From a virus: 45,548 nucleotides of DNA. The stretch covers positions 1 to 45,548 of IMG/VR virus record IMGVR_UViG_3300036900_000123; one strand, written 5' to 3'. The translations under genes and the position numbers were made by a program. The notes under the pieces are model-generated. The model saw only the letters and a list, made by a program, of their open reading frames with translations, did no database searches and was not told where the DNA came from. Positions 1 through 45,548 of the stretch are shown piece after piece; position 1 is the first letter of the stretch, and every line of letters begins with the position of its first letter.

Positions 1-127
1 GGTTTGGAACGGCTTCGTGATCTATCGTGTAGATCAGCTCGTCCAGCACCTTGGACAGGGCGGCGTTCTGCTTAGCTAGAATTTCGCAAGCATTCAGAGC
101 TGATCTGTGCAGCGTCGCTATTCCTTG
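1..127. repeat. Contig-end overlap, left copy
   Basis: These 127 bases are identical to 45422-45548. A single perfect end repeat of this length is the usual sign of a circular molecule assembled with k=127. It lies inside a coding sequence that continues across the junction, which supports circularity rather than a true terminal redundancy. Confidence 0.95.
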
Positions 128-217
128 ATTATCGTCCAAGAGCGCCTTGTTCTCGGCAGCGAGACGCTCAAGTTCTATTTGTGTCGCTATTAGTTCTTTT
201 GCTTCTTCGTCGCTCAT
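1..217 (-). CDS. Small coiled-coil protein, 5' part (crosses contig junction)
   Basis: The gene starts with ATG at 215-217, overlapping the stop of the upstream gene (ATGA). Joined through the end overlap it continues to a TGA at 45372-45374, giving 88 aa. The product begins MSDEEAKELIATQIELERL and is rich in Glu, Leu and Ala with heptad-like spacing, so a coiled coil is likely. The reading frame stays open across the junction, which is independent support for a circular genome. Function is unknown. It is the third gene of the leftward set that starts with the HTH regulator. Confidence 0.75.
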   Translation of the reverse strand, partial: MSDEEAKELIATQIELERLAAENKALLDDNQGIATLHRSALNACEILAKQNAALSKVLDELIYTIDHEAVPN

Positions 218-237
218 CCTTCGTTCACCCCTGTCGC
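213..237. repeat. Gene-junction repeat, copy 1
   Basis: These 25 bp (ctcatccttcg...ctgtcgc) lie exactly at a stop/start junction of two leftward genes. They are identical to 1910-1934, and the inner part also recurs at 472-488. Read leftward the repeat supplies the last codons, stop and ribosome-binding region. Confidence 0.85.
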
Positions 238-468
238 ATCCACTCTACCGAGTTCGTAGGCTTTTAGAATCGCGTCGCGGACCCACGAAAGATCGCGCGT
301 GAATCGAATATCTTCTGGCTCCATCGCGTCGTTCTCGAGGAATAGCGTCTCACCGTTATGCGTCACGCGGAGATAATTCGCCCATTCCCTTCCGCAACCA
401 TTGTTCGACGCGCCCATTTTCTCCGCGTCCGTCAGCGCATCGAAGTCCTGAAGCTCTACCTTCAACAT
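214..468 (-). CDS. Hypothetical early protein
   Basis: This 84-aa product starts at 468, just after the HTH gene (7-bp gap), and overlaps the next gene by ATGA. It is acidic, with a motif-poor sequence (DALTDAEKMGASNNGCGREW near the N-terminus). No family is recognised. The repeated junction sequence supplies its C-terminal GVNEG and stop. It probably belongs to the short leftward operon controlled from 683-746. Confidence 0.7.
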   Translation of the reverse strand: MLKVELQDFDALTDAEKMGASNNGCGREWANYLRVTHNGETLFLENDAMEPEDIRFTRDLSWVRDAILKAYELGRVDATGVNEG

Positions 469-471
469 TTG

Positions 472-496
472 TCGTTCACCCCTGTCGCTTGCGCCG
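472..496. repeat. Gene-junction repeat, copy 2
   Basis: These 25 bp are identical to 1918-1942, and the first 17 bp match copy 1. They span the stop of the HTH gene and the ribosome-binding region of the next leftward gene. Confidence 0.85.
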
Positions 497-682
497 ATAT
501 GTGATCTTCACCACGCGCTCGAGGCCGAGTTTGTCTAACACATCCTGGCTCGCATGGGCACCGTTCGATACACGGTGTAAGTAGCTCGGATCGATGCCGA
601 GCTCGCGGCCCAGTATGCGGAAGCTCTTGCCCTTCATTCGGAGGGCAATTTCAATTTGCGGATTCAGTCCCGGTGCGCTCAT
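476..682 (-). CDS. Cro/CI-like HTH DNA-binding protein
   Basis: This small basic 68-aa protein has a helix-turn-helix over about residues 20-43 (SFRILGRELGIDPSYLHRVSNG), the pattern of small Cro/XRE-type regulators. The C-terminus is strongly basic (RRKRQG). It is divergent from the early rightward operon with only a 64-bp gap. That gap holds promoter-like and inverted-repeat elements, so it is the likely regulator of both directions. The size suits Cro or an excisionase-like regulator. No larger CI-type repressor with a dimerisation or RecA-cleavage domain was seen. Confidence 0.75.
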   Translation of the reverse strand: MSAPGLNPQIEIALRMKGKSFRILGRELGIDPSYLHRVSNGAHASQDVLDKLGLERVVKITYRRKRQG

Positions 683-746
683 TGTTGACCCTTGACAGCA
701 ACTATCGATGTAGTTACTCTACGTCAACACTTAGGAGAAAGCAACT
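683..746. promoter_or_regulatory. Divergent early promoter/operator region
   Basis: On the plus strand a perfect -35 TTGACA (692-697) is followed after 17 bp by a weak -10 TACTCT (715-720). AGGAG at 732-736 precedes the GTG at 747. On the minus strand TTGACG at 722-727 could be a -35 for the HTH gene. A perfect 7-bp inverted repeat, TGTTGAC (683-689) and GTCAACA (723-729), brackets the region, and GTAG..CTAC lies inside it. These are good operator candidates for the neighbouring HTH protein. Regulation is inferred from layout only. Confidence 0.65.
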
Positions 747-1133
747 GTGAAGGTCGTCATCAACAAATGTTACGGCGGCTTCAGTCTCAGTGAAAAGGGA
801 ATTTCCCGATACGCCGAGATCAAGGAACTCAAGCTGTATCGCTGGCGCGAGAAGAGACAGTTCTTCGAGCAGTTCTGGCACTACTCAACTGTTCCCGTTG
901 AAACCGACGGCGAAGGGTTTATCAGCAAAATGCCCGAAACAGGCTATTGGTCCGATAGAGACATCGACCGTAACGATCCCGCGCTAGTGCAAACCGTCGA
1001 AGAACTTGGAAAGGCCGCGGACGGTGAGTGTGCCCGACTGGGTATCGTTGAGATTCCTGACGGCATTGAGTTTTCGATCGAGGAATATGACGGTAACGAA
1101 CACGTCGCCGAAAAACACAATACATGGAGCTAA
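747..1133 (+). CDS. Conserved phage hypothetical protein (first gene of early operon)
   Basis: This 128-aa product has GTG as start, with AGGAG ten bases upstream. The pattern MKVVINKCYGGFSLS at the N-terminus, a middle segment RNDPALVQTVEELG and a C-terminal VEIPDGIEFSIEEYDG...AEKHNTW match a widespread phage family of unknown function as I remember it. There is no signal peptide or membrane segment. It is the first rightward gene after the control region, so it is probably made early. It overlaps the next gene by 10 bp. Confidence 0.8.
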   Translation: MKVVINKCYGGFSLSEKGISRYAEIKELKLYRWREKRQFFEQFWHYSTVPVETDGEGFISKMPETGYWSDRDIDRNDPALVQTVEELGKAADGECARLGIVEIPDGIEFSIEEYDGNEHVAEKHNTWS

Positions 1134-1360
1134 ACCAAATGGACGAAACCCCAACCGGCCGAGCAGCGAAAGAAGCGGTTCTGGCCCACTACAAAAAGGT
1201 TCTGCTCGATGCACGACGAGAGGCTTGTGAGCATCGGTTCCGAGCCGACCCGTTTCAGCTCCACACCGTCATGTGCGTGAAGTGTGGATACACGTACGAA
1301 CTAGACCCGGTTCTAGTTCGGGACCGAGACGAGTTCGAGAGGAAGTTCGGCAATGATTAA
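1124..1360 (+). CDS. Small zinc-binding hypothetical protein
   Basis: This 78-aa product has CEHRF...H..MCVKCGY around residues 35-56, giving a probable Cys/His zinc site. The start could be ATG 1124 or ATG 1139, and neither has a strong Shine-Dalgarno site. It is translationally coupled to both neighbours by short overlaps. Function is unknown. Confidence 0.6.
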   Translation: MELNQMDETPTGRAAKEAVLAHYKKVLLDARREACEHRFRADPFQLHTVMCVKCGYTYELDPVLVRDRDEFERKFGND

Positions 1361-1586
1361 CCACCTCTGGCAAATCTTCTCCGTGGTGATGTTCGTCGCG
1401 CTATCTATCGTGACGGTCGTGCTCGGGCTCAAGTCAGCAGGTTCGAGTCCTGCCCTGGAATGCCGAAAGCTAATCCAGGTCATTGCAAGAGTTGCGGACC
1501 ATCCACTAAAGCCGTGGGGCTTGGCTTCGTGTCGCCCTGGAAAGGCGGTGCCGGCGGTAAGTCGTCCTTCCGCTGGCGCTGTCTGA
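1353..1586 (+). CDS. Small membrane protein, C-terminus doubtful
   Basis: The ATG at 1353 overlaps the preceding TAA by 8 bp. Residues about 4-26 (QIFSVVMFVALSIVTVVLGL) form one transmembrane helix. The rest (residues 28-77) has little protein-like character and overlaps another small ORF at 1460. The tail also covers the tRNA T-arm-like hairpin at 1437-1453. The gene may therefore be a short membrane peptide fused by chance to downstream sequence. Confidence 0.45.
   Translation: MINHLWQIFSVVMFVALSIVTVVLGLKSAGSSPALECRKLIQVIARVADHPLKPWGLASCRPGKAVPAVSRPSAGAV
1437..1453 (+). other. tRNA T-arm-like hairpin
   Basis: The sequence is GCAGG-TTCGAGT-CCTGC: a perfect 5-bp stem with a canonical T-loop containing GGTTCGAGTCC. 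No matching 5' acceptor strand, D-arm or anticodon arm lies upstream, so it is not a whole tRNA. It may be a chance match, a tRNA relic, or the tRNA-end segment of an attachment site. Confidence 0.35.
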
Positions 1587-1594
1587 CCTTCTAG
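1460..1594 (+). CDS. Possible 44-aa zinc-knuckle peptide
   Basis: The ATG at 1460 opens a frame of 44 codons: MPKANPGHCKSCGPSTK..., rich in Gly, Lys and Arg, with HCKSCG as a CxxC and a later RC. The upstream ribosome-binding site is weak. It overlaps the end of the membrane-protein frame. The composition resembles the many small zinc-ribbon proteins of this operon, so I favour it over the C-terminal half of the overlapping frame. Confidence 0.4.
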   Translation: MPKANPGHCKSCGPSTKAVGLGFVSPWKGGAGGKSSFRWRCLTF

Positions 1595-1620
1595 AGGCTG
1601 TCTCTGGAGGAAGCTGAAAC

Positions 1621-1890
1621 ATGAGTATGAGCACACATGTTCTTGGATTTAAGCCGCCTGATGAGAAGTGGAAGAAGATGAAGGCCATTTGGGATTCTTG
1701 TCAGGCTGCGGGAATTGACCCGCCGCAGGAAGTGGAGAAGTTCTTTGACTATTGTGATCCCGATCCGAATGGTGTCGAGGTCAAGATCGAGGCTACCGAA
1801 TGGAGGGACAATGCTCGGGAGGGATATGAGATTGACGTTTCAAAGCTCCCGAAGGATGTCACGATTCTGCGCTTCTATAATTCCTGGTGA
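1621..1890 (+). CDS. Conserved hypothetical early protein
   Basis: This 89-aa protein starts at ATG 1621, after a good site (ctggagg, 1603-1609). The first half has FKPPDEKWKKMKAIWDSC and the middle DPDPNGVEV, a type seen in many phage early regions. The C-terminus (EIDVSKLPKDVTILRFYNSW) looks like a small alpha/beta fold. Function is not known. It stands between two short non-overlapping gaps, unlike most of its neighbours. Confidence 0.75.
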   Translation: MSMSTHVLGFKPPDEKWKKMKAIWDSCQAAGIDPPQEVEKFFDYCDPDPNGVEVKIEATEWRDNAREGYEIDVSKLPKDVTILRFYNSW

Positions 1891-1909
1891 GTTAAATGGC
1901 CCTAAATAA

Positions 1910-1942
1910 CTCATCCTTCGTTCACCCCTGTCGCTTGCGCCG
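1910..1942. repeat. Gene-junction repeat, hybrid copy 3
   Basis: The left 25 bp (1910-1934) equal copy 1 at 213-237, and the right 25 bp (1918-1942) equal copy 2 at 472-496, so this copy joins both. Here it lies in rightward DNA between 1890 and the next early gene, not between two leftward genes. A recombination junction is a likely explanation. Confidence 0.8.
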
Positions 1943-1971
1943 CGATCGACTCCGACGCAATCATCGTGCGG

Positions 1972-2100
1972 ATGATAGAAGCATTCGCGCAAGCGGGCTT
2001 GGAGCTCAAATATCGGGAAGGCAAGCCGCCGCTCCTTCGGCTGCGGGAGACTGCATCCGAGCGCGAGCGACATCGGCTGCTCGAGCGCGGGATCGACTGA
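1972..2100 (+). CDS. Small basic helical protein
   Basis: Forty-two codons from ATG 1972 (GTG 1966 is also possible) end at TGA 2098-2100, overlapping the next ATG (TGATG). The product MIEAFAQAGLELKYREGKP... is helical and Arg-rich. There is no clear Shine-Dalgarno site. The frame is chosen because it couples to the next gene and fills the gap after the repeat. Confidence 0.45.
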   Translation: MIEAFAQAGLELKYREGKPPLLRLRETASERERHRLLERGID

Positions 2101-2264
2101 TGACTAAGTACGCGCCCAATCCAGAGCCGCGCCGCACGCGCACGGAGATCGTCGGCTACACCATTGACCGGATGCCGATTGAGCGCGAGGCGCCGATACC
2201 GGACCCGGATGCGGAGGGTGAGCGGGATTGGTACGACGAACACGAGGATAAGAACGATGAATAA
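2100..2264 (+). CDS. Small acidic hypothetical protein
   Basis: This 54-aa protein starts at ATG 2100, which overlaps the preceding stop. A much earlier in-frame ATG (1896) would add an Arg-rich, unlikely N-terminus read through the repeat. The sequence goes from basic (EPRRTRTEIVGYTIDR) to very acidic (PDPDAEGERDWYDEHEDKND). Function is unknown. It overlaps the following membrane-protein gene by 8 bp. Confidence 0.6.
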   Translation: MTKYAPNPEPRRTRTEIVGYTIDRMPIEREAPIPDPDAEGERDWYDEHEDKNDE

Positions 2265-2460
2265 GCTGAAGTACTACGGTCTGCTCGCGCTGTCGGTCGC
2301 CTTAGTGCCGCTGATGGTGGCGTGGTGGACGGTCGCGTGCGTAGCCGCAGCACCTTTTGCGCTTTACAGTTACTACGCCGGTCCGTCGCGTCAGGCGAGG
2401 CAAATGCGCGCAGATCTATTCGCCGCAAAGCCCTCCACCGACGCAGGAGCAAAGCCGTGA
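2257..2460 (+). CDS. Small membrane protein
   Basis: This 67-aa protein starts at ATG 2257 inside the end of the previous gene. Residues about 7-38 (GLLALSVALVPLMVAWW and on) form a long hydrophobic stretch, enough for one or two short membrane helices, followed by a basic cytoplasmic tail. Function is unknown. Confidence 0.65.
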   Translation: MNKLKYYGLLALSVALVPLMVAWWTVACVAAAPFALYSYYAGPSRQARQMRADLFAAKPSTDAGAKP

Positions 2461-2690
2461 GCATTGTCGGTTCGCAGACGATCACGGTCGATGGAGTTAC
2501 CGCGACCATCGACATCATACTCGATGAGCACGCGGTGCTTGCGTATCTCGGCCCTCGCGCAATGCGCAATCGTTCGGGGCGCGCGACGATCTCGAAGAAC
2601 CTTCCGAGCGGCCGCAGCAGCTTGCTGATTGCCGAGGTTCGCAAGGCTTCAAAGCGCGCGTCCCAGCAGGACACAACCACAAAGCCATGA
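2457..2690 (+). CDS. Hypothetical early protein
   Basis: This 77-aa product starts at GTG 2457, overlapping the previous stop (GTGA). A beta-rich N-terminus (SIVGSQTITVDGVTATIDI) is followed by a basic helical tail. No known domain is seen. It is coupled to the next gene by ATGA at 2687. Confidence 0.6.
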   Translation: MSIVGSQTITVDGVTATIDIILDEHAVLAYLGPRAMRNRSGRATISKNLPSGRSSLLIAEVRKASKRASQQDTTTKP

Positions 2691-2830
2691 CACCCGCAGA
2701 AGGACATCAGTTTTCACTTGAGCAACGTCGCTGGGAAGAAGAAGTCTGGCAGTACGAGAAGGAACTAGATTGGCAGAACCTGTTGAGCCAAGACCCGGAA
2801 TATCAGCTCTGGCTCGACAGCCTGAGCTAG
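2687..2830 (+). CDS. Small acidic helical protein
   Basis: Forty-seven codons from ATG 2687 (ATGA overlap). The product is rich in Trp, Gln and Glu (EQRRWEEEVWQYEKELDWQ) and is probably helical. Its second half overlaps the annotated start of the next gene. Function is unknown. Confidence 0.5.
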   Translation: MTPAEGHQFSLEQRRWEEEVWQYEKELDWQNLLSQDPEYQLWLDSLS

Positions 2831-3132
2831 CCACGACGGAAAGGATTCTGGCGGCGCTGTGCAGACCTATTTCGCTCAGCTATGTCGCGTGTGAGCTGCA
2901 TGTTTCGCTCTCGACGGTACGATCCGTTCGAGACAAGCACCGCAGCGTCATCGTCAACGCGAGGCTCAAAGCGGGACAGCACATAGACGGCGTTTGTTAT
3001 CACTTAGATTTACTCACGCATCTTGACTCAATGCGGGAGTGGCACCAGCGAGTCATAGCACTTCAACAAGCACAGGAACAGGAGCAAGCACATGCATTTC
3101 AGCCAGCGGTGGAGAACGAGCGCCAAGATTAA
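2770..3132 (+). CDS. HTH-containing hypothetical protein
   Basis: This 120-aa product has a helix-turn-helix at about residues 24-58 (TERILAALCRPISLSYVACE, then a turn and LSTVRSVRDKH), like a winged-helix or MarR-type recognition unit. The C-terminal third is Gln/Glu-rich. The only early in-frame start is TTG 2770, which overlaps the previous gene by 61 bp, so the true start may lie later. It may be an early DNA-binding protein. Confidence 0.6.
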   Translation: MAEPVEPRPGISALARQPELATTERILAALCRPISLSYVACELHVSLSTVRSVRDKHRSVIVNARLKAGQHIDGVCYHLDLLTHLDSMREWHQRVIALQQAQEQEQAHAFQPAVENERQD

Positions 3133-3559
3133 AGGGCGCCGTCAGCCGTGTTTGCTTTACCAGCAATGGGCGAACATGAAGTACCGCTGCACTCGCCCAA
3201 GTCATGTCAGCTACGCCCGCTATGGCGGTCGCGGTATCTCGATTTGCAGAGAGTGGATGTCATATCCGCCTTACAGGCAATGGGCAATAGCTAACGGATA
3301 CCGGCGCGGACTGACCATTGACAGAATCAACAATGACGGCAACTACGAACCAGCCAATTGCCGTTGGGCCTCTCGAATGGAGCAGGCTGCCAACAAAGGG
3401 AACAATGTTTTTCTAGAACACAAAGGAGAAAGACTGCACCTACGTGCATGGGGAAGGAAGCTAGGCGTTTCCTACACCGCGATCTACAAGAAGCTCTGTA
3501 GAGGAATGAGCGTCGATCAAACACTCAGTTTCTATCAATCACTTAAACAAACTCGTTGA
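3092..3559 (+). CDS. HNH/AP2-like homing-type DNA-binding protein
   Basis: This 155-aa product has YARYGGRGISICREW followed by LTIDRINNDGNYEPANCRWA, the hallmark of a phage family often labelled HNH or AP2-domain protein. A C-terminal recognition helix (LRAWGRKLGVSYTAIYKKL) resembles the DNA-binding modules of homing endonucleases. A full set of HNH catalytic histidines is not obvious, so nuclease activity is uncertain. It overlaps the ends of both neighbours and may be a mobile insertion in the operon. Confidence 0.7.
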   Translation: MHFSQRWRTSAKIKGRRQPCLLYQQWANMKYRCTRPSHVSYARYGGRGISICREWMSYPPYRQWAIANGYRRGLTIDRINNDGNYEPANCRWASRMEQAANKGNNVFLEHKGERLHLRAWGRKLGVSYTAIYKKLCRGMSVDQTLSFYQSLKQTR

Positions 3560-4035
3560 AGGATACAAACATGCCACGCATAGACGATATGATACCGAGC
3601 AAGACGAACTTCATGCGCAAAGAGGACGTTGGCGACGCCGGCAAGGATCTCGCCATCAGCCACTTCGACTATCAGGAAGTAGGCCAGGGCGAGGACAAAG
3701 AGACGAAGCTCGTCGTTCATTGGACCGACAAGAACTACAAGCCCATGGTCGTGAACAAAGAGAACGGCTCGCGACTGAAGATGGCTTTGAAGACCGACGA
3801 CAGCGAGCAAATGATCGGCCGCGTCGTGAACGTCTACAGCGATCCCTATGTGGCTTTTGGCGGCAAGACTGTCGGGGGCTTGCGCATCCGGCCGGCGAAG
3901 TCTGCGCCGATCTCGGCTCAGACCCGCTCGGCGCTGAATCCGCCGCGTGCTCCCGCTCGTGAGCCGGGCGAGGACGACGGTCCGCCCACACCCCCGGCCG
4001 AGGCGTACGACAACGATCCGCCTTGGAAGGACTAG
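3556..4035 (+). CDS. Single-stranded-DNA-binding-like early protein
   Basis: This 159-aa product has a beta-rich N-terminal two-thirds with FGGKTVGGLRIRPA near residues 96-109. It ends in a Pro-rich linker and an acidic tip, DNDPPWKD, which recalls the acidic C-terminal tail of SSB proteins. The exonuclease gene follows directly after one base, which is a typical recombination-module order. The SSB role is inferred from tail and context. The fold cannot be confirmed here. Confidence 0.6.
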   Translation: MKDTNMPRIDDMIPSKTNFMRKEDVGDAGKDLAISHFDYQEVGQGEDKETKLVVHWTDKNYKPMVVNKENGSRLKMALKTDDSEQMIGRVVNVYSDPYVAFGGKTVGGLRIRPAKSAPISAQTRSALNPPRAPAREPGEDDGPPTPPAEAYDNDPPWKD

Positions 4036-4036
4036 C

Positions 4037-4888
4037 GTGAAGCTCTCCGAATCCTTCGGTATTGAGCCGCCCCAGTTCCGTACCGGGGCCGGCTCCGAAA
4101 GCGCTCACTGGTACAAGCCAGGGCAGCCCGTGGAGTGCGCCTACGAGATTCTAGGAGCTCATGGCAAGTGGCGGCCGACGACCTTGAGGGACGCCAGGCT
4201 TCACGGCCTGGTGCCCTCTGTATCGACTATAACGCGCCTGGAGGCGGCCCCGCAGCTAGAACGGTGGAAGGTGCGCCAAGGGATCATGGCCGCCCTGACG
4301 CATCCTAGGGCTTCTAGCGTGACGGACGCTGACGAGCTCGTGGCGATGATCGAGAAGGATAGTCAGGAACAAGCCAAGCAGGCGGCGGCTAGAGGTACGG
4401 AGATCCATGCGGCGATCGAGGATTGGTTTAAATGGGGCGAAGAAGGCTGGGAAGTCCATTATCGCGAGGCTGTGACCCCTTATATCGACGCCGTGAAAGC
4501 TGAACTTCACAAGCTCACGGGACGCGATGATCGGTTCCTTTGGCGTACCGAAGTCGCTGCAGTTCACCCGCATGGCTTCGGCGGTCGCATCGACTTGGTA
4601 TCCGAAGAACTCGGCTGGGTGATCGACTTCAAGGGTAAAGAGTTCGGACCCAATGATGATGTTCGAGCCTATCCCGAGCAGTGCCGACAGCTTGCGGCCT
4701 ATCGCGAGATGGTCTGCCCGAAAGCCCGGACGGCCAATATCTTCATCTCCCGCAACAATCCAGGCTTGGTCAAGACCGTCGAATGGAACGAGGCAGACTC
4801 GGCTAAGGGCTGGCGGGAGTTTCGAGTGTTGCTGACCTATTGGCAGCTCAAGAACGGACTTCCGATATTAACGGGGCTCGAGCCGTGA
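4037..4888 (+). CDS. PD-(D/E)XK exonuclease
   Basis: This 283-aa protein starts at GTG 4037, just after the preceding TAG. An upstream ATG at 3947 would overlap the neighbour by 89 bp and is less likely. Around residues 185-205 GGRIDLVSEELGWVIDFKGK gives the D-(x)n-D-x-K core of the PD-(D/E)XK superfamily, and RGTEIHAAIEDW upstream supplies the usual early Glu/His helix. Such phage enzymes resect DNA ends for annealing-type recombination. The neighbouring SSB-like and NinB genes support this role. Confidence 0.8.
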   Translation: MKLSESFGIEPPQFRTGAGSESAHWYKPGQPVECAYEILGAHGKWRPTTLRDARLHGLVPSVSTITRLEAAPQLERWKVRQGIMAALTHPRASSVTDADELVAMIEKDSQEQAKQAAARGTEIHAAIEDWFKWGEEGWEVHYREAVTPYIDAVKAELHKLTGRDDRFLWRTEVAAVHPHGFGGRIDLVSEELGWVIDFKGKEFGPNDDVRAYPEQCRQLAAYREMVCPKARTANIFISRNNPGLVKTVEWNEADSAKGWREFRVLLTYWQLKNGLPILTGLEP

Positions 4889-4938
4889 GCCAGGTGTCGG
4901 ATTATTGCGAGCAGTTCAAGAGGCTGAGCAATGACTAA
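4885..4938 (+). CDS. Possible 17-aa coupling peptide
   Basis: GTG 4885 overlaps the exonuclease stop (GTGA), and the TAA at 4936-4938 lies inside the next gene start. The frame (MSQVSDYCEQFKRLSND) may be a leader that couples translation across the gap, or a chance frame. Confidence 0.35.
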   Translation: MSQVSDYCEQFKRLSND

Positions 4939-5125
4939 AGATAAACGAGAATGGGACAAGCTCAAACGACTAATAAATCAGCATACAAAAGCCGCAATCG
5001 CAGATTCATGGAAAGGAAATAATGAATTGAAGTCTTATTCGGAAATTGAAAGACGCTATGAAATAGCTAGTAAGAAGTTAGCTGAGCATATCGATTTTTT
5101 GAAAAATCAATGTGAAACATCTTGA
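4931..5125 (+). CDS. Small AT-rich helical protein
   Basis: This 64-aa product is rich in Lys, Glu and Ile (REWDKLKRLINQHTKAAIAD) and predicted to be helical. The gene is clearly more AT-rich than its neighbours, with codons such as aaa, tta and aat, a sign of recent acquisition together with the start of the following methyltransferase. It overlaps that gene by 14 bp. Function is unknown. Confidence 0.6.
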   Translation: MTKDKREWDKLKRLINQHTKAAIADSWKGNNELKSYSEIERRYEIASKKLAEHIDFLKNQCETS

Positions 5126-5720
5126 TATATTTAGTGGAATCGGCGGGTTCGCAATTGCCGCCAAACGAGTCGGATGGGAAACCATCGGCTTTTGCGAGAC
5201 CAACCATTTTTGCCTCAACGTCTTGGAGAGACGGTTTGGTCGTGTCCGCCGGTTTTCCTTGCCAGGATCTCTCGATAGCCGGGAAGCAGCAGGGCTTATC
5301 GGGTTCGAACAGCTCGTTAGCGTTGAGGCTGATTGGATTGTTATCGAGAATGTATTTCACACCTGGCGGCGATGGATGCCCGAACTGCGGCGCCGCCTGT
5401 ACGAGCGAGGGTACGCCAGCCTGCCGCTTCGAGTGTCAGCCGCAGACGTTGGGGCGGTCCATGAGCGAGCCAGAGGGTGGCTGGTTGCCCACGCCGACAG
5501 CGAGCAGCTACGGGAGCTGTCGCGGTGGTGGGGCCGGGAGGGTGGGCAAGTGGCGAAAGAGCTTGCAGAGTCTTGGAGTGCTTCACCCAGACGACTGGGA
5601 ACAGATGATGGGGTTCCCGACTGGGTGGACAGACGTCGCACATTGGGTAACGCCATTGTGCCCGCGTGCGCAGAGGTCATATTTAGAGGAATCGCCGCTG
5701 TCCACAGACCTCGGGAATGA
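5112..5720 (+). CDS. C5 cytosine DNA methyltransferase, frame A (motifs I, VI, VIII-like, X)
   Basis: From GTG 5112, 202 aa. Residues 4-22 (LDIFSGIGGFAIAAKRVGW) are motif I, the SAM-binding loop. WIVIENV (75-81) is motif VI. SAADVGAVHERARGWLVAHA (109-128) matches the motif VIII area, and TLGNAIVP (177-184) is motif X. The catalytic motif IV (PCQ) is missing in this frame and appears instead in the +1 frame of the same DNA (5122-5769). About 20 residues expected between motifs I and IV are also absent. This is either a two-polypeptide enzyme with overlapping genes or a gene with compensating indels. Confidence 0.65.
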   Translation: MKHLDIFSGIGGFAIAAKRVGWETIGFCETNHFCLNVLERRFGRVRRFSLPGSLDSREAAGLIGFEQLVSVEADWIVIENVFHTWRRWMPELRRRLYERGYASLPLRVSAADVGAVHERARGWLVAHADSEQLRELSRWWGREGGQVAKELAESWSASPRRLGTDDGVPDWVDRRRTLGNAIVPACAEVIFRGIAAVHRPRE

Positions 5721-5769
5721 ATGGGATCTTTGGGTGCGAGAGCGACAGGATGGCTATGAGCCGCTTTGA
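5122..5769 (+). CDS. C5 cytosine DNA methyltransferase, overlapping frame B (PCQ motif)
   Basis: A frame open for 215 codons (TTG 5122, later GTG/TTG possible) nearly entirely inside the previous gene. It carries VSAGFPCQDLSIAGKQQGLSG (residues 41-61), the motif IV loop with catalytic Cys. It also carries LPTPTASSYGS (122-132) and HPDDWEQMMGFPTGWTDV (155-172), typical of the target-recognition and C-terminal part of phage Dcm-like enzymes. None of these is in frame A. Whether it is translated separately, reached by frameshifting, or left over from decay cannot be told from sequence alone. Confidence 0.5.
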   Translation: MIYLVESAGSQLPPNESDGKPSAFARPTIFASTSWRDGLVVSAGFPCQDLSIAGKQQGLSGSNSSLALRLIGLLSRMYFTPGGDGCPNCGAACTSEGTPACRFECQPQTLGRSMSEPEGGWLPTPTASSYGSCRGGGAGRVGKWRKSLQSLGVLHPDDWEQMMGFPTGWTDVAHWVTPLCPRAQRSYLEESPLSTDLGNEWDLWVRERQDGYEPL

Positions 5770-6196
5770 GTTCACCGTCAGCTCCATCGAGGACTTAGTG
5801 CCTGCGTTTAAGTGGGCGAGCGAGCTCCTACGCATGGGCTTACCCGGTGGACCGATGGCGCTGTATGTGGACCGGCCGAGACGTAGCAAGGAGCAGAACG
5901 ACCGTTACTGGGCTGCTCTAGCAGACATCTCGAAACAGGTTGAGTGGAACGGCGTGAAGTTGACCAAGGAGGACTGGCGGGATTTGTTTACGGCTGCGAT
6001 CAGAAAGCAGCGGCTGGTTCCGGGTCTCGACGGTGGGCTGGTGGTGATTGGCGGACACTCGAGCCGAATGAATCGCGAGGAGTTCTCGGAGATGATTGAG
6101 CTTGTCTATTCCGTGGGAACAGAAAAAGGCGTCGTTTGGAGTGAGCCTGCAGAGAAGGAACTACTCGCGGCTCATGTTGAGAAGATTAGAGCTTAG
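5717..6196 (+). CDS. ninB: NinB-like recombination protein
   Basis: This is a 159-aa protein if read from ATG 5717; ATG 5750 or 5756 after gacagg is equally plausible and trims 11-13 residues. RSKEQNDRYWAALADISKQV, then LTKEDWRDLF, GLDGGLVVIG and SRMNREEFSEMIELVY are the conserved stretches of lambda NinB (Orf), a mediator that acts with ssDNA-binding proteins in phage recombination. It stands downstream of the SSB-like and exonuclease genes, completing a recombination module. Confidence 0.88.
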   Translation: MNGIFGCESDRMAMSRFEFTVSSIEDLVPAFKWASELLRMGLPGGPMALYVDRPRRSKEQNDRYWAALADISKQVEWNGVKLTKEDWRDLFTAAIRKQRLVPGLDGGLVVIGGHSSRMNREEFSEMIELVYSVGTEKGVVWSEPAEKELLAAHVEKIRA

Positions 6197-6205
6197 GGTT
6201 CTGAC

Positions 6206-6418
6206 ATGGGCAGATTGCTAATTCTCGTCACGATACTAGTTCTCTCCGGTTGCGGCGGTCGCGTCGCCATTAACTCACACGTTTGGGCCGAGGGCGCCGA
6301 CAAATGCGAGACGAATGGCGGCCTTGCCGAAGTTAGTCTTTATGTCAACGGCAGCGAGGCTCCATATCGCGCCGAGGCGATTTGTGGAAATCGAGCTCGG
6401 TTCGATCTAAAGCTCTGA
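6206..6418 (+). CDS. Phage-encoded lipoprotein
   Basis: This 70-aa protein has a clear type II signal: MGRLLILVTILVL followed by the lipobox LSGC (Cys at residue 16). The mature part is about 55 residues, beta-rich, with two further cysteines (KCETNG and AICGN) that could form a disulfide. It is expected to be lipidated and to face the periplasm. Early phage lipoproteins often act in superinfection exclusion or lysogenic conversion, but nothing in the mature sequence shows its role. Confidence 0.75.
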   Translation: MGRLLILVTILVLSGCGGRVAINSHVWAEGADKCETNGGLAEVSLYVNGSEAPYRAEAICGNRARFDLKL

Positions 6419-6435
6419 CTAGCGCAGAGGAATCT

Positions 6436-6630
6436 ATGAAGTTATTCCAAATCTACGAAGGCGACCTCGCGAAGCTAGAGACCGCGCTGCCGACATTGTT
6501 CGATGCGACCGAGGCCGGCATCGACTGCGTGTATCGCGACGTGCTGATCGAGGAAGTCAAAGAGATCCTGGCGAACGTTCGCTCGAACTATGGGCCGCAT
6601 ACGAACGTCCAGGTAATTGATGCTTCGTAG
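6436..6630 (+). CDS. Small acidic hypothetical protein
   Basis: This 64-aa protein starts at ATG 6436 after a good site (cagagg, 6425-6430). It is acidic and helical (YEGDLAKLETALPTLFDA). No family is recognised. The short gap to the lipoprotein gene suggests co-transcription. Confidence 0.65.
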   Translation: MKLFQIYEGDLAKLETALPTLFDATEAGIDCVYRDVLIEEVKEILANVRSNYGPHTNVQVIDAS

Positions 6631-6645
6631 GGAGTAATCAACGCC

Positions 6646-6867
6646 ATGAATCGCGGACCACGGCCAGCGACGATTCTGAAGCGCATGAGGCGCGCAGTCG
6701 AAAAGTCAGATCGAGTCGACTATCCGTACATGGAGATGTGCGCGGTGATGCCGTTCAATGAGATTTGGGAGTGTGTCCTGTTCTTTGCGGCGCATGACAT
6801 CAGCGGCAAGCGGAAATCTACAGTGCTCCGTCGAATCGATCGCGCGCTAGAGGCGCTGACGAGGTAA
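6646..6867 (+). CDS. Small basic hypothetical protein
   Basis: This 73-aa product has a basic N-terminus (RGPRPATILKRMRRAVEK), a hydrophobic centre (FNEIWECVLFFAAHD) and a basic end. It may be amphipathic and nucleic-acid binding, but there is no known domain. The operon position suggests an early accessory role. Confidence 0.6.
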   Translation: MNRGPRPATILKRMRRAVEKSDRVDYPYMEMCAVMPFNEIWECVLFFAAHDISGKRKSTVLRRIDRALEALTR

Positions 6868-6872
6868 GGCGC

Positions 6873-7034
6873 GTGATTCTAAACGAGCGACAACAGAAAG
6901 CCGTCGCGCGGATCATCGAGCGGCACACGGGCTGGACGATCGGCTGGTCGATCGACTACGACAAGCGGTCCGAGATGTACGCGAAGTGCGCTACTGCGAT
7001 CGCTCAGTATCTCAAACGGCAGCGCCGAAGGTAG
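6873..7034 (+). CDS. Small basic helical protein
   Basis: This 53-aa protein starts at GTG 6873. The sequence begins MILNERQQKAVARIIERHTG and ends in KRQRRR. It is helical and strongly basic at the end, so nucleic-acid binding is possible. It was too short for an ordinary ORF threshold. The start is chosen from the close spacing to the previous stop and the uninterrupted frame. Confidence 0.55.
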   Translation: MILNERQQKAVARIIERHTGWTIGWSIDYDKRSEMYAKCATAIAQYLKRQRRR

Positions 7035-7038
7035 GGGA

Positions 7039-7233
7039 ATGAGCAAACATAGCGACAGCACCGAAGCGATCACCGTCCTCGCGGTCGCGATCGCCAAGTT
7101 CCCGCACCTTCGGATCTGCCAACTCATCGTGAACGCGACCGACAGGAGCGATCCGTTCTACGTCACCGACTCGCAGCTCGCCTCATACCTGCGGGCCTAC
7201 GTTTCAAAGTATTCCCCTTCGGAGTCCACATGA
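7039..7233 (+). CDS. Small hypothetical protein
   Basis: This 64-aa product starts at ATG 7039, overlapping aggggA just before it. It has a helical core (ITVLAVAIAKFPHLRICQL) and no signal peptide. It overlaps the next gene by ATGA. Function is unknown. Confidence 0.6.
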   Translation: MSKHSDSTEAITVLAVAIAKFPHLRICQLIVNATDRSDPFYVTDSQLASYLRAYVSKYSPSEST

Positions 7234-7502
7234 ATTATTGCAAGTGCGGTGCGACGTTCGAGCAATATGGCGACTGGCTGAATCACCAGCGTCTAGAACA
7301 TGCCGTCGTCGATGACGAGTGGCTCCCGACGGCCGAGAACATCAATGCGCTGCCGGAGCCTCTGAGGCGCTACGTTCACGATCTAGAGTCGCGCTGCGAT
7401 CCGGCCGGCGAGCTGCGCGAACTGGTCCTGCTTAGAGACGAGAACGCGATGCTACGCGGCGCAATTACTGCTCTGGATCGGGAAGACCATGCCGCTAAAT
7501 AA
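7230..7502 (+). CDS. C2H2-like zinc-finger protein
   Basis: This 90-aa product has YCKCGATFEQYGDWLNHQRL followed by EH: CxC...HxxxxxH spacing like a classical zinc finger at residues 3-24. The rest is acidic and helical (LRELVLLRDENAMLRG), possibly a short coiled coil. It overlaps the next gene by 14 bp. It may be an early DNA- or protein-binding factor. No specific family is named. Confidence 0.65.
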   Translation: MNYCKCGATFEQYGDWLNHQRLEHAVVDDEWLPTAENINALPEPLRRYVHDLESRCDPAGELRELVLLRDENAMLRGAITALDREDHAAK

Positions 7503-7773
7503 GGACGATCCGCGTTTCGATGTGGTGCTCGATTCGAGAGATCCGGACTTCGCCGCCAAGCTCGCCGCTGAGACCGACGGAGAGCGCGTCTATGTAGCGA
7601 TCGCGCAGATAGGTGAGTGTCGCATCTGCCGTGAACGCCACGATCTACGTTGCGGCGTATGCTTCGATTGTGCGAGTCATGTAGCAGGAGAGAAGGTGTC
7701 GGCCGTAACTCATCGACTCTGGGATTCACGAAATCCCGCGAACGTTTGGTTCTACTCGGAAGACGGAAATTAG
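7489..7773 (+). CDS. Zinc-ribbon conserved phage protein
   Basis: This 94-aa product has GECRICRERHDLRCGVCFDC (residues 43-62), which supplies two CxxC pairs. A C-terminal WDSRNPANVWFY follows. Proteins of this shape are common in phage early operons, with no known function as far as I can recall. Confidence 0.65.
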   Translation: MPLNKDDPRFDVVLDSRDPDFAAKLAAETDGERVYVAIAQIGECRICRERHDLRCGVCFDCASHVAGEKVSAVTHRLWDSRNPANVWFYSEDGN

Positions 7774-7789
7774 TCCTCGGGAGACAGAA

Positions 7790-7990
7790 GTGTTTAAAGA
7801 GCTGGTCTGCTACCTATTCGGCCATCGCGGCAAACTAGATAGCCGTCCCTATCTAGTTGTCGAGGACGGGCGGCCGCGTAAGGAGACCATGATCTGTTGG
7901 CGCTGCGAACGATGCGGCAAACCGCTGATAGACATGGGGCTGGCCGGCACTCAAGGGTACGTGCCTACTGGAAGCGGAGACGTGAAGTGA
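7790..7990 (+). CDS. Small zinc-ribbon protein (DUF1660-like)
   Basis: This 66-aa protein starts at GTG 7790. The N-terminal FKELVCYLFGHRGK and later CWRCERCGKPL recall the small prophage family with a Cys-His plus CxRCG zinc site. The stop overlaps the next GTG (GTGA). Confidence 0.6.
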   Translation: MFKELVCYLFGHRGKLDSRPYLVVEDGRPRKETMICWRCERCGKPLIDMGLAGTQGYVPTGSGDVK

Positions 7991-8502
7991 GCTATCACCA
8001 CAAGCCGAAATCTCCACTGGTAAATCGGCTTAGGCTCGCGAGCGAGCACTGGCTGGGCTCCATTGCAGTAGAGGCAGCCGACGAGATTGAGTCGCTTTTG
8101 TTCAAGCTAGACGCATACGAGAAGCGCATCCATGAGCAGAACGCGATGATCGAGGGTGGCCGCGAGAACTACCGGTTATCCTTTGCTCTAAATGCTCTGC
8201 GCGACGCTAGAAAGGAGCTGGAGACGACTACATGGGAATGCGAGGATTGCGGAAAGTCGTCGCCGATGAGTGATATCGACCTTTACGACCAACTCGAGAT
8301 CGCCCTGGCCGGATTAGTCGTAGAGAAACCCGTACAGAAGTGCGCTGAAGAGCCACAGAGCCCCGATGAGCTGGAGCAGCGCTGTGTCGAGGTATTCGAG
8401 GCCTGGGAAGACCGCTACGGCCTGGACGTTCGCGCCAACCAAGAGCAGCTCAAGGAGTTGATTCGAGCTTTGCTTCTAGCTCGAGACCGCGCTTGCCAAT
8501 AG
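7987..8502 (+). CDS. Helical zinc-ribbon hypothetical protein, last early gene
   Basis: This 171-aa product starts at GTG 7987, overlapping the preceding stop. It is a helical protein with a central CEDCGKSSPMSD (CxxC) at about residues 81-92 and two helical, charged flanks with coiled-coil character (HEQNAMIEGGRENYRLSF). It is the final rightward gene and converges on the last late gene 28 bp later. Function is unknown. Confidence 0.6.
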   Translation: MSYHHKPKSPLVNRLRLASEHWLGSIAVEAADEIESLLFKLDAYEKRIHEQNAMIEGGRENYRLSFALNALRDARKELETTTWECEDCGKSSPMSDIDLYDQLEIALAGLVVEKPVQKCAEEPQSPDELEQRCVEVFEAWEDRYGLDVRANQEQLKELIRALLLARDRACQ

Positions 8503-8529
8503 AGGTCATTGTCCGAACGAGACTCCGCG

Positions 8530-8778
8530 CTAAGGCCCGCACTCCGGCAGTGCGTTCGGGTCGCCCGTAAACTCGTAGGGTGTGCCGCCGGTGACATCGG
8601 CACAGATCCGCTGGATAGCCTCAACGTGGCGTTCAATCACGGAGACGACGAAGCTCTTTTTCCACGCCTCAATCCCTTCGGGAAACTTAATCGCCATGGT
8701 GACGATCGCATTCTCATAGTGCGGAAGCGCAACCGTGTTCTTGCATGACACGTCGCCGACTCCCTTACAGATGATCAC
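8530..8778 (-). CDS. Last gene of late operon, hypothetical
   Basis: This 82-aa product carries three cysteines (ICKG, SCKN, ICAD) and a final PECGP. The hydrophobic N-terminus is short, not a convincing signal. It is the last leftward gene, after the lysis-type membrane genes, and so is likely late. No family is recognised. It converges with the early operon end, with no obvious terminator between. Confidence 0.6.
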   Translation of the reverse strand: MIICKGVGDVSCKNTVALPHYENAIVTMAIKFPEGIEAWKKSFVVSVIERHVEAIQRICADVTGGTPYEFTGDPNALPECGP

Positions 8779-8788
8779 GGTACCGTTA

Positions 8789-9070
8789 CTAATGTGCCTT
8801 CTCCTGTTGAACGATCTTTGCGATGCCGTAGGACTCTATCAGCGCTTTGTTGACCGCGATGTTACTCGCGTCGATCTCTTCTTTGTCCATCGAGAGTCGC
8901 GCCTCGCGCTCGGCGTTCTGCGCTTGTCTCTCGGCTTGGTTTGCGACTCCGATGGCATAAGCCGCCATTGCGATTGAGATGACGACGATAGCGAGGGCGA
9001 ACAGGAGAACGGTATTGCTGAGCTGATTGACTTGACTGACCGTCTGAACATGATTGTTCGAGTCCCTCAT
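8789..9070 (-). CDS. Membrane-anchored coiled-coil protein (lysis region)
   Basis: This 93-aa protein starts at ATG 9070, overlapping the upstream gene (ATGA). A longer frame to 9244 is only a shadow of that gene. A transmembrane helix (TVLLFALAIVVISIAMAAYA) lies at about residues 19-38, followed by a heptad-like charged helix (NQAERQAQNAEREARLSM). A single-span protein with a long helix recalls spanin-type or holin-accessory proteins, but there is no lipoprotein partner next to it. Confidence 0.65.
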   Translation of the reverse strand: MRDSNNHVQTVSQVNQLSNTVLLFALAIVVISIAMAAYAIGVANQAERQAQNAEREARLSMDKEEIDASNIAVNKALIESYGIAKIVQQEKAH

Positions 9071-9369
9071 TTCCGGTTCTGCTCGATCTCCTTCTGCATC
9101 CAGTCCAGGCGTTCGTCCACTCGCTGTTTCCATCCCTCTAGGGTCGAGATCCGGTCGTCCTTTTTCTCGTCGTGCTGCTCCTTCGTTACCCATAGGTACG
9201 CGAATGTCGATGTCAGGACTCCGAGCAGGAGGATTACTAGCCATTTGAAGTTTCCGTTGCCGAGGCCGGCAGGGAGTTGGAGTCTTATATTTGGCGCGTA
9301 TTGAGCACCGACTTTATAGTCGGCGTCAACTTCATTTTCTGATTCGTGATGACGTTCGCGGTGGACCAT
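9067..9369 (-). CDS. Membrane-anchored coiled-coil protein (lysis region)
   Basis: This 100-aa protein has a transmembrane helix (FKWLVILLLGVLTSTFAYLWV) at about residues 41-61. It is followed by a charged helix (DEKKDDRISTLEGWKQRVDERLDW). The layout is like its downstream neighbour, and both lie in a run of five membrane proteins. One of these may be an inner-membrane spanin-like component, but this is inferred from topology only. Confidence 0.65.
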   Translation of the reverse strand: MVHRERHHESENEVDADYKVGAQYAPNIRLQLPAGLGNGNFKWLVILLLGVLTSTFAYLWVTKEQHDEKKDDRISTLEGWKQRVDERLDWMQKEIEQNRK

Positions 9370-9392
9370 TTGTTATATTCCAACCGCCCCTC

Positions 9393-9428
9393 GCGTAGCG
9401 AAGTGTCCGGTATGTGCAGCCGCTACGC
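9393..9428. promoter_or_regulatory. Perfect 8-bp inverted repeat with 20-nt loop
   Basis: GCGTAGCG (9393-9400) and CGCTACGC (9421-9428) can form a hairpin in the 63-bp gap between two membrane-protein genes. No T-tract follows on either strand, so it is not a classic terminator. It could be an mRNA processing or stability element between lysis genes. Confidence 0.55.
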
Positions 9429-9432
9429 AATA

Positions 9433-9750
9433 TCAGTGCTTCCATATGAACTCAGCGACTGCGATGGCGATCAGCACTACAGATACGATCACCCCCCAAA
9501 CGACGGTGATACCGCTATTCTTGCCGGCTGAGTTGGCGGCGCCTCTCTCGAGTACCGTTACCCGATCGAGTAACGCATCGTGCTCGCGGCGGTTGATGAA
9601 GGTTCGCTGCTGATCGCCTAGAACGGCTCGAAATTCGTTGATGCTCGTGAAGCGATGCTCGGATGCTACATCTTGTTTTTCTATGGCGAGTTGAAGAGCA
9701 TTAAATCGAGCGTCGACATAGTCTCTAAGTGAGACCCAATCATCGGACAC
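9433..9750 (-). CDS. Coiled-coil protein with C-terminal membrane anchor
   Basis: This 105-aa product has a predicted long charged helix (residues 5-75, e.g. YVDARFNALQLAIEKQDVAS). A single transmembrane helix near the C-terminus (ITVVWGVIVSVVLIAIAVAE) ends with a short EFIWKH. Tail-anchored proteins of this kind are common next to phage holins. It overlaps the end of the upstream gene by 11 bp. Confidence 0.65.
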   Translation of the reverse strand: MSDDWVSLRDYVDARFNALQLAIEKQDVASEHRFTSINEFRAVLGDQQRTFINRREHDALLDRVTVLERGAANSAGKNSGITVVWGVIVSVVLIAIAVAEFIWKH

Positions 9751-9937
9751 GTTCGGTCGGCACCCGAATATCTACTATTCCAGGAAAGATGACGCTCACG
9801 AGCCAGAGCGCCACCACCACGACGACGAGCACATAAATGATCTTCTTCATGGTCGCGTCGATGAAGGGGAGCTGCTTAATAGCCCAGAGAATGACGCCGA
9901 CGACGAGCAGGACGACAACGATTCCGATGAGCGACAT
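9740..9937 (-). CDS. Two-helix holin-like membrane protein
   Basis: This 65-aa protein has two transmembrane helices (LIGIVVVLLVVGVILWAI, then IIYVLVVVVVALWLVSVIF) separated by the loop KQLPFIDATMKK. This compact pattern is frequent in phage lysis regions and is often called holin-like. Its Shine-Dalgarno AGGAGG lies within a perfect hairpin (9939-9953), so its translation may be gated. Confidence 0.7.
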   Translation of the reverse strand: MSLIGIVVVLLVVGVILWAIKQLPFIDATMKKIIYVLVVVVVALWLVSVIFPGIVDIRVPTERVR

Positions 9938-9938
9938 A

Positions 9939-9953
9939 GAACCTCCTAGGTTC
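9939..9953 (-). promoter_or_regulatory. Shine-Dalgarno-sequestering hairpin of the holin-like gene
   Basis: In the mRNA the sequence GAACCU-AGG-AGGUUC folds as a 6-bp stem with a 3-nt loop, one base before AUG. AGGAGG sits in the loop and 3' arm, and the UAG stop of the upstream cistron (9946-9948) lies inside the element. A ribosome terminating upstream could open the stem, which would couple the two genes. Confidence 0.6.
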
Positions 9954-10488
9954 CTTTAGCCATGTCGGCGATTGTGTCGTCCTTTTTGCCAGACGAGCGA
10001 GTCGTACCGACGAAATAGGCCGTAGCCGAAACGAACACGGTGCCGAGAGTACCGACCATAGTAAGCACAATCGCCGAGCCCTCGGCAGGCAGCCCATGGA
10101 AGAGGATCGCGAAGAAGGCTAGGACGAAGCCGGAGCCAGTCAGGTAGAAAACCTGCTGCGGCATCGTGTCGCGAAGTGTGACCTGACGATTACGTGCACT
10201 ATCACGATCTTCTACCTCAAGCTCCTCGAACTTTATTTGGTAGTCGAGCTCGGCCTTCTGTAGGTCCGCCTCGATCTGCTTTAGCTTCTCGAGTCCCTCA
10301 GGCGTAGTCGTCGCGGCCGCTACAGCATCTTGCATGGCCGTATCGGTCATGGTCGGATCACCAAGCGACTTCTTGACGATCGCTCCAACCAAGGCGCCTG
10401 CAGGTCCACCCAAACCAGCCAGGAGCGTAGGGGCGATCTGCTTTAAGATGCCGGCGAATTTGACGAAAGGTTTCCCAGGAAGGGCCAT
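9946..10488 (-). CDS. GTA-type 3-TM holin-like protein
   Basis: This 180-aa product has a Gly/Ala-rich N-terminus (LAGLGGPAGALVGAIV), a charged middle helix with EVEDRDSARNRQV, then hydrophobic segments (FVLAFFAILFHGL and TMVGTLGTVFVSATAYFVG). This arrangement matches the 3-TM holin family first named from gene-transfer-agent release. In this family the protein forms pores or aids host lysis. No endolysin was found beside it. The start is adjacent to the previous stop. Confidence 0.75.
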   Translation of the reverse strand: MALPGKPFVKFAGILKQIAPTLLAGLGGPAGALVGAIVKKSLGDPTMTDTAMQDAVAAATTTPEGLEKLKQIEADLQKAELDYQIKFEELEVEDRDSARNRQVTLRDTMPQQVFYLTGSGFVLAFFAILFHGLPAEGSAIVLTMVGTLGTVFVSATAYFVGTTRSSGKKDDTIADMAKGT

Positions 10489-10832
10489 TAGGTGACTCGC
10501 TTGATGTGATCTTTGCGGACGAAATTCAGAAAGTTCGCATACTTCAATGCGCCGGCGTGCCAGCGCTTCTCAGGATGATCGACATACCATTGGACCGTAT
10601 TGGAGAACGTCACTCCATGCGGTAGATCGTGTATGACGAAAAACGGAGCGATGAAGAAGTTGAACGCGATGTCCGCTAGAGCTGCGACCGGATAGAGACC
10701 CTTGCCGATGAGCATGACCCATCTAGGCACCCAGACGCCCTGCTCGAGCGCGTTCTGGATGGTCATGCAAGTGAAGAAGCCCACGGCTAGGACAAAGGCC
10801 GTGAGGAAGATGGCAGGAAGTAAGTAGATCAT
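10488..10832 (-). CDS. Membrane protein, hypothetical
   Basis: This 114-aa product has an N-terminal hydrophobic segment (YLLPAIFLTAFVLAVGFFT) and a middle one (VAALADIAFNFFIAPFFVI), then a soluble tail with WYVDHPEKRWHAGALKYANF. It resembles hypothetical phage membrane proteins placed between tail fibre and holin genes. It overlaps the fibre stop (ATGA). Confidence 0.6.
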   Translation of the reverse strand: MIYLLPAIFLTAFVLAVGFFTCMTIQNALEQGVWVPRWVMLIGKGLYPVAALADIAFNFFIAPFFVIHDLPHGVTFSNTVQWYVDHPEKRWHAGALKYANFLNFVRKDHIKRVT

Positions 10833-11815
10833 CCGTTGTTCACAAAAACTGCTGTGAAGGGGCCTACACGAATCGTGACGTTTGCACTCACCGTCGTGTT
10901 ATCTACGTTCCAAATTCGGTCGATGACGATCTGTCCTACACCAATCGGCGCGTTCAATCCAATTTTAGCTGTCCAAGTGTGACTGGCTACGTCCTTGACT
11001 GCGACCGGAACCACAGCTTGTGTCGCGGCACCGGAGGTTAGCGAAGTCACACCCGGAGCAGACAAGATAAAGTATCTCCCGCTGATCGAGCAGGAGACTG
11101 AAAATGTCGTTCCCGTACCTACTGTGAGCAGAGAGCCATTACGTGAAAAATAGACGGCCACAGAACCGGCCGTGTCTCGGCCTGCTACAAGGCCGGTCGC
11201 GTCAATGACCTTGCCTATGACCTGGAAAGGCGCGCCGCCAGGAGTTGGGTTAAGTGTGTTCCAACCACTCGCCGATGCGTCGTATACGAAGTCATAGACC
11301 TGTCCGCCACGCAGGGAATTTGGATCGAACTTGCGACCCCTGGTCCAGATCGGAGCTCGATGAGCCTGACCCCCTGCGCTCGTATTGAGCGGCGTGAAGA
11401 GAAACATATCGCAGCTGACGGAGGTCTTCGTGCCACCGAGTAGCACTCTCAGCCTAGCCCCGTCCGGAGGCGACTGGCCCGCTGATACGCTGGCGTAGTA
11501 AGGAACGGAAGCGTTGACGACAGTCGTGAGGGCTGCGTGCTCCACTGCGTAGATCGGGATATCGCGAATGAACTCCTTGGCCCTGATGTAGTCCTCAGCG
11601 CTCGCCGCCGCTCCGACATTGACCAACCTAAAGCCGGCCATTGGGATATTAGCGGTCGGGGAGTTCTGACCGTTTCGAGTCAGAGCTAGAGTCATCGCTG
11701 ACGCGAAGTCGTTGAACTCCGTGTCCATGCGAGTGGCGAGGATGCGTATGCCGGCAGAACTATCGGCCGAGAAGTTCTCTGCGCGCGTGTAGCCGCCTGA
11801 ACCGTTCCAACCCAT
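10829..11815 (-). CDS. Tail fibre/spike protein
   Basis: This 328-aa product starts MGWNGSGGYTRAENFSADSS and continues with RMDTEFNDFASAMTLALTRN, GQNSPTANIPMAGFRLVNVG and an AEDYIRAKEF stretch. This is the usual virion-anchoring N-terminus of podovirus fibres. The C-terminal half is beta-rich (VTVGTGTTFSVSCSISGRY and similar) and likely binds the host receptor. It is shorter than many fibres and has no chaperone domain of its own. Its place after the ejection genes fits. Confidence 0.8.
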   Translation of the reverse strand: MGWNGSGGYTRAENFSADSSAGIRILATRMDTEFNDFASAMTLALTRNGQNSPTANIPMAGFRLVNVGAAASAEDYIRAKEFIRDIPIYAVEHAALTTVVNASVPYYASVSAGQSPPDGARLRVLLGGTKTSVSCDMFLFTPLNTSAGGQAHRAPIWTRGRKFDPNSLRGGQVYDFVYDASASGWNTLNPTPGGAPFQVIGKVIDATGLVAGRDTAGSVAVYFSRNGSLLTVGTGTTFSVSCSISGRYFILSAPGVTSLTSGAATQAVVPVAVKDVASHTWTAKIGLNAPIGVGQIVIDRIWNVDNTTVSANVTIRVGPFTAVFVNNG

Positions 11816-11823
11816 GATGTCTC

Positions 11824-13239
11824 CTACCGACCTTGGTTCTTGAGCGCGCCCGCTAGCTGTCCATAGACCGGCCAGTTAATCGGCGGCTGTGGCTGCAACG
11901 GACCGCCTAGCATTAGTTGCCTAGCCAAGGCGACGTTATTGACCGTTGACTTAGTAGCTAACTGTCTACCCGCTTCTCCGCCTAGGGCCAATGCGAGTCG
12001 TTCTGGCGTCGCGCCGCCTATAAAGAAGTCAGCTCCAACTGACACAGGCCCTCGCGGAGCAAACCGACCAAGAGCCCGCGCCATGTTCCCCAATATGGTT
12101 CCTTGGGATATCCGACGCATAGCGTCCTGCTCACTCTCTGTGAGCTTACGCATCTTTGAATCGCTTCTGACAAAATTGCGAAATTCTCGGCGTATCGAGT
12201 TTTCTAATCCCGATGCACTATAATTGCTTGCACTGTCCTGAGCTTTTTGCACCATGCTATCGACCATATCGGCATTCATGGCGCGTCGATAGAAGCCTCT
12301 GGCCTGTTCTGGAAACGCATCAGAATTACTAACTAGATCGTCTAACTTGTCGATCATCAACTGACTAATGCGCCGCTCGTTAGGATCTGGGCTGGACCCG
12401 GCGAGCTTCATTACGCCACGCAAGCGCATTGCGTCGATCATCGAAACGGGCTGACCAGAATCTAGAGTTTTTGAGATTTCCTCTAACGGAACAACCGCAC
12501 GAGGAGTTAGCTTGGGATGAAAGTTAGGATCTTTATCTAAAGTTGCTCCCAACTTTTCAGCGAAGGTCTTGAAATCTTCAGCCGGCAGGCTAGCGCCAGA
12601 AGTTTCAGCTTTTTTATAGGCTTCTTTGGACATCTGCATGACGTCCTCTTGGCCCAATACATTCCCCGGTTGTGGTCGCGTCATGGCCTGATAGCCAGCC
12701 GAGACCAAACCTGGAACGGCGCCGCCCGCGAGACTTGCAACGGTCTGACCTATTGGCCCAGCGCCCATTTGCTTGGCAACATCACCCGATGCGGCTCCGC
12801 TCGCAGCCGATGCGATCTGAGTCATAGGCTGACTCATTAATTGAGAGCCAAGTCCTGCAATTGTCGGGCTTGTCGATCCAGCCAATGCTCCACCTAGCCC
12901 TAGCCCACCAATTGCACCGCCGACACCCCTATTGACTGCAGCAATGACCTGGCCCGCCTTACTCGTGTCCTCTTTGACTCCTAACGATGCTAGAGCTTCA
13001 TTCTGTTTCTGGCTCTCGGTTTTCCAAGGAGGCGAATTAGGAGCAATGACATTGTGCAGATTGGCAGGAATGTCTAGGAACATATTCGGTACAGACGCAA
13101 CGCCTCGGTAGAGATTGGCTGCGCTGTTTCCGATCTGCTGCATTGGCGTGAGTTGTTGGCCCTGTTGTCTGCGCGCGAGTTCACGCTTGGCAAGTTCGAC
13201 CATCGCAGCTTTTCGAACGTCGTCTGGATTACTGGCCAT
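11824..13239 (-). CDS. Internal virion / DNA ejection protein
   Basis: This 471-aa product has a Lys/Arg/Gln-rich N-terminus (DDVRKAAMVELAKRELARRQ). A Gly/Ala-rich, mobile hydrophobic stretch (residues 105-185, e.g. GVGGAIGGLGLGGALAGST) follows, then a helical C-terminal half. Such small-residue membrane-seeking segments are usual in ejection proteins that form a channel through the envelope. The gene order (tail factor, two Gln-rich proteins, this one, fibre) is typical of podovirus ejection genes. No transglycosylase motif was seen. Confidence 0.65.
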   Translation of the reverse strand: MASNPDDVRKAAMVELAKRELARRQQGQQLTPMQQIGNSAANLYRGVASVPNMFLDIPANLHNVIAPNSPPWKTESQKQNEALASLGVKEDTSKAGQVIAAVNRGVGGAIGGLGLGGALAGSTSPTIAGLGSQLMSQPMTQIASAASGAASGDVAKQMGAGPIGQTVASLAGGAVPGLVSAGYQAMTRPQPGNVLGQEDVMQMSKEAYKKAETSGASLPAEDFKTFAEKLGATLDKDPNFHPKLTPRAVVPLEEISKTLDSGQPVSMIDAMRLRGVMKLAGSSPDPNERRISQLMIDKLDDLVSNSDAFPEQARGFYRRAMNADMVDSMVQKAQDSASNYSASGLENSIRREFRNFVRSDSKMRKLTESEQDAMRRISQGTILGNMARALGRFAPRGPVSVGADFFIGGATPERLALALGGEAGRQLATKSTVNNVALARQLMLGGPLQPQPPINWPVYGQLAGALKNQGR

Positions 13240-14611
13240 TGATGAGCGCTCTGAGCTGTTCGTCAGTCATCTTAGTTACATCATTGTTCTGCTGCAGAGG
13301 ACCGGAGAACCCAGCAGGAGGCGCGGCTTGCTGCTTAGGATTGGGCTGCTGCTGAGCCTGATCCGACAGCTTGTTTAGATCAGGAATGCCCCAGAACGCC
13401 TCTGGTATGCCGCTTGCCTTGAGTTGCTTCGTGACTTGATCATAGACCGGCTGATAACCCTTCTTATAGTTGTTGAAGATTGCATTAGCTATGGTGTGGA
13501 TCTGTTCGCGCTGATTGTTAGACAGAACTCCGCCGTTCTGGAACTTGTTCGCCATCGTATTCACAGTGTCGGCCCATGACTTACCGTCCGTTATGAGCCT
13601 CACTTGTGCATCTGTGATCGCATTCCCCGCCGTGTTCAATTTGGTCAATGAGTCGAGCAAGTCCTGATCGGACACGGAACCCGGTGTTTTGAGCGCTGCG
13701 TCAATTCGTTGCAGATAGGGCAAGCCGTTAGCTGTGAGTTCGTACTGAGGCAGCTTGATGTAGTTGCTCGAGATACGATTCGCAGCCATTGAGAAACGAG
13801 AAGCGGCTTGCGGCGAGTAAGCACTAGTCGGCATTTGCGTAAGCAGCATCGAGACTGAGTCTCTGTGCTGATTAGGTACTTGCTGCATAGTCGCGTTACC
13901 AGCCAGAACGGCCTGCCCCCAGCTTTGAACGACTGGATCTGAAGTATCCACAGTGCCACTTTTCGCCGCCGCTGCAGCCTCGGTCGCTCGGTTATGGCGC
14001 TCGGTTTCGGCTTGGGCTTGTTGGGTTAGCTTGTTCTGCTGATCAAGCCTCTGTTGCTCAATTGGATCTCGGACGGTCGGATTGGTGAAGAGAGGCTGTT
14101 TAGTATTTGGATCGTAGACCGCCCCGCCAGCTCCTACGTTCATCGGCGCCAACTGCTTTGGAGCTGGCGGCATGAGCTGACTAAGAGCCATCTGTCCCAT
14201 TGCCTCAGGACTCTGCGCGAGCATTCCTGCAAGGGCTTGTCGCGTTGCACCTGTTGGTCCCTCGGTCGGCACTGAATAGACATCAGGAGCCTGCGGCTGA
14301 CCTTGATCGTTAGGCAGGTTCTCAAGCGGAATATTGGTCCGCATCTGATTGCCGACGAGCTGATTCGCGAGCTGCTGTTGCTGCGCTTGTTTAGCCAGCG
14401 CCGACTTCTGATCTTGTCGAGAGAGAAGCGCCGCAACGATCGGTGCGGATGCGATATCGGCCGATTCAGCAATGGATCTCGACGGCCGGCCGTTGTTCTG
14501 TAGAGCTCGAGCCATGAGCTGTTGAATGAAGATCGACCGCTGGGGATTGGGCTGCATCTGAAGTTGCAGCTGCGTCGCCATACGTCCAGCAAAGGGATTT
14601 TTAAACGCCAT
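13229..14611 (-). CDS. Gln-rich internal virion protein
   Basis: This 460-aa product is rich in Gln and Ala, with long stretches of predicted helix (e.g. QQRLDQQNKLTQQAQAETER). Both neighbours overlap by about 11 bp. No catalytic motif is visible. It is the second of three consecutive Gln-rich or helical proteins, which together probably make the ejected internal proteins. Confidence 0.65.
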   Translation of the reverse strand: MAFKNPFAGRMATQLQLQMQPNPQRSIFIQQLMARALQNNGRPSRSIAESADIASAPIVAALLSRQDQKSALAKQAQQQQLANQLVGNQMRTNIPLENLPNDQGQPQAPDVYSVPTEGPTGATRQALAGMLAQSPEAMGQMALSQLMPPAPKQLAPMNVGAGGAVYDPNTKQPLFTNPTVRDPIEQQRLDQQNKLTQQAQAETERHNRATEAAAAAKSGTVDTSDPVVQSWGQAVLAGNATMQQVPNQHRDSVSMLLTQMPTSAYSPQAASRFSMAANRISSNYIKLPQYELTANGLPYLQRIDAALKTPGSVSDQDLLDSLTKLNTAGNAITDAQVRLITDGKSWADTVNTMANKFQNGGVLSNNQREQIHTIANAIFNNYKKGYQPVYDQVTKQLKASGIPEAFWGIPDLNKLSDQAQQQPNPKQQAAPPAGFSGPLQQNNDVTKMTDEQLRALINGQ

Positions 14612-15074
14612 TAGATTGCTGTCCCCTCAAAGCCCTAGCTAACAACATCTGAATATACTGCTTACTCTGATCCTGAGAAGCCTGAGGCTGTTGCCCACCG
14701 AATGGATTAGGCAGTCCTCCGGCACTACCCATGCCAGGAATCTGCGAAGCGCCGTAACCCCCCGCTAGCATCCCGGCTAGAACATGAGCCACGTCATGCA
14801 TCTGAGACCCGGGACCCGTGGGCACCCCCGCCGCTTGAGCTCGTCCGTAGACTCCCTGTCCCGTGTCACCGATTGTTACCGGATTGCCGCCGTAAGCGCC
14901 TCCGAACTGATCGACCATCGGCTCCCAGTTCTTACCGAGGATCTTGTTCCAGACCCCCGTGCTGAGAGGGTCTAAAGCGCCGAGTGGAATACGTAATGGA
15001 TCTTCCTTGAGCTTTCCAAGCATGTCCTTGAGATTGAACTTCTCAAAGGAAAAGACATCATGCAGGTAGCTCAT
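14601..15074 (-). CDS. Structural accessory protein, hypothetical
   Basis: This 157-aa product begins MSYLHDVFSFEKFNLKDMLG and continues with LRIPLGALDPLSTGVWNKIL and a Gly-rich region (MLAGGYGASQIPGMGSAGG), then a Gln-rich tail. Proteins with this start occur between ejection genes of podovirus-like phages, as I recall. It is not a lysozyme: no catalytic motif was found. Confidence 0.55.
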   Translation of the reverse strand: MSYLHDVFSFEKFNLKDMLGKLKEDPLRIPLGALDPLSTGVWNKILGKNWEPMVDQFGGAYGGNPVTIGDTGQGVYGRAQAAGVPTGPGSQMHDVAHVLAGMLAGGYGASQIPGMGSAGGLPNPFGGQQPQASQDQSKQYIQMLLARALRGQQSNGV

Positions 15075-16583
15075 CTACAGAGCCCCGTAATCAACAGCTA
15101 AGTAGCCGTCCTTCATGCCGACGAGCCAGATCGGAACCTCTTCGGCGAGAACCCCTAAGGAATGACCCTTGAGGCCAAGCGTCTCTGCGATCTTGTTCCA
15201 GGTCCAGAAATAGACGTTATGGCCTTTATAGCTGCCGATCTTCGTGATATTCTTCTTGAGTCGACTGTCGGAAAACTTCGTAATTGCCGCACCGCCGAGC
15301 GTACCGGCTAGATTCGCCGTTGATCCTTTCTTTGAGCCCGCGTTGTTAGCTTGCTGATTGTAGTTATTCTGTAGGCCCGCTTGCTGCAATGCATAAGCCC
15401 CGCCCGCATCAACCTGACCCGGGGTATAGAAGCCATTTAGCTGCGGCGTCTGCACTTGGTTGAGTCCGAGTAGTGCCGCGAGCTGATTGAACTGCTGATC
15501 TCTCGCAGTACCGGCTTCATTGAAGGCTTGACCACGAAGAGCATTGTTCTGAGCGGCGACGCTCTGCTGATTCTGCAACTGCTGGTTCTGCATTCCATAC
15601 TGCTGCTGAATCGCTTGATTGCCCAAGAGCTGATTCTGTAGAGCTTGACCTTGTGCTGTAGTACCAAGCCCGAACTGATCGAGCTGAGCCTGATTGCCGA
15701 ACTGTCCCTGCTGAAGTCCCGCACCGAACTGACTCAATGCGTTCTGGTTCTGAACGCCGGCTTGACTGAGCGCTGCTTGATTGCCGAAGCTACCTTGTGT
15801 CAGCCCAGCATTGAACTGGGCCTGCGCTTCGTTCGTTCCAGCGCCTCTCAGGTTGAGCATGTCCGAGAGCTGACGTGAGGCGTCTTGCCCCCCGAACATC
15901 ACAGCTTGATTCGCGAGATTGCCGAACTGCTGATTCTTGTTCGTGAGGAACTGGTTGTACTGATCGCCGAATGCAGCGGACCCCGCCTGTAGACCTTGAT
16001 TGGCTAGCTTCTGATCGAGCGCGTTCTGGTCGCGGTTGAACTGCTGATTCAATAATCCAGCGGAATTGTTGTAGAACGCATTCGCCGCGTTCTGATTGAA
16101 GCCCTGATAGTTCTGCGGTAGCGGTGCTGCTCCACCGAAGTTGAGGCCGCCAATCTGCTGCTGTAGCTGCGGCGTCTGTAGACCGTTCAAGCCCTGAACA
16201 GAAGTCTGGAGTCCAGGGACTTGCTGAGGAGCGACGCCGACCTGCCCCAACTGCGGGACGCCTGGGATCTGGCTTTGAGAGACCGTCTGCAAACCCGGAG
16301 CTTGACTCCCCGGACTGAACGCCGCATAGGGACTCGTCTGAGGTAGTTGCTGAGCTTGGTAGTTCGCTTGGCCCAATAACCCCTGGCTGATGTTCATCTG
16401 AGTACCCAAGAGGTTTTGAACCTCCGGGCTCAGATTCAGAGTTGCAGTGTTGTTGTTCGGGCCTGAATAAGTCAGCGATCCATAAGGCGTGATCTGGTTG
16501 ACCCGATTCGCTTGAGCCTCAGCACCGATGATCTGATTAGGATCAGGCGCGGGCGGCGGCGTCGGCTGATTTTTCGATCCCAC
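15075..16583 (-). CDS. Q/N-rich virion protein with C-terminal S74-type domain
   Basis: This 502-aa product has a Pro-rich start (QPTPPPAPDPNQIIGAEAQA). A long Gln/Asn-rich region (about 150-430) with imperfect repeats such as GLQQGQFGNQAQLDQFG follows. From about residue 436 it reads FSDSRLKKNITKIGSYKGHN and later GVLAEEVP, the signature of the intramolecular chaperone/peptidase S74 family, with SDxRLKxxI containing the presumed cleavage Ser. The domain probably trims or folds the protein during assembly. Fusion to a Gln-rich ejection-like protein rather than a spike is notable. Confidence 0.7.
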   Translation of the reverse strand: MGSKNQPTPPPAPDPNQIIGAEAQANRVNQITPYGSLTYSGPNNNTATLNLSPEVQNLLGTQMNISQGLLGQANYQAQQLPQTSPYAAFSPGSQAPGLQTVSQSQIPGVPQLGQVGVAPQQVPGLQTSVQGLNGLQTPQLQQQIGGLNFGGAAPLPQNYQGFNQNAANAFYNNSAGLLNQQFNRDQNALDQKLANQGLQAGSAAFGDQYNQFLTNKNQQFGNLANQAVMFGGQDASRQLSDMLNLRGAGTNEAQAQFNAGLTQGSFGNQAALSQAGVQNQNALSQFGAGLQQGQFGNQAQLDQFGLGTTAQGQALQNQLLGNQAIQQQYGMQNQQLQNQQSVAAQNNALRGQAFNEAGTARDQQFNQLAALLGLNQVQTPQLNGFYTPGQVDAGGAYALQQAGLQNNYNQQANNAGSKKGSTANLAGTLGGAAITKFSDSRLKKNITKIGSYKGHNVYFWTWNKIAETLGLKGHSLGVLAEEVPIWLVGMKDGYLAVDYGAL

Positions 16584-16998
16584 TTAGGTATCTCTCCGTG
16601 AACTCAGTTCTGAGTAGTCCGTAACTGAATACTGTTTCTAGATTCGCTGCGCTGTGTCGGTGGCAGCCTTCCTCTTTGAAGCCGACGCCCATTAGCAGCT
16701 TTCGAGCTCGACGGTTCGACTTCTTGACCAGCGCTGTAATGCGCTGCGTCTTGAGCTGAACGAACGGATAGCTCAAGAGCCAAGTGACCACTTGCTTAGT
16801 GGCCCAACGAGGGGAATCCGCAGCAAAGCTCAGCTCGATGTCGAAGGTCTTGTAATTGTTATAGGCGCAGACCGCGACGAGCTTCTCGTCACGCCACACA
16901 CCCAGACACGCACACTGACCGAGGTTTGATTGGAGGCGTTGTTCGATCCAGGCTTTAAGAAAGGCGTTGCGAGCCTCACTCGCTGGAAACTCGATCAA
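16543..16998 (-). CDS. GNAT N-acetyltransferase
   Basis: This 151-aa product has CLGVWRDEKLVAVCAYNNYK followed by RRARKLLMGVGFKEEG, the beta-strand and acetyl-CoA-binding pattern (LLxxxGF.EEG) of GNAT enzymes. It lies between structural genes and overlaps the start of the next gene by 41 bp. The substrate is unknown. Phages of this kind often keep a GNAT gene beside tail genes, which suggests modification of a virion or host protein. Confidence 0.75.
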   Translation of the reverse strand: MIEFPASEARNAFLKAWIEQRLQSNLGQCACLGVWRDEKLVAVCAYNNYKTFDIELSFAADSPRWATKQVVTWLLSYPFVQLKTQRITALVKKSNRRARKLLMGVGFKEEGCHRHSAANLETVFSYGLLRTEFTERYLSGIEKSADAAARA

Positions 16999-18467
16999 TG
17001 GATATCCGCCGGCTCAAAGGCATAGTCAATCGCTCGCCAGTTCGGCAGGAAGCCCTTGACTGAGCCTCGAGAGTAGAGCTGCACTGACTGACCTGAACCG
17101 ACCGCTGTGAGCCATTCAGAACGTGTCTGCGGGTCTTGGCTCCAGGGAGACGTATCCCACGGTGACGTGTTCCAGGGAGTGCCTAGAGCGTCCGTGGTGC
17201 TGTCCTGTGCGAACTCCGGTCTCTGGAAGTCATAGCCTAAGCCCGTCGTCTCCGTGAGGGTGCCGTCGCCTGTGACGACAGTTCGGTATTCGAGGACGTT
17301 CACCTTTGCACCGCCGCCGAGTCTATTTGGGGCGGTCGCGATCTCCCACGGAATAGCGGCTCCGTTGTCGGAACTGCCCTCATAGCGGTTCACGTAACCC
17401 GATACGTCTCCGAAGTAGAGCTGTCCATTGAAGATCTCCCAACGCGTGGCGTTCAGTCCTGTGAAGAGTGACGCCGTGCCGTTGTTGAGATTCAAGACGT
17501 GCTGATAGTAGGTCTGCACGCTTTGGGGGACATTGATGATACGAAGTCCCATATAAGGCACGAAGAACACTTGCCAGCGCTCGAGGCCGCCCTTGTTCCT
17601 GACAGCGTCCTTAGCCGCTCCCACGAGCTTTGACGGCGGCGCTAGCCCCTGAGTCTGAAAGTCTCTAGGAAAGACGTTGTAGTCGTAGCTCGTAACAGCA
17701 TGGATCTGGCCTGAGAACTGCTCAATGGCAATGATCTTGCCGGCGCTATACCGACCGACGATCGCCCAATCGTTAGCGTTAGAGGGATCACTGCCTTGGT
17801 AGACAAGAACCTCACCTGTGTCGAGAAAGATCGCGAAGTAGTCGTCAGGCCCTGCACCCCCATCCACCGTCCAGCTCTTGAGATCTACCACGTTCCCGCC
17901 CGTGCTCGAGACACGGTCAATGGGGAACCGCGTGAGCGTTCCGCCTAGAGCATTCACGGCTGAGTAGTAGAAAGCCGATTCAGTCCCGGTAGCAAAGTAA
18001 GAATGGGACTTGAACACATGGATGATCTTGAACGACTCCGGCGACACGACACCAATCAGTGTTAGCGGCGAATAGACCGAACCCGCCGCAGGACTGTAGG
18101 TGATGTAGATCGGATCGTCCGAGCCGTTGACCATGCCCAAGCGACCATTCATGGCTGCGGCGTTCCAGGTGTTTCTAGAGACGCCCGTTTTGAGATTGAC
18201 GGCTGAGCCCGTCGTGATGTCTGCAAGCGTTCCACCTGAGCAAGAATAGAAGCGCTGCCCAAACGGGGTATCGAAGTGCTTCAGGAAATCGACAGGCCCG
18301 GAACCGGCTTGGAGATAGCGCGAGTAGCCGTTCCTTAGATGCACACCCGTTTCATCGGAGATGACGTTCGTGAAGATGGCCGCATCTTGTGCCGGCATCG
18401 TTGACGGGGAATCGCGAGTATTCCAGCCTCCGAAGGGAGCGGGAGCCGAAATCTCATTACGGGCCAA
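16995..18467 (-). CDS. Tail/DNA-stabilisation-type structural protein
   Basis: This 490-aa product begins MARNEISAPAPFGGWNTRDS and continues with MPAQDAAIFTNVISDETGVH, the start of a widespread podovirus structural protein. It has many short beta-strand blocks (e.g. YVNRYEGSSDNG, EIFNGQLYFGDVSG) that suggest a beta-propeller-like ring. It follows the P22 gp4-like gene, as P22 gp10 does, so I assign it to the tail tube or plug. Exact function is inferred from order. Confidence 0.7.
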   Translation of the reverse strand: MARNEISAPAPFGGWNTRDSPSTMPAQDAAIFTNVISDETGVHLRNGYSRYLQAGSGPVDFLKHFDTPFGQRFYSCSGGTLADITTGSAVNLKTGVSRNTWNAAAMNGRLGMVNGSDDPIYITYSPAAGSVYSPLTLIGVVSPESFKIIHVFKSHSYFATGTESAFYYSAVNALGGTLTRFPIDRVSSTGGNVVDLKSWTVDGGAGPDDYFAIFLDTGEVLVYQGSDPSNANDWAIVGRYSAGKIIAIEQFSGQIHAVTSYDYNVFPRDFQTQGLAPPSKLVGAAKDAVRNKGGLERWQVFFVPYMGLRIINVPQSVQTYYQHVLNLNNGTASLFTGLNATRWEIFNGQLYFGDVSGYVNRYEGSSDNGAAIPWEIATAPNRLGGGAKVNVLEYRTVVTGDGTLTETTGLGYDFQRPEFAQDSTTDALGTPWNTSPWDTSPWSQDPQTRSEWLTAVGSGQSVQLYSRGSVKGFLPNWRAIDYAFEPADIH

Positions 18468-19170
18468 AGCCGGTCTCTCCCACGTTCGCTAGCGGCACGA
18501 AGTCATCCGAAGGCGGCGCCATTGAGAGATCAGCTAGGCCACCGTCACGAGCAAATGCCTTGCGCTTCTCGCGTTCGTATTCTAGGGCCACCATTTCAAA
18601 CGGCCGGCCATTGGTTCTGAGCCAGCGGGATTCGAGTCCGAGCTCGTAGACGAGATCATCAAGTAACAAGCAGTCGTTGTCTGCTTTCCACTGATTCTGT
18701 CGTGAACCCCCATGTGAACGACACCAGGTGTTCGTTGCGTAGTAGAACGTGAACTGTTCTGCTGAAGTCGGAACGGGATCAAGGAAAATTCGGTTGCTGT
18801 TCGCATCGGCTCTTACCTGGAAGCGCTCAAAGACTCCAATAGTCACGACTCCCGACTTGTTCGCCTGCCATCTCTGAGTGGTGACAGGTCCGTCCATCGG
18901 ATTGTGCCGGCTCAAGGCCCAATGCGTGTTATCGATGAATCGGTCAAAGTCAGTCGGTAATGAATAGGTCTCGGCTGAGGATGCGGTAGTCAACACGTTA
19001 CGCTTGAGCAAGATCTTCCAGTCCATGCGCGCAAGGGTTCTGCCCTCCATCTGAGCCAAACCGAGTATCTTGCGAGTGTTCAGCGCATTATTGCCAACAA
19101 CCGTGGTGACGGGCGCAGTACCCGTTCGTAAGAAGATGTTGTTGACTATTTCAAGTAGCGTGCTCGGCAT
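18457..19170 (-). CDS. P22 gp4-like tail accessory factor
   Basis: This 237-aa product begins MPSTLLEIVNNIFLRTGTAP and continues with LGLAQMEGRTLARMDWKILL and EYEREKRKAFARDGG near the C-terminus. These match the short family of head-to-tail joining proteins typified by P22 gp4 (adaptor that seals the portal). It overlaps its neighbour by 11 bp. In P22 the protein also has cell-wall hydrolase activity. No such active site is evident here. Confidence 0.7.
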   Translation of the reverse strand: MPSTLLEIVNNIFLRTGTAPVTTVVGNNALNTRKILGLAQMEGRTLARMDWKILLKRNVLTTASSAETYSLPTDFDRFIDNTHWALSRHNPMDGPVTTQRWQANKSGVVTIGVFERFQVRADANSNRIFLDPVPTSAEQFTFYYATNTWCRSHGGSRQNQWKADNDCLLLDDLVYELGLESRWLRTNGRPFEMVALEYEREKRKAFARDGGLADLSMAPPSDDFVPLANVGETGFGP

Positions 19171-19753
19171 CCGTCGTCACCTTCGGGGGTCGGCCCCGTT
19201 TCTTGGGCGCCACAGCGACAGGTTCGGGCTTCGGCTCCTCGATCCCCCGATCCGTTAGCCGCGACTTCAAGGACTCGATCTGAGCCTTGAGCGCATCGAT
19301 CTGCGCACGGAGCTCGCCCACATAGCCGTGCCGCTTCTGCGCCTCCAGCCAGTCGCGAGAGCGGTACTTGAGATTCACGAGCTTGGCTCTGAGCAGCCGT
19401 TCGTCCGGCGTCTCAACGAGCTGTTCAAGCGTGAAGATGCGCTCGGACTTACAAGCTGCTACGTCAGCCGGAGTCGCAAAGGCGCACATCTTGATTGGCG
19501 TCCCTTCAACCGGCTCGGCTTCGTTGTTCTTGAAGGCTTCGTATCTGGACTTGAACCGGATCTTGTCAGACTCCGTGACAGGACGCTCAATCTGCTCTGA
19601 GTTACCCATCCAGATATGAATGAACTCCACGTCCTTGAACGAGCCGTCGTTCTGCTTAACCGCTTCGTGCTTGAACGTGACGAGTAAAGCCTTGTCGGGA
19701 TCGTTCCCGCTTAGCTCGCGGCGATAGGCCGCAACGTCAAAACCTTCAGACAT
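19151..19753 (-). CDS. Structural protein with C-terminal AT-hook-like motif
   Basis: The 200-aa reading starts at ATG 19753, after ggagg. A longer form from 19792 lacks a good site. The body is helical with acidic and aromatic stretches (FIHIWMGNSEQIERPVTESD). The C-terminus has a coiled coil (LRAQIDALKAQIESLKSRL) and ends in KKRGRPPK, an AT-hook-like DNA-binding core. It is a plausible head or DNA-associated structural protein, directly upstream of the gp4-like gene. Confidence 0.65.
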   Translation of the reverse strand: MSEGFDVAAYRRELSGNDPDKALLVTFKHEAVKQNDGSFKDVEFIHIWMGNSEQIERPVTESDKIRFKSRYEAFKNNEAEPVEGTPIKMCAFATPADVAACKSERIFTLEQLVETPDERLLRAKLVNLKYRSRDWLEAQKRHGYVGELRAQIDALKAQIESLKSRLTDRGIEEPKPEPVAVAPKKRGRPPKVTTDAEHAT

Positions 19754-20456
19754 GTGCTCCTCCAACCTTGTGTAAACGCAAACAGTCCGCACGCTCGACT
19801 TGCTCTTTGTAGCTGCCCCATTCGTCCGAATAGTCGCAGTGCCTGTAGTAGTCGAAGCACGGACTTCCTAAAGTGAAGTGAACGAGCTTGGCGTTTGCGT
19901 CGTAAGGATACTCTCCCACCAAGTGGTTCCACTTCGCCGGTATCTCTCCAATCTCATCGTCGTTGAGCCAGTTGAAACGATGCAGAGTCTTGCCCCCGGC
20001 TTGAGACGCAAATTCAGTCGTCACGATCTTGTTAGATGGATGCCCGCAGTTCCATAAGACCATCGAGCTCCAGTTCTTCCTCGGATAGTCGTCGTTACGA
20101 GCCTCCATTACTGTACCAATCGCCTTGAGCTTGTAGCGCGTCTTGTAGTCGTGCTTCACGACCATCACAGCATACCGATCATCCCGTAGTGCCCAGAGCT
20201 TGGCGATGTCATCACGGAACAGCATGTCACTATCGCAATACAGCGCCCAGCCTTCGTAGTTCATCAGTGAGGGCACCAAGAACCTGGAGTAGATGAAGGC
20301 ATTCGTCCCGTCCTGCTGTCCGTCGAAGTTCTTGAGCATCGAGGTATGCAGAGGTATGTCGCAGACGGGAACGCTCGAGGTCTGCAAGACGGACTGAATC
20401 AGGACGTGATAGGCGATGGACTCTCGTGGATCGTAACCTGAAAAGAGCGGGATCAA
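19746..20456 (-). CDS. Glycosyltransferase
   Basis: This 236-aa product starts at TTG 20456, which overlaps the preceding TGA (TTGA). ATG 20477 would add 7 residues. It contains DPRESIAYHVLIQSVLQTSS at the start and GWALYCDSDMLFRDDIAKLW, where DSD is a typical GT-A metal-binding DxD. A later FNWLNDDEIGEIPAKWN and HFTLGSPCFD suit a GT8-like sugar transferase. It closes the five-gene glycan cassette. Confidence 0.7.
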   Translation of the reverse strand: MIPLFSGYDPRESIAYHVLIQSVLQTSSVPVCDIPLHTSMLKNFDGQQDGTNAFIYSRFLVPSLMNYEGWALYCDSDMLFRDDIAKLWALRDDRYAVMVVKHDYKTRYKLKAIGTVMEARNDDYPRKNWSSMVLWNCGHPSNKIVTTEFASQAGGKTLHRFNWLNDDEIGEIPAKWNHLVGEYPYDANAKLVHFTLGSPCFDYYRHCDYSDEWGSYKEQVERADCLRLHKVGGAHV

Positions 20457-21079
20457 GCCGCCGGGTTGAACTTCCACGCCTTCTCCTCGGGTACGTCATG
20501 CTTGTTGATTTGGGGTATGTCTCTCATGTTGATCTGAACAATCTTGATCAGGGACCCGTCATTGGCTTTGTCTGCAATCGGCAGGAGCGTGTAAGGCGCC
20601 TGGATGTTGCAGAGCACAGTTTGAGCTCCAACGTGCGGGATCTGACAGCCGTAGTAGTAATCATCCATGAAAATGGTGCCGGTCACTTTGACGACGTTGA
20701 GCACCGTCAGGAGATCGCTCTTAATTGTTCCCTGTGAGTGACCGCCATCGATGAACGCCATGTCCACGAACGGCTTCTTGTCCTTGACGTACTCAGGCAA
20801 GGTCTCGCGCGTGTTGCCCTTGATGAGTTCGATCGTGTAGGACTTTAGATACTCTCGAACCTCGGCTTCCGTACAGCGCTTCTTAGCGTTGCGCTCGATC
20901 TCATCATGAGACTCATCCCCGTCTTCAAAGAGATCGAAGCCGATGTATCGAACCTTCTGCTTGTCGCCAATCTCATTCATCATTCGAGCGGCGTTATGAC
21001 CGTTCCAGGTACCAATCTCCAAGATGACCTTGGGCTTGTGTGCCTCGCACCATGAATAGATCTGAGTGAATCTGTTCAA
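20453..21079 (-). CDS. SAM-dependent methyltransferase (CmcI-like)
   Basis: This 208-aa product has ILEIGTWNGHNAARMMNEIG (residues 19-38), a SAM-binding motif I. FDLFEDGDESHDEI follows, then VDMAFIDGGHSQGTIKSDLL (the DGGHS motif) and FMDDYYYGCQI. These match class I methyltransferases of the rhamnosyl O-methyltransferase/CmcI type, which act on sugars. Its place between two sugar-transferase-like genes suggests O-methylation of a glycan. Confidence 0.75.
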   Translation of the reverse strand: MNRFTQIYSWCEAHKPKVILEIGTWNGHNAARMMNEIGDKQKVRYIGFDLFEDGDESHDEIERNAKKRCTEAEVREYLKSYTIELIKGNTRETLPEYVKDKKPFVDMAFIDGGHSQGTIKSDLLTVLNVVKVTGTIFMDDYYYGCQIPHVGAQTVLCNIQAPYTLLPIADKANDGSLIKIVQINMRDIPQINKHDVPEEKAWKFNPAA

Positions 21080-21729
21080 GCTCCTCTCCCTATTAACATT
21101 CGCTTAAGCGGTCCCTTGAAGTGAGCCATGTAGGGACCGAACGGACTATCAGTCATGACGTTGTCAAAGCCCCGGCCATTCGGGGTTAAGTTCTTGCCTC
21201 TTTCATGACGCGCAAAATCAAACGCATGGCAATCGGTCCAGCCCATGAGTTGATAGATCAATCCATCTTCGTACATGGACCGATATCTATCCTCAAAAGC
21301 CGGCCAGCCAGGATGCTTCGGATTGAAGCCCACCAGTCCCGTCTCTGTGTAGGAATCGCGGCCCATGAAGGTCACGACCTCAGTCTGCTCTAGCAGCTCT
21401 AGCGGCGGCTTACGGAGCATCAGGACATCGGCATCAATCCACCAGAACGGTTCTCCGTCCTTCGCGGCGTCTAACTGTGCGAAGACCTTGTGGCAGAATC
21501 GCTTGGAATCCCACAAGAAGCCCTTACGTTCATCAGGTTTCGGCAGTGCTAGAAAGGCGTCTCGTTCAGGACAAGAAAGAGGCCGGTACTCAATCCCGTT
21601 GATTGCCGGAGGAGCGTGGCCTTCAACGTAGGCTCGGACTGAGCCCGGCCAAAACTTGGCCATACTCGTAAGGCACGTCCTCGCGTACACGTCCCACGCC
21701 TGAGGCGGAAAAGTTGTTATCGCGAGCAT
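21076..21729 (-). CDS. Glycosyltransferase-like protein
   Basis: This 217-aa product reads LAITTFPPQAWDVYARTCLT and FAQLDAAKDGEPFWWIDADV, where DAD may be the metal-binding site of a GT-A transferase. VTFMGRDSYTETGLVGFNP and DCHAFDFARHE follow. It overlaps the neighbours by 4 and 13 bp. I assign it to nucleotide-sugar-dependent glycosyltransferases with moderate confidence; the acceptor is unknown. Confidence 0.65.
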   Translation of the reverse strand: MLAITTFPPQAWDVYARTCLTSMAKFWPGSVRAYVEGHAPPAINGIEYRPLSCPERDAFLALPKPDERKGFLWDSKRFCHKVFAQLDAAKDGEPFWWIDADVLMLRKPPLELLEQTEVVTFMGRDSYTETGLVGFNPKHPGWPAFEDRYRSMYEDGLIYQLMGWTDCHAFDFARHERGKNLTPNGRGFDNVMTDSPFGPYMAHFKGPLKRMLIGRGA

Positions 21730-22001
21730 CGCGTGCGGACCAGTTCTTTTCTAAGCTGTTCAACTTGCCACTTCTCATAGCGAGCATTGAACGAACTTAG
21801 GAAGGTTGGCGCAAAGAAGATCGCTGCGCTTATTAGCCCGACAGCTAATAGAGCAATCCACTGTCTATTTAAAACCAAGCTTCCTACAGAGCCCAGACCA
21901 ACCGCCCAAATCAAAACCAGAGCTGACTTCCCATACCAACTATTGGGCCGCTTGGCATAGATCAGGAAAAGTAGAAATATGAGCTTCCCTACAGTCGGCA
22001 C
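21717..22001 (-). CDS. Small three-helix membrane protein
   Basis: This 94-aa product has hydrophobic stretches GKLIFLLFLIYAK, SALVLIWAVGLGSVGSLVL and WIALLAVGLISAAIFFAP. A charged C-terminal tail (YEKWQVEQLRKELVRTR) follows. It is inserted between two sugar-related genes and may anchor the cassette products at the inner membrane. No family is recognised. Confidence 0.6.
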   Translation of the reverse strand: MPTVGKLIFLLFLIYAKRPNSWYGKSALVLIWAVGLGSVGSLVLNRQWIALLAVGLISAAIFFAPTFLSSFNARYEKWQVEQLRKELVRTRCSR

Positions 22002-22891
22002 GTCGCGGACCCTTCTTTGTACAAGAGCCGGACAATGTGCTGAATCATTCCTCTACCGTAAGCCTTGACGGTGAAGGGATCATGGTCCCGGCTCATGGAT
22101 TTCAGCAGCTCTTGAAACTCCGTGCATTGAGAAGCCATCGCTCGATCGGCCCAGAAGCCTCTACGATCAGTCCCTTCACCCACGAAGACTTCAATGGCCT
22201 TCTCACGGCCCTTCTCGTCGTTGCCGTCACAGATTTCGCCCCCGACCTTGCGCAGTGTCGGCTTCTTATCTCCAGGCTTGGCTAACGACAAGCAACAGTC
22301 ATAGCCGAACAAATGGAACTTTCGAAAGCCCATCGCATAGGCCAGGACAATCGTTCGTAGTCCAGAGGTTGAGCCTCCGGGGATGAAGTAGTGCTGAAAG
22401 ATCGGCGAGCCTTCTTCTTGAGACCACTTCATCAGATTGTCAGTGAGCAAATGCCAGATGATGACTTGCTCGCCCCGAGCAATCAGCGTGTCAAAGAGCG
22501 TCGGATGACACTGACTCGCGATGAAGTACTTGCACTCCTTCGCCTTCTTCAAGAAGTTCTCGCGGTGAATCTTCTCCATCGGATCGACCGCAATACCGAA
22601 GTGCGGCTCTATCCCGTTCTCTAACAGGAAGTCGTGACCGCCCTTAATGCCGAAGAACAGATACTTGCCATTCGGGAACCGTTCGCGGTTCTTCTTCTCG
22701 AGGTTCTTGATCTCGTTCTTGACTGATGGACCGGACCCTACCAGTACCGCCTCGAGCTCATGTCTTTGTAGAGTCGGGGTGAAGTACTGAAGTCCCAAGC
22801 CGCAACAGTATTTGACTTGCTCCCGAATCGTCGGGAAGTCCGCTACGCAACGCGCCAGTATCTTTAACGGCGCAAGATTCTGTGGAATCAA
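21989..22891 (-). CDS. DUF115/MptE-like glycosyltransferase-like protein
   Basis: This 300-aa product has the pattern of the DUF115 (6-hydroxymethylpterin pyrophosphokinase MptE-like, MAF-type) domain. AVLVGSGPSVKNEIKNLEKK is followed by LFFGIKGGHDFLLENGIEPH and FGIAVDPME, then SQCHPTLFD and GGSTSGLRTIVLAYAMGFRK...LFGYD. In bacteria this domain occurs in motility-associated (flagellin-glycosylation) factors. It starts 64 bp after a gene with a strong terminator in between. It leads the phage glycan cassette. Confidence 0.75.
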   Translation of the reverse strand: MIPQNLAPLKILARCVADFPTIREQVKYCCGLGLQYFTPTLQRHELEAVLVGSGPSVKNEIKNLEKKNRERFPNGKYLFFGIKGGHDFLLENGIEPHFGIAVDPMEKIHRENFLKKAKECKYFIASQCHPTLFDTLIARGEQVIIWHLLTDNLMKWSQEEGSPIFQHYFIPGGSTSGLRTIVLAYAMGFRKFHLFGYDCCLSLAKPGDKKPTLRKVGGEICDGNDEKGREKAIEVFVGEGTDRRGFWADRAMASQCTEFQELLKSMSRDHDPFTVKAYGRGMIQHIVRLLYKEGSATCRL

Positions 22892-22916
22892 AACGCTCCT
22901 CCTATTTCAGAACAGA

Positions 22917-22949
22917 ACAAAGAAAACAGGGGCCAGCCTCTGACCCCTG
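22917..22949 (-). terminator. Rho-independent terminator between capsid genes and glycan cassette
   Basis: CAGGGG (22927-22932) and CCCCTG (22944-22949) form a 6-bp stem, extended inside by CAG/CTG. On the transcribed strand TTTTCTTTG follows immediately. It should reduce read-through from the head genes into the DUF115 cassette and tail genes. Confidence 0.75.
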
Positions 22950-22955
22950 CGGCTA

Positions 22956-23456
22956 TTAAGCCAATTGGTCTCGATCGAGGGTGATACCTCTCCAGATCGC
23001 ACGCGGCGCAGACGCGGACGTGACAGACTCCTGAATCCAGAGATTCGCGAGCTGCTTGCCCGAGGTGCCTGCGTCGTCGATCACACCGCCCGTAGCCGTT
23101 AGGCAAGGCACCACACCCATCTCCATAGTGGTCGCCGTGATGCGACCTTCCTTATGGCACTCAATGTGGAGCCAGCCGTAAGACGACTTCGCAATGCTCG
23201 TGAGACACACCGCAAAGAGCTTACCGGACACGTTGGTGAGAGAGGCCGGATACGCATCGATCGACGCAGAGGCCGCAGCCGACGACGGCGCATATACACA
23301 CAAGTTGTACTGCGAAATCGCTGACTGAGCTTGCACGAGGATGGCTCGACCGTTAGCCGTGTCAACGATCGTACCTTGCGCGTGCGGAAGTTGATCCGCA
23401 CTCAGATACGTGTTGGCAAGGCTAACACCCAATTGGCCTACTGCTGTGTCACTCAT
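22956..23456 (-). CDS. Probable head decoration/structural protein
   Basis: This 166-aa product begins MSDTAVGQLGVSLANTYLSA and is beta-rich with many Ala, Ser and Thr (e.g. VYAPSSAAASASIDAYPASL). It follows the major coat gene directly and precedes a terminator, a usual place for a decoration or second head protein. The family is not certain. There is no signal peptide. Confidence 0.6.
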   Translation of the reverse strand: MSDTAVGQLGVSLANTYLSADQLPHAQGTIVDTANGRAILVQAQSAISQYNLCVYAPSSAAASASIDAYPASLTNVSGKLFAVCLTSIAKSSYGWLHIECHKEGRITATTMEMGVVPCLTATGGVIDDAGTSGKQLANLWIQESVTSASAPRAIWRGITLDRDQLA

Positions 23457-23467
23457 GGTGTTCTCCT

Positions 23468-24451
23468 TTACACATGCAGCACGCCCTGTAGACCGGCATT
23501 ACTCATCGTGAGATTGCCGGCCCACAGGATGGGCTTAACAGAAGCGTCCTGAGACAGCGCCATCTTCTCTTCCATCGGCTCCATGTTGGTCCCCGAATGG
23601 ACGGACCAGTAGATATAGTCGGTGTTAAGCATGTACATGCGCGTCGCAGAGAGTCCGCTTCCCCAGTCGTTGGCTGACCCGAGCGCCTGACCACCGTCAA
23701 GAACCACGTCGGCATTGACGAACTGGAAGCTTTGGAAGCCCCGTACGCCCGTGTCGGCACTGTTCAGACGTTGGATCGGCGAGAGGCCCGACCAGAAGAG
23801 GTTGTAGAACGTAGCCCCGGCCACAATGAGATCAGGCCGGTCCGTGCCTCTACTACACGCAGTCCACAAGGACTGCATATTCGCTAGAAGCTCGGTGGAG
23901 TTATCAGTCGAGGTCTGAGTCTTCGTCTGGTTCTGCCAGAAGGCGAAGTTCTGTCGATTGATACCCCCGACCGTTCCCGTTGTGGGTGAGTCGGCTACTT
24001 GGGCCTGTAGACCCGTGATCTGCTTGCCCGCAGACCCCGTTCCGTCTGAGTAGATGCCGATGCTGATTTGATTCGACATCGTCTTCTCCGCGTTCCTAAT
24101 ACGGGACGCGATCAGTCTTAGCGACTGCTCAGCTCCCGCGTTCTGAATGCGGTTCTCGAGACCGGACCAGGATACGTTGACTGCAGCTTGCTTCCACGAG
24201 TATTCCGCTGCCGTGAAGACATCGCTCGGCGAAATGTCCAGTTGCTCGTACCCGCTGTAGTACTTGAACGTAGCGTTCTCAGCGTATTCGAGCTCTTTGA
24301 CAATCGTCCGACCACCGTCCAGCAAGTCGATGTTTCCCTTTGCGCTTAGACGCGAGAGAAGGGCATTCGACTTTGAGACGTTATCGGCGAACTCTTTCTT
24401 ACGGTTGCGGAGTGTCGTGGTAGTGATTTCGTCCAGGTTTGGACTTGCCAT
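23468..24451 (-). CDS. Major capsid protein
   Basis: This 327-aa product begins MASPNLDEITTTTLRNRKKE and continues with TIVKELEYAENATFKYYSGY, TAAEYSWKQAAVNVSWSGLE and DRPDLIVAGATFYNLFW. It matches the HK97-fold capsid proteins of many podovirus- and siphovirus-like phages. Its position after the scaffold gene is decisive for the assignment. There is no separate protease gene, so removal of an N-terminal delta domain is not suggested. Confidence 0.88.
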   Translation of the reverse strand: MASPNLDEITTTTLRNRKKEFADNVSKSNALLSRLSAKGNIDLLDGGRTIVKELEYAENATFKYYSGYEQLDISPSDVFTAAEYSWKQAAVNVSWSGLENRIQNAGAEQSLRLIASRIRNAEKTMSNQISIGIYSDGTGSAGKQITGLQAQVADSPTTGTVGGINRQNFAFWQNQTKTQTSTDNSTELLANMQSLWTACSRGTDRPDLIVAGATFYNLFWSGLSPIQRLNSADTGVRGFQSFQFVNADVVLDGGQALGSANDWGSGLSATRMYMLNTDYIYWSVHSGTNMEPMEEKMALSQDASVKPILWAGNLTMSNAGLQGVLHV

Positions 24452-24456
24452 TACCG

Positions 24457-25479
24457 TTAACTCCTATTGGATTGATTCGCGACTTCTTTCAAGGCACCCA
24501 ACCAACCGATGTCCTTCAAGCTCGTGCGCTTCGCACCCTTGTCCGCGTCGGAAGAGGGAAGGGTCTCAGCCGTCTTGGCTTTACGCACTTTCTCCATGCG
24601 CGCCTTGTCGGCTTCCTTCTTCGCTTCCTTCTCGGCCTTCTCCAAAGCTGCCTTCTCTGCCACCTGTCGATACTCAGGAACCGTCCAGACCGTAGCCTCA
24701 TAGGCTTCGTCTAGGGACTTCCCTTGTAGAACGAGCGGCGCCATGAGATGGCGAACCTTTTCGTAGTGAGGATGCTTAGACGCTCCGGACTCGTCCTTGG
24801 CGTTCACAAACGCCTGGAGTCGTTCGGCGAGCTGTCCGTCGACCTGTTGGTCTTGGCCTTGTCTCAAACTCGCTAGCTCTCGTTGGGTTTGCTCCAACTG
24901 AGAACGTAGCGCGCCAATGGACGGATCTTCGTTAGGGTCTGCTCCCACAAGTCCCAGCTGTTGCGGGGTGAGCCTGTTCGCTTGGACATAGTTCTTGACC
25001 ACCGACAAGGGATCGCGTTGAACCTGCATGTAGAGCTGTAGCGCCTGCGCAATATGAGGCGCGAGTTCAGCTCCCTGCCGCTTCGCGATTTCGTCATAGG
25101 GCTTTAGAACTTCATCGATCTTCTCATAGCGCTTCCTCGTCTCCGCCACTTCCTGAGTCTTCTTGGTGTAGTCACCTTCTAACTCAGAGTTGCGATCGAG
25201 TAGGTACTTCTGAAGATCTCTGTCTAGCGTTGAGAACTTCGCCTTAACGTCGTCTGTCCACTTCTCAAGCGGCTGAAGGGCATCGGTCTTACCCGACTCT
25301 TCAATCCGACTTTCCCCGGTTTCCTGAGCTTTGGGCTCAGCGGATGGAGCATCCGTTGCTTCGGCTTCGGGTTTCTCAGCCTTGGCTGCTTCAAACTCTT
25401 TACGGAGAGCCGACTCCCAGTTCTCGGTTACGACCTCCGATTCCTGAGCTGTTCCTCGGTCTTCTTCAACGTCTGCCAT
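24457..25479 (-). CDS. Scaffold protein
   Basis: This 340-aa product is highly charged, with long Glu/Lys/Ala/Gln-rich helices (e.g. DLQKYLLDRNSELEGDYTKK and LEQTQRELASLRQGQDQQV) and no cysteine pattern or enzymatic motif. It lies 5 bp upstream of the coat gene. This composition and place are typical of scaffold proteins. The C-terminal part (EKAEKEAKKEADKARMEKVR) is basic and could bind the coat. Confidence 0.75.
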   Translation of the reverse strand: MADVEEDRGTAQESEVVTENWESALRKEFEAAKAEKPEAEATDAPSAEPKAQETGESRIEESGKTDALQPLEKWTDDVKAKFSTLDRDLQKYLLDRNSELEGDYTKKTQEVAETRKRYEKIDEVLKPYDEIAKRQGAELAPHIAQALQLYMQVQRDPLSVVKNYVQANRLTPQQLGLVGADPNEDPSIGALRSQLEQTQRELASLRQGQDQQVDGQLAERLQAFVNAKDESGASKHPHYEKVRHLMAPLVLQGKSLDEAYEATVWTVPEYRQVAEKAALEKAEKEAKKEADKARMEKVRKAKTAETLPSSDADKGAKRTSLKDIGWLGALKEVANQSNRS

Positions 25480-25778
25480 AACTGCTCCTCTCTCCGTTTG
25501 TCTGGGACGAGATTAGGATTGTCGGGTGACATGCCCCCGTGTCTCGTCATGTAGTCTCTCTCGTTGCCGATCTCCACGAAGTTGTTCCTTCGTAGAAACT
25601 CACGATGTTCCTTTCTCGAATGAATGACCTTCCCGGCCATGTCGCCGGCTACAGCGACATAGGGTTCAATGTCGGGAATGACGTGGTGAGTCTTGGTGGC
25701 AGAGCCGTATTTGGCGAGCCACTTGTGGAGCGGAACGAGCGTCTTAGTTTCTGGATCGTACCTGTACGTTCTGCGCAC
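25428..25778 (-). CDS. Conserved phage head-region protein
   Basis: This 116-aa product has MRRTYRYDPETKTLVPLHKW, HHVIPDIEPYVAVAG and VIHSRKEHREFLRRNNFVEI. It is a small protein that many phages carry between portal and scaffold genes. It overlaps the portal gene by 35 bp and the scaffold gene by 52 bp. Its role is unknown, possibly in head assembly. Confidence 0.7.
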   Translation of the reverse strand: MRRTYRYDPETKTLVPLHKWLAKYGSATKTHHVIPDIEPYVAVAGDMAGKVIHSRKEHREFLRRNNFVEIGNERDYMTRHGGMSPDNPNLVPDKRREEQLWQTLKKTEEQLRNRRS

Positions 25779-27825
25779 TCTGCTTCTCTCGTTGTTGCAT
25801 CATCGCCTGCTGATGACTTTCTTCGCCCTGCCTTAGCTTCTGGTCGTGATCAACCTGCTGCTGGAACACCTTGTTCTGAGCAATCTGCTGATCTGACTGA
25901 GCTTGAACCTGAGTCGTCATGAGTTCTTGTTGAGCCTGCGCTTGCTCGAACTGCAGCTTCATCTCCATTTCTTTAACCTTGAGCTGAAGTTCCTGCATCT
26001 TCATCGCCATTTCTTGTTGCTGCTGTTGCGCATCTAGCTGAGCCTGCTGCTGCTTCTGCTGCATTTCCATCTGAGCTTTCTGAGCTTCAGGATCGGGCTT
26101 GGGCTGCGGCGGATTGCGCTGCAGCTCGTCCAGCATGTTCTCGATTTCCTGCCCCCAGTTGAACTTCCTGAGGTAGGTCTTGAGCAGGCTTAGGGCTAAT
26201 TGCATCGGCAAGCCCTGTTGAATCAGCGGACCCATGGCCGTGATGAAGCCCGTCACGGCTTCCAGAGCCTGCGCCATGTTCTGCTGCTCGCGTTCCTCGT
26301 CCGGAGCAATCGTGGAATCGGTTTCAACGTCGATTCGGTACTGTCGCTGTAAATCATCCTGCAGGAGCTGGCGAACCTGGGGCGGAATCTGTAGCCCAGT
26401 CATGCGCTGAAGCGTATCCGTCGAGAAGTGCTCGGCCATGATCTCGGCCGCGAGTCTCAGAACGTCTCTGAAGTAGAACTCCACCTTCTGCTGTGGAGTC
26501 TGTGTGCGACGGGATGAGAACTGCGCCTTAAGAACCTGTGCGCCCTTGGTCTCTCGAGGGTCCGTGGCACCGCGTTGAATGTCGGCAATGCCTGTAAGCT
26601 CGTAGACCTGCGCCACAAGCGCTTCTCGTTCCCTGAAAAGCGCTTGCAGCACCTTAGCGACCTGATCGATGGGTAACCATTCGACGAGGCCGCTCACCCC
26701 CCCTGCAGCTTTGATGGCCCCCCAATCCGCAACGGGGACCATGACGTTCTCATCGGCTTCAAAAAGCCGCTGTAACGTTGACTTCTCATCGCCCGCATAG
26801 AGACCCGCGAGCTTGAGCGCACCCATGAGGACGGTAATGCGCTTAGTGATCTTGTCGAGCTCGTTCGCCTGATGCTGATACATCGCGAATAGAGGTATCG
26901 GCAGCAGGGAGTCGTTCGTCTCTACGGCCATCAAAGGCGTCGGAGTCGGATAGAAGTCTTGAAGTCTTAGAGGGTCGTCGCCCTCTTTGAGCCATCGATC
27001 CCCTTCGTAGACCGCTACACGAACCTTGCGCTCGCGTAGGAACCAAATCTCGTGGATCTCGGCATGAGTCGGGCTCGCCGCTCCGCCGTCTGCGTGACCG
27101 TCATCGCCGGCTGAGTCAACGCTGAGTTCAATCTTCGAAGCTTTGTTGCCAAACGTGCGCTTGAGCTGGTCCTTGTCGAGATAGGAGATGTAGTCGATCC
27201 AGCCGACATCTTTCCAGCGCTTGGCCTTTTGATGTCTGAAGTTGTCCCAGGGCCAGCGATCGATCTCGACCTGCTCGTCTACGACTTCCTCAATGTCGCG
27301 TTCAACGAACCAGCCCTCTTGATAGCGCTTGACTTCGGCGGGGTCTTGCTTCTCGTCGTCTAGGTAGTACTCGAGCTTGTCATCCTCACCGTTCGGCCCT
27401 AGCTCTCCTCGGGGCTCGACGGGTATTGCTTTGCGAACTCTAGAGTACGTGGGGCAATAACGGACTTTGCAGACAGTTCGACCCGGTAGCAGATAGTCCG
27501 TGACCGATTGATCCCCGAAGGTGAAAAAGTCACCGTCATCCATAACGAACTGTAGCGCTCGGGAAAGAACGTCGGAACCTTGCTTGCCGACTGGATCATC
27601 GTCCTTGTACCGCCGTTGGATGTTAGGTTTTGGAACCTGAGAGAACAGCGCGGGCTTTTGAACTTCGGTGTTGGCCCAGAGAATGTTGAACGAAGGTGTA
27701 GCCTCTCCAGCGCCAGAGTCGGTTTCTTTGCGATACCTTTTGTTTACTTCGTCGGCGCGTTTCTTCCACTTCTGGTGTTCCTTCTCAGCTAGATCGTATT
27801 CTTTCCAGAACGCTTGAATGTCCAC
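25744..27825 (-). CDS. Portal protein
   Basis: This 693-aa product shows the large P22-type portal layout. It begins DIQAFWKEYDLAEKEHQKWK, with TPSFNILWANTEVQKPALF, and the core includes LEYYLDDEK and HEIWFLRERKVRVAVYEGDR. The C-terminal 140 residues are Gln/Met-rich coiled-coil (e.g. QLDAQQQQQEMAMKMQELQL), as expected of an internal barrel. Its stop and the TerL stop are separated by one base, and the order TerL-portal is standard. Confidence 0.88.
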   Translation of the reverse strand: MDIQAFWKEYDLAEKEHQKWKKRADEVNKRYRKETDSGAGEATPSFNILWANTEVQKPALFSQVPKPNIQRRYKDDDPVGKQGSDVLSRALQFVMDDGDFFTFGDQSVTDYLLPGRTVCKVRYCPTYSRVRKAIPVEPRGELGPNGEDDKLEYYLDDEKQDPAEVKRYQEGWFVERDIEEVVDEQVEIDRWPWDNFRHQKAKRWKDVGWIDYISYLDKDQLKRTFGNKASKIELSVDSAGDDGHADGGAASPTHAEIHEIWFLRERKVRVAVYEGDRWLKEGDDPLRLQDFYPTPTPLMAVETNDSLLPIPLFAMYQHQANELDKITKRITVLMGALKLAGLYAGDEKSTLQRLFEADENVMVPVADWGAIKAAGGVSGLVEWLPIDQVAKVLQALFREREALVAQVYELTGIADIQRGATDPRETKGAQVLKAQFSSRRTQTPQQKVEFYFRDVLRLAAEIMAEHFSTDTLQRMTGLQIPPQVRQLLQDDLQRQYRIDVETDSTIAPDEEREQQNMAQALEAVTGFITAMGPLIQQGLPMQLALSLLKTYLRKFNWGQEIENMLDELQRNPPQPKPDPEAQKAQMEMQQKQQQAQLDAQQQQQEMAMKMQELQLKVKEMEMKLQFEQAQAQQELMTTQVQAQSDQQIAQNKVFQQQVDHDQKLRQGEESHQQAMMQQREKQSAQNVQVRSRN

Positions 27826-29294
27826 TAGATTATCTTCGGTTCCTGATCAAGTTTACGTGGACGCTTGAACACTTCGTTGAAGGTCGGAACGTTTCTAGGA
27901 TGCATCCAGTACGGCTCCTTCACTTCTTTCTTCTCCTTCTTGTAGGGACGAGCCATACAAGCGTATCTCCCACCGTCACCCGGATGGTCTTCACCGGCCT
28001 TGCGCACGTCCTCAATCTTCTTCTCGTCGTGCTCCAAAGCGGGAATCACACGATTAAAGTGAAAGTTCGTGTCGAATGAAAGCAGCATCTTGTCCTTTAT
28101 GCGCGCGTACATCTCTTGCCAGCCGGCTTCACGCTCATTGTCGGCAGGACTCCAGTAGATTCCTGCTTGTGCAAAGCGTTCAGCAGGGCTAGGACCGCTA
28201 TCGCTTCGCCAGAGAGACGGATCAGCTACTTTGATGTCGGGCTCGATCCAGGTCTTCAAGGCTGACCCCACCTGATCGGCTGGCATTCGGATACCCTTAT
28301 TGCCCTTCTCCTGTCCGTACCATTCGCGGACCAGGATCAGACATTCGGCGGGAAACTTGACTTCATCTCCAGACAAGTCTTTGACGTAAGAGCCGTCAGA
28401 AACGACCCACTCTCCGATCCAGAAAGGTTGTCGGAAGCCCCAATCAAGGGACCATAGGCGGGTCCAATAGTCAGGTACTCGAAACGGACGGATGACGTTG
28501 TGGCTGGACCAGCAATCAAAAAAGGCACCCGGTACGACATTCCAATCTCCTTCAATCAGCTGCTTCTGCTGCCACTCCGGCATCCCTGAGAACTGAGCTT
28601 CGTAGTCCTCATCCAGAAACCGATTATCCGTCATCCTAGCGGGGATGAAGATTCGGGTCTTAGTGATGAACTGACCCTTCCTGAGAAGCGAAGGCGTCTT
28701 CACGTCGAAGATGGTTTCAGGTGGCGCGGGATCAATAAACGCTTCCTTCAAGTAGTGATGAGACTCACCCCCAGGGTTAGAGCTCATCGCCATTCTCGGT
28801 AAGCGTTCAACGTAAGGCTTAGCCTCCGGAAAGAGCCGCGCGTACTCCTCGAACTTCTCCTTGGCTTCACCAAGTCTCACTCGAGATTGAATCCAAGCGA
28901 GCATGTGAGGCGTCATCTGCCCGGCTTCGTCTACCCCGGCCCAGTGCAGCTCCGGTCCCTGAATGTCGTCCGTGTCTCGGTCGTACTCGATGTGCTGGAA
29001 CGAGAGAATAGACCCGTTCTTGAACTCATAGGTCTTACGTGTCTCGTTGTAGGAGCCCAGTCCCATCTGGGAGGGTAACTCCCTCCGCAAAGGCACGATA
29101 TGGTTCTTCAGGAGCATCGGCAGAGTCCGCCTGAACAAAGTCGCATTCAGGTTCGGTATCTGCAGACAGAAGGTAATCGCATCCCAGCGGAGGCAGTGAG
29201 ATTTGCCCCCGCCTGCAGCTCCCCCGTAGAGGATCTGATTCGCAGTCGTACGGTGAAAGATCAGCTGCCTCGGCTGAGGCGAGTACTTGAGCAC
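27825..29294 (-). CDS. terL: Terminase large subunit
   Basis: This 489-aa packaging ATPase/nuclease has Walker A GGAAGGGKS at residues 24-32. Walker B is ELHWAGVDEAG near residues 116-126, and a conserved SSNPGG motif is near 173. The nuclease domain shows SLDWGF, VADPSLW and a final DGGRYACMA. All elements of an active motor are present. TTG, GTG and other starts were not needed; ATG is adjacent to the upstream gene. Confidence 0.92.
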   Translation of the reverse strand: MLKYSPQPRQLIFHRTTANQILYGGAAGGGKSHCLRWDAITFCLQIPNLNATLFRRTLPMLLKNHIVPLRRELPSQMGLGSYNETRKTYEFKNGSILSFQHIEYDRDTDDIQGPELHWAGVDEAGQMTPHMLAWIQSRVRLGEAKEKFEEYARLFPEAKPYVERLPRMAMSSNPGGESHHYLKEAFIDPAPPETIFDVKTPSLLRKGQFITKTRIFIPARMTDNRFLDEDYEAQFSGMPEWQQKQLIEGDWNVVPGAFFDCWSSHNVIRPFRVPDYWTRLWSLDWGFRQPFWIGEWVVSDGSYVKDLSGDEVKFPAECLILVREWYGQEKGNKGIRMPADQVGSALKTWIEPDIKVADPSLWRSDSGPSPAERFAQAGIYWSPADNEREAGWQEMYARIKDKMLLSFDTNFHFNRVIPALEHDEKKIEDVRKAGEDHPGDGGRYACMARPYKKEKKEVKEPYWMHPRNVPTFNEVFKRPRKLDQEPKII

Positions 29295-29669
29295 TCACCC
29301 AATCCAAGCATCCACCGAGGCGTTCGTCATGCCCGCTGCAGCCGAAGTCCATTGGTGCCTGAATCTCACGATGTGATCGACCTGAAGCGGGAGCACCGTC
29401 GTTTGAGGAGCGGAGACCGTGAGGAGCGGGAACCAGACTCCACCACTATTGTCCGGGCACACGTCTATCACGACCTGAGTGGAGGCTGAACCCGATCCGA
29501 ACGTGCCGTTGAAGGTAAAACGGATGTTGTCGGAATGAATCGGGATGCACAGCGTCCGAGAGTTCGCGAGACCCGTCGAGACCGTCACACTGGGATCAGG
29601 ACTGTGATAGGTCAATGCCACATGGTAGTGCGTGCTCGTAGACGCATGGGTCATAATTTGAATGGCCAT
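29295..29669 (-). CDS. Hypothetical structural protein
   Basis: This 124-aa beta-rich product (VSTGLANSRTLCIPIHSDNI and RFTFNGTFGSGSASTQVVID) ends in VDHIVRFRHQWTSAAAGMTN. It resembles an Ig-like or head/tail accessory fold. It sits immediately upstream of TerL, where podoviruses usually have a small terminase or an unrelated structural gene, but no HTH is seen. The family is unknown. Confidence 0.5.
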   Translation of the reverse strand: MAIQIMTHASTSTHYHVALTYHSPDPSVTVSTGLANSRTLCIPIHSDNIRFTFNGTFGSGSASTQVVIDVCPDNSGGVWFPLLTVSAPQTTVLPLQVDHIVRFRHQWTSAAAGMTNASVDAWIG

Positions 29670-30425
29670 CTAATCTCCTACGACAAAGTGCGTCTTGGCA
29701 CCGTTCTTGTGGCGCCAGGTCAGGCGTTTAAGGTCTGCTACGACTCCGTCCGGAGCCTTACGACAGGCGTTTATCGCCGCCGTCCTCGTCATGAACTTCC
29801 GAATGTGCTTTCTCTGCGGCGCGGGCTCGAGCTTCGGTCTTGTGGACAGAATGATGTCCTGTCCATAGGTCTCGACGGTCTTGTAACCGAGTGCCAAGAG
29901 CAACGGCAGCGCATCACCCTTAAGCTTCACGAGCTTCGCGTCTCGCTCGATCGCTACTACAGGCTTACAGCGCTGCAACGTATCGACGGCTCCCTGTAGA
30001 ACCGCAAGTTCATCCCCCTGAACGTCGAGGTAGATCAAGTCCGGATTCACGTCCATGTCGTCAATCGCCCAGACCTGAACCTCGGAGCCTTCGATGGTCT
30101 GATCGTCGCCGCAGTTCACGGGATTCAATCTCATCGAGCAGGTTCCGCTTCTCTCCCCTAAGGCTGCGTTCCAGCTTCGCACGTCGACACCAGAGAGGTT
30201 CCTCAGCATCAACTGGTAGTTCTCGGTTGAGGGTTCGAAGGTCCAGACATTGGCGAAGGTCTTTCGAAGATATCTTGGCCATACCCCTATGTTGCCACCG
30301 GCTTGGATGACAAGATCATGCTTCTCACAGTAAGAGGCGGCGAGCTCCGCCCCGTTCAGATCGTAGGACACGCGATGGCAGGTCTGATCTCGGTCAGGCC
30401 ACCAGTCGCCGTTGATATGTCTCAA
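29670..30425 (-). CDS. FkbM-type SAM methyltransferase
   Basis: This 251-aa product has DLVIQAGGNIGVWPRYLRKT (SAM-binding motif I), FEPSTENYQLMLRN (post-I acidic loop) and LIYLDVQGDELAVLQGAVDT (the FkbM motif with DVQG). FkbM enzymes methylate hydroxyls of sugars and related molecules. It is coupled to the dehydratase by an ATGA overlap, so a sugar-modification role is likely. Nothing suggests truncation. Confidence 0.8.
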   Translation of the reverse strand: MRHINGDWWPDRDQTCHRVSYDLNGAELAASYCEKHDLVIQAGGNIGVWPRYLRKTFANVWTFEPSTENYQLMLRNLSGVDVRSWNAALGERSGTCSMRLNPVNCGDDQTIEGSEVQVWAIDDMDVNPDLIYLDVQGDELAVLQGAVDTLQRCKPVVAIERDAKLVKLKGDALPLLLALGYKTVETYGQDIILSTRPKLEPAPQRKHIRKFMTRTAAINACRKAPDGVVADLKRLTWRHKNGAKTHFVVGD

Positions 30426-31327
30426 GCCGCTACGTCAAGAGCTAGGGCCTGGCCCATCATGTCCGCCACTAAGCCTTCAAAGTCATAGAGCGGCACCCAG
30501 CCTAGAATCTCCCTAGCCTTGTCCGCACAGCCCTCGAGCCATTCCACGTCCCAGGGACGAAGATTGTCGTTGGAGTAGCTCACTTGTGCCTGCCAGGGGA
30601 CGTGCTTCTGCGCCTCGTCTAGGAAGTCTTTAACGCTATGACTGACCCCCGTGGCCACCACGAAGTCATCGGGATCGGCTTGTAGCATCCTGTGCATGGC
30701 CCTTACATAGTCCTGCGCATGACCCCAATCACGTCTCGCTAGGACGTTCCCTAAGGTGAAGGGCTCGTTGCGGCTCAAGTGATATGTGATCTTGCGTGTA
30801 ACGAAGTCCTTACCTCTCAAGGGACTCTCGTGGTTGAAAAGGATGCCGCAGGAAGCTCTAACTCCATACGCCTTGCGATAGACGCCAACCATTTGATGCG
30901 CTGCGACCTTCGCTGTCGCATATGGGCTTCTAGGGCTGAACGGTGAGTCTTCTGTAAGCTCCCGACCACCGCCAAACATCTCTGAAGTAGAAGCTTGGTA
31001 AAGCCGAATAGCGCTACCTCGTACCACCTCAAGTATCCGGAGCACTCCTTGGAAGTTAACGTCTGAAGTGTATAGAGGGCATCCGAAAGACTCGCCCACA
31101 TGGGATTGCGCTCCAAGGTTGTAGATTTCATCTGGTTCTACTCGGTCGATCGCTCTTTTGACGGATTCGTATTCGGTGAGCTCCATCGGTACAGGCTCGA
31201 CGGTCTCAGGTAAACTAGCCTGGCTAGAGCGACGATAACCACCATAAACCTGATAGCCCAAACCCACGAGATGTGCGGCCAGATAGTGTGCATCTTGGCC
31301 GGTCGCTCCCGAGATTAGGGCCTTCAC
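30422..31327 (-). CDS. gmd: GDP-mannose 4,6-dehydratase
   Basis: This 301-aa extended short-chain dehydrogenase has GATGQDA as nucleotide-binding loop (residues 7-13), TSEMFG (112-117) and SPYATAKVAAH with the catalytic Tyr-x-x-x-Lys. NHESPLRGKDFVTRKITYHL is the diagnostic substrate-binding block of Gmd. It makes GDP-4-keto-6-deoxymannose, the precursor of GDP-fucose, rhamnose-type and other deoxy sugars. It is a little shorter than bacterial Gmd. No second enzyme (reductase/epimerase) follows, so host or other enzymes would finish the pathway. Confidence 0.9.
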   Translation of the reverse strand: MKALISGATGQDAHYLAAHLVGLGYQVYGGYRRSSQASLPETVEPVPMELTEYESVKRAIDRVEPDEIYNLGAQSHVGESFGCPLYTSDVNFQGVLRILEVVRGSAIRLYQASTSEMFGGGRELTEDSPFSPRSPYATAKVAAHQMVGVYRKAYGVRASCGILFNHESPLRGKDFVTRKITYHLSRNEPFTLGNVLARRDWGHAQDYVRAMHRMLQADPDDFVVATGVSHSVKDFLDEAQKHVPWQAQVSYSNDNLRPWDVEWLEGCADKAREILGWVPLYDFEGLVADMMGQALALDVAA

Positions 31328-31674
31328 TTATCGATCATCCCGACCACGCTCACTATCATCTCTTCGAGCTTAGCTTTGCTGCGATGAGTCTTCACAGGAA
31401 TGTCCTTCGCCGGCTTGAAGAGGAATGTAACGTCAATGTCGAGATCATACTCCCCATAGGTATCCTCCTGAGAACGGCCACATGAAGACAAAAACTCCAA
31501 AAGGCGGAATCGGAACTCACGAGACTGCAACTGCCGTAGCGTGCCCAGGTCTAGTCTTCCCGGAAGGGCAATTACCAGTTCGGATTCGCTTTGTCCTAGA
31601 AGACGGTACTGCGCTGCTGGTTCCCATTTACGACGATGCAGCACGGGAGCTGCGCGAGCGACCTTGAGCTTCAT
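31324..31674 (-). CDS. Hypothetical protein in sugar block
   Basis: This 116-aa protein starts at ATG 31674 (ATGA overlap with the preceding gene). An N-terminal extension to 31728 would read through the repeated junction. It has YRLLGQSESELVIALPGRLD and FLSSCGRSQEDTYGEYDLDI, alpha/beta character and no known domain. It overlaps the dehydratase start by 4 bp. Confidence 0.55.
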   Translation of the reverse strand: MKLKVARAAPVLHRRKWEPAAQYRLLGQSESELVIALPGRLDLGTLRQLQSREFRFRLLEFLSSCGRSQEDTYGEYDLDIDVTFLFKPAKDIPVKTHRSKAKLEEMIVSVVGMIDK

Positions 31675-31691
31675 CGACAGATGCTCTTCCA
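31671..31691. repeat. 21-bp junction repeat, copy A
   Basis: Identical to 31955-31975. Read leftward it encodes the last residues ...WKSICR-stop of one gene and the ATG of the next. Both copies lie at a gene junction, flanking the small gene 31671-31958. Confidence 0.9.
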
Positions 31692-31958
31692 AAACCCCTG
31701 CCCCGCACTCTCCCCCGGACGAAGCCAACGTATCTCCACGATGTCTAAGCCACGTTGAGGGGTTTCTTCCCCATTAGAACTACGAACTACCCCAGCTACT
31801 ATTGACTTGCCGTCCCTTGCGTATTCGTTATACCAACCGTCCTCGATACGAACGAGAAAGGTCTTCTCGGGCGTCTCCTCAATCAGTATCGTATAGCGAG
31901 TGCTTCCATCACTCATCGCTAGAAGCGCTTCAGTTCCAGCCCTCAAATCAAGACTCAT
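31671..31958 (-). CDS. Small hypothetical protein, flanked by direct repeats
   Basis: This 95-aa product starts at ATG 31958, overlapping the preceding stop (ATGA). It is acidic with SDGSTRYTILIEETPEKTFL and VRIEDGWYNEYARDGKSI. Its C-terminus FWKSICR equals that of the upstream cysteine-rich protein because the two 21-bp junctions are identical. The gene may have been inserted by recombination between these repeats. Function is unknown. Confidence 0.6.
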   Translation of the reverse strand: MSLDLRAGTEALLAMSDGSTRYTILIEETPEKTFLVRIEDGWYNEYARDGKSIVAGVVRSSNGEETPQRGLDIVEIRWLRPGESAGQGFWKSICR

Positions 31959-31975
31959 CGACAGATGCTCTTCCA
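31955..31975. repeat. 21-bp junction repeat, copy B
   Basis: Identical to 31671-31691 over 21 bp, then divergent on both sides. It lies at the stop/start junction of the Cys-rich secreted protein and the next gene. Confidence 0.9.
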
Positions 31976-32230
31976 TACGTACTTGCGTTGCCCGTAGTCG
32001 TAAACCTGCTCAGGCTTACAGCTCTTGGTTCCTAACGGGGGTATCCGCAAGGGCTGAATCGGCGTGATCGCCGGGGGCTGAATCGGACAGATAGCCGGTC
32101 CACAGATCGGCTGTAGCTCCCCCGGCATCGTACAGATCGCTTGGTTATGTCCGTTCATACACGTACAGGTACAGGCCGCCCGAGCCACTACCGGAAGCAC
32201 CAGGACGGCTACTAGAACTAGAAGTCTCAT
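31955..32230 (-). CDS. Small secreted cysteine-rich protein
   Basis: This 91-aa product has a clean Sec signal peptide (MRLLVLVAVLVLPVVARA). The mature chain is dense in cysteine (CTCTCMNGHNQAICTM, CGPAIC, SCKPEQ, SICR) with a Pro/Ile repeat PAITPIQPLRIPPLG. Eight cysteines suggest a disulfide-rich periplasmic or surface peptide. Role unknown; it could be a toxin-like or exclusion factor. It has no lipobox. Confidence 0.65.
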   Translation of the reverse strand: MRLLVLVAVLVLPVVARAACTCTCMNGHNQAICTMPGELQPICGPAICPIQPPAITPIQPLRIPPLGTKSCKPEQVYDYGQRKYVWKSICR

Positions 32231-32370
32231 TTCATCATCCCCTTCATGCTCTTCGGCATCTTTGGCCCCATCTTCTTCTTCATCTCATCGGCTCTAACGA
32301 AGTCCCTCGCTACGGATTGGGGTATACCCACCTTCTGTGCGAATTCAGGATCTGCCGCTGCTGCCCTCAT
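32227..32370 (-). CDS. Small Lys/Met-rich protein
   Basis: This 47-aa protein runs from ATG 32370 to TGA, overlapping the next gene (ATGA). MRAAAADPEFAQKVGIPQSV is followed by KKKMGPKMPKSMKGMMK, a basic Met-rich tail. A longer frame through the upstream gene is a shadow. It may bind nucleic acid or the protein before it; function unknown. Confidence 0.5.
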   Translation of the reverse strand: MRAAAADPEFAQKVGIPQSVARDFVRADEMKKKMGPKMPKSMKGMMK

Positions 32371-32374
32371 GGTT

Positions 32375-32665
32375 CTAGCTTGCTTTAGGCTCTTGCTTGG
32401 CACGCTTCCTCCTCTCAGCTCGACGCTTGGCCATATAGTCCCGCATGTAGTTACGCAAGTACTCCTTACGGGTCGATCCAGCGACAGTGGATGAGCCGGC
32501 AGTCTCCACAGACGACGACTTGATCTGCTTTCGTGGCGAATCGCCCTTTCCCGTGCCGCCACCTTCCTCCACAACCGGGACAAACTTTGAACTTCCCTTC
32601 TCGAATACGTGCGGCTCCCTTCCCCAATGCTTTGCCCCGCACACCCGACATACCGGCTTCTCCAT
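32375..32665 (-). CDS. Basic zinc-finger-like DNA-binding protein
   Basis: This 96-aa product has CRVCGAKHWGREPHVFEKGS (CxxC plus His) at the start, a flexible middle and a strongly basic end (YMRDYMAKRRAERRKRAK). A nine-base box identical to those at 32771-32825 overlaps its start codon and ribosome-binding region (32665-32673). It may therefore bind or be controlled at these boxes. Confidence 0.6.
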   Translation of the reverse strand: MEKPVCRVCGAKHWGREPHVFEKGSSKFVPVVEEGGGTGKGDSPRKQIKSSSVETAGSSTVAGSTRKEYLRNYMRDYMAKRRAERRKRAKQEPKAS

Positions 32666-32673
32666 GTTAGACA
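32665..32673. promoter_or_regulatory. Isolated TGTTAGACA box at a gene start
   Basis: TGTTAGACA overlaps the ATG of the preceding protein. It is identical to one of the boxes of the array at 32771-32825. The position suggests an operator for autoregulation. It is one of at most a few genome copies (another TGTCTAACA at 532-540). Confidence 0.55.
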
Positions 32674-32685
32674 GGATGCTTTAAT

Positions 32686-32756
32686 CGGGGAGACTCGTAC
32701 TGCTGACTAGATCTGTTCAGTGATACTGACAGCAGCCTGAACACGCGTCCTCCCCG
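32686..32756 (-). other. Nested pseudoknot-capable structured element (71 nt)
   Basis: Outer stem: CGGGGAG (32686-32692) with CTCCCCG (32750-32756). Inside, CTGCTG (32700-32705) pairs with CAGCAG (32730-32735), and TGTTCAG (32714-32720) with CTGAACA (32737-32743), in the crossing order of an H-type pseudoknot. All three are perfect. It lies in the leader of the gene at 32665. It is not a tRNA: no T-loop or anticodon arm is seen. Confidence 0.55.
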
Positions 32757-32770
32757 TCAAAGCACCCTCC

Positions 32771-32825
32771 TGTTAGACATGTTTAACACATTGTCTAACA
32801 CTTGTCTAACACTTTCTGTTTAACA
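32771..32825. repeat. Array of five palindromic 9-mers (TGTYTAACA-like)
   Basis: Boxes at 32771 (TGTTAGACA), 32780 (TGTTTAACA), 32792 and 32803 (TGTCTAACA) and 32817 (TGTTTAACA). Starts are 9-14 bp apart, near one helical turn. TGTTTAACA is a near-perfect palindrome and TGTTAGACA is the reverse complement of TGTCTAACA. This is a plausible set of operator or iteron sites. Confidence 0.7.
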
Positions 32826-33017
32826 AGCTCTGTTTTTTGTTTTGTTCTGTTTGGTGCAGAGGCGAGCCTGACCTCATGCCCGGACTTGTTCCAGTCAGCG
32901 TATGAGACTCTGCGACTTCCATTCCCCACTCCAGCTCAGAAAGAGATCCTGAACTGTCGGTGCGCATAACCGTTATTGTGTTAAATAGGGCTTAGGTAAG
33001 CCACAAACCTCTGTATC

Positions 33018-33055
33018 CCACTGCGTATGCAGCATAGAACATGTGCATACAGTGG
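33018..33055. other. Strong imperfect hairpin
   Basis: CCACT/AGTGG and GTATGC/GCATAC form 11 pairs with a 2-nt bulge and a 14-nt loop. No T-tract on the transcribed side, so it is not a typical terminator. It lies 24 bp downstream of the 33080-33481 gene. Confidence 0.5.
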
Positions 33056-33079
33056 TTTAGAGCTCGAGCTAGAGTCGCG

Positions 33080-33481
33080 CTAGCCCACTTCAGGATTGGG
33101 GATTAGCTGAGCTGGAGTGCTGTTCGCATGCTGCTCAAGTTCAGAGTCAGGCTCAAACTCAAGCTGCTGATTGGCAAAGCGGATACCAAAATCAGTGCCT
33201 GCCTCGAACGCGGCACGGAGCATAATAGAGACTATGCTGAGATCCGAGACGCCTTGTAGCTTGGCCCAGCTCTCCCAGGCTTGCTGCAAGGATGAAAGCT
33301 GAGTGGTCGGCGTCAATTGCGAATGATTCTCGGTCTGTGTGTGTTTCTGACAGCGTCGTGATACGACCTTGAATGAGCTGTTATAGGTCACATTGACTGC
33401 CGGCTCAATGCAGCTCGGCATATCACAAGATCCGGTCATGAAGCGAGTGATGAGCTTCCGCCACTTGCTGGTATCAGCCAT
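33080..33481 (-). CDS. Hypothetical protein, possible packaging partner
   Basis: This 133-aa protein has a Cys-rich N-terminal part (MTGSCDMPSCIEPAVNV, RRCQKH; zinc-binding candidate). A helical, hydrophobic middle (LSIVSIMLRAAFEAGTDFGI) and a Pro-rich end follow. It overlaps the upstream gene by 8 bp and precedes the gene-free region. Function is unknown. Confidence 0.55.
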   Translation of the reverse strand: MADTSKWRKLITRFMTGSCDMPSCIEPAVNVTYNSSFKVVSRRCQKHTQTENHSQLTPTTQLSSLQQAWESWAKLQGVSDLSIVSIMLRAAFEAGTDFGIRFANQQLEFEPDSELEQHANSTPAQLIPNPEVG

Positions 33482-33893
33482 TATCCGTCTCGCCCTCGAT
33501 GAATGGCTTCTCGAGCTGCATCAGGCTTGGAGCGAGTTGAGCTAGAGGATTCAGGTAGTTGTTCTGGATGGCTAGGAAAGGATGATTGTGACTGACAGGT
33601 GCGTATTCAGCCTTGGTCTGCGCTCGGCGCTCTAGGATGAACTTAGCGGCGTTATAACCGTTAGGGTCATCCCGGTCCTTGGCTCGGTCCACCATTGCGT
33701 CCTCAATCGATCCTAGGCCCTCACACGCGGCCGCGTCACAGGCATCAGTGAAGTCCTTGTCAGCCTTACGCCAGCGCATCAAGGCATCGCGTGAGATGCC
33801 GGCCTTCCCCGCGGCAATGGTTAGACTGTGTCCAGCCCGTAGAAACTGTAGAATCTTCTCGCGGCGTTCGGGAGAATCTTTGACGTACATCAA
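33474..33893 (-). CDS. Small terminase-like protein
   Basis: This 139-aa protein has a clean N-terminal HTH: REKILQFLRAGHSLTIAAGK, with AGISRDALMRWRKADKDF, the pattern of small terminase DNA-recognition domains. NGYNAAKFILERR is a typical following helix. It is about 4 kb upstream of TerL. The HTH could also belong to a regulator, so the assignment is moderate. Confidence 0.7.
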   Translation of the reverse strand: MMYVKDSPERREKILQFLRAGHSLTIAAGKAGISRDALMRWRKADKDFTDACDAAACEGLGSIEDAMVDRAKDRDDPNGYNAAKFILERRAQTKAEYAPVSHNHPFLAIQNNYLNPLAQLAPSLMQLEKPFIEGETDNG

Positions 33894-34237
33894 TCGTCTA
33901 CGGTGATAACAGCGACAGGTGAGATGAAGTACTTGCCCGTCGCTGAAGCCTCAACCCACACGTTGTAATCGTCAGCCGTTGAGAAGGCTTGAGCCGTCAT
34001 ATTCTGACCATAGACCCATTGAGCGCTGGTGAAGGTTAAGCCCTCGGAGCTTGAGTAGATCGTACTCTGTCCGATGAAGAGCGTCGAGGCGTTGAAATCT
34101 AGAGCAAAACCACCGCTTGAAGAGGCAGAGCACTTGACCTGAATATTACGACCTGTGGCGCCCGTGAAGTCGGTCATGTCGATGCCAGTCGAGATTCTTA
34201 GGAGGTAGCCGTAGCTGCCCTTTCTAGGGTTAGACAA
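33890..34237 (-). CDS. Structural protein, beta-rich
   Basis: The 115-aa form starts at TTG 34237, because ggaggg lies 5 bases upstream; the ATG at 34327 has no such site and runs through the previous gene. SNPRKGSYGYLLRISTGIDM and the beta-rich remainder (FNASTLFIGQSTIYSSSEGL) resemble phage beta-sandwich structural proteins. It overlaps its neighbours by 8 and 4 bp. Confidence 0.65.
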   Translation of the reverse strand: MSNPRKGSYGYLLRISTGIDMTDFTGATGRNIQVKCSASSSGGFALDFNASTLFIGQSTIYSSSEGLTFTSAQWVYGQNMTAQAFSTADDYNVWVEASATGKYFISPVAVITVDD

Positions 34238-34442
34238 GCTCCCTCCAGATCTCGTTAGGCGTAGTGACCAATAGATCCAAGACAGGTCCAAGGAAATCCG
34301 GTTGTGTGACGGCGGGACCGGGTTCATTGATTTCGAGTAGTCCTAATCCGTTCCAGAGATAACCTGCAATCCCTTGATTCTGAGCTATAGCGAAGCCTGC
34401 GAAGTCATCGGCAAAGCCAATACGACTGGTTAGGCTAGCCAT
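34230..34442 (-). CDS. Hypothetical small structural-region protein
   Basis: This 70-aa product: ASLTSRIGFADDFAGFAIAQ, then GYLWNGLGLLEINEPGPAVT and PNEIWRELV. No known domain. It starts within the HNH gene end by 8 bp and overlaps the next gene, so it is likely co-translated. The function is unknown. Confidence 0.55.
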   Translation of the reverse strand: MASLTSRIGFADDFAGFAIAQNQGIAGYLWNGLGLLEINEPGPAVTQPDFLGPVLDLLVTTPNEIWRELV

Positions 34443-34836
34443 GTTGTCGTCGCTTTTCGCGTTGAAGTCGCGCGCATTCCCGGCAATATCGACTGCCGGT
34501 GCGCTTATCTAGCCATGTATGCAGCGCGTAGCTATGACCGCGCGGACAGTGTGTCTTGCGAGCATTCGCATTTCTGCCTCTGGCAATACAGTCCGCCATG
34601 TTCTCGGTATGCGTTCCGAGTCGCAGATGGGCCGGATTGCAACAAGAGGTGTTGTCGCAACTATGCAAAACGGACATTCCTGCCGGCAATTCCCTGCCCC
34701 AATAGCCATTGGCCCAAGCCCATGCGAGTCGGTGGGTTCGATAATATTTGCGGCCGAAACCCTTCACGCCATAGCCATGATGACTTCTGGCTCCATGCCA
34801 TTCCCAACATTCATCGGCAAGCATTGGCTCAGCCAC
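34435..34836 (-). CDS. HNH homing endonuclease (HNH_3-like)
   Basis: This 133-aa protein has CWEWHGARSHHGYGVKGFGR, THRLAWAWANGYWGRELPAG and VLHSCDNTSCCNPAHLRLGT, the classic phage HNH endonuclease core with His/Asn/His and zinc-ligand cysteines. A C-terminal CPRGHSYALHTWLDKRTG motif supplies more Cys/His. It sits in the structural operon between a structural and a small gene, as free-standing homing endonucleases often do. Confidence 0.82.
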   Translation of the reverse strand: MAEPMLADECWEWHGARSHHGYGVKGFGRKYYRTHRLAWAWANGYWGRELPAGMSVLHSCDNTSCCNPAHLRLGTHTENMADCIARGRNANARKTHCPRGHSYALHTWLDKRTGSRYCRECARLQREKRRQHG

Positions 34837-36100
34837 GCCATTGATCTCGAGTGGCTGAGACGCTGTTATTTGAGACGGAGGCTGAGGCTATTGCAGTCCC
34901 AGCTGAGGTGAAGATCTCGATCGTATTCGCGGTTTGTGCGTGACGGTTCAAGCTCCGGGCAATGAGCCAGTCAAAGCCTGTACCCCGAGCAATGCTCGTC
35001 CATTCAGGCGCAGATCCAGGCTCAGTGGCTGCCTTGTTCCAGACTGCATTGGGGACGATTGCTGAAATGTCGGCACTTGTCGGCACGTCATAGAGAGTAA
35101 GTGCATTTTGAACCACAGCACTCGTAATAGCGCTGATATCGCCCGAAGTGGGAACATCATAGTTCACCAATGCGCCTTGGATGATGACGCTCAAGTTGGC
35201 GGAGCTCGGGATCTCCCATTGGCTAATGGCTCTGATCATCGCCCCGCTAATACTGGCCGAGCCGGGAATATCCATTTGCGTCAGCACATTCTTGACGACC
35301 ACGGAAACGAGCACACTCGTTCCAGCGGAGGTCATGACCTGATAGTTGGTTAAGGCATTCGTGATCAGGCCAGAAATTGAGGCGTAATCGACCCCTCCGC
35401 CTGTAATATCGCCGACCGAAGCCACGTTATAGCTATTGAGGACTGCACTGACCATTGCCGACATATTGGCGCTCGTCGGCACATCGGCATTGGTCAATAC
35501 ACCCTTAGCTACAGTGCTTACTAGAACGCTCATACCCGCACTGGTCGCGACATCGCCAAGAGTCAAAGCGTTCTTGACCACGACCGATATGAGTGCACTG
35601 GCTGCAGCTGAAGTCAGAGCCTGATAGTTCGTAAGCGCCTTGCCAGCCACATTCGAGCCGACAATCGAGACAAGTGCACTGACGCCCGTGCTCGTAGCAA
35701 TGTCCATATTCGTCAGGACATTCTTAACGACCACCGTCACGATCGCACTGACGCCGGCACTCGTCGCTATCTGGTCAGCTGATCCGTAAAAGAGCTTGAA
35801 GGTCGTGGACTGCCAAACTTCGGCTTGTAACGCGTATTGAAGTGCAGCTGAAGCCGAGACATAGACGACAATGGTTCCCAGCGTGTCCGTGTCCGTCGCG
35901 TCAAGCGTGATGCGATAGAGACCCGGACCTACTGAAGTGGCTGAAGTCGTGTCATGACGTGCGGCTGAAACGCTGCCTTCCTTGACGATGACAATCTGAG
36001 TGTTCGCAAAGGCGAGCGATGTAAGGAGGTTGCCCGAGACATCGACCATCGGTCCCACAACGACCCGACTGGCTGCGTTTTGCTCTAGAAAGCGACCCAT
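34829..36100 (-). CDS. Repeat-rich adhesin-like virion protein
   Basis: This 423-aa product has an N-terminal beta domain (VDVSGNLLTSLAFANTQIVI and on). From about residue 115 to 370 a repeated unit of roughly 22-30 residues follows, carrying the pattern A-TSAG(V)SALVS-V(V)KN(V)L(T)N, which suggests a solenoid or coiled fibre. It is placed in the tail/adhesin block with the two large secreted proteins. It has no signal peptide. The role may be host attachment. Confidence 0.65.
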   Translation of the reverse strand: MGRFLEQNAASRVVVGPMVDVSGNLLTSLAFANTQIVIVKEGSVSAARHDTTSATSVGPGLYRITLDATDTDTLGTIVVYVSASAALQYALQAEVWQSTTFKLFYGSADQIATSAGVSAIVTVVVKNVLTNMDIATSTGVSALVSIVGSNVAGKALTNYQALTSAAASALISVVVKNALTLGDVATSAGMSVLVSTVAKGVLTNADVPTSANMSAMVSAVLNSYNVASVGDITGGGVDYASISGLITNALTNYQVMTSAGTSVLVSVVVKNVLTQMDIPGSASISGAMIRAISQWEIPSSANLSVIIQGALVNYDVPTSGDISAITSAVVQNALTLYDVPTSADISAIVPNAVWNKAATEPGSAPEWTSIARGTGFDWLIARSLNRHAQTANTIEIFTSAGTAIASASVSNNSVSATRDQWRG

Positions 36101-36819
36101 TACCTGCTGATCCCTACTTCTCTACGCCAAGCAGTCATCTGCGGCACCGCGTTAAACGTGGCAGTGGAGGGCTTGAACGCAGCAATCACAGCCGCCCATG
36201 CCTCTGTCGGCTGCGTCCAGCTCTCCGATTGTCCTGCACCGCTTCCTCCCGAAAGAATCTTATAAACAAACGATCCGAGCTCACCCGGAACAGATTCGTT
36301 CTCCAAGATGAGCGTATAGCCCTCGGAGCCCGCATTCTCAGTGATCGTAGCGGGGCTCGACGCATCTGTAGCCATCGCAGCTAGAACCAGACAATTGTTG
36401 TCGGCTGGGGTTGTCGAGCCCGTACTTGAGCTCGTGCTTGAGCCTGAATTAGTGGTGGGTGTCCCGCTCGCCGGACTCGCCGCACCACCGGAGAATTCCG
36501 CAGCGGCTACCCAAATGTCTTGAGAGTCGCTAACGGCTCCCGAAGGATCTGAAGTGATGGTGAGATTTCCACCCGCCCCCACTGCAAAGAAATGGATTGC
36601 ACAGCCCATGTCGCCATTAGTTTTGTAGGCGGACTGCATGTAGCTGCCGTTAACATTGTCACTCACTGCAATAGAAGTGGGCGCCGTACCACCTGCGGAG
36701 AACACCAAGGTGGCCACTCCAATAAAATTGCCGGCGACAGTGGAATTGAGAACCACGCTCTCGTTGTTCGACGCATTGACTCCCGCAGCGGCCGATCGTC
36801 CGGTGAAAGTCCAAGCCAT
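36100..36819 (-). CDS. Beta-rich adhesin-like protein
   Basis: This 239-aa product is rich in Ser, Thr, Gly and Ala. A first domain (TSIAVSDNVNGSYMQSAYK), a Ser/Thr linker (TPTTNSGSSTSSSTGSTTPA) and a second beta domain (TENAGSEGYTLILENESVPG) are seen. The N-terminal domain resembles that of the 861-aa neighbour (WTFTGRS vs similar beta repeats). It may be a carbohydrate-binding module. No signal peptide. Confidence 0.6.
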   Translation of the reverse strand: MAWTFTGRSAAAGVNASNNESVVLNSTVAGNFIGVATLVFSAGGTAPTSIAVSDNVNGSYMQSAYKTNGDMGCAIHFFAVGAGGNLTITSDPSGAVSDSQDIWVAAAEFSGGAASPASGTPTTNSGSSTSSSTGSTTPADNNCLVLAAMATDASSPATITENAGSEGYTLILENESVPGELGSFVYKILSGGSGAGQSESWTQPTEAWAAVIAAFKPSTATFNAVPQMTAWRREVGISR

Positions 36820-37260
36820 TTAGGGATTCCAGTTGTCGAGCTCGACGACTCGACTGATGCGGCTCGACGGCAGCGGGATATAGCGCTCGAGCGTCGGACT
36901 TACCTCACAATCAAGGCTTACTATGATCGATTGAAAGCCTAGATTGGTGATGAGGTAGAGCGCACTTTCCTCTAGTGTCGTCGCGCCCTTAACAGCTCTG
37001 AATGTGACCCTTCGGTATTCCTTAAGATCAGCTGCAGAAAGAAGCGTTACGTCCTCGTCCTCGAGTATCGCTGAGCTCGACGTAGCCGGGACCGAAGGAC
37101 TGAATGCCCGGATCAGATCGCCCGTGGCGACATCTTCAACTTTGTACTCAACCGAATCAGGAGTATCCGGAACTAGCGCCTGAAAGAACGCCGCATTTGC
37201 ATAGGTCGACTGTCCGGATCTTACAACGGTCTTAACAACCGAGACGGTCATCGAATCCAT
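36820..37260 (-). CDS. Ig-like hypothetical structural protein
   Basis: This 146-aa protein reads VSVVKTVVRSGQSTYANAAF, then VEDVATGDLIRAFSPSVPAT and EYRRVTFRAVKGATTLEESA; the fold is probably beta-sandwich. It lies directly between the 861-aa protein and the 239-aa protein. No known family is recognised and it has no signal peptide. Confidence 0.55.
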   Translation of the reverse strand: MDSMTVSVVKTVVRSGQSTYANAAFFQALVPDTPDSVEYKVEDVATGDLIRAFSPSVPATSSSAILEDEDVTLLSAADLKEYRRVTFRAVKGATTLEESALYLITNLGFQSIIVSLDCEVSPTLERYIPLPSSRISRVVELDNWNP

Positions 37261-39845
37261 TAGCGACAGAACACCGTTAGAGCAAACGTATCGTCGACCT
37301 GCGTGCCCACGGCCGGCCCCTGCGAATAGATATGATCATTCGCTGCAGCGCATCCGGCCCCGAGTACTACGCTTGCGTTAGGCGCAGTCACGAACACTTC
37401 CACTTGGCAATCGATTACCGAGTGACCGATGCACTGAGGGATGGTCACGGTCGTGGGGCCCGAGACTGGGCCCAGCGATACTGTCAAGGTCTCCGTCGAG
37501 AAGGGAGCAATTTCAGTGTTCTCGGCCGGACTCTGCGAAATGATGTTGTCGGCGATGACCGACGCACTGTTAGCAAGCGTTGTGTCGACAAATACGGAGC
37601 TGAAGGTAAGCGCTCTAATTGCATTGGCACAGGCAGAGAGTGAAGTCGGGGCGGCCACGCAATCGGGAAGTTTCCAAGTCGTTACAGGATGAATCGTCAG
37701 CTGTAATAATGCCGTGCCGCCGAATCCATCAGATACGAGAATCAAAACAATCGCCCCGCCCTCGTTCTCAACGGTGGGGGTGCCTGTGATATGACATGTC
37801 GTGGCATTCATTGCGAGACCAGTGGGTAAGTTATTGGAGACTACCGCACAGGTCAGCGTGTCGTTATCGGCATCCGTGCAAATCTGCGTCACGTCGAAAG
37901 CCGTCATAGCGACGCCAGTCTTGAGCACTAGATCTTGAGGATGAATGCATGTCGGTGAACGATTGTTGAAAACGGCCTTGAGCGTGAGAGGCATGTAAGT
38001 CGCGCTGCTCACATCAAAGACCAAACCGCTATCGGCAATTTGTCGACCGCTCGCCGTAAAGCTCAAATTTCCGTCTGATAGTGCTTGAAGAATGGCCGAT
38101 GACGGACTGACCGTGCTCACTATTCTCGGTATATCCCCCACCGCAATAGTATGGACAGCTAGAGGCGCACCCGATGCAGTTGCAGAGCCGCCATAGTTAT
38201 CCTTGATTGTCTCTCCATTCGAGAAAGTCCCCGAGAGAGTCTTGATGGTAAGCGTGCCCGAGCTTCCGCCATCGGAATCAGCCTCCACCGTTCCGTAGGC
38301 CCCGCTCGTCGCCCCCACCACCACTCCATTGAGAGTGAAATTGGCCGTCTGCGCTGAGTAAGTAAGTGTGACGATTCCAGAAGTGTTGTAGAGGTCAAAT
38401 AGCGTATTAGCCGCGACCGAGGTCAATCCTACGGAACACGCGACGAACTGGTAGCCATTGGGAGCGAACAAGCACTGACCCGGCAGCGAATGAACTGACG
38501 CTTCATGCTGACCGCCATAGGTGCCCACGTCATACAAGTCATAGTCCGGATAAGCGGGCGAATCCGTCGAGGTCAATACCATCGTCCCAGTCGCATCGTC
38601 ACTCGTCGCGAACCGTATACAGCCGCCCGTCTGAGCTTCAACTTGAGCCACAGTGGGAGCTGCAGCACCGGGCGCACAGGCGACGAGATAAACCGTTCCA
38701 GGCCCATCCAGAACCTTAGAGTTCGTGGTGTAAGCCGTGTCATTCATCGACGCCACACTGACTGGCGTCGTGAATGCGGGGATCTTGTATTGATTCGCGA
38801 TGCTGACGTTCGCGGCGATATTGCCACCGCCAGTAGAACTCAGCGCGTAGTAGCCGTCCTTGACCGTGCCGTCCGTGATGCTTGAGAACGTGCATGTGCC
38901 CTGCACATTGGCCGTCATAGCAGCGCTACATGACTTGAACGCCGCTGCGCCTGTATGGTCCTGACCTGCTACGACTTGCGCGACTGTGGGGGCAGCGGCT
39001 CCTGCAGTCTGCTCGATGCCGTAGAAGGTGCAATCGGTGCAGGCCGTCGTGGCCGTGACGGGAATCGAGCTCGTCGTGCGCGTGCCGATTGAGGGGGAGA
39101 CCGAGAACGTCGGCACTGCTGAATCCTGCTGATCCAGCGAAATGACGAGCGAGAACTGCGCGCTATTGTCCTCGTCGGCCGGCATGAAATGATTCGCCGA
39201 GCTCGTGCTCACCGCCGTCGTTTCGATTCGGTAGCACGCGGCTGTCTGCGGCCATGAGTCCGTCGTTAAAGTCTGACTGGACATGCGCCCCGTGTTGACA
39301 TCGCTGGGACAAGCAATAGGGTCGTAGTTAGTCGTGCCGACAGAAATCTTGCCGCCGATCGCGAGCACGAGCGTATTAGCGTGCGTGATCGTGAGCGTTT
39401 GCGAGAAGAAGAAGCCGCTAGAGTTCGTGCCTACTATGCTCGCGTGCACCATCGTCGAGCAGTCGGGAGCCGTCGGCCCCGAGAACGTCACGGCCTGCTG
39501 AACGACCGTATTACTGCTACCGCTCCAGTCGAGCGTCGGCATCGTGTCGCCGCCCGCCGCGACCTTGCAGAATAGATGCTCGTTCCAGATCGTATTTGAA
39601 TCAATCGTCGTCGGATCGATGCGCGTATAGCCGGCAGGCGTAGAGAGCGTGCGCGCGGCGCCATTAGCCGAAACGATCGAATAAATCAGAATGACATCGC
39701 CGGCCGAAATGGTCGGAGCCGAGGGCGCAGTATTATCGCAGGAAGAGCCTGCGCAGATCGTGCCGTCTGAATGGTGCGTCCACGGACCTGCACGAGCCGT
39801 GCTCGCCATGAATGACGCGACGAGGGCAATGACAAGCCATTTCAC
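37260..39845 (-). CDS. Large exported multidomain protein with PASTA-like C-terminus
   Basis: This 861-aa protein starts at GTG 39845 (overlap TGA/GTG). Signal peptide MKWLVIALVASFMASTARA, cut after ARA. The N-terminal domain (PAGYTRIDPTTIDSNTIWNE) is beta-rich; about residues 550-730 contain cadherin/He_PIG-like stretches (LTCAVVSNNLPTGLAMNATT, CHITGTPTVENEG). The last 135 residues show the PASTA-like pattern IISQSPAENTEIAPFSTETL, repeated as a second weaker copy. PASTA domains bind peptidoglycan in cell-wall enzymes and kinases, so this protein may act at the wall after export. Sec signals are unusual for a phage tail protein. Confidence 0.68.
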   Translation of the reverse strand: MKWLVIALVASFMASTARAGPWTHHSDGTICAGSSCDNTAPSAPTISAGDVILIYSIVSANGAARTLSTPAGYTRIDPTTIDSNTIWNEHLFCKVAAGGDTMPTLDWSGSSNTVVQQAVTFSGPTAPDCSTMVHASIVGTNSSGFFFSQTLTITHANTLVLAIGGKISVGTTNYDPIACPSDVNTGRMSSQTLTTDSWPQTAACYRIETTAVSTSSANHFMPADEDNSAQFSLVISLDQQDSAVPTFSVSPSIGTRTTSSIPVTATTACTDCTFYGIEQTAGAAAPTVAQVVAGQDHTGAAAFKSCSAAMTANVQGTCTFSSITDGTVKDGYYALSSTGGGNIAANVSIANQYKIPAFTTPVSVASMNDTAYTTNSKVLDGPGTVYLVACAPGAAAPTVAQVEAQTGGCIRFATSDDATGTMVLTSTDSPAYPDYDLYDVGTYGGQHEASVHSLPGQCLFAPNGYQFVACSVGLTSVAANTLFDLYNTSGIVTLTYSAQTANFTLNGVVVGATSGAYGTVEADSDGGSSGTLTIKTLSGTFSNGETIKDNYGGSATASGAPLAVHTIAVGDIPRIVSTVSPSSAILQALSDGNLSFTASGRQIADSGLVFDVSSATYMPLTLKAVFNNRSPTCIHPQDLVLKTGVAMTAFDVTQICTDADNDTLTCAVVSNNLPTGLAMNATTCHITGTPTVENEGGAIVLILVSDGFGGTALLQLTIHPVTTWKLPDCVAAPTSLSACANAIRALTFSSVFVDTTLANSASVIADNIISQSPAENTEIAPFSTETLTVSLGPVSGPTTVTIPQCIGHSVIDCQVEVFVTAPNASVVLGAGCAAANDHIYSQGPAVGTQVDDTFALTVFCR

Positions 39846-42496
39846 GGATAGCCTGACGGCTTCGTCAAATGCGTGAGCGGCACCGTGTCGATGATGTGCT
39901 TCTGTCCCGTGGCGCCGCTCCAGTACTGCGAAGCCCCACCGTCACCACGATCGAATATCTCGTTGAAGTTCGGCTCCCAGATCAAATAGTGCGCACAAGC
40001 TTGGGAGTTTGAAACGTCTACCACTTGTTGCGAACTCAAACCAGGATGGCCGCCGACCGAGCCGTAACCCATTTCAGATAGCTCGACGGATTTCATCGAC
40101 ACGAACTCACCGCAATAGTCGTGACTTGAAGCTCCAGCGGATGAGTTCAGTCCCCGGATCACGCAGCCTGTTGCCGTATTGGGACAGCTATAGCCGAACG
40201 GAAATGTGGATGGCGGCGCCGGTATGGTGTCGCCATCGCCCACTCCCACGGCAATCGACTTATAGTAGGCAAAGAGCGCTTCGACTGAAGCCGGGGTATT
40301 CACACCCGTCCAGTTGAGGGGAATCCAGATCAAAGTAGTTGGGAACGCTTGACGTGCGGCAAGTGCTACATTCTTCCAAGCAGCATCCTCTGCTGCGCCG
40401 CTGATTCCCACGTTGCCCACCGCGTCGTCCGTCTCCTGCTGAATGCGGACGAAGGCGAGCGTGGCATTACTGTCGAACTGCGCCCCATAAGCCGCAAGTA
40501 GTCTTGTGAAATATCCGAGACAGGTCGAGTCCGTCTTCAGTAGATCCATCGAGTCGGAGCCACCCGAAGCGCCGGCCGACATTTCCATATAGAGACAATT
40601 CGCGTCACAGAGGTATTGCGGGTAGTAGGTGCTGCACTGCGTGAGACTCGACGGTCCATAGAGCCCGAGGTTGATGAGAACACCCACCTTCTTGCCGGGG
40701 TAGTTCGTATTGACGAAGGCGAGCTCGTTCGTGAGCCACGAAATACCGGAGGCGAAGTTGTTGCCGGCGTCGCTCTCGAGATACTTCCAGTCGATCCAGA
40801 TCTCGGTCCCAATGACATGCGAGTCCGTGCCGAGACTGAAAGCGGAATAGAGGTTGTGGCGAGCAGCATCGCAGTTTGTACCGCAGGAAAGATTGTGCGT
40901 GTGAGCTCGGACATAATGACCCGGATTCCACTTGAGACTCGCCCCGCCCACGTTGGGAGTAGCTGAAACGCCACCCGTGGCCGCCGACTCATTCGGAATC
41001 GTCTCGGCGTCAAGCGCCGTCACGGTCCAAGTTCCACCCGTCATCGTGCTCACAGTCTTAGAGGCACGACCTGAATTCGTAACCTGGCAATAGGTGAAGT
41101 CGATTGAAATCGCTACGCCCGTTGTACCGTCATTGGTTGCTGCTGCTCCACATCCTGCAACCTTCGAATCATTCAAGGTAATCGCGATGTTCGAGAAGCC
41201 GACCGTCCAGGAGCCGCCGTCATAGGAGTAGTAGATCGTCGCGACATTGGCGCTGATGCATTCGGCCGTATAGGGAACGCCAGTAAGAGCGACGGAGCTC
41301 GAAGTGGAGAGCGTTCCGCCATCTGTAGGTCGGAGATTGTATTGGAGGAGGTAATTCGCCCCCGTTCGCAGCACTACCGTCGAGAGACGAGCAGAAGTCA
41401 GGCTCGAGCTATTGCCAATAGTCGCCCCGATGGCTTTGTTGTAGGTGGCTACGTTGGGGATAGCAGCCGGGAGACTGAAGACGCAGGGAGTCGTGCCGGC
41501 AACGGGGGCTAACGCGGCTTCGAAGGCGTCGTCTTTGCCTCCCTCGAGCCCATAGCCCGCCGTTCCGGTCGTCGCGACCGTCCACTTACCCCCTGTCGGA
41601 GCCGCCGCTTGAGTTGCGGAACCCGTAACTCCAGTCCCAATGGCCGTCGCGGTGAAGTCATTCGTCAGGCCCGGAGTCGGGGCCACCAAGGTATCGACCA
41701 TCGAGCCATTGAGCTTGATGTTGTAGGTCGCAACTCCTTTACGCTGGACGCCGTCATTGGGGTCGTTCGTGAGGTCAAACGCCACTGTGACGGTATTGGT
41801 CCCTGGAGTGGCCGTAATGCCTGTGACGGGATTGGGCGGCGTGGTATCGGAGGTCGGTGGGCTGACATAGGACCAGTTTTGGGTACCGCAGTCCTTTGAG
41901 TTACCGCTGACGGTGCCCCGAATTTTCAAGGCCCCAGCACCCGTGGCCGAGCCCGCATTGATGAGGTTATTGCCCGTACCGGAGCTTGAGATCGACCATT
42001 GCGTGGTCGCATCGGTGCCCGAGACCGAGACGACGCTTAAAACGGCTGTCGCGGCCCCGGTTCCTGAGAAGAACTGCCGATAGTTGGCGCTATAAGCTGT
42101 GCCCGTCTGAAGCCCTATAAGGGGCGGGGCGGCCGTATTGTCACAGTTCAGGGTAAGGATGGCCGGGTCTTTACAATCGGATCTATCGGCCTTTACGCAG
42201 GGGTATTGGGTATCACAGGCCCCATCAGGATTGCCGGCACAATTGAGGGTGAAGGGCAGGGTAACAGCATCGGCCGTACCCATGAAGGCAAAGAGCTTGT
42301 TCCAGGCGTTACAGACCGTGGCTGCGGTCGTCTTGGAGGCATAGCCCGAGTCCGCCTTGGTGCCCGTCTCCTGATAGACGCAGGGGATATGGCCTGTCTT
42401 GGGGTCGACGAGATTTCCACGGACCCAGCCGCCCTGAACCGGCAGCACAGCAAGGAGGATTGTGGTCGCTAGAACAACGACCCAGAGTCGGCGCAT
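39842..42496 (-). CDS. Large exported glycosidase-like protein
   Basis: This 884-aa protein has a signal peptide MRRLWVVVLATTILLAVLPVQG. Residues about 218-290 (PPNPVTGITATPGTNTVTVA) form a FN3-like module. The C-terminal 340 residues look like a TIM barrel: EIWIDWKYLESDAGNNFASG, VGVLINLGLYGPSSL, AFVRIQQETDD and MKSVELSEMGYGSV, with two Glu positions (QQE, SEM) in the places of the acid/base and nucleophile of clan-A glycoside hydrolases, and YLIWEPNF. It may cut capsule or wall polysaccharide. It is the first gene after the late terminator. Confidence 0.68.
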   Translation of the reverse strand: MRRLWVVVLATTILLAVLPVQGGWVRGNLVDPKTGHIPCVYQETGTKADSGYASKTTAATVCNAWNKLFAFMGTADAVTLPFTLNCAGNPDGACDTQYPCVKADRSDCKDPAILTLNCDNTAAPPLIGLQTGTAYSANYRQFFSGTGAATAVLSVVSVSGTDATTQWSISSSGTGNNLINAGSATGAGALKIRGTVSGNSKDCGTQNWSYVSPPTSDTTPPNPVTGITATPGTNTVTVAFDLTNDPNDGVQRKGVATYNIKLNGSMVDTLVAPTPGLTNDFTATAIGTGVTGSATQAAAPTGGKWTVATTGTAGYGLEGGKDDAFEAALAPVAGTTPCVFSLPAAIPNVATYNKAIGATIGNSSSLTSARLSTVVLRTGANYLLQYNLRPTDGGTLSTSSSVALTGVPYTAECISANVATIYYSYDGGSWTVGFSNIAITLNDSKVAGCGAAATNDGTTGVAISIDFTYCQVTNSGRASKTVSTMTGGTWTVTALDAETIPNESAATGGVSATPNVGGASLKWNPGHYVRAHTHNLSCGTNCDAARHNLYSAFSLGTDSHVIGTEIWIDWKYLESDAGNNFASGISWLTNELAFVNTNYPGKKVGVLINLGLYGPSSLTQCSTYYPQYLCDANCLYMEMSAGASGGSDSMDLLKTDSTCLGYFTRLLAAYGAQFDSNATLAFVRIQQETDDAVGNVGISGAAEDAAWKNVALAARQAFPTTLIWIPLNWTGVNTPASVEALFAYYKSIAVGVGDGDTIPAPPSTFPFGYSCPNTATGCVIRGLNSSAGASSHDYCGEFVSMKSVELSEMGYGSVGGHPGLSSQQVVDVSNSQACAHYLIWEPNFNEIFDRGDGGASQYWSGATGQKHIIDTVPLTHLTKPSGYP

Positions 42497-42510
42497 GAAC
42501 CTCCAGACAC

Positions 42511-42536
42511 AAAAAACCCCGTACGTGACGGGGTTT
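42511..42536 (-). terminator. Rho-independent terminator ahead of the late operon
   Basis: On the minus strand the hairpin AAACCCCGT (42528-42536) with ACGGGGTTT (42514-42522) has a 9-bp stem and 5-nt loop, followed by T-rich sequence (42511-42516 complement). It lies between the Q-like gene and the first late gene, as lambda tR' lies after the late promoter, so it is a plausible antitermination target. Confidence 0.85.
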
Positions 42537-42556
42537 AGTGCAATTTTTGGGGAAAG

Positions 42557-43030
42557 TTAGGCAGTCTTGGAAATACTAGGGCTGTCGTTCATCCGGGTCA
42601 ATAGAACCGGCGAGAATATTAGGCGTCGGTAGGCGTTGCGCGCAGCGGACAAGCGATGCCAGAACATGGGCTCAGAGACTCCCAAGAGCGGTGCAATTTC
42701 CCTGCCACTATATGGCTGGCCATCGGTCTTACAGGGCAACGCATACCGGGCTGCCAAGACTTCGTAATGCTCCCGTGACAATTCGAGCACCTGACGGTTG
42801 ATCTCCCAGAAACGGGATCTAGCTGGAGGATCGAGGCACAAAATCCGATGTCCCGTCCTAGATCCACGGCCGCACAGGAGCTGGACGAGCGTGGACATCG
42901 GCGAATAGCCGTCCGAGGCGTACTGTAGACCCAGCCAGAAACCCCACCGTCGAAGCTCCGACTCCACCACGGAGTCTTCGTGTGTGTTCCTAGCCACAAA
43001 TGCCTTGGGCCAAGGAATGATGGTAGCCAT
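42557..43030 (-). CDS. Antiterminator Q-like late regulator
   Basis: The 157-aa form starts at ATG 43030 (an ATG at 43066 adds 12 residues with a poor site). It has LRRWGFWLGLQYASDGYSPM, then HYEVLAARYALPCKTDGQPY, SGREIAPLLGVSEPMFWHRL (HTH) and SAARNAYRRLIF. The size, HTH and position immediately upstream of a strong terminator and the late genes match phage antitermination Q/DUF1133-type proteins. Direct homology could not be tested. Confidence 0.72.
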   Translation of the reverse strand: MATIIPWPKAFVARNTHEDSVVESELRRWGFWLGLQYASDGYSPMSTLVQLLCGRGSRTGHRILCLDPPARSRFWEINRQVLELSREHYEVLAARYALPCKTDGQPYSGREIAPLLGVSEPMFWHRLSAARNAYRRLIFSPVLLTRMNDSPSISKTA

Positions 43031-43083
43031 AGCTAAACCCGAGGTGATCTGCACCAGATGATGCAAGAATCATACAGGACAAG

Positions 43084-43386
43084 TTATCGGTCCTTCACTG
43101 AGCCGATTGGAGCAGCCAAATCGGTGTCTTCCCGAGACGGCGGCTCAATTATCGTAACTGCGATCCACGGGTATTCGAGCTTGTTGCCGTCGGTCGTGAT
43201 CTTCCCCAGCGCTTCCAGGCGTCGTATAGCGCGATAGACGCCTTTCATTTCGCTCATCTCGAAGCATGACACTCGTGGCGTCTTGCGCAGCACGGCAAGC
43301 ACGGTGGCGTCGTCTTTGAGCTGCTTGTTCGTCAAATGGTCGACGGTAGAGAACCTGTCGATGTGGAATCCGCTGTAATTTCTCAT
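43084..43386 (-). CDS. Winged-helix-like hypothetical protein
   Basis: This 100-aa product has DDATVLAVLRKTPRVSCFEM, SEMKGVYRAIRRLEALGKIT and TDGNKLEYPWIAV. This is the helix-turn-helix-wing layout of small winged-helix proteins. It may be a regulator coupled to the Q-like gene. It overlaps the upstream frame by ATGA at 43383. Confidence 0.6.
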   Translation of the reverse strand: MRNYSGFHIDRFSTVDHLTNKQLKDDATVLAVLRKTPRVSCFEMSEMKGVYRAIRRLEALGKITTDGNKLEYPWIAVTIIEPPSREDTDLAAPIGSVKDR

Positions 43387-43505
43387 GCGTCCTCCGAAGG
43401 CACATGCGCCGGCTTGAGATAAGCCGTCCCGAGCGTCCAGAGCGTCTGTAAGCCGTCCTGGCGTCTCAACTCATGCTGAAAGGTCCGAGCGCCCATCTCC
43501 CGCAA
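43383..43505 (-). CDS. Short ORF, possibly the 3' part of a frameshifted gene
   Basis: A 40-aa frame from TTG 43505, after gaggag, ends in TGA overlapping the next ATG. Its frame stays open to about 43594 with protein-like text (SWCRFDLEQREIDHEESLRE) but no normal start codon. A different frame has ATG at 43605, overlapping the preceding TAA, and ends after 8 codons. A single-base shift would join the two into about 70 aa. Real frameshift or sequencing error; function unknown. Confidence 0.4.
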   Translation of the reverse strand: MREMGARTFQHELRRQDGLQTLWTLGTAYLKPAHVPSEDA

Positions 43506-43597
43506 AGACTCCTCGTGGTCGATCTCACGCTGTTCTAGGTCAAACCGGCACCAGCTTAGGGGAACGAGCGTTTCGGTCTCAAAGGTTGCGACTCTGC

Positions 43598-44017
43598 TTA
43601 ATCATAAGCCGCCACGGCGAGTACACCTGTGGCCCCCCGCGTTCGATGAGCCTTGAGATTCTCGAGCTGTGACTTGTAATGAGCCTTCATGGCGTCTTTA
43701 TCGGCTTTACGGTAACGAAAGAGCTTGGCCTTGCGCTCCACCAGCATGGCATATCGCGTCTCCCCTAGAAGGCTTTCAAAGAGCCTGACGTGCTCATGAT
43801 GGTCATCCGTCGTGATCCTGTGACAAGACGCACAGAGAAGTACCGCGTTATCAGGGAACCAGCGGGTGGAATTGTACTTACGACTGTAGAAATGGCTACA
43901 GTGAGCATCTTGGCCCTTTCGATCTGGAAACTCCCGCCCACACCTCGCACAGGTCCAGTCATGAGCTTCTCGAATCAGATCCGAGAAGACGGCGTCTAGA
44001 GCGTCGCGCTTAATCAT
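43598..44017 (-). CDS. ninG: NinG-like recombination nuclease
   Basis: This 139-aa protein has DWTCARCGREFPDRKGQDAH, CSHFYSRKYNSTRWFPDNAV and LLCASCHRITTDDHHEH, two CxxC pairs and a HNH-like His set, typical of lambda NinG (Rap), a structure-specific nuclease in recombination. A C-terminal helix (AMLVERKAKLFRYRKADKDA) suits DNA binding. With NinB in the other operon it forms the phage recombination set. Confidence 0.75.
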   Translation of the reverse strand: MIKRDALDAVFSDLIREAHDWTCARCGREFPDRKGQDAHCSHFYSRKYNSTRWFPDNAVLLCASCHRITTDDHHEHVRLFESLLGETRYAMLVERKAKLFRYRKADKDAMKAHYKSQLENLKAHRTRGATGVLAVAAYD

Positions 44018-44031
44018 TGGTTTGGCCCCGA

Positions 44032-44514
44032 CTAACCTCTAATTCTCTCGCGATACACGATCCCAACTTCGTCTATCAGCTGGCGTGAAAACTTCAGATC
44101 TGCGTGCCAACGTGACGGAACAGACTTGACCGGATACGAAACGATTTCGGCGATGCCGACCTGAATGATCTCGACCACGCAGCGAGTGCATGGCGGACCT
44201 CCCCAAACATCTCCTGTGTCGTCGGTGGCCGCAAGGTAAAGCGAGCAGCCCTTGAGCCTCATGCCTGTCCGTGCGGCTGCTAGGAGCGCGTTCATCTCGG
44301 CGTGGACCACGAGCTTCAACTTTGTGTCGCGGTCAGCTAGACGCTCTGGAGTGTCTGCAACGCCACGCGGAAATCCATTGAAGCCTGCCGACAGAATCTC
44401 CTTGTCAGGTCCGACGATCACAGAGCCGACCTTAGTGCTCGGATCTTTGGACAGAGCCGAATGATGCAGCGCGAGCGCTAAGAAGTGTCGATCCCATTTT
44501 TCTGTAAAGGCCAT
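44032..44514 (-). CDS. Deoxycytidylate deaminase
   Basis: This 160-aa protein has VVHAEMNALLAAARTG (HAE motif) and GGPPCTRCVVEIIQVG (PCxxC), the two zinc-binding signatures. STKVGSVIVGPDKEILSAGF and NGFPRGV match dCMP deaminases. It converts dCMP to dUMP to feed dTMP synthesis. No dUTPase or thymidylate synthase is present, so the host must complete the pathway. Confidence 0.9.
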   Translation of the reverse strand: MAFTEKWDRHFLALALHHSALSKDPSTKVGSVIVGPDKEILSAGFNGFPRGVADTPERLADRDTKLKLVVHAEMNALLAAARTGMRLKGCSLYLAATDDTGDVWGGPPCTRCVVEIIQVGIAEIVSYPVKSVPSRWHADLKFSRQLIDEVGIVYRERIRG

Positions 44515-44533
44515 TTCAAATCCTCTTCTCTTG

Positions 44534-44848
44534 CTAGACAGTCCTAAACCTGAGCCTCAAGAACAGATTCGCCGCGTCTTTACAGCCCTTCCCCACGTCA
44601 TTCCCCTTGTTCTGAGCCTGATACCGAGCTGCGTTCCTGTACACGGACTTGGATCTCAAGCACTGCTCGAGCTCGATTCGGTGCCTGATTCGGCTCTTGG
44701 AGCATTTGAGCTGCAAAGCCCAGGCTTCCATACTGTGCTCTTCTCCATCGACACTGATTACCCAGCTTTGATTGACCTGACGCTTATTGGCTAGACGTAC
44801 TGTGACTTCACAGCACTTACCGGGACAAACATACTCAGCTATAGACAT
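44534..44848 (-). CDS. Small DNA-binding protein with HNH-module-like HTH
   Basis: This 104-aa product has a beta start (CCEVTVRLANKRQVNQSWVI) and then EEHSMEAWALQLKCSKSRIR, an HTH like those that accompany phage HNH/homing enzymes. It starts at ATG 44848 with aggat 9 bases upstream. It is the first gene after the gene-free region and may be an early regulator of the leftward genes. Its 5' end hosts the putative plus-strand promoter of the ncRNA region. Confidence 0.6.
   Translation of the reverse strand: MSIAEYVCPGKCCEVTVRLANKRQVNQSWVISVDGEEHSMEAWALQLKCSKSRIRHRIELEQCLRSKSVYRNAARYQAQNKGNDVGKGCKDAANLFLRLRFRTV
44807..44835 (+). promoter_or_regulatory. Sigma70-like promoter candidate
   Basis: TTCACA (44807-44812) is 5/6 of -35 TTGACA. 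After 17 bp comes CATACT (44830-44835), a weak -10. It points into the gene-free structured region that ends in a plus-strand terminator. It overlaps the leftward gene 44534-44848, so the evidence is only sequence based. Confidence 0.4.
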
Positions 44849-45271
44849 GATTATCCTAGTATTTAGCTAGATCCCTAGGCAACGGCTTCAACTGAGCGTC
44901 CAGGCATCGGCATCCCAGCTTTCCACTGAGACACCGATCCTAGATCCCTGAGGTATCCGTGTTCCCCTCGGTCCAGACGAGCTACTTGTCAGCCCTTCGG
45001 CTGGCCGGTATTTCGGGGTTCTCGCCTTCGGCTCCCCTATGCGCTTGACCGGCATCCCGCAGCAACGCACTACGGTCTCCCGCTGCCGTTGTTTTCCCCG
45101 GTCGGAAGAGAGGCGGACAAAAAGAAATGGTCCCAACGGATTATTTCCGTCAGGTGGACTCGTCAAGCTGATTTGAGTAGAGTGCTTACCATCTTCATCC
45201 CGCAGATTGAAGATAACTCGACATAACGTCGAGCGCAAGGGGCTCACGCAATGTGGGCCCTTTGTCGTTTT
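44842..45271 (+). ncRNA. Candidate structured RNA, plus strand
   Basis: About 430 nt without a convincing gene, with a promoter-like site before and a terminator after. Predicted elements: CCTAG/CTAGG (44855-44880), ATCGG/CCGAT, GAGG/CCTC, CAGCC-CTTC-GGCTG, a closed arm GCCGGT...ACCGGC (45004 to 45052) with GGGG/CCCC and GCC-TTC-GGC inside, GCAGC/GCTGC, GTCC..GGAC with ACGGA/TCCGT, TCTTCA/TGAAGA, CTCGAC-ATAAC-GTCGAG and the terminator. No known family (riboswitch, tmRNA, intron) matched by eye. A minus-strand frame of 152 aa crosses it but looks unlike a protein. Confidence 0.5.
45240..45271 (+). terminator. Rho-independent terminator on the plus strand
   Basis: GGGCTCAC (45240-45247) and GTGGGCCC (45253-45260) form an 8-bp stem with one G-T pair and a 5-nt loop GCAAT, followed on the plus strand by TTTGTCGTTTT. 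There is no rightward gene upstream, so it most likely ends an RNA from the gene-free region. Confidence 0.75.
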
Positions 45272-45276
45272 AGGGG

Positions 45277-45375
45277 TCACTGAATGAAGCCCCCGCCCCA
45301 GAGCACGAGCAGCACTGCGATCCAGAAGGCGGCGAAGTAGAGCCATTCACGATCGGTGAGGGCGCGCTTGCTCAT
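45277..45375 (-). CDS. Tiny membrane protein (32 aa)
   Basis: ATG at 45373-45375, overlapping the stop of the upstream coiled-coil gene (ATGA). The product MSKRALTDREWLYFAAFWIA then VLLVLWGGGFIQ: a charged start and one transmembrane helix. It ends the short leftward operon of the HTH gene. Such peptides can act as membrane signals or exclusion factors, but function is unknown. Confidence 0.6.
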   Translation of the reverse strand: MSKRALTDREWLYFAAFWIAVLLVLWGGGFIQ

Positions 45376-45548
45376 TTACCCGGCATCCTGAGAGCACGGG
45401 CGCGGGAGATGATCTGCGTTAGGTTTGGAACGGCTTCGTGATCTATCGTGTAGATCAGCTCGTCCAGCACCTTGGACAGGGCGGCGTTCTGCTTAGCTAG
45501 AATTTCGCAAGCATTCAGAGCTGATCTGTGCAGCGTCGCTATTCCTTG
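45372..45548 (-). CDS. Small coiled-coil protein, 3' part (crosses contig junction)
   Basis: Continuation of the gene at 1-217. The end is IISRARALRMPGK and TGA at 45372-45374. Positions 45422-45548 repeat 1-127, so these coordinates include the duplicated overlap. Confidence 0.75.
   Translation of the reverse strand, partial: QGIATLHRSALNACEILAKQNAALSKVLDELIYTIDHEAVPNLTQIISRARALRMPGK
45422..45548. repeat. Contig-end overlap, right copy
   Basis: Identical to positions 1-127. Trimming one copy gives a circular sequence of 45,421 bp. Confidence 0.95.

Follow-up and report, generated by a model that had tools for sequence, protein, structure and literature searches.

The overlapping reading frames on the plus strand of the window (the whole stretch of DNA that was analysed, an IMG/VR virus record of 45.5 kb) are best read as one predicted DNA cytosine-C5 methyltransferase made as two polypeptides from about 600 bp, a reading to which we give a probability of roughly four in five. 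Protein A would provide the S-adenosylmethionine (SAM)-binding part with motifs I-III, the strands beta-5 to beta-7 and motifs VI, VIII and X, and the nested protein B would provide the beta-4 strand, the catalytic PCQ loop and the alpha-D helix, followed by the end of the target recognition domain (TRD) and motif IX. As neither A nor B holds a full active site, assembly would have to occur in trans, with the beta-4/PCQ segment of B completing the central sheet of A. It is likely, though slightly less so, that the active site is built from the two overlapping-frame proteins in the order A-B-A-B-A with the nucleophile strand and loop on the nested one, that this partition can be dealt anew within the clade (as in contig L003) and that overlapping frames can thereby pack and reshuffle one fold. 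We infer that B is translated from its own start, assembles with A and takes part in catalysis and, from the partition of the motifs, that both polypeptides would be needed for activity; the role of such a stand-alone phage gene is probably to shield the phage DNA from host restriction.

Distribution of the C5 motifs over two frames

The C5 motifs I, IV, VI, VIII, IX and X follow each other in order along the DNA across the two frames (Table 1), in the window as in its nearest relatives (10/10 contigs). The initial annotation had assigned motifs I, VI, VIII and X to one frame and GFPCQDLS together with MGFPTGWT to the other; all of these were located, and the MGFPTGWT block is motif IX. Frame A contains neither motif IV nor TRD/IX, which are found, with the catalytic cysteine and a cysteine cluster, in frame B.

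Table 1. Features of the overlapping frames in the window
Feature	Position	Strand	Remarks
Frame A open reading frame (alpha-like)	5112..5720	+	GTG start, 202 aa; motifs I, VI, VIII, X
Frame B (beta-like, +1 of A)	open 5116..5769	+	stop 5767-5769; listed from TTG 5122
Motif I FSGIGGF (SAM binding)	5130..5150	+	frame A
TTG, candidate B start	5155..5157	+	frame B; aligns with the post-GGAGG TTG of six relatives
Motif IV AGFPCQDLS (catalytic Cys)	5248..5274	+	frame B; homologous to the M.HhaI Cys81 segment
Motif VI VIENV	5340..5354	+	frame A
Cys cluster GCPNCGAACTSEGTPACRFEC	5374..5436	+	frame B; mostly conserved
Motif VIII VGAVHERAR	5448..5474	+	frame A
TRD-end block PTPTASSYGSCRGGGAGRVG	5488..5547	+	frame B; same DNA reads AHADSEQLRELSRWWG in frame A
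Motif IX MGFPTGWT	5608..5631	+	frame B
Motif X LGNAI	5643..5657	+	frame A

Each frame exceeds the gathering score of the Pfam DNA_methylase model (PF00145) with a different part of the model, frame A at positions 1-45 and frame B at positions 65-97, and PHROG methyltransferase families match both frames. Likewise, the profiles built from the two frames cover complementary parts of C5 enzymes of solved structure. The A profile aligns to 3g7u at 5-63, 108-171 and 339-367, the regions of motifs I-III, VI-VIII and X (whole-sequence E 1.3e-9, the two later pieces being weak alone), and skips motif IV and TRD/IX, and the B profile aligns to M.HhaI at 74-107, which includes Cys81, and at 252-292, which is motif IX and weak alone. 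Modelled with AF2, A adopts a methyltransferase fold (pLDDT 72.7) with C5 methyltransferases as the best PDB matches (TM about 0.46), M.HhaI on top; for B by itself no fold is predicted (pLDDT 34.5), which tells little on its own. The cysteine pattern CPxCGAxC...CxFxC is largely kept at the same site in relatives including the ordinary sister enzyme of contig L137, and may possibly constitute a metal site in the nested subunit.

The locus is flanked upstream by a PD-(D/E)XK exonuclease and downstream by a NinB/Orf recombination mediator; an HNH endonuclease is encoded farther upstream at 3092-3559, and none of the neighbouring genes examined was recognised as a restriction enzyme partner. The stop of frame A and the start codon of the NinB-like open reading frame (5717-6196) overlap in an ATGA (5717-5720), which suggests translational coupling of the two.

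Conservation and selection in the relatives

IMG/VR was scanned with either frame as well as with alignments to gather the relatives that share the partition of the window (type 1). With the window, these relatives amount to ten independent contigs, the nine others being L002, L129 (=L007), L132 (=L008), L133 (=L009), L130, L136, L134, L135 and L131. All members are IMG/VR viral contigs, nearly all of metagenomic origin, and no type-1 copy was found in cultured phages, plasmids or 84,980 species genomes at the sensitivities used; when phage records were searched at the DNA level with the window, a single short match emerged, to Rhizobium phage X2_25 with an ordinary 448-aa enzyme. At 49-67% identity to the window in frame A and 55-69% in the core of frame B, motifs IV and IX are in B and motif X is in A in 10/10 contigs. 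The spacing is shared as well: counted from the start of the motif IV match, motif VI is found at +92 nt, VIII at +200, IX at +360 and X at +395, with L002 (VI at +95) being 3 nt longer throughout. In L131, SPCQ replaces GFPCQ at motif IV, as read by eye.

Two further contigs, L054 (1242 region) and L139 (3019-3204), have motif I shifted by 1-2 nt, into the +1 frame as seen from motif IV, which may reflect sequencing error, a plain frameshift or more repartitioning, and are left out of the type-1 count. Contig L134 carries two C5 methyltransferases in tandem (2238-2996, then 2989-3663), the first being an EcoHK31I-like alpha whose +1 frame encodes TRD/IX and the second, directly after it, the type-1 pair.

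The shared core is free of stops in both frames in all ten contigs, and the third frame holds 6-9 stops per copy in the eight gap-free copies. Frame B ends after motif IX, with a stop that in L134 falls within the compared stretch, and in L131 a frame-B stop at the extreme start precedes every possible B start. Selection acts on both frames. When codons were redrawn with the A protein held fixed, 0 stops were observed in B versus 15.7 expected in the eight gap-free contigs, the fewest in any of 1000 synonymous redraws of A being 5, and B identity was 0.70 versus an expected 0.33; in the reverse redraw with B fixed, A identity over TRD/IX was 67% versus 44%. The long double opening is thus more than chance, given the open core of nine other contigs and 0 B stops where about 16 were expected.

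The constraint on the two frames alternates along the DNA as A-B-A+B-A-B-A. Over IV/alpha-D, dN/dS is 0.23 for B and 1.66 for A; over VI and the Cys cluster both frames are constrained (A 0.44, B 0.53); over motif VIII A is at 0.42; and over TRD/IX B is strongly (0.22) and A moderately (0.69) constrained. The most variable codon position flips in step with dN/dS, being the third position of A over motifs I-III and X and the third position of B over IV and TRD/IX. Redraw and dN/dS tests assume near-saturation at free sites, with which the singly coded stretches agree (third-position difference about 0.5), and with sequences that are related and not independent the probabilities from the selection tests are indicative. 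Conservation of both frames in relatives, proposed at the outset as a check, is hence found with selection on each, and the predicted split enzyme with its catalytic cysteine in a nested second frame gains support from this as well as from the conserved partition.

The main alternative named by the initial annotation was decay through two compensating deletions. In that case an ordinary methyltransferase would have been broken by two indels, and the second frame would be open by chance. The deletions are real (38 and 28 nt compared with L137). The decay is hardly credible, as the same partition and spacing with a core stop-free in both frames are fixed in ten diverged contigs and dN/dS stays under 1 for A and B alike along most of the overlap; decay or assembly error as the origin of the layout was ruled out by the ten independent contigs.

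Another reading takes both proteins to be made and conserved without forming a methyltransferase, for example as DNA or SAM binders or as an anti-restriction decoy. How extreme the split of the catalytic core is, and the inactivity of a comparable engineered split, would speak for such a function, but all ten contigs retain motif I, PCQ, EN(V/T/S), the TRD/IX block and the GN of motif X, and we regard it as distinctly unlikely.

Predicted translation of the two chains

Each frame is open where its own residues are unconstrained: across the motif IV segment frame A has 0 stops versus 7.8 expected, although A residues are free there, and across motifs I-III frame B has 0 stops versus 10.4 expected, although B residues are free there. 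This argues for two proteins, each translated straight through, and against ribosomal frameshifting. Furthermore, in copies that keep the motif III region (the window and L002 are without 27 nt there) A motif III (GDVRAL) shares its nucleotides with B beta-4 (TFVLCGGF), and A beta-5 (TWIVIEN) shares its nucleotides with B alpha-D, so that parts of the fold would be missing from a frameshifted chain.

A double programmed frameshift from A to B and back to A, which would yield one alpha chain with motif IV beside a separate TRD/IX beta, has the attraction that its product would be an EcoHK31I-like alpha, and no direct support for it was found in this analysis. Under this model A would have no need to be open across the motif IV segment, no slippery sequence common to the contigs was seen at the junction before motif IV, and in the fused chain motif III and PCQ would be separated by about 8 residues, compared with about 19 in L137, and most of alpha-D would be lost; such a mechanism is very unlikely. 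A single frameshift from A to B before motif IV would produce a chain with I-III, IV, TRD and IX to be paired with plain A. The B residues upstream of beta-4 are unconstrained and several contigs are without a start codon immediately before beta-4, as this model would have it, but the stop-free upstream B stretch, the presence in most contigs of upstream B starts with Shine-Dalgarno-like sequences and the spacing between III and IV, again too short, make it distinctly unlikely.

For two straight-through chains, start sites of B can be proposed in most contigs. In L130, L134 and L135, which form a supported clade, the B start is exactly 4 nt past the A start (TTGAATG, ATGGGTG and GTGAATG) and a purine run resembling a Shine-Dalgarno sequence precedes it. 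Six of the seven remaining type-1 contigs have a TTG 8 nt past a GGAGG that is made by the glycine codons of motif I, and in L129 this TTG is the sole possible B start. GGAGG plus a start at the motif I site occurs in 11/103 other methyltransferases (Fisher p about 4e-5 for 6/7, uncorrected for kinship and subset choice, and about 7e-4 for 6 of all ten). The window reads GGCGG, not GGAGG, before its TTG, the role of which as B start is uncertain, and its B start candidates are at 5122, 5134, 5155, 5236 and 5242. A general conserved internal start just before beta-4 was considered and rejected, as it is absent in L129, L130, L136 and L131.

Ancestry and comparison with known two-polypeptide enzymes

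In a tree of the VI-X region the ten type-1 copies and L003 form one clade (support 99/97), with L137 and L138 as the nearest rows. In L137, the closest outgroup, motifs I, IV, VI, VIII and X are all in one frame and the +1 frame encodes a homologous protein GCPSCG...PTPTASSYGSCRGGG...MMGFPIGWT, a layout also seen in L138, L234, L235, L244, L245 and L247. A single intact frame with all motifs, which the initial annotation had held against a split enzyme if present in relatives, is thus not a feature of the close ones, the nearest outgroups having TRD/IX in +1; it appears only in more distant enzymes such as the single-chain 409-aa enzyme of L238.

Compared with L137, the 38 nt that most type-1 copies are without lie between I and IV and the 28 nt between IV and VI, the two summing to a multiple of three, and in the window and L002 the further 27 nt are missing between I and IV. 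These alignments indicate that the type-1 clade derives from an EcoHK31I-like layout via two deletions, one on either side of motif IV. In the ancestor, translation of the +1 protein probably ran through the motif IV region already, so that the two deletions would have shifted the catalytic loop from the alpha frame into the nested beta frame. In L003 (2087-2877, =L081), inside the clade, I-III are in frame with TRD/IX and IV is in frame with VI-X; taken with the type-1 partition, this places I and IV in different frames in every clade member.

If the active site does arise from one 600-bp stretch translated in two different frames, this would represent extreme compaction of overlapping genes and complementation of a fold, and a catalytic residue could change subunit via a pair of indels where translation of the partner frame already exists. 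Of two overlapping frames, standard gene callers as a rule retain one. As each frame alone, in addition, resembles a broken enzyme, such pairs may be missed or called pseudogenes.

The nearest homologous systems are phage alpha/beta pairs. In Paenibacillus phage Lily (L248), gp62 (801-1565) is a DNA-cytosine methyltransferase and gp63 (985-1476), named 'g62 internal gene', lies in its +1 frame and starts 184 nt into the gp62 gene, upstream of motif IV. Annotated as a hypothetical protein in a cultured phage, gp63 looks like an unrecognised beta subunit. Lily, L137, L138, L244 and L245 share with type 1 a homologous alpha and a TRD/IX protein (PTPTAS...MGFP) in the +1 frame, but their alpha holds I, IV, VI, VIII and X and their +1 frame is without PCQ. 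The enzyme of L238 has the same PTPTASSYGS-TRD and EWMMG motif IX blocks, there between VIII and X; unlike in type 1, everything is in one frame, without overlap.

To our knowledge, natural two-polypeptide C5 methyltransferases carry the SAM motif and the catalytic loop on the same chain. In the searchable literature, which leaves most subscription papers outside, PCQ or the nucleophile has not been reported on a nested chain of a natural C5 enzyme. M.AquI is, like the present locus, a natural two-polypeptide C5 enzyme, but its alpha and beta are split inside the variable region with I-VIII together on the large subunit (PMC3404938), whereas I and IV are on different frames here. On the other hand, fragments [1-61], which bears motif I, and [62-395] of engineered M.MpeI complement each other (PMC5944983), and motif I and motif IV can therefore sit on separate chains. 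These fragments are artificial and, unlike A and B, come from non-overlapping genes; the engineered split nearest to A/B, [192-61]+[62-191], which isolates residues 62-191, failed to complement and was inactive (PMC5944983).

Finally, the present pair finds its closest parallel in organisation in M.EcoHK31I, the precedent on which the initial annotation had based its split enzyme. The beta polypeptide of that enzyme is encoded in another frame of the alpha gene. The likeness is one of layout, sequence relatedness being shown only to the phage alpha/beta pairs (Lily, L137): in both cases there are two polypeptides with the second nested in an alternative frame, and motif IX is on the small and I, VIII and X are on the large subunit. 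In M.EcoHK31I (YGGCCR), motifs I-VIII, motif X and the predicted TRD all lie on alpha, and beta contributes motif IX only (PMC3404938). In the present pair it is instead the nested frame that carries the TRD end and motif IV with its catalytic cysteine. The A/B pair would thus work like an EcoHK31I enzyme but departs from one defining feature, motif IV on alpha, and is best regarded as a predicted C5 methyltransferase of two polypeptides in which the nested one carries the nucleophile, an arrangement new within the EcoHK31I kind.
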